A stretch of 32,397 bases of DNA from a virus. The first letter of the stretch is position 1; the number at the start of each line of letters is the position of its first letter. The stretch spans positions 1 to 32,397 of the IMG/VR virus record IMGVR_UViG_3300043446_000210; one strand, written 5' to 3'. The notes beneath the pieces were generated by a model. The model was not told the DNA's origin. It ran no database searches and was given only the letters and a program-made list of their open reading frames with translations. Both the position numbers and the translations under genes were made by a program. This document shows positions 1 through 32,397 of this stretch, one piece after another.

Positions 1-62
1 CTCTATATTTTGGACCAATTTTTTAAGTTTCAAAGCATAGGCCACCACCCCCCTGCCAAGCC

Positions 63-500
63 CTAGGATGGCCCTACAAGGCTCATGTAATCTAATTTGC
101 ATAGGTCGACCACTGGTGGGCCATAGCGTCGATAGATACCCTTTTGCTCCAGTTGCGTCTTTTCTGCGTGATGCGCGTAGCAAAGGGATTGGAACTTGTT
201 TATGAAGAAGGCTTCTTTGCTTATCTGTCGCCAAGGAAAGACGTGGTCAACTACGGTTGCTTGCGTAATAATATTATCTGCTTCGCAGCCGGCGCATAGT
301 GGATGCTTACTTAACTGTATCTGCCTTAATGATAACCATTGAGCAGTGTTATACATACCGTTGGATTCTGTACGGCTGCGGTTGTGCTTTTGATCGTATG
401 TGTCCCTGCCACCATGCTCTAAGCAATAGCCGTTGTACTTAGAGCGTGGGGCTTTGCATCCTAACTCACTACAGGTAGTGCGCGAGGGAATACTAGGCAT
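63..500 (-). CDS. HNH endonuclease
   Basis: A 145-residue protein with two zinc-binding parts. An N-terminal Cys cluster (C10, C15, C26, H29) is followed by an HNH nuclease core: CxxC at 69-72, the DH pair at 85-86, N101 and the CxxHH at 107-111. HNH proteins of this size often sit beside the terminase genes of HK97-like phages and help cut DNA during packaging (family knowledge). The gene overlaps the end of the methyltransferase gene by 8 bases and is the last one transcribed leftward here. Terminase genes just beyond position 1 would fit but are not visible. A free-standing homing-type nuclease is the alternative. The family call is secure; the packaging role is inference. Confidence 0.88.
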   Translation of the reverse strand: MPSIPSRTTCSELGCKAPRSKYNGYCLEHGGRDTYDQKHNRSRTESNGMYNTAQWLSLRQIQLSKHPLCAGCEADNIITQATVVDHVFPWRQISKEAFFINKFQSLCYAHHAEKTQLEQKGIYRRYGPPVVDLCKLDYMSLVGPS

Positions 501-1692
501 CGGTCAGTAGTTCTGCTTTACGACCCGTGAAGTCTTCCCATCGCTTAACGATTACATCGCAATACTTGGGGTCTAATTCCATAAGTCTTGCTTTTCTTCC
601 AAGTTCTTCACAAGCAATTAATGTGCTACCAGAGCCACCAAACAAATCTAATACTATGTTTGCAGAATGATTAGAAATTGCTCTTTTTGGTATAGCCACA
701 GGTTTTTGAGTTGGATGCAATTTATTTATGCCTTCTTTGTCTTCTTCCCATATTCTGTTTTCTTTTGTAGAACCAATAAAATTTAACTTAGCGCCTTTCT
801 TTTTCCAAAGTACGCATGGTTCATGGTTAGGTTTATATGATGCACCTAATGCACCATAACCACCTTTTTTCTTCCAAATAAGCAACGCAACAACTTCACC
901 TCCTACGCTTTCAATTCCACGATAAAGACCGAATGGAACAGTATCAGCGTAAAACATAAAAACAGGACCATCACAAACAATAGAAGCAATTGTTACGGCT
1001 TCTTCGTAAAGGTCTACATCATCGTTTTTAATCATTTCACGAGCGTTGCCTTTTAAACCTTTGCCTTTATCTTGCAATCCACCCGTGTAACTTACTCCAT
1101 AAGGCGGGTCTGTAAAAACCATATCGGCTTTTTGCCCATCCATTAACTTATCCACAGAATCAATGCTTGTGGAATCGCCGCACATTAACCGATGGTTTCC
1201 TAATTGGTAAATGTCACCTACCTTTGTTTTCGGCTCATCAGGGATGCCAGGCACTTCATCCTCATCCGTCAAGCCTTCATTTAGCTCAATTGGATTCAGC
1301 GCCTCAATCTCATCAGGGTCAAAGCCTGTTAGTCCAAGGTCATAGCCAAGTTCAGCAAGGTCCTTCAACTCTAACGCAAGGATTTCGTTATCCCAACCAG
1401 CGTTTAAAGCCAATTTGTTGTCGGCAATAACGTAGGCTTTCTTTTGCACTTCGGACAGGTGCGACAACTCAATAGTTGGCACTTGCTCCAAGCCTAGTTT
1501 TTTTGCAGCCAATAAGCGCCCGTGGCCGGCAATGATGCCGCTTTCACCGTCTAGCAAGATTGGGTTGGTAAAACCAAACTCTTTAATGCTGCTTGCCACT
1601 TGCGTGACCTGCTCATCACTATGCGTTCGGCTGTTGTTTACATAGGGAATTAGGTCTTTTACGGCTTTGTATGTTATTTTTAATGCTGTCAT
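493..1692 (-). CDS. ParB-like/DNA methyltransferase fusion
   Basis: A 399-residue fusion. Residues 1 to about 95 form a ParB/Srx-like domain, with the GHGR motif at 56-59 and the following LAAKKLG helix. Residues from about 160 form an N4-cytosine or N6-adenine methyltransferase, with the catalytic DPPY at 195-198 and the AdoMet-binding FGGSGST at 351-357. The order, catalytic motif before AdoMet motif, is that of beta-class enzymes. Such fusions are common in phages and presumably methylate phage DNA against host restriction. No cognate restriction enzyme is next to it, so it looks like an orphan methylase. I see no clear Shine-Dalgarno sequence at the ATG, so translation may be coupled to the gene upstream. 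Confidence 0.92.
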   Translation of the reverse strand: MTALKITYKAVKDLIPYVNNSRTHSDEQVTQVASSIKEFGFTNPILLDGESGIIAGHGRLLAAKKLGLEQVPTIELSHLSEVQKKAYVIADNKLALNAGWDNEILALELKDLAELGYDLGLTGFDPDEIEALNPIELNEGLTDEDEVPGIPDEPKTKVGDIYQLGNHRLMCGDSTSIDSVDKLMDGQKADMVFTDPPYGVSYTGGLQDKGKGLKGNAREMIKNDDVDLYEEAVTIASIVCDGPVFMFYADTVPFGLYRGIESVGGEVVALLIWKKKGGYGALGASYKPNHEPCVLWKKKGAKLNFIGSTKENRIWEEDKEGINKLHPTQKPVAIPKRAISNHSANIVLDLFGGSGSTLIACEELGRKARLMELDPKYCDVIVKRWEDFTGRKAELLTDA

Positions 1693-1705
1693 ATATTGTG
1701 CTTGG

Positions 1706-2194
1706 TTACTTGAGGAATCGAAGTTTGTAGATTGTGCTATCTACCAGTGCAGCCATCTCGTCTGTGATGTTCTGCAATTCGGTATCTTGTGGCAATTGTT
1801 GGCGGGCAACATTGATGTATTGGCTCAAACCTATTAGGTATTCAAGCGCAGGTTCTGGTTCTGCGTATGTCAGCCCGTAACCTTCAATCAAGCCGTACTT
1901 GCCTTGATACGCTTCAACGTAATCGTCAACCAGATCGCCAATTTCTGTGTAATACGCTTCAAGCGCCTTGTGTTCAGAATATGAACGGCTTTGCAAATGC
2001 AGGATGTGCGCGTTGGTTACTGAATGAAGTAGGCAAAGCACAAAGGCTTGCACTGTGTATTCGTCACTGGTCATGGCTTCCCCCTTGAATCCCGCTGCGT
2101 GTGCTGCTTGGCCCACTTGGATTGCTTTCTGCTTGGTCTGGAACGGCCCCTTGCTGCCCCAATACCATCCGTCTGGTTTCTTTACTACTGGCAT
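1706..2194 (-). CDS. Conserved phage protein, DUF5856-like
   Basis: A 162-residue protein read from the ATG at 2194. The first 40 residues (KPDGWYWGSKGPF, then an AIQVGQAAHAAGFK helix) look like a small basic phage protein that elsewhere seems to occur alone. The rest, from residue 41 (MTSDEYTVQAF), is helical and resembles DUF5856 proteins as I remember them. A second good start, the ATG at 2074, has GGGGGA just upstream and sits four codons before the stop of the overlapping gene 2064-2285. The shorter 122-residue form may therefore also be made. An open frame continues upstream to 2281, but those codons lie inside the neighbouring gene. Function unknown. Confidence 0.6.
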   Translation of the reverse strand: MPVVKKPDGWYWGSKGPFQTKQKAIQVGQAAHAAGFKGEAMTSDEYTVQAFVLCLLHSVTNAHILHLQSRSYSEHKALEAYYTEIGDLVDDYVEAYQGKYGLIEGYGLTYAEPEPALEYLIGLSQYINVARQQLPQDTELQNITDEMAALVDSTIYKLRFLK

Positions 2195-2285
2195 CTTGCT
2201 TCTTTCTAAAGATACGCTCAAAGTTATTGGCGTAAGCATCGTGATCTGTTGGGCGCTGTGCGCTGCCTTTGCCACCATCACTCAT
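2064..2285 (-). CDS. Small phage protein with GGKGS N-terminus
   Basis: A 73-residue frame. Its N-terminus (MSDGGKGSAQRP, then DAYANNFERIFRKK) matches a type of small protein I have seen repeatedly in phage head/packaging and early regions; the function is unknown. After about residue 31 the frame lies over the start of gene 1706-2194 in another frame, so the last 40 residues (rich in S, G, Q and P) may be read-on tail rather than conserved sequence. It ends at a TGA that overlaps the internal start of the neighbouring gene, which suggests translational coupling. The N-terminus is credible; the length is uncertain. Confidence 0.55.
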   Translation of the reverse strand: MSDGGKGSAQRPTDHDAYANNFERIFRKKQDASSKETRRMVLGQQGAVPDQAESNPSGPSSTRSGIQGGSHDQ

Positions 2286-2287
2286 GG

Positions 2288-2551
2288 TTACACCTTTGTA
2301 ACTTCTTCACTAACGTGATCTTTAGGTAGTTTAACGTCATGGAACGTATAAAGCCACACTTGTTTGCGGCCTTTGTTCTTTTCGTTTGCAACCTGTTCGC
2401 GTGTGAGATAACGCTGTTTGCGGAAATAGCACAAAGCCATTGATACTTGGCTTGGCTTTAGGTCTGGCAGAGCGTTGTTAATGTCTGCCAGTGTTAGCGG
2501 TTGCTTTGCTGATCGGAATACGTCACGAACACGAATAGCGGCATTTGCCAT
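2288..2551 (-). CDS. Winged-helix-like DNA-binding protein
   Basis: An 87-residue basic protein. The pattern LTLADINNALPDLKPSQVSMALCYFRKQRYLTRE (residues about 18-51) reads as a helix-turn-helix followed by the wing of a winged-helix fold: helix, LKPSQVSMAL recognition helix, then a strand pair around KNKGRKQVWLYTF. It is plausibly a regulator of phage transcription or replication. GGGGG lies just upstream of the ATG and can pair with CCCC 16 bases away, so its ribosome site may be masked. It sits between small genes in the second leftward transcription unit. The exact target is unknown. Confidence 0.6.
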   Translation of the reverse strand: MANAAIRVRDVFRSAKQPLTLADINNALPDLKPSQVSMALCYFRKQRYLTREQVANEKNKGRKQVWLYTFHDVKLPKDHVSEEVTKV

Positions 2552-2555
2552 AGAA

Positions 2556-2575
2556 CCCCCATTTGTTAACAGGGG
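2556..2575 (-). promoter_or_regulatory. Possible RBS-masking hairpin
   Basis: On the minus strand CCCC (2575-2572) is complementary to the GGGG inside the Shine-Dalgarno run (2560-2556) of the winged-helix gene, with a 12-base loop containing TGTTAACA. If formed in the mRNA it would hide the ribosome site. Seen by eye; no energy calculation. Confidence 0.35.
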
Positions 2576-2576
2576 C

Positions 2577-2596
2577 TAATAGTAGCACTACTATTA
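2577..2596. repeat. Perfect 8-bp-arm palindrome
   Basis: TAATAGTA and TACTATTA flank a GCAC centre, giving a 20-bp inverted repeat that covers the stop codon of gene 2594-2761. It could be an operator or an RNA stem between two genes. There is no U-run after it on either strand, so it is not a typical terminator. Confidence 0.5.
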
Positions 2597-2761
2597 CTTG
2601 TTGTGCATGACCAAGATGCACTCGTTGGCGTGTGTAATACCCTTTGCATCTACATAGGATTCACCACATCCAGCCATCCACTCAATGAACAGAACAGCCA
2701 ACAAAGAACCAATGACAATTGCCAGCGTGATCTGGCCCAAGATTTCAAATGCTTTTTTCAT
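2594..2761 (-). CDS. Small single-pass membrane protein
   Basis: A 55-residue protein starting MKKAFEILGQ. One hydrophobic stretch (about residues 8-29, ITLAIVIGSLLAVLFIEWMAG) is followed by a short tail with two cysteines (C31 and C47). The start at 2761 is chosen over one 16 codons upstream because AAGGAA sits six bases before it. The N-terminal sequence is not a lipobox type. Function unknown; it lies among early genes, away from the lysis cassette. Confidence 0.65.
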   Translation of the reverse strand: MKKAFEILGQITLAIVIGSLLAVLFIEWMAGCGESYVDAKGITHANECILVMHNK

Positions 2762-2781
2762 GTTTATTTCCTTAGTTAGAT

Positions 2782-2988
2782 TTACTTGATGCAATAAGTG
2801 CAATTGCATGGAACTACGCTATGCTTTATGTCCTCACGCAATTCGCGCATTGTGTCGTAACCGCGAACATGAGACCTATTATCTTGAGAACTGGCCTCAT
2901 CAAAGCGCCAGCCTTTTGGCAAGTTAAGAATGTAAACATCTGGTTCGTCGGTGTCTACATCACGGGCTACGTTAAGTTTGTATTTCAT
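2782..2988 (-). CDS. Hypothetical early protein, Cys-rich end
   Basis: A 68-residue protein of unknown function. It starts with a strand-rich part (KLNVARDV, VYILNLPKGWRFDE) and ends in a CNCTYC cluster (residues 61-66) that could bind metal. CAGGAG lies six bases before the ATG. It is the first gene after the predicted promoter at 3034-3053, so it is likely well expressed early. Confidence 0.65.
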   Translation of the reverse strand: MKYKLNVARDVDTDEPDVYILNLPKGWRFDEASSQDNRSHVRGYDTMRELREDIKHSVVPCNCTYCIK

Positions 2989-3033
2989 GTTTAACTCCTG
3001 TTTGATGATTAAGAGCGTCTTGCTCTGAGAACT

Positions 3034-3053
3034 ATTATAACAGAACTTTCAAC
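3034..3053 (-). promoter_or_regulatory. Early leftward promoter with 9-mer box
   Basis: Read on the minus strand, GTTGAAAGT (3053-3045), five bases, then a perfect TATAAT (3039-3034). The same 9-mer at the same spacing occurs in the promoter at 5541-5560. The -35 is weak (CTGCAA at 17 bp). The predicted start is near 3027, directly at a small hairpin (AGAGC/GCTCT arms, 3012-3026) that would form the 5' end of the RNA. Confidence 0.65.
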
Positions 3054-3103
3054 TCGTTGCAGATAGTTCCAAATTATTTTCTAGGTATTTTCCCTAAGAA
3101 CAT

Positions 3104-3129
3104 AAAAAAAGCCCCCGATTAAAGGGGCT
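3104..3129 (-). terminator. Rho-independent terminator after ssb
   Basis: On the minus strand AGCCCC (3129-3124) pairs with GGGGCT (3115-3110), followed by a run of T. It closes the transcription unit that ends with the SSB gene and separates it from the promoter at 3034-3053. Confidence 0.88.
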
Positions 3130-3148
3130 AAGGCTCCTGCAAAGGAAC

Positions 3149-3553
3149 TCAGAACGGGATTTCATCTTCGTTAAACGGTTCAGGCTCTGGTGGCGCTGTT
3201 TTGGCTGGTGCTGCGCCTTCTGTGCGTGTGTTCAGCATATCCATCTTCTCAGCGACCACTTTAGTCGAAAACTTTTCCACACCTTGTTTATCGGTGTATT
3301 TTTCGGTCTTCAACTTGCCTTCCACATAGACCTTGGAGCCTTTTTTCAGGTATTCGCCAGCGATTTCAGCCAACTTGCCAAACATGACCACGTTAACCCA
3401 CTCAGTGACTTCTTTCCAATCACCGTTGACTTTATCCTTGTATTTCTCGGATATGGCGATGCTGAAATTGCACACCGCATTGCCGTTTGGCATGAAACGC
3501 ATTTCAGGGTCACGCCCTAAGTTACCGATACCAATGAATTTGTTTACTGACAT
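3149..3553 (-). CDS. ssb: Single-stranded DNA-binding protein
   Basis: A 134-residue SSB. The N-terminal OB-fold (residues about 1-105) shows the typical start VNKFIGIGNLGRDPEMR, the FSIAISE strand, the W-x-x-V-x-F patch and YVEGKL. A Pro/Ala linker leads to an acidic tail ending DEIPF, like the host tail that recruits SSB-binding repair and replication proteins. It coats ssDNA during replication and recombination. The ribosome site GAGGA is formed by the last codons of the exonuclease gene one base upstream, so the two are coupled. Exonuclease, annealing protein and SSB together form a standard phage recombination set. Confidence 0.95.
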   Translation of the reverse strand: MSVNKFIGIGNLGRDPEMRFMPNGNAVCNFSIAISEKYKDKVNGDWKEVTEWVNVVMFGKLAEIAGEYLKKGSKVYVEGKLKTEKYTDKQGVEKFSTKVVAEKMDMLNTRTEGAAPAKTAPPEPEPFNEDEIPF

Positions 3554-3554
3554 A

Positions 3555-4190
3555 TTATTCCTCTAGTTTGATGATTAAAGATTCCACCTCTGCCAAGAAT
3601 TTCTCGACTTCGGCTTTCATTTCCGCAATAAGGTCTTCATCGCGTTCTGTCCGCACAATCAGCAATTGATTGCGCTTGGGCAGTCTTGGGTCATAGGAAA
3701 CAAAATCGCACCACTTGCGGCCTGTTACCCATAGTTGACATTGGATTTGCTTGTAATACTCAGTTGGCACTTTGTTGTCAAACAGGTATTGCAAATGCGT
3801 TGTGGTGTTTGGGCATTTGATTTCAACCAAGCCATCGTCACCAACCAAACGGTCAGGCGATACGCCAAGCCATTTCACATCTTCACAAGGCCAAAAGCCT
3901 GTTTTTTCAGCAAATACGCCCTTGGCGGCTTCGTACTCAATGGCGGCAAATTGCTCTTGCTCAACGCCCCATTCCATAGCCGCACTGCTAAATGATTCAG
4001 CAGCCGTACCTGTTAAACGTTCTGCAACCAAACGCACTTTGTATTTGTAGCGCCCAATGGCTTCTGCGTTGCCTTTGCCTTTGCTCATTACTTCGGCAAT
4101 GTTGCTGGCAGTAACGTGACCAAGGCGAATCTGCTTCCACAGGTCTGTCCCTTGTTCAACTGTGCGTGGGTCAAATATTGTGTCTGTCAT
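3555..4190 (-). CDS. YqaJ-type recombination exonuclease
   Basis: A 211-residue PD-(D/E)XK nuclease of the YqaJ/lambda-exonuclease type. It shows an early R-x-G-x-V-T-A-S segment (residues 22-29), the catalytic S-P-D at 111-113, E-I-K at 123-125 and the QIQCQL helix at 148-153. It would resect double-stranded DNA ends to expose strands for the annealing protein encoded three genes upstream. The ATG at 4190 is preferred over an upstream in-frame ATG at 4277, because those extra codons lie within the small membrane gene 4192-4341 and look non-native. The start follows that gene's stop after one base, so coupling probably replaces a strong ribosome site. Confidence 0.9.
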   Translation of the reverse strand: MTDTIFDPRTVEQGTDLWKQIRLGHVTASNIAEVMSKGKGNAEAIGRYKYKVRLVAERLTGTAAESFSSAAMEWGVEQEQFAAIEYEAAKGVFAEKTGFWPCEDVKWLGVSPDRLVGDDGLVEIKCPNTTTHLQYLFDNKVPTEYYKQIQCQLWVTGRKWCDFVSYDPRLPKRNQLLIVRTERDEDLIAEMKAEVEKFLAEVESLIIKLEE

Positions 4191-4191
4191 A

Positions 4192-4341
4192 TCAATTGAA
4201 CCAAAGGTAAAAGCCGTGAAGGATGCCGATTGGGAAAAAGATAGCGCCAGCCACCAAGAATCCCCACAGGCTTGCACTAAAACAAGTGAAGATGTGCGTT
4301 AGCCATGCAGCAATGCACATAAAAGCAAAAAGTTCACCCAT
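4192..4341 (-). CDS. 49-residue two-helix membrane protein
   Basis: A short gene not reported by a 60-residue cut-off. It starts MGELFAFMCIAAWLTHIF and ends GILHGFYLWFN. There are two hydrophobic segments (about 4-18 and 25-46), with W-x-T-H-I near residue 15 and P-x-G-I-x-H-G near residue 40. I recognise this layout from many phage early regions, where it has no assigned function. It starts inside the stop of the MazG-like gene (TAATG) and ends one base before the exonuclease start, a spacing expected of a genuine operon gene. Confidence 0.75.
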   Translation of the reverse strand: MGELFAFMCIAAWLTHIFTCFSASLWGFLVAGAIFFPIGILHGFYLWFN

Positions 4342-4646
4342 TACGCTTCCTTCACAAAAATGCCATCGGCAGTTAAATAACCCTTGCGGTTCTTAATTTC
4401 GTTGTACGCACCTTCAAAGCAAGTTACAAGGTCTAGATCGGCACAAGCGCAGCCCATGATTAGCGTTACCAGAATGTCGCCATAGGCATCAGCCATTGCA
4501 GCGCGGTCATTGTTGCGGATTGCGTCAACCAGTTCGTCAAGTTCCTCTTGCGTCTTGATTGCCTGTGCTGCTGCGGTGCTGTTTTGTACGATGCCACGAG
4601 CCTCACCCCATTGAATCGTTTTGATTTCCAATTCTGCGTAACTCAT
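4341..4646 (-). CDS. MazG-like nucleotide pyrophosphohydrolase
   Basis: A 101-residue all-helical protein of the MazG-like type. The metal-binding EExxE-like run is at residues 34-38 (EELDE), and the second half DAYGD is at 53-57. Family members hydrolyse (d)NTPs to monophosphates; phage versions are thought to adjust nucleotide or alarmone pools. AGGAGG lies four bases before the ATG, and the start overlaps the upstream stop (ATGA), so expression should be strong and coupled to the annealing protein. Confidence 0.8.
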   Translation of the reverse strand: MSYAELEIKTIQWGEARGIVQNSTAAAQAIKTQEELDELVDAIRNNDRAAMADAYGDILVTLIMGCACADLDLVTCFEGAYNEIKNRKGYLTADGIFVKEA

Positions 4647-5191
4647 TTGGCCTCCTGTGCGGTCAATTCCGCTTTGCGCTTGTCTTTGATTGCTTCCAGT
4701 TGTTTAAGTGCGTCTTGGTCGTTCTTGACCGTTTTAACCGCGCCAACGTACTTAATACGCAGGTCTTCAAGGTTATGCGCTTCGGCAATAAAGGCAATGA
4801 TTGGTCCAAGGTCAACAGGCTCTGGCTCGCCTTCGCTTGGTACGTCTTCGCCAGCGTAGATGTAAAGGCCAATGCCAAAGGTGGCAATACATTTGGCAAG
4901 GCATCGCATCATTGCGTCTGATACCTTACGCGCATCAGGCGATTTGACTGCGTTGTTTTTGTGGTCCATCACTGGCAAGTGCATCGTCATTGATTTGCCC
5001 AAGGCGTACACAGTGCAACGAACCATGACGGTTTCGCCAAAGAATGTTGGTTCGTGGAATTCCCAATGTGCTGTTGGGTCTTCCTGCAACAGCGTATCAA
5101 CAGCCCACGCCCATGACAGGTATGACAGGTTGCCTTTCTTTTCAATGTGCTGATTGACATTGATCGTGCGTAAATCTTTAAACGTTTTCAT
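4643..5191 (-). CDS. DUF1071-type ssDNA-annealing protein
   Basis: A 182-residue protein with the hallmarks of the DUF1071 single-strand annealing family. These are SYLSWAWAVDTL at 23-34, a beta-sheet region with TVYALGKSMTMHLPVMD, and the helical MRCLAKCIATFGIGLYIYAGED segment near 100-125. Annealing proteins pair complementary single strands, usually with a partner exonuclease and SSB, both encoded just downstream. The C-terminal third is charged and helical. GAGGGA lies seven bases before the ATG. The family call is strong; direct annealing activity is by family analogy. Confidence 0.8.
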   Translation of the reverse strand: MKTFKDLRTINVNQHIEKKGNLSYLSWAWAVDTLLQEDPTAHWEFHEPTFFGETVMVRCTVYALGKSMTMHLPVMDHKNNAVKSPDARKVSDAMMRCLAKCIATFGIGLYIYAGEDVPSEGEPEPVDLGPIIAFIAEAHNLEDLRIKYVGAVKTVKNDQDALKQLEAIKDKRKAELTAQEAK

Positions 5192-5499
5192 TTGTAGTCC
5201 CTCATTTTGATGATTGCTTCCGCACGAATTACGGCTGTGTCTTGGCAGTAGTCAACAACAAAGTCGTAGACCAGTTTGCCAAGTTCGTCATAGTTTTTGT
5301 TTTTAAGGATTTCTTTCAACGCTTGGTTGAATTCCTTGTTGTCCAAACAAGCGCCTTCGTTGATCGCTTGCATGAACACATCTGGGTCGCGTGGGTTCAA
5401 CTCGTCGTCTAAGAGTTGTTCCACAATGTCGCTGATTGCGTCTTGTTCTGCGTAGTGCGCTTGGATTGGCGCTTCTAACCACCTGTCGTATGCTGTCAT
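5188..5499 (-). CDS. Hypothetical acidic early protein
   Basis: A 103-residue acidic, helical protein that I do not recognise. It is the first gene of the leftward recombination operon, just below the promoter at 5541-5560, with AAGGA six bases before the ATG. It ends by overlapping the start of the annealing gene by four bases. First position in an early operon fits a small regulator or host-modifying protein, but no motif supports a specific role. Confidence 0.65.
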   Translation of the reverse strand: MTAYDRWLEAPIQAHYAEQDAISDIVEQLLDDELNPRDPDVFMQAINEGACLDNKEFNQALKEILKNKNYDELGKLVYDFVVDYCQDTAVIRAEAIIKMRDYK

Positions 5500-5540
5500 G
5501 TTTAATTCCTTTTCGATGTATCGCGTGGTTGCGATAATGT

Positions 5541-5560
5541 ATTATAAACACACTTTCAAC
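5541..5560 (-). promoter_or_regulatory. Early leftward promoter with 9-mer box
   Basis: On the minus strand, GTTGAAAGT (5560-5552), five bases, then TATAAT (5546-5541): the same 9-mer, spacing and -10 as at 3034-3053. The predicted start near 5534 falls at the foot of a 6-bp leader hairpin (TATCGC/GCGATA, 5536-5519). It drives the recombination operon and sits in the 75-bp divergent gap facing the resolvase gene. Confidence 0.7.
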
Positions 5561-5574
5561 AACTATTACAACCC

Positions 5575-5937
5575 ATGCTTAATCTTTTTTTGCCTTACCC
5601 ACCTAGTATTAATACCTACTGGAACTTTAACGGGTCTAGGCGCTTTCTAACGGCAAAGGCCAATCAATTTAAGGCCAAGGTGTTTGAAGCGTTTGTGCTT
5701 TCTGAACATAAAGGCTTTGAGGCTCATAGGGTGAGCCTGACTGTGTACCTGTACCCACCAGACAAACGAGTGCGTGACATTGACAACATAGCCAAACCAT
5801 TGCTTGATGCGCTTACACAGGCTGGTGTGTTCAATGATGATAGCCAAGTGGACCGCTTGCTGATTGTGCGAAAAGAGCAACAAAAAGGTGGGGGTTGTCG
5901 GGTTGTAGTTGATGTGCCTTTGGAATCTTGTGTATAA
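5575..5937 (+). CDS. rusA: RusA-like Holliday junction resolvase
   Basis: A 120-residue RusA-family protein. It has the characteristic start LPYPPSINTYW and the acidic metal-binding residues D68 and D70 in VRDIDN, followed by K74, LLDAL and the D88-D89 pair in FNDDSQV. RusA cuts four-way junctions made during recombination and clears branches before packaging. It is the first rightward gene. There is no visible Shine-Dalgarno sequence in the short leader, so translation may be weak or leaderless. Its stop codon lies inside the -10 box of the next promoter. Confidence 0.93.
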   Translation: MLNLFLPYPPSINTYWNFNGSRRFLTAKANQFKAKVFEAFVLSEHKGFEAHRVSLTVYLYPPDKRVRDIDNIAKPLLDALTQAGVFNDDSQVDRLLIVRKEQQKGGGCRVVVDVPLESCV

Positions 5938-5938
5938 T
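5909..5938 (+). promoter_or_regulatory. Sigma70-like promoter for small RNA
   Basis: TTGATG (5909-5914), an 18-bp spacer and a perfect TATAAT (5933-5938), with TG just before the -10. It overlaps the 3' end of the resolvase gene, and the predicted start (about 5945) falls right at the foot of hairpin 1. Confidence 0.7.
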
Positions 5939-5944
5939 TTTTTG

Positions 5945-6052
5945 CAGAAGGTTTAGGTGTCGTATGTACTAGATACGAATACATCTAAGCCTTCAACGGC
6001 TGACCCCTGAAGACTTGTGCTAGTACCGCAGGTTTTCAGGGGTTTTCTTTTT
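5945..6052 (+). ncRNA. Candidate two-hairpin kissing-loop RNA
   Basis: Hairpin 1 is 14 bp (5947-5960 with 5981-5994, two G-U), then a 3-base bulge AAT (5978-5980) and 5 bp (5961-5965 with 5973-5977), closed by a 7-base loop GTACTAG (5966-5972). After a 9-base linker, hairpin 2 is an unbroken 16 bp (6004-6019 with 6027-6042, including several G-U) with the 7-base loop CTAGTAC (6020-6026). The loops are perfect reverse complements, so they can pair with each other (kissing) or between molecules. A T-rich run ends the unit. It is either a free RNA of about 105 nt or a leader that controls the gene at 6062. I cannot match it to a known RNA family. Confidence 0.7.
6004..6052 (+). terminator. Rho-independent terminator (hairpin 2)
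   Basis: A 16-bp stem beginning CCCCTGAA and ending TTCAGGGG, followed by TTTTCTTTTT (6043-6052). It ends any transcript from the promoter at 5909-5938 and any read-through from rusA. The next gene's GGAG ribosome site begins one base later. Confidence 0.85.
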
Positions 6053-6061
6053 GGAGCATTT

Positions 6062-6244
6062 ATGTCCATCTTTTTACCAAAAGAACATGAAACAGAAGTT
6101 GTAGGTCATGGCGATGGCTTTATTTCAATTAACCAAAAAACAGCAGAAGGTGATGAACTTGTAATTTGGCTTTCTGTACATCAATTTGAAACCATTTTTA
6201 ATCACGAAAAACACATCATTCGTGAAGCATTGGGGGCAGAATGA
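6062..6244 (+). CDS. Hypothetical 60-residue protein
   Basis: A 60-residue acidic protein, unrecognised. It starts MSIFLPKEHETEVVGHGDG at an ATG with GGAG five bases upstream; an in-frame ATG at 6017 falls inside the terminator hairpin and is rejected. It reads as a small beta-rich fold with a helical end (FNHEKHIIREAL). Its stop overlaps the start of the replication gene by four bases. If the upstream RNA is an attenuator, this gene and the operon behind it are its targets. Confidence 0.65.
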   Translation: MSIFLPKEHETEVVGHGDGFISINQKTAEGDELVIWLSVHQFETIFNHEKHIIREALGAE

Positions 6245-7050
6245 AACGCCCATCATTTCAATTTTACCCAAGCGATTGGTTACGTGATACGGCTTTACGC
6301 TCATGCTCAACAGGTGCGCGTGGGTTGTGGATGGATATGATTTGCTTTATGCACGAAGGAACACCTTACGGACATTTAAAGGTTGGTGATAAGGTTATCC
6401 TTCCATCAAACCTTGCACGAATGGTTGGGGATAACCAAGAGGTTGTTGCAGATTGGCTTTTAGAACTTGAACAGGCAGGCGTTTACGAAACAACTGATGA
6501 AGGTGTAATTTATTCAAAACGCATGATTCGTGACGAAAACCTACGCCAGATAAGGGCTGCGGGTGGTTCTAAGGGTGGAAATCCTGCATTGATGGATAAG
6601 GGTAAGGTTAACCTTGAGGTTAAGCAAAAAACAACCCCTTCATCTTCATCTTCATCTTCTAAAAGTAATAAAGCAACTAAAGTTGCAGCGCCTGAAGGCG
6701 TTGATGTTGTTGTTTGGAATGATTTTGTTGCATTACGCAAAGCAAAGAAAGCCGCCATAACAAACACGGCTATTGCTGGTTTACAACGTGAAGCAGATAA
6801 AGCCAACTTGAGCCTTGAACAAGTGTTATCCATTTGTTGTGAACGTGGATGGGCTGGATTTAAAGCAGATTGGCTTGAAAACAAACAAACCTTTGTTAAT
6901 AAGGCTGACGTTGCCCATGTGACCACACCACCACCGCCAAACCAAGATGCGGCCTTACGCAAGATTGAAGCAGATCGCAAAAATGCCGTTCCACCTTCAC
7001 TTGAAGTATTAGCAAAGATGGCAGAATTACGCAAAGGGGTGCAAGCATGA
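6241..7050 (+). CDS. Replication initiator-like protein
   Basis: A 269-residue protein. The N-terminus (FQFYPSDWLRDTALRSCSTGARGLWMDMICFMHE) is the conserved start of the DUF1376/YdaU-like phage proteins, a winged-helix region (about 1-110) related in layout to replication protein O. A low-complexity linker with seven serines (about 135-147) leads to a helical C-terminal domain (WNDFVALRKAKKAAITNTAIAGLQREADKANLSLEQVL), typical of phage replication proteins that contact the origin or helicase loader. No helicase or polymerase gene is in the window, so host machinery may be recruited. It overlaps both neighbours by four bases. Confidence 0.75.
   Translation: MKRPSFQFYPSDWLRDTALRSCSTGARGLWMDMICFMHEGTPYGHLKVGDKVILPSNLARMVGDNQEVVADWLLELEQAGVYETTDEGVIYSKRMIRDENLRQIRAAGGSKGGNPALMDKGKVNLEVKQKTTPSSSSSSSKSNKATKVAAPEGVDVVVWNDFVALRKAKKAAITNTAIAGLQREADKANLSLEQVLSICCERGWAGFKADWLENKQTFVNKADVAHVTTPPPPNQDAALRKIEADRKNAVPPSLEVLAKMAELRKGVQA
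6393..6613. other. Possible iteron cluster (origin candidate)
   Basis: Three copies of GGTTAWCC lie inside the replication gene: GGTTATCC (6393-6400), GGATAACC (6429-6436) and GGTTAACC (6606-6613), the last within a 12-bp palindrome (6604-6615). Phage origins often lie within the initiator gene, as in lambda O. Evidence is weak. Confidence 0.25.
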
Positions 7051-7901
7051 AAAATACATTTGAAATTACAGATCAGACTTGTATTAGTTTTTCTGGTGGT
7101 CGCACATCGGCATATATGCTTTGGAATGTTTTGAAAGCAAACAACGGAAAATTGCCAAAAGATGCCAAAGTGCTTTTTTGCAACACAGGCAAAGAAGATG
7201 ATGCAACTCTAGATTTTGTTAACGAATGTTCAGTCCGTTGGAATGTTGAAATTACATGGCTTGAATTTGCGTTAGAAAACGAAGAAAGCGCATTTAAAGT
7301 TGTAGATTACAAAACAGCATCAAGAAATGGCAAGCCATTTGAAGACGTAATTAAGCGTTATCAGCCTTATTTGCCAAACGGTAGGGCTAGGTATTGCTCA
7401 AGTCAAATGAAGACCAGAACGATGCACAGATACTTGAACTCTATTGGTTGGGAAGATTGGGACACATTTATCGGAATACGAGCAGACGAGCCAAGGCGTG
7501 TTGTTAAATTTCGTGCTAACCCACATCCAGAGACAAAGCACGAAACAATTTGCCTTCCGCTTGCTACTTTGGGGGTTTCCTCAAAAGAAGTCGGTAAGTT
7601 CTGGACTGAACAAGATTTTGACCTTGGTTTGCCAAACATGAATGGCAAAACAATGCACGGAAACTGTGATTTGTGTATGTTGAAGCCAAAAGCACAAATC
7701 TTAAGCCTGATTCAAGAAAAGCCTGAACGTGCAATTTGGTGGATACAACAAGAGGCTGAAGCAGCCAAAAGATGCACAGGAGATGGCAAGTTTTTTGCTA
7801 TTGACAGACCAAGTTACGCTCAAATGTATAAATATGCTGCTGAACAGGTAGATATGTTTGACAAAAACGAAGAAGCAATTTCTTGTTTTTGCGGGGACTG
7901 A
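7047..7901 (+). CDS. PAPS reductase-like (PP-loop) protein
   Basis: A 284-residue member of the phosphoadenosine-phosphosulfate reductase family. The PP-loop SGGRTS is at 16-21 and CNTGKED at 45-51. There is a Cys in RYCSSQMK and a later GNCDLCMLKPK pair that in relatives may bind metal or an iron-sulfur cluster; the C-terminus ends CFCGD. Family members activate substrates with ATP and handle sulfur. In phages the role is unsettled: nucleic-acid modification, such as DndC-like sulfur insertion, or sulfur supply. No other dnd gene is present. Its start overlaps the stop of the replication gene (ATGA). Confidence 0.85.
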   Translation: MKNTFEITDQTCISFSGGRTSAYMLWNVLKANNGKLPKDAKVLFCNTGKEDDATLDFVNECSVRWNVEITWLEFALENEESAFKVVDYKTASRNGKPFEDVIKRYQPYLPNGRARYCSSQMKTRTMHRYLNSIGWEDWDTFIGIRADEPRRVVKFRANPHPETKHETICLPLATLGVSSKEVGKFWTEQDFDLGLPNMNGKTMHGNCDLCMLKPKAQILSLIQEKPERAIWWIQQEAEAAKRCTGDGKFFAIDRPSYAQMYKYAAEQVDMFDKNEEAISCFCGD

Positions 7902-7902
7902 T

Positions 7903-8001
7903 ATGAAAGAGCAACTTATCCAAATTCTTGAATTGTTGCGTAATGGCTACATCCAGCAGGCTTACGAGATGATTCAAAAAATGATTGATGAACTGTCATA
8001 G
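7903..8001 (+). CDS. 32-residue helical microprotein
   Basis: A very short frame, MKEQLIQILELLRNGYIQQ then AYEMIQKMIDELS, one base after the PAPS-reductase stop, with GGGGA upstream of the ATG. It is amphipathic and helical throughout, with leucines at regular spacing, and its length and position resemble small accessory genes in other phages. No function can be assigned. Confidence 0.5.
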   Translation: MKEQLIQILELLRNGYIQQAYEMIQKMIDELS

Positions 8002-8044
8002 TTCTGATGTATGATAGTTTTACACATTCAAAAAGGAACTAAAC

Positions 8045-8245
8045 ATGAAACAAGCCTACTGTGACTACATAGCGTTTTTGATACGCGAAAACCTGCTTAA
8101 TTTGGACAAGCGCAACCTGATTGATGAAGTTGGTCGGGTTCAGTTTGATCTTGGCAGCAATGACGAATTCAATTCCACGCTCAAGACCATAGACGTTTTG
8201 GATATGCAAGGCAAACAATACCGAATCACCATCCAAGAACTATGA
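8045..8245 (+). CDS. Hypothetical 66-residue protein
   Basis: A 66-residue protein, MKQAYCDYIAFLIRENLLN..., unrecognised; an N-terminal helical half is followed by a short beta segment (KQYRITIQEL). AAGGAAC lies about seven bases before the ATG. A 43-base gap precedes it, with a weak -10-like TATGAT. Its stop overlaps the next start (ATGA). Confidence 0.6.
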   Translation: MKQAYCDYIAFLIRENLLNLDKRNLIDEVGRVQFDLGSNDEFNSTLKTIDVLDMQGKQYRITIQEL

Positions 8246-8472
8246 AATGCCCTCAATGTGGCGCAGCAACCAATGTTGACGAAACCCGTATTCAACCTGA
8301 TGGCTCCGTCAAAAGAACCCGCACTTGCTTTAACTATCACACATTCAAAACCAATGAAATCATCACAGGACAAATCAAACAAAAAAACAAGCCCCAAGTT
8401 GTACGGCGTGAGGGTCCAAGCAATAAAGATGGCCCTAGAACAGTATGGGCCACAGTCCCGCGCAGAACTTGA
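8242..8472 (+). CDS. NrdR-like zinc-ribbon protein
   Basis: A 76-residue frame whose first 40 residues resemble one NrdR-type zinc ribbon: MKCPQCGAATNVDETR, then GSVKRTRTCFNYHTFKTNE, with C3, C6, C29 and a histidine at 33 in place of the fourth cysteine. It is probably a small DNA- or RNA-binding regulator. The last 35 or so residues overlap the next gene in a different frame and are basic and low in hydrophobic content, so they may be a neutral tail. It overlaps the upstream stop (ATGA). Confidence 0.6.
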   Translation: MKCPQCGAATNVDETRIQPDGSVKRTRTCFNYHTFKTNEIITGQIKQKNKPQVVRREGPSNKDGPRTVWATVPRRT

Positions 8473-8776
8473 GCAAACGGCTGTAATACCCAAAGAATTA
8501 ATTGCCGCAGTTGTTTCCCGCATGAACAGAAACACACCGCGCATTGGCAAACAAATTCACATTTCACACTACGTTTATGACGCAGAAGGTGCAAGGCGTT
8601 ACCCAAGGGCTGTATACGCGCTAGGAGCAGGCGTAGACGCAAAGAAGCCTGTAGCCCCTACCAAAGAAAATAAAAGGCGCTACGAGGCCAAACGTAAAGG
8701 CTGGTACGGAATGAACAGCGTCTTTAACCTTGGCAAATCACGCGATCAAATCCGCGCAGAAAGGAAAGCAGCATGA
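8354..8776 (+). CDS. Winged-helix-like protein
   Basis: A 140-residue basic protein from the ATG at 8354. The frame is open from 8258, but the extra codons sit inside the zinc-ribbon gene. Residues about 20-75 (VQAIKMALEQYGPQSRAELEQTAVIPKELIAAVVSRMNR, then a HISHYVYD strand) form a helix-turn-helix with a wing. A basic tail (KENKRRYEAKRKGWYGMNSVFNLGKSRDQIRAERKAA) probably contacts nucleic acid. No start has a clear ribosome site, so it may be translated by coupling from within the overlapped gene. It is likely a DNA-binding regulator. Confidence 0.6.
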   Translation: MKSSQDKSNKKTSPKLYGVRVQAIKMALEQYGPQSRAELEQTAVIPKELIAAVVSRMNRNTPRIGKQIHISHYVYDAEGARRYPRAVYALGAGVDAKKPVAPTKENKRRYEAKRKGWYGMNSVFNLGKSRDQIRAERKAA

Positions 8777-9024
8777 TTAATGCCTTTCATCCCGATTACA
8801 TCAAAACCTACCATCCAGAATTATTACAAGCGTTGCGTATTGAATCGCGCCAAACAACAGCAGGACAAACGCTGTCCAGTTACGTTGAGGAAACGCGCAA
8901 AAAGAAACCTTTGCATGGAACCCTGTCTGGCATTAGCAATAAGCAGGTATCAGTTAAACCGCTTGAGTTCATGTATTACAGTCGTGCAGGTGTAAAGAAC
9001 ACAACAGTAAAAAAGAAAGGTTGA
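8773..9024 (+). CDS. Hypothetical 83-residue protein
   Basis: An 83-residue basic protein of unknown function, MINAFHPDYIKTYHPELLQ.... GGAAAG lies upstream of an ATG that overlaps the previous stop. The C-terminus is lysine-rich (VKNTTVKKKG), suggesting nucleic-acid contact. No known motif. Confidence 0.6.
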   Translation: MINAFHPDYIKTYHPELLQALRIESRQTTAGQTLSSYVEETRKKKPLHGTLSGISNKQVSVKPLEFMYYSRAGVKNTTVKKKG

Positions 9025-9025
9025 T

Positions 9026-9127
9026 ATGTGGCCCTTCCCTACATTCCCGCCAGTACCTTGGACTGCCAAGCAGATCAAAGAGTACGAAGAACAACAACGA
9101 CAACAATTACCTGAAAGCCCAATGTAA
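9026..9127 (+). CDS. 33-residue Pro/Gln-rich microprotein
   Basis: A tiny frame (MWPFPTFPPVPWTAKQIKEY, then EEQQRQQLPESPM), one base after the previous stop and overlapping the next start as TAATG. It has a proline- and tryptophan-rich N-terminus and a charged helix. Similar W/P-rich small proteins occur in phages, but I can assign no role. Confidence 0.45.
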   Translation: MWPFPTFPPVPWTAKQIKEYEEQQRQQLPESPM

Positions 9128-9309
9128 TGAAAACATACTGGACTGTTCTTTTGACTGCGTGGATAACTTTTTTTGTTACGTTTGCAGCAACCAAAATTGG
9201 TCAAACATCAACGCCAATTGAATACACAACATCATTGCCAATAACATTTTTTATTTGTAATGCTTTTCCCGCTTTGCTTGGTTTTTTAATTGGAAAGGAA
9301 AGCAAATGA
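9127..9309 (+). CDS. Small two-helix membrane protein
   Basis: A 60-residue protein with two hydrophobic segments (about 4-22, WTVLLTAWITFFVTFAA, and 36-55, LPITFFICNAFPALLGFLIG) joined by a short polar loop, with a lysine at the end. The start overlaps the previous stop (TAATG). Function unknown. It lies far from the lysis genes, so a holin role is not indicated; it could act on the host membrane. Confidence 0.6.
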   Translation: MKTYWTVLLTAWITFFVTFAATKIGQTSTPIEYTTSLPITFFICNAFPALLGFLIGKESK

Positions 9310-9650
9310 GTAAAACTGCAATGACACTGGCGCTTGAGGCGTTGCGTAATGCTGTTTTTGATGAACACACAGCAGACGAAACATTGGAAGCCATTAAAGC
9401 CCTAGAAGAAGCACTAGCCAAGCAAGAGCAGGGTGAGCCTGATAAATACGTTATGGACATTGAATGTACCAAGTGCGGGGCAAAACAATCAGGAATTCTT
9501 ACTGTCAACACCACACCACAACCAGCACAGAAGCCGCTGACGGTCAATGAGATATGCAATATGGTTGCTCGTATTTCGGATGTAAGAAACCCCTACATTC
9601 AATTTGCCAGAGCAATCGAAGCCGCCCACGGCATAAAGGAGAACACATGA
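9306..9650 (+). CDS. Conserved phage protein with CxxC
   Basis: A 114-residue protein. The first half (MTLALEALRNAVFD, ADETLEAIKALEEALAKQEQGEP) is a pair of helices seen in many small phage proteins. A CTKCGAKQSG segment (54-63) could bind metal, and the end (VARISDVRNPYIQFARAIEAAHGIK) is again helical. No function is established. AAAGGAAAGC precedes the ATG, which overlaps the upstream stop. Confidence 0.6.
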   Translation: MSKTAMTLALEALRNAVFDEHTADETLEAIKALEEALAKQEQGEPDKYVMDIECTKCGAKQSGILTVNTTPQPAQKPLTVNEICNMVARISDVRNPYIQFARAIEAAHGIKENT

Positions 9651-9685
9651 GTGGCTGGCGCAAACGTGGTGGTGGCAGAAAATGA
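9647..9685 (+). CDS. 12-residue micro-ORF
   Basis: MSGWRKRGGGRK: it starts within four bases of the upstream stop (AAGGAG is nearby) and its stop overlaps the next start (ATGA). It could be a short coupling peptide that hands ribosomes to the gene at 9682 rather than a functional protein. Low certainty. Confidence 0.3.
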   Translation: MSGWRKRGGGRK

Positions 9686-9852
9686 ACGAACGCAAGCCAA
9701 TTGGGTTAACAGTCCCATACCGTGAAGTTGGTCAAAAAAAACCGACCACATTGGCTGCGCTTGAAAACAAAATTAAAGTTCTTGAATTAAGAATCAAACT
9801 ATTGGAACAACAACATGACAGAACAAGAGATAAGCCCATTCAAAGCCCTTGA
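9682..9852 (+). CDS. 56-residue coiled-coil protein
   Basis: A short protein starting MNERKPIGLTVPYREVG. Its second half has a heptad-like pattern (TLAALENKIKVLELRIKLLEQQ), a likely coiled coil that would self-associate. It overlaps the next gene by 38 bases in a different frame, more than a simple stop/start overlap. Function unknown. Confidence 0.5.
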   Translation: MNERKPIGLTVPYREVGQKKPTTLAALENKIKVLELRIKLLEQQHDRTRDKPIQSP

Positions 9853-10150
9853 TTTCATGCGTGACAACGCTGACAAACTTGGCAAACTAAAAGGCCAGAT
9901 GGTCTATATGCAGGAAAAGCGTAAGACGGTCAAGGCCATCATCATGGCATCGTCTAGCGAACGAACTGAATCAGCCAAAGAAACCTATGCGTATTCCCAT
10001 GACGAATACATCCAGCATCTAGTTGAAATGCGTGATGCTATTGCTGAATACGAAACACTCCGCATTTTGGTTGCCGCAGCAGAAGCAAAGATTGCTGTGT
10101 GGCGCAGCCTTGAATCATCAGCCCGTTCAGAAGTAAGGTCTACACAATGA
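9815..10150 (+). CDS. Conserved helical phage protein
   Basis: A 111-residue highly helical protein. The layout (ALDFMRDNADKLGKLKGQMVYMQEKRKTVKAIIM, then EYIQHLVEMRDAIAEYETLRILVAAAEAKIAVWRSLE) is one I recognise from many phage genomes, usually next to early nuclease or recombination genes; its function is not known. It ends by overlapping the next gene (ATGA). Confidence 0.65.
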   Translation: MTEQEISPFKALDFMRDNADKLGKLKGQMVYMQEKRKTVKAIIMASSSERTESAKETYAYSHDEYIQHLVEMRDAIAEYETLRILVAAAEAKIAVWRSLESSARSEVRSTQ

Positions 10151-10644
10151 TTGGAATTAAATTAACTCCAAGTGAAATAGCCATTTGCAACTATGTGGCT
10201 AAGTATCGTGACTATGAAACCAGCAAACACGCAGGTGAACGCATCCAGAGCAAAAAACAAAATGCTTTGCAATTGCTTACATACGGCACTATTGCAGAAT
10301 ATGCCGTTGCCAAGTTCCTAAATCTAAACTTTGACTTGAACTGTGAATACAGAAAGTTTGGTGCTGACCTTACAACGCCAACAGGCAAAACAATTGATGT
10401 AAAGTGTTCACAAACGCAAGGTGGAAACCTTAACGCTGTTGATTGGTCAACAAATAAGCCTTGTGACTTTTTTGTTTTGACAGAAATTCATCACGCTCAC
10501 GTTGCAATTGTTGGATGGATTGATCGTATGTCTTTTTTGACAGATGCGAACAAGCGCGATGTGGGTAACGGACCGTTTTTTTCGGTTCCTCAATCAAAAT
10601 TGGTAGCATTCAATGAACTCAACGACAAGAAAGCATTATGGTGA
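10147..10644 (+). CDS. Putative PD-(D/E)XK nuclease-fold protein
   Basis: A 165-residue protein. A helical start (residues 1-50) carries a possible catalytic Glu in TIAEYAVAKFLN (about 48-58). It is followed by FGADL (about 73-77), then TGKTIDVKCSQ, giving a D...(about 10)...D-V-K pattern typical of PD-(D/E)XK nuclease cores. Later strands (CDFFVLTEIHH, HVAIVGWI) fit the fold. It could be a restriction-like or repair nuclease, or a resolvase. It overlaps the Ref-like HNH gene by 32 bases. The fold is inferred from motif order only. Confidence 0.55.
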   Translation: MIGIKLTPSEIAICNYVAKYRDYETSKHAGERIQSKKQNALQLLTYGTIAEYAVAKFLNLNFDLNCEYRKFGADLTTPTGKTIDVKCSQTQGGNLNAVDWSTNKPCDFFVLTEIHHAHVAIVGWIDRMSFLTDANKRDVGNGPFFSVPQSKLVAFNELNDKKALW

Positions 10645-10900
10645 AGTCGCGAATCTTGGCTGTGTCCTCTGCCTTTTTCTCAAACTTGGACCAACCCCTT
10701 GCGAAATCCACCACATTCGTCGTTATGGAGGGAAACGTGACAACGCACCCGTCATTGGACTTTGTACTGAACATCACAGAGGTAACACAGGTGTGCATGG
10801 GCTTGGAGCCAAAGGTTTTGAAAAGCGATACGAAATCAGCCAAGAATTCTTACTCGAACTAACAACTTTGCTTTTGGCAAAAGAAGAAAATCCGCATTAA
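10613..10900 (+). CDS. Ref-like HNH nuclease
   Basis: A 95-residue protein resembling the nuclease domain of phage P1 Ref and its relatives: GCVLCL near 16-21, CEIHHIRRYGGKRDN at 30-44, LCTEHHRG at 50-57, then TGVHGLGAKGFEKRY. In P1, Ref is a RecA-dependent endonuclease that enhances recombination; small phage relatives are common. The zinc-binding Cys residues and the HHxx-type active site are present. It ends convergently, overlapping the leftward endolysin gene by four bases. Confidence 0.8.
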   Translation: MNSTTRKHYGEVANLGCVLCLFLKLGPTPCEIHHIRRYGGKRDNAPVIGLCTEHHRGNTGVHGLGAKGFEKRYEISQEFLLELTTLLLAKEENPH

Positions 10901-11367
10901 GCAAATGGGCGTGTTCCTTGTTTGTCAATTGTAAGTTTTGACTTTTTAGGAACATCGCCCTCATTTGTTGTAATAGATACATGAGTCCATCTGTCATACT
11001 CCTTGATAACTTGCTGGTAAGGCAAATCACTGGCAATGATGGCGCGTGTAACTTGATCTGGTGTCATGCCCGGCACACGAATATCAGCGGCACAACCACG
11101 GCGATGGTCGCTTGTATCCTTTGAACCAACCGCGGTGTTCACATCATGCGAACGAAATGCGCTGTTAACCATGATGGGCTTGCCACCCAACACAACCTTT
11201 AATTCCTCCAAGAATTTAGCCAAGCGTGGTAGGTTTTCGTAGGCATTCACAATGACTTCTTTGCCATCAATAATGCACTTTTCAGCCGTTGTGGGTGTGT
11301 TGTCAAACTCACGGTGATCTGTATGCGTGAGTTCTTCAAGCGTGAAGTTTTCAGTTAGTTGGGTCAT
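10897..11367 (-). CDS. Peptidase M15 endolysin
   Basis: A 156-residue M15 family D-Ala-D-Ala carboxypeptidase-type enzyme. The zinc-binding SxHxxGxAxD motif is at 86-95 (H88, D95) and the third ligand is in W-T-H-V (H129); the substrate segment NSAFRSHDVN is at 68-77. Enzymes of this size cut peptide cross-links of peptidoglycan for lysis at the end of infection. There is no signal peptide, so exit needs the holin encoded just upstream. GAGGA precedes the ATG, which overlaps the membrane-protein gene by 17 bases. Confidence 0.92.
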   Translation of the reverse strand: MTQLTENFTLEELTHTDHREFDNTPTTAEKCIIDGKEVIVNAYENLPRLAKFLEELKVVLGGKPIMVNSAFRSHDVNTAVGSKDTSDHRRGCAADIRVPGMTPDQVTRAIIASDLPYQQVIKEYDRWTHVSITTNEGDVPKKSKLTIDKQGTRPFA

Positions 11368-11599
11368 CTTTTTCCTCTTGGATGTTGTTTAACTTAATAG
11401 CAGCCAACCAGCCAATAAAACCACCAATGATGGTGCTAAATGCTGGCGCAATGATTGGGAAAATGTCTTTGTTGTCGATCACGCTGTTGGGCATAAACAA
11501 GCCACCCAACAAACTCATGGTCATAGTTAAGATAACAAAACACAATGTTGTTGCCATCATTCGCGCAATGTGAATGATCTCTTTTTGAAATTCCGTCAT
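11351..11599 (-). CDS. Small two-TM protein, holin/antiholin candidate
   Basis: An 82-residue membrane protein with two hydrophobic segments (about 14-36, MMATTLCFVILTMTMSLLGGLFM, and 46-68, PIIAPAFSTIIGGFIGWLAAIKL) and a charged tail (NNIQEEKDDPTN). Lying directly between the 3-TM holin candidate and the endolysin, it could be a second holin or an antiholin. The start overlaps the upstream stop. Confidence 0.6.
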   Translation of the reverse strand: MTEFQKEIIHIARMMATTLCFVILTMTMSLLGGLFMPNSVIDNKDIFPIIAPAFSTIIGGFIGWLAAIKLNNIQEEKDDPTN

Positions 11600-12045
11600 T
11601 TACGTTTCTCCATAATCTTCTCGGCTGTGCGGCCTCCAAAATATGCCAACATGATTAGTTGGCCCCATTCTCCTAGTAGTTTTACATAGGATTCGTTTAC
11701 ATTGATTCCACCCGCGCTTAAAGCAGCAAACAGGAAATAGGCCACAAAAATGGCAATCAATGTCATTGGTCGTATGTTCTTTGACAGCCATGAATCAGAT
11801 GCCATGTCTGCGGCCCAACGCTCCGATATGGCCTTGGTTTCAGCCTCAAAAGCGCGTGTGTCGATCTCTTTAAGTTTGAGCGCAAGGTCAGGGTTTTCTT
11901 GCAGCGCCTTGGTTACATCCGTAATAGATGCTGGCACTCCAAGTTTGTCAGCAATAGCCTTGACCGCCATGCCGCCCATAGGACCAGCCACCGCAGTTGC
12001 CAGTGCTGGTGCTGCACCCTTTAGCATTTCCATTAGTTCATTCAT
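11596..12045 (-). CDS. Holin-3TM-like protein
   Basis: A 149-residue protein with the features of the 3-TM holin family (PF11351). These are a Gly/Ala-rich first segment (AAPALATAVAGPMGGMAVKAI), a helical middle (DVTKALQENPDLALKLKEIDTRAFEAETK), the conserved SWLSKNIRPMTLIAIFVAYFLFAAL stretch near 84-108, then a last hydrophobic segment ending GGRTAEKIMEKRK. It would form the membrane lesions that release the endolysin. GAGG lies six bases before the ATG. Confidence 0.85.
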   Translation of the reverse strand: MNELMEMLKGAAPALATAVAGPMGGMAVKAIADKLGVPASITDVTKALQENPDLALKLKEIDTRAFEAETKAISERWAADMASDSWLSKNIRPMTLIAIFVAYFLFAALSAGGINVNESYVKLLGEWGQLIMLAYFGGRTAEKIMEKRK

Positions 12046-12313
12046 CGTTTTCCTCTTTCTTTGGTTTCAACTCTGCCTGAATCTTTTTGGTTTCTGCCAA
12101 AGCCGCATGAGAATTGGCGTTTGTCTTTTTTGCATCCATCAATATAAACACAGAAATTGGCAATGTGATGAAACATACTATGCCAAAAAAAACCATGCCT
12201 ACGATGAAGTAAGAATTGCCACTTGCAACATCATCCCCCACAGGATTAGAAGCACCCAGATTAGACCCACGGCCCACATCCCTACCTCGATTCTGAAATT
12301 GTGACGTTGCCAT
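12038..12313 (-). CDS. Membrane protein with charged tail
   Basis: A 91-residue frame with one strong TM helix (about 37-58, YFIVGMVFFGIVCFITLPISVFIL) and a charged helical tail (KTNANSHAALAETKKIQAELKPKKEENDE). That layout could suit a spanin or a membrane anchor, but there is no lipobox. Its first 38 residues (Gly/Asn-rich) overlap the end of the upstream gene in another frame. AAGGAA lies about nine bases before the ATG at 12313, which supports that start. It ends eight bases inside the holin gene. Confidence 0.6.
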   Translation of the reverse strand: MATSQFQNRGRDVGRGSNLGASNPVGDDVASGNSYFIVGMVFFGIVCFITLPISVFILMDAKKTNANSHAALAETKKIQAELKPKKEENDE

Positions 12314-12957
12314 TTACGAGTTTCCTTGTACCGTTTTGCTGCAATCTGTTCTTGTCTGGCAAACTCTTGTTCTTCTTTTATCTTGCCGTACATCAACAGA
12401 AAACGTGAGTACAAATCTTTTAATTCCATTGGTGCGTACACCATAGTTTCTCGTATCTTTTTGCTCATTTCCTCCAATTGGAGTTCTACTTCCACACGCT
12501 CAATGGCCTTAATTGCATGGTTCTGACCAGCCTCATAAACGTGCAAAGAAGTATCTTCTAAGTTTTTGTAGTGGTTTTGTATTTGTTGCTGAATGTCAAA
12601 GAACTTGCCCAACTGCTGACTGACCTGATGCACGATTTGCATTTGGAGTATGTCTGGGTCTGGTTCTGCTGCCTTTTTTGCCACAGATTTTTTCGCTGTG
12701 GGTTTGACAATGATTTCAGCGGCAGGTTGTTCTTTAGGTGATGCCCCAAATAAACCAGCGAGTTGACCCCAAAGGTCAACAGCCCAATCCCAAAGTCCAC
12801 GCAATTCGTCAACAGTATCTTTGACTTCGCCAACAACGCCCTCAGCCTCACCTTTGAATTCGTCAATGATTGCCCTGCCCTGTTGGAGCATTTCGCAGCC
12901 TGACCTAATGGCGCTGACTGCGCCTTGCGCCAGCATAAGGAGGCTGAACGGGTCCAC
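12199..12957 (-). CDS. Phage protein with C-terminal TM helix
   Basis: A 252-residue protein with a GTG start at 12957, chosen because it gives MDPFSLLMLAQGAVSAIRSG, a conserved-looking start; an ATG two bases upstream is in a different frame. An amphipathic N-terminus is followed by a K/A-rich linker (about 95-112), coiled-coil-like helices (about 115-215) and a membrane anchor (about 226-247, GMWAVGLIWVLLILWGMMLQVA). Proteins of this layout occur near tail fibre and lysis genes; the function is unknown. Confidence 0.65.
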   Translation of the reverse strand: MDPFSLLMLAQGAVSAIRSGCEMLQQGRAIIDEFKGEAEGVVGEVKDTVDELRGLWDWAVDLWGQLAGLFGASPKEQPAAEIIVKPTAKKSVAKKAAEPDPDILQMQIVHQVSQQLGKFFDIQQQIQNHYKNLEDTSLHVYEAGQNHAIKAIERVEVELQLEEMSKKIRETMVYAPMELKDLYSRFLLMYGKIKEEQEFARQEQIAAKRYKETRKWQRHNFRIEVGMWAVGLIWVLLILWGMMLQVAILTSS

Positions 12958-12958
12958 A

Positions 12959-13138
12959 TTACTTTAGGTGCGCTAGTGAAGCGTAGATAACGCCAGCCAT
13001 TGCCACCGTGGAAATGCCAAAGGCTTTGATGATGATGCCTTCTAGACGTTTGAGCCTTGCGTTAATTTGCTCATAACGCAAAGCGCAAACAGCCTCATGG
13101 CTATTTAACCTCGCATCCGTTTCCGATATGGTCGCCAT
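12959..13138 (-). CDS. Small helix-plus-TM protein
   Basis: A 59-residue protein, MATISETDARLNSHEAVCALRYEQINARLKRLEG, then a TM helix (IKAFGISTVAMAGVIYASLA). This layout resembles XhlA-like or small holin-associated proteins. AAGGA lies seven bases before the ATG at 13138; the ATG directly before it (13141) is too close. It overlaps the 3' end of the glycosyltransferase gene. Confidence 0.65.
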   Translation of the reverse strand: MATISETDARLNSHEAVCALRYEQINARLKRLEGIIIKAFGISTVAMAGVIYASLAHLK

Positions 13139-14201
13139 CATCTTTTCCTTGCATTAAAACTTTATTTGACAGCAATCGTGCGTCATTAGGGGCAAATTTT
13201 AATGCCTCATTAATATGAAACAAAGCACTTTCTTTGAGGCCAAGATTCCATGCGCTAATACTTGCAAGATCGTGAGGCTTTTCACCCCACACGCTTGGGT
13301 CCATTGTGTAGACCAGCGCCTTGTCTTTAATCTCTAACGCCTTGCAAGCCGCAAAATAACACTGGCTCCAATCATGGCGCATATACGAAAGCATCGCCAA
13401 CTCAACCCAAGGCTCGCGTGTATTAGGCGCTTCGGCTGTAGCCAAGCGATACCATTTTTCTGCTTCATATTGGTTTCCAAGGTTTTCATAGGCTTTGCCA
13501 AGCAGCCGCATTGCATAACAGCGTTCGTTTACCCAGTTAGCCTCTGGCATACGCAAATAGTTATTTAATGCGTCAATGGCTTCATTCCATCGGCTATAAA
13601 AAGTCAGTTCCCTTGCGTGATAAAACGCGTTTCTAGGGCAGCGTGGGTCTTCTTTAACCGCCAATTCAAGCAATGGCATATATTGACCACGGCTTTTTGT
13701 TGAATCAGGATGGTGGCTTACTAGAAGCATATCCGTTTCAGCGTATACCTCTGTAATTCTTTCGTCAGGTCTTGGATATTCATGGACAGGGTGATGCCAA
13801 TGGTAGCCATGACGGTGGTGAATCTTCTCATAAAAGAAAGAAATGCCACAACCCCAATCAAACTTGTAGCGCAAGCGGGTTGTATCTTCTTTCCAGACCC
13901 GTTCAATTTCCTCGCGCCAGCCTTCTTCAAGCACTTCATCAATGTCTAGACTGATACAAACATCAAAGTCGCGTGGGATTAGGGCAAGAGCCGCATCACG
14001 GGCTTTGTCAAACCGCCAAGGGCTAATGCAAATGTCATAGGTTATTGCGCCGTTTTGTTGGGCAATATGTACGGTGTCATCAGTTGAACCTGTATCAGCA
14101 ATCAGAATAAGGTCAGCATCTTTTGCTGATTTGCAAAATCGCTCTACAAACTGTTCCTCATTCTTACTGATTGCATAAACTGCTATTTTTAATCTTGTCA
14201 T
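13101..14201 (-). CDS. Family 2 glycosyltransferase with TPR region
   Basis: A 366-residue protein. Residues 1 to about 180 form a GT-A glycosyltransferase (family 2). They show AISKNEE at 10-16, the nucleotide-sugar-binding ADTGSTDDT at 35-43 and the metal-binding D-I-D at 86-88, with a later HWHHPVHEYP. Residues about 190-360 are helical pairs resembling tetratricopeptide repeats (NAFYHARELTFYSRWNEAIDALNNYL; YENLGNQYEAEKWYRLA). Between lysis and tail fibre genes it could glycosylate a phage structural protein, for example the Thr-rich collagen fibres, or a host surface glycan. No TM segment. The role is inference. Confidence 0.85.
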   Translation of the reverse strand: MTRLKIAVYAISKNEEQFVERFCKSAKDADLILIADTGSTDDTVHIAQQNGAITYDICISPWRFDKARDAALALIPRDFDVCISLDIDEVLEEGWREEIERVWKEDTTRLRYKFDWGCGISFFYEKIHHRHGYHWHHPVHEYPRPDERITEVYAETDMLLVSHHPDSTKSRGQYMPLLELAVKEDPRCPRNAFYHARELTFYSRWNEAIDALNNYLRMPEANWVNERCYAMRLLGKAYENLGNQYEAEKWYRLATAEAPNTREPWVELAMLSYMRHDWSQCYFAACKALEIKDKALVYTMDPSVWGEKPHDLASISAWNLGLKESALFHINEALKFAPNDARLLSNKVLMQGKDDGDHIGNGCEVK

Positions 14202-14225
14202 GTTTTATTCCATTTTTAGAATATT

Positions 14226-15404
14226 TTAACTATTTGACAAACTTCCATATCCAAAAATTGTTGATGAAGAATTTGTAAATGAAAAAGTCGCCACACTAGA
14301 CATAGTAAATGCCGATGAAGATAGAAATGTTGCAGCAGTCAAGTTTCCAGCAGTTAAAGTGTGAGAGTAACTGCCAGTTGATTCCCATCCAGAAGATGAA
14401 GTAATTGTTGTTGTTGCAAAGTTTAATGTTGCATTGTATGAATTGAAAACAACAACTGCGTTATATGGATAAGAATTATTGCCAGAAAAAGTTACTGGAG
14501 TCATCGTTCCACTTGACCCAAATGCAGTAGTTGAATTGCTGACGTTTGTAGTAGTTACCCAATATGTTGCCATTGCATAACCACTGTAGCCACTAAAATT
14601 AATATCTATATACATTCCAGAAAAAGGTAGTGGCGCTGAATAATATAAAGCACCTTGATTGTTAGTGCCAACATAAGTAAATGGCCCACCCATTGATGTG
14701 ATAGAAGTATTAAACGAATTCATGCTTGGGTCACCAACTACAACAACCCATAATTGTTGTCCACTGCCTGAAGTTCCAGAAATACCAGTAATAGATATAT
14801 TGCTACCAGGACTTGTATTTTCAGTCCAAGTTAAAGTTTGAGGAATTCCACCAGTAGATGAAATTGTGATCGTCTTGGTTGTGTTATTTGCTGTCAAAGT
14901 AACATTAGAACCAGCAGCAAAATTTAATGTTTGGTTTGGATAATCAGGAGTGATTAAGGTGGTGCCAACTTGTACATTACCAAAATAATTAAACTCGCCA
15001 GCAGGACCTGTAGGGCCAGTAGCACCTGTAGGTCCAGCAACTGTAGATGCCGCGCCTGTTGGCCCTGTAGGACCGTTACTACCATTTACTCCTGTAGGAC
15101 CAGTAGCGCCAACAGAACCACCAGCACCAGTTGGACCCGTAGGACCGTTAGTTCCATTTGCACCCGTTGGGCCAACAGCACCAGTTGGACCCGTAGGACC
15201 AGTAGCGCCGTTTGCTCCGTTAGCGCCTGTAGGCCCTGTAGGGCCAGCAGAACCTGTAGGGCCAACAAGCGTTGCCCATGAACCATCGCCTTTCAATACT
15301 GTAGACGCAGATGGTGTACCTGTCGCATTAAGTCCAGTTACATTTAATTTCCCAGATGTGTCTACATTAGGCGCAAAAGCACCTAGATTTCTTGGCAATG
15401 TCAT
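14226..15404 (-). CDS. Collagen-like tail fibre protein
   Basis: A 392-residue protein. The N-terminus ([18 protein letters not shown], then a [11 protein letters not shown] motif typical of fibre ends) is followed by a collagen-like Gly-Pro-Thr/Gly-x-y stretch (about 48-136). A long Ser/Thr/Asn-rich beta region follows ([38 protein letters not shown] and on). Collagen repeats form triple-helical rods, so this is likely a trimeric spike or side fibre with a C-terminal receptor-binding head. It is the last structural gene before the glycosyltransferase. Confidence 0.78.
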
Positions 15405-15413
15405 GGCTTGTCC

Positions 15414-15683
15414 TTATGCGTCTTCAGCGCCTTCGAATTCAGGCTTTTGTTTGATGATTGCGTACAGAGCAGCACGATCAGCACCAGCAACATACTCGTC
15501 GCCAGCAATCTGTACCTTACCTGCGCTCAAAGGCTGTTTACCTTGTTCACGGGCTTCTTTACTTGCGTAGCCGTAGAAGGTTACTTCTGTGCCTTTGCCT
15601 TTGAAGTCTTCTTGAATTGCTCCGATGTTCCAGTAGTCGGCAGTGCAGCCATAGTCAGTCATAATTTGTTTAATCAATGCCAT
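15414..15683 (-). CDS. Small tail-region protein
   Basis: An 89-residue protein, MALIKQIMTDYGCTADYWNIGAI, then VTFYGYASKEAREQGKQPL, between two fibre genes. AAAGGA lies upstream of the ATG. It resembles small proteins that sit between fibre genes in other phages, possibly a fibre chaperone or connector, but the function is unknown. Confidence 0.6.
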   Translation of the reverse strand: MALIKQIMTDYGCTADYWNIGAIQEDFKGKGTEVTFYGYASKEAREQGKQPLSAGKVQIAGDEYVAGADRAALYAIIKQKPEFEGAEDA

Positions 15684-15698
15684 GATTTTTCCTTTAAG

Positions 15699-18600
15699 TT
15701 AAGCGATTACCGCTAGTTTACGAAGTGTACCGCCAGCATCACGAATTGTGATGTAGCCTGTGATTGGAGCATCAGCGTTCGCTGTAAGCGTACCAAATTG
15801 AACAACTCCTGTTCCCTTTGGTGTCAGGGCTAGGTCTATGTTTGTGTCTGTGCCAGCAACGCTAAACGCAGGAGCAACACCTGTGGCTGAACCTTTTACT
15901 GTTGCATAATTTGCCGCAGCTGTTCCATTATCAATTACTGCAAATTGTGCGCCACTAGCCGTGTAGAAAAACACATAACCAGAACCTTTTGAGCGCAATT
16001 GCAACGATATATTTGAATCGCTACCTTGAGCAGAAATACCAGGTAATCCACCAGTAGCCGCCCCAGTAACCTGTACGTAGTTCACAGCAGCAGATGTATG
16101 AGCTATAGCAAATTGTGGTGACCCTGTATTGCCAGATGTTTGCGGGTTTGTTGCAGCCGAGTGAAAAAATGCAGTACCTGTTCCACCCCAAATAAAATAT
16201 GGCGAAGATATTGTTCCAAATATAGGAGCGCCAAAGTTACTTTGTGGCGGTATTAAACCAAAAGCCGATGTAGCATTTGTTGGAACGCCATTTGAAGTAT
16301 TTTTGGCGCGTAAATGCAAAATTGGCGTAGTGTCTACAGAAATGTCTGAGAAGCCGCCTAATGTTCTTATAGCTGTACCAGCCCCCACAGTAGCATAAGC
16401 CGCAGCACCAGAGCCGCCACCGCCGCTGAACGAAACTGTTGGTTGTTCTACGTAGCCTGAGCCTGCGTTGGTGATGGTTGCCACAGAACTTGAAACAGAA
16501 TAAGTGAGCGTAAAAGTAGCCCCAGAGCCTGTACCACCAGTAACAGATGCGGGGTTTGTCGGAATGGCTGACATATTGCCGCCAAGAGAAACCGTTACAC
16601 CCGTGATAACACCAGCGCTGACTGAACTAACAGTAAGTTGACCAGCCGTTCCTGTTGAGCCAGAAATTGTCAGTACATCATTAACCGTGTAACCCGTACC
16701 ACCAGAAACAATGGTTGCCCCTGCCAAGCCCATCAGAGGAGAGGCAGTGGCCTGTACACCACCAGCAGTCGTTGGGGCAGTAATAGCAACAGATGGAATA
16801 GTCGTATATCCTGAACCCGCCGCAGTTCTTGTCAAAGCAGTAACAGTACCACCGTTACTAATGTTCACACCGCTAGAACCTGCTGCTAGGTCAATGGCTC
16901 CTGTGCCTTTGCTTTGGAATACTTGGCTAATGTTTGTGTCTGTTCCTGCCACACTAAAAACAGGAGATGCTCCTGCTGCTGCGCCAGTAACAGTTCCATA
17001 ATTTACAGCAGAAGATGTGTGATTTACTCGAAACTGCCCATTACTTGAAGCGCCGTTTGTAGCAAAGATTAAAGGACTTGTTCCTTTTGAAACCATTGCT
17101 AAAACAATATTGCTATCTGAACCTTGAGAAGAAATTACAGGCCAGTTTGTTGTGCTAGACCCAGTAACCTGTACGTAGTTCACAGCAGAGGCTGTGTGAG
17201 CTACTTGAAGTTGTGTTGAGCCTAAGTTTGTTCTAAACCTAAATGAACCTGCACCTTTTGTATATTGGTCAAAACCTACGTCAGTTGCAGAACCAAAAGC
17301 AGTTAAATATGGCGTAGTTGTTCCGCCAGTTGCTTTGATATATCCTGTTTGAGCAACGCCTCCATCTTCAACTCGGAACGATTCTCCACCTGGTGTATAA
17401 AAAGAAACAGCAGAGCCAACAGATTTAACAATAGGAATAGACCCCACAGTAGCATAAGCAGCAGCACCAGAGCCACCACCACCTGAGAAACTTACTGTTG
17501 GTTGTTCTACATAGCCACTACCTGCGTTGGTGATAGAGGATGCTCCTGCTTGTGTGGATAAACCCCAAGTCAAGTTAAATGTAGCGCCAGAACCTGTACC
17601 ACCCGTTACAGAAACAGGGTTAGAAGGTGCAACAGAGTATGTTTGGTTGTTAATACTAACGCCAGTAATGACACCAGCAGAAACAGCCGTTACGGTAATT
17701 ACCGCTTGAGATGTAAAAGTGCCGCCTGCAACAGTTAATGTGTCATTAACTGCATAGCCCGTTCCACCGCCGTTAATAGCAATAGATGCAACACCAATAC
17801 CCCATGTTGCAGTTGCTTGTACGCCCCCTGCTGTTGTTGGGGCAGCAATAGCTACAGTTGGAGATGATGTATATCCTGTTCCACCACCTGTACGAGTCAA
17901 CGCAGTAACAGTACCACCGTTACTAATGTTCACACCGCTAGAACCTGCTGCTAGGTCAATGGCTCCTGTGCCTTTGCTTTGGAATACTTGGCTGATGTTG
18001 GTGTCGGAGCCGTTTACGCCAAGAGTAACGCCGTTACCAGTAATAGCACCTGTTAGTTGAAAACGGTTTACAACGCTACCTGTATGCGTAACGTCAAGAT
18101 GACGAGAGTTTGAGTTGGCAGAGTTTGTGTAAAGGGAAAGAGTGCCAGTTGATTTTGCTGATAATGCCAAACCAATGCTTGCATCCGAACCAGCAGAAAC
18201 AACAGATGGCGCGTTGTTAGTGATGTTGCCTGTTACTTGAACATAGTTGACTGCGGAGGCTGTGTGAGTTGCTACTAATTGAGTCTGCGCACCAGCGTTG
18301 GTTCCTAAAATAATTGATCCTGTGCCTCTGCTTCTTAAGCCTAAGTTAACTGCAGAACTTGCTCCGTTTGCACTAACAGAAACAGTACCAAAAGCAGTTG
18401 AAGTACCTGATGCTTCAACCCAGTTAATTGCGCTTGCAGTCGTAACAACACGCAATCCTTCAGCACCAGCAGCACCACCCAAAGATGTCTGACCAGTAGC
18501 AGTCAACGTAGTAAACGTACCAGCAGCAGGGGTTGTTCCACCTATTACTGTGTTGTCAATCGTGCCGCCAGTTTGTGCAAGCGTTGTTCCGTTATATGTC

Positions 18601-20030
18601 AATAAAGGAACACCACCTAATACACCTGCATTGTTATATTGGATTTGGGTGTTTGTGCCGCCAATTGCAGGGGTTGCACCAGTTGGACCAGTTGGGCCAA
18701 GTTGGGTATACATCACTTGCGTTGCAGTAAATACAACAGAAGGAACTCTTGGGCTAACAGGAGTTGTGCCAGCAGCAATAGTTTCAAGCGTTACTTGAGT
18801 GCTTGTTGTTGACCAAACCAATTCAATAAAGTCACCAGCAGCCAATGACAAAACAAAATTGACTGTGCCAATTACATTGCCATGCACACCGCCATGACTA
18901 CTAATAACGCTAAACTTACTGTCAGTATCAGCAAGATCACCCGCGCTGCCTGAATCGTTCTTGCGTAACCAAACGTTAGCATCATGGATTTGCGTATCAG
19001 CGTTAGTAAACTGAATTGAGAATGTCAGGCTATAAACGCCAGCATTTGCAAACGTCACACGGCTACCAGAAACAACGCTAATACCATTGTTGGATGCGTC
19101 ATAACTGTTAAGCGTAATTGAATATGGCGTATTTGCAGAAGCAGCAGTTTGGGTTGTTGTATCCCAAAAAGAACCCCAATAACCTAAAGCGCCGCCAGCG
19201 CCTGTGCTACCCGTAGGTCCTGTGGGACCAGTAATTGATGCGCCTGTGGGTCCTGTGGGTCCTGCAACAGTAGAAGCAGCACCAGTTGGACCAGTTGGAC
19301 CAGTTGGTCCTGTAGGAGCGATGTTGATTGTGTTGTAGGCAATAGTCTCAACAATATCGCCAGCGATCAAAGGAGCCGCCAAGGTGATTGATGTGCCATT
19401 CGTAGCAACATAATCAGCGCCATTTAACAATACGCCGTTTAAATAAACTTCAAGAAACCCAACGATGTAAGAAACTGTAAAAACAGTTTGACCAGCCGTT
19501 GAAGTAAAACTTGTTCGCGTATAGGTAGCGTTTGGAGCAGGAGCGCCTGTTGGTCCTGTCGCACCTGTTGGTCCAGTAAGACCTTGAGCGCCAGTTGGAC
19601 CTGTGGGACCAGTTGGGCCGGCAACAGTTGATGCAGCACCCGTTGGACCAGTTGCTCCTGTAGGTCCAGTTGGGCCAGCAACAGTTGATGGTGCGCCTGT
19701 TGCACCTGTTGGGCCTGTTGGACCGACAGCACCAGTGGGGCCTGTGGGACCAGCAACCGTTGAATCAGCACCAGTGGGGCCAGTAGGACCAGTTGCACCA
19801 GTTGGGCCAGTAATACTTAAACCTTGCGAACCTGTAGGGCCTGTCGGACCCGTAGGACCTGTCGGACCCGTAGGCCCAAACATTCCGTGGTCAATGTTGA
19901 TTTCTTGCCGTGGAGCTGGCGTAACTTCAACAAGGATGTTTTGTTGACCAGTTACGTTTACATCAGTCCCATTTACTGTTACAGCAACTTCATTGACAGC
20001 GCCCTTGGTGATTGTCAGTTGTGTTGCCAT
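15699..20030 (-). CDS. Giant collagen-like tail fibre
   Basis: A 1443-residue modular fibre. An N-terminal anchor (1-50) is followed by collagen repeats (52-163), a phage fibre beta domain (about 165-236, [25 protein letters not shown]), more collagen (239-280) and a jelly-roll-like region that reads like C1q/TNF proteins (about 281-430). A long array follows, in which a module of the type [10 protein letters not shown]...GSDSNISL...SKGTG recurs about eight times, with two copies of a Gly-rich insert ([16 protein letters not shown] to AAAYATVG). The end, VQFGTL then [19 protein letters not shown], looks like a fibre tip. It is probably trimeric and host-binding. It starts one base after the stop of the gene upstream. 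Confidence 0.82.
16837..16928. repeat. 92-bp perfect direct repeat, copy 1
   Basis: Identical to 17902-17993, the starts lying 1065 bp (355 codons) apart, so both copies are read in the same frame. They encode the [11 protein letters not shown]-type segment of the fibre. Exact identity at DNA level points to a recent duplication or gene conversion within the gene. Confidence 0.85.
17902..17993. repeat. 92-bp perfect direct repeat, copy 2
   Basis: Second copy of the repeat at 16837-16928. Beyond its borders the flanks match only in part, so identity stops abruptly. It could allow loss or gain of the 355-codon module by recombination. Confidence 0.85.
19191..19316 (-). repeat. Collagen-coding repeats, block 2
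   Basis: Tandem GPT/GxT triplets (residues 239-280 of the giant fibre), read from 9- and 18-base units. They separate the fibre beta domain from the C1q-like domain. Confidence 0.8.
19542..19877 (-). repeat. Collagen-coding repeats, block 1
   Basis: Tandem Gly-x-y triplets (residues 52-163 of the giant fibre), mostly GPT, with [12 protein letters not shown] units repeated every few triplets. The reverse strand gives open frames rich in Pro and Val that are shadows. Confidence 0.85.
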
Positions 20031-20031
20031 A

Positions 20032-20511
20032 TTAGTTCACCACGCCATCAGAACGAACGAGGAACAACAAGAAAATGATGCTGTCTTGTGCTGGCGTAGA
20101 ACCAGCAGAAGGAAATCCAATTTTGATTCGACCACTAAACGCAACAGGGTCTGTCGCCGCAATGTTTAACTCAGGGTCAGATGAAATGATGCCCCATGCT
20201 GATTCGTCAATAATCAGGGTAAACAAGCCATTAGCATCATCACGGTTTGTGATTGTCAGCGTAACAGGCGTTGGTTCTGGAACATAATCTGCAATGTCAA
20301 AAGTCAAACCATAGCGCGTGTCATTAAGATTTGAAATTTGACGACGAATGATCTGCGCGTTGATGGTCGCGCCAGTAAGGTCAACAGGAACACCGTCTGT
20401 TGCCATTGTTAGATTCCAGAAAGTTTTTTGGTTATAAACCAACTCTCCAGAAATAATTGGATTGTCAAAACCGCTAACTTGTGTCAGCGTATTCTTTGAA
20501 AAGAGAGCCAT
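20032..20511 (-). CDS. Beta-rich tail protein
   Basis: A 159-residue protein placed between the tail tip and fibre genes. It has an Ig-like, beta-rich pattern ([47 protein letters not shown]) like that of BppU-type baseplate proteins, which link fibres to the tail tip. AGGGA precedes the ATG. Probably a structural connector; the exact family is uncertain. Confidence 0.6.
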
Positions 20512-20579
20512 AGCATTCCCTGTACTCAGTTGGAAACCGTGTTACTCACGGGCTAATGGTGTCATGTCTTGTTGTTATT

Positions 20580-23500
20580 TTAACCACTTACATAAATACA
20601 AGCAACCTGAATCACTTGATTTGGTGATGTAAATGTAGCAGCCTCACGCGCCTTGGCAACGGTATAGGTATGCAATACATCATCGGTTTGTTTCATGCCC
20701 TTGCCAGCCATGCTGCTGGTGCAAATAAAGTCACCAATTGCAATATCTCCGCCTTCACCGCAAACGTTAATTTGGCCTTCGCCCACGGCGTTGATTGGCA
20801 TGAAATCATACTCGTCGCAAGCCGTGTAATAACTTGGTTTCATGGTAACCACGGTTTTGCCATCAACTTCCTCAATGCTTTCAATAAAAGCCGATGGTCG
20901 CTGTTCTGTCAAAGAACTTGGCAAAGCACAAACTACGCCAAGCGCGCCTTGTTGATTGGCTGACGTAGAACTTGCAACCAATGCAATCGCTGAAGAAACG
21001 CCATTTTTGGCAATGATTTCTTGGTCAACAACAATATCGCCAACTTCAAAGGTTGAACCAATTGGAACTAACGAATCGTGAGTGCCTGTGAACGGACCGT
21101 AGTTAGTACCAGCGCCGTCAGCATAGAAGTCATAACCATTGGCTGCGCCTACTAGACCTGATGTGGTTGTAGATGCTCTGTAATTAGCACCACGAATACC
21201 ATGAGCATTACCGCCACCTGAACCAATTGCACTAATAGCACCAATAAAACCTTCAATGTTTCCATAACTGTAAGCAGATAAAGGATTTGTGGATGTGTAA
21301 TATTGATTAATAAAACTGCCAACACCACCAATTAAGTTGTCAGTCCAAACTGTTCCGCTACTATTTACTTCAAACGCATATCCGTTTGGTGTATGCCCTG
21401 AGCCTGTTCTAAGCGTATAACCAACAAGCAAACCAGCAATAAGTTTGTTGACGTTAATAGTGTTAGCGGTAATATTTCCACCATCAATAAACGTCACACC
21501 ACTATTGGTAGTCACGTTTGTAAACGTCACCAATCCATCAAGGTTTTGCCAGTTAAATGGCGAACTCAAGGTAACTGTCTGTGCGCCGCCATAAGTGGCT
21601 TCAGATACTGCATAACGAACAGCCCAGAATTTAGAACCCGCTTGTGTGCTTGGGTTTGTCGATGGGGCTGGCGCTGTAAAAGTTGTTGACCAACCAGAAG
21701 TCAGCGTTGTAAAAGTGCCTGTCGTAAAGTTAAAACCAGACGCTGTTGGCGAAGAAGGAGCAGAAGCAGATGCGGTGTCATAGTAAATATAACCACTAGC
21801 AGATCGCGCACCCTGAGCGCCAGCACCGCCAGTAGGTCCTGTGCTACCAGTAGGTCCTGTAGGGCCTGTAGGAGCAATTGGAGACCATACAAACAATGAA
21901 CTAGCGCCACTCAATGATGATTGGCTTGTTTCGTTTCCTACTGTGTAAGCAAACAAATAAGAGTTTGCAGAAAGTATTTGGTTTGTAAATGTATAAGTGC
22001 TGCTTGGCGTGTATGGCGTTGCATTTGATGCGTATGCAGTCGTTAACAATTTCCAATCAGAAGGCGTTGGGACTGCCGCTGTTGTGTAATACAAACTAAT
22101 CGTAGTCACACGACCAGTAGCAGGAATTCCAACAGCCACAGAAAAGTTTGGCACTGTTGCAGTTGGATAGCCTGTAACACTTGGGAAAGTTAAAGCAGAG
22201 AAATAACTTGGTGATGGTGTGCCGCTGTTTGCTACTGGCGAAAATTGCGTAATGTCTTGATTGTCATACACCTGTGCGTTGTACTCTGACATATCAAGAC
22301 GCGCACCAAGCGTTCCATCGCCCAATGAAACCTCATTTACGCGCATTACACGGAACAATTTATTTGTCCATCCATAACCAGAGTTGGTCACAGAAACAAC
22401 ATCACCAGCATCAACCTGAATGCCGTAATAAGTTGTGCTAAATGAAACAATTAAATCTTCACGGGCTTGCTCAAGAATTCTGTTTGCAAGGTAATGCGCT
22501 TGAACGCTGTTATTAACCAAGTCAAAGTTAAGACTTGCCTTGTTGACAGGTTCGTTTGGATAAAGCAAACCAGAAGGCGTTTCAATGTTTACAAATGCAG
22601 GCTGATCTTTGTTTTGTGAATTTGGGAACTTTGCCTCAACAGCATTGATTGAACTTGTAATGTCCGTAGCACTTACGCGAACTTCACCAATAATGTTGTT
22701 GTCATTAAAAGTGTAAGCAGTTGATTCTGCTTTGTTGATAATGATTGACCATTTACCAGTTGGAGGACTGTAGGCCATCCAACTATCGCAAGCGGTCAAA
22801 ATCGTATCAATATTGCTTAGAACACTTTGACCAGCATTGATAACGCCGTTAATCTTGTAGCGTCTTTGAGTTGCAGGGTTGCCATCGTAATCAGTAAACG
22901 TGATTAGTTCATCAGAATATGTATTGAGCGCATCACGGGTTGTTGTATCCACATAAGCGGAATCAATAGCACCACCGTAATGAATATTGGTCATGTAGTC
23001 ATACCAAACATCACCGGGTCGAGCGCGATCTAAACCAGATGAATTTTGAGAAGCATGGAAAGTAACTGGTTGCATTGAAGTCGTTTGCGCTTCACGGCTG
23101 TAAATCAACTTCACAATGGCAAACGCTGTGCCATTCATTTGACGACCAGTTGAAGGCCATTGCTGTCCTGTTGGCAAGTCGTAACCGCCCGGTGGCGTTG
23201 CTCCCATTACAGAACTTGGCGCATACCAATTAACTGGCGTAATGACACCCGTAGCAGAACTGGTATATAAACCAATCCACAAATAGCCGTTGATCGTTGT
23301 ATCCACGTTTCCAGCGGCATCTGTAAGGCTTACAACTTTGGCTTGGTCTGTTCCATCAAAGGTGATTTTTCGATCACCAAAATACATATTAGTTGTGTCA
23401 AACGTAAAGTCCATGTTTGGGCTAATACTGCTAATGCCCAAAACGTAATACATACATTTCTGGTCAGTAGAAAGCACAGCATCAACAAACGTGCCACCCA

Positions 23501-23708
23501 AATAGGCACTTCCATAAACCATAGGCAAAGCATTGGCAGTGCTTGGAGGGACTTGCTGGCGCGTACCCTGATCGGTTTGGCTTGGAGGCTTTTCACCAAA
23601 TGCACGATTTACTTGAACTGAAATGGCATAGTTAACAGCAAACGCTGCCGCATAAGATGCAAATCCTGTTACTCCAAGATATTCGCCAACTACTGCTGCT
23701 TCAACCAT
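20580..23708 (-). CDS. Tail tip protein, J-like host-specificity
   Basis: A 1042-residue lambda J-like tail tip protein. The N-terminus (GYLGVTGFASYAAAF) starts with a hydrophobic segment and then has VYGSAYLGGTFVDAVLS. The core around 340-480 carries a phage-tail_3-like domain (DSWMAYSPPTGKWSIIINK, INAVEAKFPN, VSFSTTYYGIQVDAGDVVSVTNSGYGW). A fibronectin-like part is followed by a short collagen stretch (about 613-632) and a C-terminal part whose last 150 residues (DYDFMPINAVGEGQINVCGEGGDIAIGDFI) resemble auto-processing fibre chaperone domains. It contacts the host receptor and closes the tail. The start overlaps the GNAT stop (TAATG). Confidence 0.85.
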   Translation of the reverse strand: MVEAAVVGEYLGVTGFASYAAAFAVNYAISVQVNRAFGEKPPSQTDQGTRQQVPPSTANALPMVYGSAYLGGTFVDAVLSTDQKCMYYVLGISSISPNMDFTFDTTNMYFGDRKITFDGTDQAKVVSLTDAAGNVDTTINGYLWIGLYTSSATGVITPVNWYAPSSVMGATPPGGYDLPTGQQWPSTGRQMNGTAFAIVKLIYSREAQTTSMQPVTFHASQNSSGLDRARPGDVWYDYMTNIHYGGAIDSAYVDTTTRDALNTYSDELITFTDYDGNPATQRRYKINGVINAGQSVLSNIDTILTACDSWMAYSPPTGKWSIIINKAESTAYTFNDNNIIGEVRVSATDITSSINAVEAKFPNSQNKDQPAFVNIETPSGLLYPNEPVNKASLNFDLVNNSVQAHYLANRILEQAREDLIVSFSTTYYGIQVDAGDVVSVTNSGYGWTNKLFRVMRVNEVSLGDGTLGARLDMSEYNAQVYDNQDITQFSPVANSGTPSPSYFSALTFPSVTGYPTATVPNFSVAVGIPATGRVTTISLYYTTAAVPTPSDWKLLTTAYASNATPYTPSSTYTFTNQILSANSYLFAYTVGNETSQSSLSGASSLFVWSPIAPTGPTGPTGSTGPTGGAGAQGARSASGYIYYDTASASAPSSPTASGFNFTTGTFTTLTSGWSTTFTAPAPSTNPSTQAGSKFWAVRYAVSEATYGGAQTVTLSSPFNWQNLDGLVTFTNVTTNSGVTFIDGGNITANTINVNKLIAGLLVGYTLRTGSGHTPNGYAFEVNSSGTVWTDNLIGGVGSFINQYYTSTNPLSAYSYGNIEGFIGAISAIGSGGGNAHGIRGANYRASTTTSGLVGAANGYDFYADGAGTNYGPFTGTHDSLVPIGSTFEVGDIVVDQEIIAKNGVSSAIALVASSTSANQQGALGVVCALPSSLTEQRPSAFIESIEEVDGKTVVTMKPSYYTACDEYDFMPINAVGEGQINVCGEGGDIAIGDFICTSSMAGKGMKQTDDVLHTYTVAKAREAATFTSPNQVIQVACIYVSG

Positions 23709-24157
23709 TATTTACCCCTAAAGAACTTGGCCTCAATCGCTGAGTATCCACGTTTTGTGAAATCTGTAAAAGTGCTTTTAGCAGTCACCGATGTGAACAC
23801 TAATTGAACTTTATCTTCCTCAAGCAATTGTGTTGCAGCCTTATCAAAAGCCTTCCACAACCGCCCACTTAAAACGCCCCTAAATTCTGGTTCCACCCAC
23901 CACATTAGTTGATGCAACTCAGTAACCTTGGGACACCAAATGTTTTGTGTGCGTATCGCAATAAAGCAACCACGCATATTTTTGTCAATCAATATGAACC
24001 CACGGCCCATGATGATGCTAAACAACAATTCTTCAATGTGCTTAACATCATGTAATTCTGTATTTCCAAAGAGTTGAATGTTTGGGTTTTCTAGAGCGTA
24101 TTGCTCAACCATCTCTATCAATCTTGGAATGTTGTATCTTGTCGCTTTGTAAATCAT
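23708..24157 (-). CDS. GNAT-like acetyltransferase
   Basis: A 149-residue protein with a GNAT-type layout: an N-terminal strand and helix, a WCPKVTELHQLMWWVEPEFRG stretch (strand beta4 followed by the R/Q-x-x-G-x-G/A-like acetyl-CoA loop), then a helix and KRGYSAIEAKFFRGK at the end. It is encoded inside the tail operon between the tail hub protein and the J-like tip, as in other phages, where it has no proven role. Structural-protein modification is possible. Confidence 0.7.
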   Translation of the reverse strand: MIYKATRYNIPRLIEMVEQYALENPNIQLFGNTELHDVKHIEELLFSIIMGRGFILIDKNMRGCFIAIRTQNIWCPKVTELHQLMWWVEPEFRGVLSGRLWKAFDKAATQLLEEDKVQLVFTSVTAKSTFTDFTKRGYSAIEAKFFRGK

Positions 24158-24823
24158 TTAATCGCCGCCAGAAGTCCCAACATTGGAATCATTGTTTGCG
24201 GTTGAATCTACCGATGCTTGTGTTTGTGTCTTTGGAGGAGCACCAAAATCAAAATAGGTACTTTGAATTTCAGCCACACGATTCATTGAAGTATCACTAG
24301 GATAGAACTCTTGCCAACTCTTTTGGTTTGTCTTAATTCCTGAAATTCTGTTTTCAAGGATTCGTCGCATACTAGAACAAGAGATTGAACAAGTTGCAAC
24401 GCGAGTCCGCATCTGAACGTTGTAATCTTCTGTAATGCTTACGTTGTTAATAATCCCTTGGTAACGTTTAAAGAATTGCGTTGTTGGCGTTGTAATGATC
24501 TGGTTGTTTGAATCCAAAAACCCACGCCATACTTCAACAATTGAACCTTTAATAGTTGATGAAAGAATAATCCCAATGTTGTATGGGTTTAATCCTGTCA
24601 AAGCAATCGTCATGTCATCACTAGTGGCTTTAATGTCGCGTTGAACATCGCCAACAGTAAGCAATGAACCAAGGTTGCTAAATGTAGTTCCGTCAACAGT
24701 TACAGGTCCACCAGCATTGCAATATGTATAAACAGCAGTTGGAGAACCAAGCGGCCCAATAGACAACTTGACAAATTCAGAATGTCGAATTGATGGGCTG
24801 TTAAGCGCGGTCATTGTTGTCAT
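24158..24823 (-). CDS. Tail tip/baseplate protein
   Basis: A 221-residue protein lying where lambda L and K lie, between the distal-tail-like protein and the J-like tip. Beta-rich with a C-terminal helix (RRILENRISGIKTNQKSWQEFYPSDTSMNRV), it matches the layout of DUF2163/BR0599-type baseplate proteins. Cysteines in TYC and CSISC could recall the metal-binding of lambda L. It overlaps the upstream gene by four bases. Structural role likely; exact counterpart uncertain. Confidence 0.7.
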   Translation of the reverse strand: MTTMTALNSPSIRHSEFVKLSIGPLGSPTAVYTYCNAGGPVTVDGTTFSNLGSLLTVGDVQRDIKATSDDMTIALTGLNPYNIGIILSSTIKGSIVEVWRGFLDSNNQIITTPTTQFFKRYQGIINNVSITEDYNVQMRTRVATCSISCSSMRRILENRISGIKTNQKSWQEFYPSDTSMNRVAEIQSTYFDFGAPPKTQTQASVDSTANNDSNVGTSGGD

Positions 24824-25416
24824 ACGATGTACTCTCTAAAAACAAATGGGCCATCCCATTGGACATAAGCGCCATTAGTCATTGGATTCAATGTGTATGT
24901 TGGGCACGATTCAGCCACAACATAAAAACTTACATTTTTTCCAAGCGTAACTGTTGCGCCTGATGATGGAGTACCAATCAAAGGTCTGTTAATGCTAATA
25001 GATGAACCAGCAGAATCAGCCATTACTTTGTAGACATAGCCGCCAACTTGAATAAAGTCACCAGCCTTAAACGTGCCATTAGAAGTAACCGCAAGCGTTT
25101 GAGTGTTAGGCGTAGGCGTTCCGTTTAACACACAAGTAGTTGCAGTTCCTTGCATCTTGGTAAACCAATCAAGGTTAGAAGATGAAAACGTGATGTATTC
25201 AGGATTTTGACGGTCAGCATTGTCAATTGATTGAACAATATCGCGCACTTGTGGGTAGTACAAAAAGTTATGCGGAGTGATAGTAAACACCCAAGGCACT
25301 GCCGTTAGGTATTGCGCCACAGTCATGTATCCAGATCGCGTGACTTGTTGACCAACCATTCTGCGGTTGTTCACCGTCATTGACTGTTGAATGTCAACGA
25401 TAGATTGAAAAGACAT
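24820..25416 (-). CDS. Distal-tail-like protein
   Basis: A 198-residue protein directly after the tape measure gene, the usual place of the distal tail (Dit) or lambda M-type protein. The start (MSFQSIVDIQQSMTVNNRR) is followed by a beta-rich body (WVFTITPHNFLYYPQVRDIVQSIDN) and an SH3-like part (FKAGDFIQVGGYVYKVMADSAGS). It likely forms the hub between tail tube and tip. Assignment from position and layout. Confidence 0.65.
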   Translation of the reverse strand: MSFQSIVDIQQSMTVNNRRMVGQQVTRSGYMTVAQYLTAVPWVFTITPHNFLYYPQVRDIVQSIDNADRQNPEYITFSSSNLDWFTKMQGTATTCVLNGTPTPNTQTLAVTSNGTFKAGDFIQVGGYVYKVMADSAGSSISINRPLIGTPSSGATVTLGKNVSFYVVAESCPTYTLNPMTNGAYVQWDGPFVFREYIV

Positions 25417-25418
25417 TT

Positions 25419-27353
25419 TTAAGACCTCCCGCCAACAGCGGCTAATGATTTATTGGCGTATTGGTTAGCAGCCCAAACAGCGGTAGAACTGCTATACAAA
25501 CGCTCCTCAAAACTCTTTGTATCAATTGCATTAATCGTAAAGTTGTTGACTGTTTGATTGCCGCTGCCTGATTGCAATCGGTTGTTTGGAATGATTGAAC
25601 CAGAGCCTTGCGGAATAAACAATTCAGGACCACGTTCACCAACCATGTATGCAGTATTTGAATTTACATAACCTCCATTGGCTCTTGCTGGTAATGGGCC
25701 AACAAATGAATCTGAACCGGGCGTGTATTTGCTACCAAACAAACTTGGCAACATTGATGAAAAAATTGACGATGCTTGAGCCTTGAGTTGAATGGCAATC
25801 AAATCTTGAATGATTGATTTTGCAAGATCATTAAATGAAAGTTTGCCCGTCTTAACAAAATTGTTAATTGCGGATTCCATATTTCCAGTTAAAGATGAAA
25901 AAATAGCCTGTGCTTGTTTGGCTGAATTTTCCATGTCTTCAACATATTGATTGAATGCTTTGTTCCATCCAAATTCAAAAGTGCTTTGCGCGGCAATTTG
26001 TGATTGAACTTCTTTGCGAGAAAGTTCCTCATATTCTTTGCCAAGTTCTTTAACTTTTTCCGCTTGCCGATCAAGTTCAGCAATAACGGCATTCATTTTG
26101 TTTTTGCTTGTTGAATGCGCTGCTGCTTCTTCACGTTTCTTTTGAATCTCATCAAGTTTTTTATCTGTATCGTCTGCAACTTTATTGACTGCTTCTTGAA
26201 TCTTACGTTCATTGTCAGTCATTGCAGCCATTTCACCTTGCGTTTTTAAATTTGCAAGATTGAAATCTAAATGACGTTTATATTCTTTTGAAATAAGTTC
26301 AGCCATCTTGACCATTTGGGCAAGTTTTTCTGCTTGTGAACTTAAATCAACTTTACGAACTGGACCAGTTTGAGGAACCGCCCTATCCAATCGTCTTGGG
26401 TCATCTGGATTACGAACACCAGCGCCCATTACTCTAGATTGAAAAAAGTCTAGGCGCTGACGCTCCAAATCCATTCTTTGCGAATATTCTTGATTTAATT
26501 TTCTAGCAGCATCAAGACCTTCTTTTGCCAAAACTTTTGCAACATCAACAGCGTGTGTCATGTCAGATGCAATGCCTTTAAAGACAAAAGCAACATCAGA
26601 ACCAACAACAACAAGTGTTTGCATTACCGTTTTAACGGCATTAAATGTTGTATCAGATTTGCCAAATATCTGATCTAGATATTCAACTGTCATCTTTAAA
26701 GTAGAACCAATACCAGCGGCAAATTGAGTTTCAAATTCGTGATGCTTTTTGCTCAACATATCCCAAGCACTTGCTGCATCTGAAATTGATTTAGACCATT
26801 CAACAGTTAAGTTGTTGCCATTTTTTAATTCTTCATTTAAATTTGTAAGATCAACATTTTTTGCTGATTTACCAAACACTTCAAGACCTTTTGCATAACG
26901 AGTTAATGGGTCTTGCATTTTTGCAATACCATCAGCAGTTTTACTAAATAAATCTTGGCTTGATAAAGTAGCCAAATCTTTAAGTGAAATGCCAATTTTT
27001 GCAAATGTATCTTGCGCGTCTTGATTTCCTGATGCTGCCTTATCTACAAAGTTCGTAAAAGAACTAAGCATTTTTCCAGCGTTTTCCGCTTCTCCACCTG
27101 ATTGTTGCAAAGCACTTTGCAACTTCAAGATGGAATCCACAGTCATATCATTGGCTTTGGCAACGTCTGAAAGTTCATCAGAAAATTTCATTGCCGAATA
27201 GGTCATGGCAGTAAATGCTGCAGCCCCAGCAGCACCCATTGCTGGAATCTTGTCAGCAAACTTTGCCAATTTTCGATCTGCACTTTCCAAGCCTTGTTGG
27301 AATTCAGCAGAATCTAAACCAAGAACAACGCCTAATCGCGCCAGCATTCCCAT
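25419..27353 (-). CDS. Tail tape measure protein
   Basis: A 644-residue, mostly helical protein. A tape-measure N-terminus (LGVVLGLDSAEFQQGLESADRKLAKFADKIPAMGAAG) is followed by long coiled-coil-like regions and a central part rich in K, E and Q (about 360-480). The C-terminal end (NAIDTKSFEERLYSSSTAVWAANQYANKSLAAVGGRS) is typical of lambda-tape-measure-type proteins (PF09718-like). Its length sets tail length: by the usual rule of about 1.5 angstrom per residue, near 100 nm. Hydrophobic segments may help DNA entry through the inner membrane. Confidence 0.9.
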   Translation of the reverse strand: MGMLARLGVVLGLDSAEFQQGLESADRKLAKFADKIPAMGAAGAAAFTAMTYSAMKFSDELSDVAKANDMTVDSILKLQSALQQSGGEAENAGKMLSSFTNFVDKAASGNQDAQDTFAKIGISLKDLATLSSQDLFSKTADGIAKMQDPLTRYAKGLEVFGKSAKNVDLTNLNEELKNGNNLTVEWSKSISDAASAWDMLSKKHHEFETQFAAGIGSTLKMTVEYLDQIFGKSDTTFNAVKTVMQTLVVVGSDVAFVFKGIASDMTHAVDVAKVLAKEGLDAARKLNQEYSQRMDLERQRLDFFQSRVMGAGVRNPDDPRRLDRAVPQTGPVRKVDLSSQAEKLAQMVKMAELISKEYKRHLDFNLANLKTQGEMAAMTDNERKIQEAVNKVADDTDKKLDEIQKKREEAAAHSTSKNKMNAVIAELDRQAEKVKELGKEYEELSRKEVQSQIAAQSTFEFGWNKAFNQYVEDMENSAKQAQAIFSSLTGNMESAINNFVKTGKLSFNDLAKSIIQDLIAIQLKAQASSIFSSMLPSLFGSKYTPGSDSFVGPLPARANGGYVNSNTAYMVGERGPELFIPQGSGSIIPNNRLQSGSGNQTVNNFTINAIDTKSFEERLYSSSTAVWAANQYANKSLAAVGGRS

Positions 27354-27356
27354 ACA

Positions 27357-27668
27357 TTACCCCTTGAAAAGATTAGTGGGCGCATTTGGAGCCATTTGCA
27401 TATACTGCATAAGACTTTCGCTTACCTTTGCCGCCTTATCCTTTTCAGGCAATGGTGGGAAAAGGTATTCATACGCCCTTGGAATCATGTCTTGTAGTGT
27501 ATAGGCGCGTTGATTTTCTGGCCTCATGTAATTGTAAAGTGCGCCCTTCAAACCACCAAGCGTTTCTATCAATCCACGATTACCAATCAAGCCATCTGCA
27601 TACATTATGCAAATGTCTGTGAAAGTTTCCTCATCAACTGTATCAGGGTCAGTTCCGTGAGCTGTCAA
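27357..27668 (-). CDS. Tail assembly chaperone T part (GT)
   Basis: A 103-residue frame without an ATG at its upstream end (a TTG at 27668). It is best read as the C-terminal part of a GT fusion made by -1 frameshift at 27704-27710. The fused frame is open from there (ITGSVRRQVKAYLTAHGTD...), adding 115 residues after the G part. It has helical, acidic segments (DEETFTDICIMYADGLIGNRG). In lambda, GT binds the tape measure and brings in tail tube subunits. The tape measure gene follows directly. Confidence 0.75.
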   Translation of the reverse strand: MTAHGTDPDTVDEETFTDICIMYADGLIGNRGLIETLGGLKGALYNYMRPENQRAYTLQDMIPRAYEYLFPPLPEKDKAAKVSESLMQYMQMAPNAPTNLFKG

Positions 27669-27700
27669 ATATGCCTTGACTTGCCTTCGGACTGACCCAG

Positions 27701-28189
27701 TTATTTTCCCTTTTGTTCCTCATAGTTAGGCGAAACCGTTTTGCCAACCATTTCAACGACTTGCATCTGGATTGCAAACGGGAAAAGTTCCTCAATCATT
27801 TCATAAGTGATTGTTGCCATGTCGAAATCTTTTTCTTCTGGCACAAGCAATTTAAACATTTCAGTAATACGATTTTCAGCAATGACTTTATTTTTAGCCG
27901 CTTCTTTGATAGAACGACCATCAACAATAATGTCATCATCAAAGAATTCGCACTTTACTTCTGTGCTTGGTTTATCCTTAAATGCCACAAAGTCTTTTGT
28001 AAGTTCTTGGTAATATTTATTTACCTTTTCCTCATCTACAACTTTCATGCGCTCTTGCATGATTTCAAATTCAGATGTAAGTGGAACTTTTACTTTGAAT
28101 GTATGACCACCAAGTTCAAACGTGCGAGTACGCACTTTATCCTTGTTCTTTAAAAAATCTTTACCAAAGGCTGATGCTAGTTTTGTCAT
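27701..28189 (-). CDS. Tail assembly chaperone G
   Basis: A 162-residue protein starting MTKLASAFGKDF, with AGGATAAAAC before the ATG at 28189; an upstream in-frame ATG at 28270 lies inside the gp10-like gene. It is a highly charged protein (TFELGGHTFKVKVPLTSEFEIMQERMK) with a mixed alpha/beta layout typical of lambda G-like chaperones. It ends E-Q-K-G-K just before TAA, where the slippery heptamer GGGAAAA allows a fraction of ribosomes to continue into the T frame. It lies immediately before the tape measure region, as in lambda. Confidence 0.8.
   Translation of the reverse strand: MTKLASAFGKDFLKNKDKVRTRTFELGGHTFKVKVPLTSEFEIMQERMKVVDEEKVNKYYQELTKDFVAFKDKPSTEVKCEFFDDDIIVDGRSIKEAAKNKVIAENRITEMFKLLVPEEKDFDMATITYEMIEELFPFAIQMQVVEMVGKTVSPNYEEQKGK
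27704..27710 (-). other. Slippery heptamer for -1 frameshift
   Basis: On the minus strand the zero-frame codons AAG GGA AAA TAA contain G GGA AAA, the X XXY YYZ form and one base away from lambda's G GGA AAG. After slipping, the frame reads ATA ACT GGG TCA and stays open to 27357. Confidence 0.8.
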
Positions 28190-28199
28190 AGTTTTATCC

Positions 28200-28724
28200 T
28201 TATTTAGTTTTACGGGCTTGTTTTGCTTTGTATTTCTCAATCGCAGTTTTAATTTGACCAGACAGGTCATTCACGATCACACTAGAGTTACTTTCTAATG
28301 CTGGTCGTAAATAGGGTTGTGCTGCAACATTAGCCGTTCCAAATTCCATTGCAATGGCTCTTGCATCACTATTAATTCCTTTTTGTTTTTTCTTTGTTTT
28401 TTCATTAAAGAAAGTTCGTCTTGCCAAAATGTTGCCCGGCGCAGTTGTTACCGTTGCAATTGCTACATCGCCTTCATTGATGTATTTAGATGCTTTATCT
28501 TTTTTGGTTGGCTTTCGCGCTTCAATACGCAATGATGCTTTTAAAGCACCAGTATCAACAGGAGCATTGGCTTTTGCGGCTTCTAATGCTGGCCTCATAG
28601 CCTCACGAACCGCACCAACAAGAATGTTTTTTGAATCTTTAGGACCAAAATCTTGAGCCAATGATTTCATAACTTCTTGCAGTTCTATTGCGCCAACAAT
28701 TCCAACGCTGAATGTCGTAGCCAT
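28200..28724 (-). CDS. HK97 gp10-like tail completion protein
   Basis: A 174-residue protein with the HK97-gp10 layout. The middle shows APVDTGALKASLRIEARKP (55-74), a beta part with IATVTTAPG, and the typical end GTANVAAQPYLRPALE (about 129-145). These proteins sit at the head-tail joint or tail terminator position. The lysine-rich C-terminus (KYKAKQARKTK) is basic. Confidence 0.88.
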   Translation of the reverse strand: MATTFSVGIVGAIELQEVMKSLAQDFGPKDSKNILVGAVREAMRPALEAAKANAPVDTGALKASLRIEARKPTKKDKASKYINEGDVAIATVTTAPGNILARRTFFNEKTKKKQKGINSDARAIAMEFGTANVAAQPYLRPALESNSSVIVNDLSGQIKTAIEKYKAKQARKTK

Positions 28725-28951
28725 TAGTCACCCTTTACGAGTTTCTGGAATACGGCATTATTAAGGCGAACAACGAAATCTGCAATTTCTTCTGGTGTCA
28801 TCTTGTCCGCATGAACCTTGGCGATCTCATAGGCAAGATGAATTCCCACAATGCGTTGTTGCGGGAATCCAAACCAGTTTTTTTGACCTGAATTTGCCAT
28901 CGTAACCACATACGAAAGCAAATCATGTGAATTTTGTATTTGTGTTGTCAT
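28724..28951 (-). CDS. Hypothetical 75-residue tail-region protein
   Basis: A 75-residue helical protein (MTTQIQNSHDLLSYVVTMA..., MTPEEIADFVVRLNNAVFQ) of unknown function, between a terminator and the gp10-like gene. It shares one base of stop/start with the next gene. Because a terminator precedes it, its transcript needs read-through or its own promoter; no clear one is visible. Confidence 0.55.
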   Translation of the reverse strand: MTTQIQNSHDLLSYVVTMANSGQKNWFGFPQQRIVGIHLAYEIAKVHADKMTPEEIADFVVRLNNAVFQKLVKGD

Positions 28952-28955
28952 GTAG

Positions 28956-28975
28956 AAAAAGCCCCGAAGGGCTTT
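28956..28975 (-). terminator. Terminator after major tail protein
   Basis: On the minus strand AAAGCCC, loop TTCG, GGGCTTT, then a T-run. It lies just after the stop of the major tail protein gene and would raise that gene's message relative to the downstream tail genes. Confidence 0.9.
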
Positions 28976-28977
28976 CC

Positions 28978-29499
28978 TTAGTCGTTAGACCAACCGTAGG
29001 AGTTGCCGCCAACGGGGTGGATTGTAAAGATCATTTTGCTTTCAGCAGATGTAGGGGTATCCCATTGCAAGCCACCAACGCGAGCGTTAAAGGCATAAGC
29101 AACAGTGTTAGTACCGTCATACACGGCAACCACATAAGTGCGGATAACTTGACCGCTGTAGCCATCAGAACGGATTTGCAACAATGCTGTATCAGCAGGG
29201 TTCCAAGCGGCTGTGATCTGCATTGAGGTCACTTGGTTCTGTGTGGTGATCTTTGCACCAGTACGAGCGCCAGCAATTGAGTAAGTTGCAGAAGCATCAT
29301 CAGAACCAAATGCAGGGATAACCTCCACAGGAATTTGAACGCCAGCAGTGCCAGTACCACCAGCAGTAGTGCCAACAATATCTTCAACTTGGCCTGTCCA
29401 TGTGGACAATTGCGCGTCAGTCAAAGCGGTTGGAGTTACATCGTCTTGCATCCACATGGTTGCTACATAACCGGGTAAGACTTTATTAATGAGTGCCAT
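28978..29499 (-). CDS. Major tail protein
   Basis: A 173-residue protein of beta-rich layout. The N-terminus (MALINKVLPGYVATMWMQDD) is followed by strands around YSIAGARTGAKITTQNQVTSMQITAAW, and the end (SAESKMIFTIHPVGGNSYGWSND) is typical of tail tube proteins. It lies between the tail terminator gene and the chaperone genes, the usual place. Hexameric rings of this protein build the tail tube. AAAGGA precedes the ATG. The terminator behind it matches high expression of a tube subunit. Confidence 0.82.
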   Translation of the reverse strand: MALINKVLPGYVATMWMQDDVTPTALTDAQLSTWTGQVEDIVGTTAGGTGTAGVQIPVEVIPAFGSDDASATYSIAGARTGAKITTQNQVTSMQITAAWNPADTALLQIRSDGYSGQVIRTYVVAVYDGTNTVAYAFNARVGGLQWDTPTSAESKMIFTIHPVGGNSYGWSND

Positions 29500-29540
29500 T
29501 TTTAGATTCCTTTAAAAGAGATTGGTTCAAAATTCTTGTC

Positions 29541-29966
29541 TTATGTTGGAATGTCCATTGTGCAATCCAGAATGACTTGGTTTAAACCTAACGTATCGTC
29601 GTAGGTGTTATAAAGCCAAACCACTTCTACTTTGGCAACCCAAAAACCATTAGTTGCTGGATTACCAAATGTGCCTGAATAACCGTTTAGTGATTGTATG
29701 ACTTGATTAGCCAAAATGAAAGTGTCATCCATATCTTTAGCAAATACGGAAACCTGAAATATTGGCCTGTCAATACCTTTGTTGTTTTGCGTCTGACCCG
29801 TATAAACAGGTTGATGTACATTACGCAAATTCCATGTCAAAAAGCCTGAACCCTGTGTAGCCCAATTCCTATTAAAGTTGGCGTAAACAGGCTTTGGCGT
29901 GACAATGCTTGCCAGTTGGTACTGGATGCACTGTGCGTAGACTGCTGGATTTTGTTGTGTACTCAT
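29541..29966 (-). CDS. Tail terminator-like protein
   Basis: A 141-residue protein, starting MSTQQNPAVYAQCIQYQLAS. A beta-rich body (RPIFQVSVFAKDMDDTFILANQVIQSLNGYSG) matches the layout of DUF3168/gpU-type terminator proteins that cap the tail tube. It starts inside the stop of the head-closure gene (ATGA) and precedes the major tail protein. Assignment from layout and position. Confidence 0.65.
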   Translation of the reverse strand: MSTQQNPAVYAQCIQYQLASIVTPKPVYANFNRNWATQGSGFLTWNLRNVHQPVYTGQTQNNKGIDRPIFQVSVFAKDMDDTFILANQVIQSLNGYSGTFGNPATNGFWVAKVEVVWLYNTYDDTLGLNQVILDCTMDIPT

Positions 29967-30307
29967 ACTGGTGTTGCAGGGTCGTTACGATAACAAAGCA
30001 GCGTTACCTTCATACGATCATTAGATTCACGAATGTCTGTAATTCGCCAATCGTAACCGCGCCAGTTAACCGCATACAAGTTCTGATTGTCCACAATCTG
30101 ACGAATGTTAGGCGTGTAATTGACCGTGATATTTACAAGGTCCTGATACACACGATAACGCTCAGAAATACGCAAACTATTAGCAACATCAGCCACGCGC
30201 CCACGGGTTTCAAACCAAGGCGTTAATGTGGTGGTGTATTGTCCATAAGCATCAATGGCATTCACCACGTTGTTGATGGTCAAGTTTTCGTAACGTGCGA
30301 TAGACAT
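29963..30307 (-). CDS. Head-tail joining (head closure) protein
   Basis: A 114-residue beta-rich protein (MSIARYENLTINNVV, DQNLYAVNWRGYDWRITDIRESNDRMKVTLLCY) typical of SPP1 gp16-like/HK97 gp9-like head-tail adaptors that close the connector after DNA filling. It shares TAATG with the upstream gene and overlaps the terminator-like gene by four bases. Confidence 0.7.
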   Translation of the reverse strand: MSIARYENLTINNVVNAIDAYGQYTTTLTPWFETRGRVADVANSLRISERYRVYQDLVNITVNYTPNIRQIVDNQNLYAVNWRGYDWRITDIRESNDRMKVTLLCYRNDPATPV

Positions 30308-30969
30308 TACATCACCAATGGTTTGTATGGTCGCAATAAAGCCTGAACCCCAAATGGGATTGACTTTAACTGTACGTCTGTTGTATCAGAACGATTGTTG
30401 TAAAGATGCGTCAATAACAACAAAGCCGCCTGTTTAATTACAGGATACTGAGCCAAGAAACTTGCGTTTTGCGTATACGTCACAGAAATTGGGTTAGCAA
30501 CTTCTTGATTCAACGTATTCGGAATCGTGTTCAAAATTACTCGGTTGCCTGTTGGGTCATACGAATAATTTGATGATGCAATCAATTCTGGAACAGTATT
30601 AGAGTTGCCGTAATACTCAACGCGATTAATTGTCACACCTGCTTGACCTAAGTTTGGCCCAGATACTTCTGGTAAATCCAAATACACAGCGGTGTTATAC
30701 AGCCCAAAATTTGGGTAGTAAACCTTGTACTGCGTAGGATAAACAGCCAAGCCTAAGAAATCTTCAATTGCCATGCGTGTAGCAAGTTCAAGTGAAGTTA
30801 AATAGGAATCTTGGCTTTCATCATTAAACAGGTTAAGTTGCTGTGTAATTTCGTCAAGCGTTAACCAGCCAGTTTGAATATCACGACTGATCTGTTCAAA
30901 CTTGGCGTAGTTATACGGGTTCCGCTGATCGGAATAAAACGGCGCGAGTGTTTGGTTCTCAACAGCCAT
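30307..30969 (-). CDS. gp6-like head-tail connector
   Basis: A 220-residue protein with helices at both ends, the gp6/gp15-like connector pattern. The N-terminal half (DEITQQLNLFNDESQDSYLTSLELATRMAIEDFLGL) matches the gp6-like helix pair; a middle beta insertion (RVILNTIPNTLNQEVANPISVTYTQ) is followed by the helix PVIKQAALLLLTHLYNNR. Rings of it lie under the portal. AGGTG lies upstream of the ATG, just after the capsid gene. Confidence 0.82.
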   Translation of the reverse strand: MAVENQTLAPFYSDQRNPYNYAKFEQISRDIQTGWLTLDEITQQLNLFNDESQDSYLTSLELATRMAIEDFLGLAVYPTQYKVYYPNFGLYNTAVYLDLPEVSGPNLGQAGVTINRVEYYGNSNTVPELIASSNYSYDPTGNRVILNTIPNTLNQEVANPISVTYTQNASFLAQYPVIKQAALLLLTHLYNNRSDTTDVQLKSIPFGVQALLRPYKPLVM

Positions 30970-30979
30970 ATTTCACCTA

Positions 30980-31999
30980 TTAAGCGGCGCTTGCACGAAC
31001 ACCAGCGAACGGGTCGCGTACAGTGCTAACCACACGGCGTTCTGCGTACAGGGTCACAAAGCCGGGAGCTGTTTGCTCGTACACCTGAACATCCATTTCC
31101 TCAATGTCAGCAACAGTAAGGAAACGGTCCCAGTTTGCCAAATAGATTGGGAAATCAGTAGACAGGTAAGAATTAGGAATAACAGGCCAACCAAAGATTG
31201 AACCAACTGCGCCGCCTTCACCGGGTTCGCCCAACTCCAAGAACAATGGCAAGCCTTGGCTGTCTTTCAATTGACGCAAGGTTTGAATCATTGCGGGAGA
31301 CATGTGCCAAGCCGTTGTAGGCAATGCCCAATATTGGGCCGGCAATGCGTTAGCAATGTTGGTGATCTTGTTGTAGGTTGGTGTAACACCGCCCAAAGAC
31401 ACAGTGGCAAGCGTGTGGATGCCGTTTGTGATTGCTGTACCGCTTGTGCCGTAAGCAGCAGAAGCACCGCTTGTGTACGAATCCAAACCGCGCAAGCCGT
31501 ATGTGCCACCAGTTGTGGTGGTTGTAGAACCTGCTTGGTCGTTGTTAGTAGCCATTGAAGCGCCTTCTTGTTGGCTAAATTCCAAAGCCAAGTCGGTCAT
31601 CAATGTTTCTTGCAAGCCGTTAATATCATCCAATGCGGCAATACGAACGGGCAATTGAGCGTTGATAATGCGTGTAGGCATCACCCAGAATGATGTAGCC
31701 GTATCTGGTGAACCAGTGTTAGGCGTAGCGTTAGGGTTCCAAGGGTTTGCGCCTGTTGCGTTACCTGTTTTGGCAACAAACTGAACTGCAGAACTGTTTG
31801 GAGTTTTGATGTTGCGTGAACCCATGCGGAAAGGGTTGGCATAACGCAATGCAGCAAAAGCATCATCAAAATAAGTGCGACCACCAATATCAAGACCAGA
31901 GCCAGTAAGCGTTGAGGCTTCGCGCAGGTCAATTGTTACTTTGCCGCCTTCATTGATGGCTTTCTTAATGCCGTCTAAGATTTTTTGGTTTGCACTCAT
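30980..31999 (-). CDS. Major capsid protein, HK97 fold (copy 1)
   Basis: A 339-residue HK97-type capsid protein. It shows an E-loop region with Asn/Thr-rich strands (about 60-100), a middle A-domain (NGLQETLMTDLALEFSQQEGASM) and the end P-domain/A-domain piece WPVIPNSYL, IYLANWDRFL, then YEQTAPGFVTLYAERRVVSTVRDPFAGVR. It has no long N-terminal scaffold, so a separate scaffold or protease lies outside the window. AAGGAA precedes the ATG. It is paralogous to the partial gene upstream. Confidence 0.9.
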   Translation of the reverse strand: MSANQKILDGIKKAINEGGKVTIDLREASTLTGSGLDIGGRTYFDDAFAALRYANPFRMGSRNIKTPNSSAVQFVAKTGNATGANPWNPNATPNTGSPDTATSFWVMPTRIINAQLPVRIAALDDINGLQETLMTDLALEFSQQEGASMATNNDQAGSTTTTTGGTYGLRGLDSYTSGASAAYGTSGTAITNGIHTLATVSLGGVTPTYNKITNIANALPAQYWALPTTAWHMSPAMIQTLRQLKDSQGLPLFLELGEPGEGGAVGSIFGWPVIPNSYLSTDFPIYLANWDRFLTVADIEEMDVQVYEQTAPGFVTLYAERRVVSTVRDPFAGVRASAA

Positions 32000-32022
32000 T
32001 TAAATAATTCCTTGTGAAAAAC

Positions 32023-32048
32023 AAAAAGAGGGGGGAATAAATCCCCCC
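32023..32048 (-). terminator. Terminator between capsid paralogues
   Basis: On the minus strand six G pair with six C around ATTTATT, then TCTTTTTG. It lies between the partial capsid-like gene and copy 1, so transcripts from upstream would be partly stopped before copy 1. Confidence 0.88.
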
Positions 32049-32055
32049 ATCTTTA

Positions 32056-32397
32056 TCAAGCGCCAGTGGCAGTTGAACGGTAACGGATGATGCTGAATGG
32101 GTCAACAACAGACGTTGCCAGACGTTTTTCACCGTAGAAGGTGATAAAGCCGGGGGCTGTCTGTTCGTAGCGGCGCAACACCATGCTCAAGCGATCAACG
32201 ATGGTGTGACCACGTTGGAAATCGCCGAAATACATTGGGTATTGGCTGTTAGTACCAGCAGAACCACCAGCAGCAGTTGGGCTTTCCAAGTAGGAGTTAA
32301 CCACAACGTCAAAGCCAAGCAACTTGCCAACGATACCGTCATACACCAGTGGAGACAGACGTTCAAACACAGGTGTGCCGTTGTCGTCAACCAAACC
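32056..32397 (-). CDS. Second HK97-fold capsid protein (partial)
   Basis: The last 113 residues of a frame that continues past the right end of the window. The sequence LLGFDVVVNSYL, YFGDFQRGHTIVDRL, RRYEQTAPGFITFYGEKRL, DPFSIIRYR lines up with the end of capsid copy 1 (FGWPVIPNSYL; YEQTAPGFVTLYAERR; DPFAGVR). It is therefore a paralogue: another capsid subunit, a decoration or minor capsid protein, or a degenerate duplicate. The start lies outside the window. Confidence 0.85.
   Translation of the reverse strand, partial: GLVDDNGTPVFERLSPLVYDGIVGKLLGFDVVVNSYLESPTAAGGSAGTNSQYPMYFGDFQRGHTIVDRLSMVLRRYEQTAPGFITFYGEKRLATSVVDPFSIIRYRSTATGA

Follow-up and report, generated by a model that had tools for sequence, protein, structure and literature searches.

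The window, that is, the whole stretch of DNA that we analyzed, is the 32.4-kb (32,397 nt) virus record IMGVR_UViG_3300043446_000210, and the RNA described here sits at about positions 5947 to 6052. Upstream of it lies a co-directional gene for a RusA-like Holliday junction resolvase (5575 to 5937, plus strand), the stop codon of which falls inside the −10 box of the RNA (TATAAT, 5933 to 5938). The first gene downstream is a small open reading frame (ORF) of 60 amino acids with no Pfam or PHROG family (6062 to 6244, plus strand), which overlaps the gene for a replication initiator with an O-like C-terminal region (6241 to 7050, plus strand; phrog_678). Elsewhere in the window, a PAPS-reductase-like gene (7047 to 7901, plus strand; phrog_424) is a possible auxiliary metabolic gene, while two large ORFs on the minus strand (14226 to 15404 and 15699 to 20030) contain collagen-like GPTGPTG repeats and probably encode tail fibers. 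With a capsid protein that shares 55% identity with its counterpart in Methylophilaceae phage P19250A, the virus might infect a freshwater betaproteobacterium, which is a guess only. No integrase was detected in 18 records carrying the window's RNA.

The RNA is preceded by a sigma-70-like promoter (5909 to 5938, plus strand), in which the −35 element TTGATG (5909 to 5914) stands 18 nt from the −10 box; it was the only such promoter found between 5400 and 6400. Hairpin 1 (5947 to 5994, plus strand, as are all parts of the RNA) is built on the 14-bp helix P1a, whose 5′ strand (5947 to 5960) includes the conserved GGUUUA and whose 3′ strand (5981 to 5994) includes the conserved UAAGCC. The 5-bp helix P1b (5961 to 5965 with 5973 to 5977) is separated from P1a by a 3-nt bulge, AAT (5978 to 5980), and ends in the loop L1, GUACUAG (5966 to 5972). 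A 9-nt linker (5995 to 6003) with the conserved GGCUGA, of which GGC is retained in divergent members, leads to hairpin 2 (6004 to 6042), in which the arms of the 16-bp helix P2 (6004 to 6019 and 6027 to 6042) enclose the loop L2, CUAGUAC (6020 to 6026). The hairpin is followed by a U tract (6043 to 6052) and, immediately 3′ of it, by the Shine-Dalgarno sequence GGAG (6053 to 6056).

The first-pass annotation had placed the TATAAT box, both hairpins, the 7-nt loops and the T-run at these coordinates, all of which we confirmed in the sequence. Its predicted discrete RNA of about 105 nt is also supported, and both the 5′ and the 3′ ends of this RNA would lie within hairpins. The minimum free energy of 5940 to 6056 was −52.5 kcal/mol (z = −7.5), and none of 200 shuffles reached so low a value. 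Hairpin 2, one of two terminator-like sites between 5400 and 6400, is G+C-rich and runs directly into the U tract; both elements are conserved in the homologue alignment, in keeping with the earlier proposal that it is an intrinsic terminator. Among 7-nt loops on stems of at least 5 bp within 100 nt of each other, L1 and L2 were the sole perfectly complementary pair in the window, while shuffled windows contained a mean of 0.02 such pairs.

We searched for homologues with a pattern in which the base of hairpin 1 and the linker were fixed and the loops were left free. It hit 56 contigs from viruses and none from the genomes of about 85,000 prokaryote species, and the 44 distinct sequences it returned share the same fold, save three cut by the contig end. 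Further patterns that freed hairpin 1 or the linker added homologues, some of them divergent, in which C-G replaces U-G at the base of the stem, the linker differs or P1 is shorter. Tallied over all pattern searches, homologues occur in roughly 90 viral contigs. One of them is carried by the phage record MW202710.1, with the loops GGTTCAG/CTGAACC. Six loci (L352, L356, L359, L360, L363 and L367) form a divergent subfamily with a shorter P1, the loops GTACCAG/CTGGTAC and downstream genes starting MEIT or MELT. Pattern matches without the fold (L200, L205, L217-220, L223, L224, L354, L357, L362, L365 and L368) were discarded as chance. Rfam (release 15) gave no match at the gathering score and nothing convincing at a relaxed threshold (best E values, 0.39 and 3.5). 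A covariance model found a single weak, partial match in 399 genomes of one order, and we found the RNA neither in 10 further genomes nor in the plasmids searched. Literature searches, which scarcely covered subscription journals, returned no report of this RNA.

Most carriers have one copy per record. The record IMGVR_UViG_3300022748_000017 (75,987 bases; L111 and L201) looked like a two-copy phage and proved to hold two related phages, about 74% identical. The only true two-copy phage was L204, where copies near 1257 to 1352 and 3585 to 3682 on the minus strand lie 2.3 kb apart in one operon, ahead of a helicase-methyltransferase and a replication initiator. Their loop pairs, GGACTAG/CTAGTCC and GTACGAG/CTCGTAC, are different, and each is matched to itself.

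The pairing of L1 with L2 was strongly conserved across the family. In 38 aligned sequences, 97.7% of the cells paired, and all five measures beat all 500 shuffles and every slid control. A structure scan that tolerated loops with as few as five of seven pairs recovered 51 distinct members, in which the kissing helix was paired in 357 of 357 cells, exclusively by Watson-Crick pairs; its nine imperfect matches all lay in unrelated sequence, outside the family. A later scan gave 53 members, all with perfect loop pairs. The 51 members use 14 different loop pairs of the form G-NNNN-AG/CU-NNNN-C, and a tree of the RNA built without the loops, which rests on few columns and leaves many forks unresolved, implies no fewer than 23 joint changes of loop type. 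No pair of columns anywhere in the element, promoter and start codon region included, covaried more strongly than loop pair 5. The earlier claim that GTACTAG and CTAGTAC, as exact reverse complements, form a kissing pair is therefore upheld by covariation, and the compensatory changes in both loops, which it had named as the evidence to look for, were present in every homologue.

Each hairpin is unremarkable on its own, and the locus could be read as an ordinary terminator beside an unrelated hairpin, with loops complementary by chance. Covariation refutes this reading, to which we give practically no credence: perfect pairs in 51 of 51 members, with 14 types and the repeated joint changes, stand against the 0.02 expected per shuffled window. 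Thus, the kissing helix is real. Changes in the loop pairs are about as frequent as those in P1b, the apical stem, so it is pairing that is selected and not a particular sequence; with such a rate, hypervariable loops whose specificity is under diversifying selection need not be invoked. The 14 + 5 bp architecture with the 3-nt bulge was kept in 46 of 51 members. Two elements were invariant, GGYUUA/UAAGCC at the base of P1 and GGC in the linker, a conservation partly imposed by the several search patterns that required them.

G-U pairs were absent from the kissing cells, as compared to 7 to 9% in the stems (97 G-U stem cells on the modelled strand; Fisher p = 6e-6 with variable cells taken as independent, a value that relatedness weakens). 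Such strict Watson-Crick pairing, next to a replication initiator gene, is also what one might expect of an element acting as DNA, such as an origin, protein-binding inverted repeats or a cruciform. However, the stems tolerate G-U on the modelled strand, and the U tract, the −10 box and the Shine-Dalgarno sequence are all oriented for that strand, which makes a DNA-level element highly improbable. As judged by sequence comparison, selection at the RNA level on the fold and the kissing helix is demonstrated.

The homologues share a common cassette: a sigma-70-like −10 box, the RNA from about +1, the intrinsic terminator, a Shine-Dalgarno sequence and a start codon, which places the RNA between a promoter and a co-directional gene. 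The −10-like box lies about 10 nt ahead of hairpin 1 at a near-fixed distance, and the aligned upstream regions show a weak TTG-like −35 peak. In 48 of 51 members, the next start codon follows 110 to 120 nt after hairpin 1, with the Shine-Dalgarno sequence at the end of the U tract; this spacing could partly reflect the compactness of phage genomes. A co-directional gene ends 6 to 35 nt upstream of the RNA in about 40 of 51 members, so transcription arriving from upstream would also meet the terminator. Most downstream genes encode replication initiators, which belong to several unrelated families and differ in their N-terminal families; the others encode a helicase-methyltransferase, HNH nucleases, RdgC or small ORFs. 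An HNH ORF directly follows the RNA in L119, L127 and L148, and in L015, from the same phage group as L119, an HNH gene lies between the RNA and the replication gene, as if HNH genes had been inserted behind the Shine-Dalgarno sequence of the RNA.

Complementary loops on the 7-nt scale are familiar from phi29 packaging RNA (pRNA) and from ColE1 RNA I/II, where they are intermolecular by design, pRNA serving packaging and RNA I acting as an antisense RNA. The suggestion in the first-pass annotation that the window's RNA might be a packaging RNA found no support, since the RNA always precedes replication-module genes and is not near packaging genes. The RNA lies just before the replication genes and ends in a transcription stop signal, and it therefore probably controls whether they are switched on. 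We tentatively propose, with a confidence a little short of even, that this phage-encoded RNA of about 105 nt is a leader and acts as a transcriptional gate for the replication operon, the loop pairing coupling the 5′ hairpin to the terminator.

According to this proposal, hairpin 1 would fold first as RNA polymerase leaves the promoter, and L2 would emerge ahead of the 3′ arm of the terminator and pair with L1. A taut ring would then arise from the kissing rod, the arm hinged at the bulge and the 9-nt linker. In such a ring, the pairing of the loops would affect how the base of the terminator closes, and vice versa, and loop pairing would thereby tune how often transcription terminates to leave a short, stable RNA and how often it reads through into the replication genes. 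Transcription, kissing in cis and control of termination are what we infer. Covariation alone would fit pairing in cis or in trans, and the effect on termination may go in either direction.

The kissing is most likely intramolecular. In a coarse rigid-helix geometric model, which is crude, the intramolecular ring closes only with the 3-nt bulge acting as a hinge, and the linker is then nearly fully stretched. This outcome agrees with the conservation of the bulge and of the stem lengths, and it suggests that loop pairing and closing of the terminator's base pull against each other. Loops that are complementary between the two hairpins would also permit L1 of one molecule to pair with L2 of another, giving dimers or rings like those of phi29 pRNA or of GOLLD and ROOL, phage-associated structured RNAs whose covarying kissing loops proved intermolecular (PMC12286853). 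GOLLD and ROOL, however, are hundreds of nucleotides long and form multimeric cages, with other positions and folds. The window's RNA occurs as a single copy per phage before replication genes, the coarse model would permit cis pairing and would account for the invariant bulge, and the two copies of L204 each match themselves; homo-oligomerization is accordingly a reading that we consider very unlikely.

The purine riboswitch offers a precedent for a single RNA in which loop-loop contacts hold two hairpins together, and it can control a terminator. In contrast to it, the window's RNA lacks a three-way junction and a ligand core, has a full 7-bp kissing helix and uses one of its hairpins as the terminator. 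An all-against-all analysis of column covariation revealed no conserved competing or antiterminator pairing and no third complementary site that covaries. The earlier suggestion that the RNA may be an attenuator for 6062 to 7050 is supported, although a classical two-state attenuator is to be rejected, because no mutually exclusive antiterminator pairing appears to covary. Nearest in logic is the immunity system of P4, in which an RNA derived from the leader of the replication operon decides, through RNA-RNA pairing, whether transcription of the operon ends prematurely (CI RNA/seqA/seqC; PMC4825925). P4 is a temperate satellite that uses a processed antisense segment and two target sites, whereas the phages studied here have no detected integrase and a single compact RNA whose hairpin loops supply both partners. 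Pairing is confined to these loops, with no separate antisense segment and flanking target sites, and by the tests made the window's RNA does not belong to the P4 type.

A further reading, which we regard as unlikely, is a self-sensing gate: the short terminated RNA would build up with the number of phage genomes and exchange loops with those of nascent leaders by kissing in trans, setting termination before the replication initiator. If true, this would be RNA copy-number control from the same strand, with the loop pair as an identity tag.

The main rival to the leader proposal is a free-standing small RNA that acts in trans on phage or host RNA or by binding a protein, with the kissing lock making it compact and nuclease resistant and the downstream gene expressed independently. 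Its own promoter and terminator and the enclosure of both ends in hairpins would suit such an RNA, and the invariant P1a base and linker GGC may resemble a binding site. Yet the RNA always stands directly ahead of a start codon with a Shine-Dalgarno sequence, in co-directional strings of genes, and its loops are explained without any external partner. We hold a trans-acting role to be possible but rather unlikely. The first-pass annotation had named a regulator or a sponge among the possible roles, and either may compete with the leader reading.

In related phages, another structured terminator RNA takes the same slot and is present in at least 120 contigs (e.g., L011:2707-2810, L226:4015-4118 and L351:4331-4433, all on the plus strand), and it has no Rfam match. 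In its first pseudoknot (7 bp), the loop UUGGCGG of the 5′ hairpin pairs with CCGCCAA inside the terminator hairpin; this pairing is invariant in the main alignment and covaries in divergent members (UUGGUGG/CCACCAA, UGGGGAG/CUCCCCA and UUGGUCG/CGACCAA). The second pseudoknot joins the linker to the apical loop by five pairs, all covarying and 100% paired. Two of 25 records with the window's RNA also carry the second RNA, and none of 21 in the reverse comparison, so that the two are almost mutually exclusive, which favors the leader proposal. In L351 (record G005), the window's RNA (1719 to 1825, minus strand) and the second RNA stand in opposite operons, each before a gene. Because the second RNA takes the same slot with its own pairing between 5′ hairpin and terminator, the two different folds have one layout in common: a promoter, then a 5′ hairpin that pairs with the terminator hairpin, followed by a U tract, a Shine-Dalgarno sequence and a replication-module gene. 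A possible third structured element, GGCTAGG..TGGACTAATTACCCA..CCTGCCG, was seen in this slot in two loci, L025 and L031, where it precedes the replication gene by about 100 nt; it follows TATAAT in L031, and no terminator was seen with it.

The presence of an RNA of this slot in both opposite operons of G005 would also suit a put-like antiterminator, in which the two hairpins, while still nascent, would bind RNA polymerase and render it resistant to terminators, including that of the RNA itself. The put RNA of phage HK022, of about 70 nt, has two stem-loops near early promoters and acts in cis on transcription (PMC9378689), and the two long hairpins of the window's RNA are similarly placed. 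A further mark of put RNA is its contact with the zinc-binding domain of β′ in RNA polymerase. However, put is followed by a terminator without containing one, whereas stem II here is the terminator itself, directly followed by the U tract. Loop-loop pairing is unmentioned in the description of put in PMC9378689, and the window's RNA has neither a sequence match to put nor an Rfam match. HK022 put is thus the nearest phage cis-acting two-hairpin RNA, of which the window's RNA is not a member by the tests made, and a put-like function seems improbable.

Together, these data define an RNA family that is real and, to judge from Rfam and the papers searched, new, and they confirm that its loop kisses the terminator; gating of the replication operon is its most likely function, in which our confidence is a little short of even. 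The finding adds a family with strong kissing-loop covariation in which one partner is an intrinsic terminator, located before the replication genes of many environmental phages. It raises the testable question of whether termination can be set by tertiary pairing between the loop of a terminator and a hairpin that precedes it, for which the 14 natural loop pairs are ready-made material. Because a second, unrelated pseudoknotted RNA takes the same slot, our results suggest that control by RNA forms a widespread, previously unrecognized layer in phages in which no integrase was detected.
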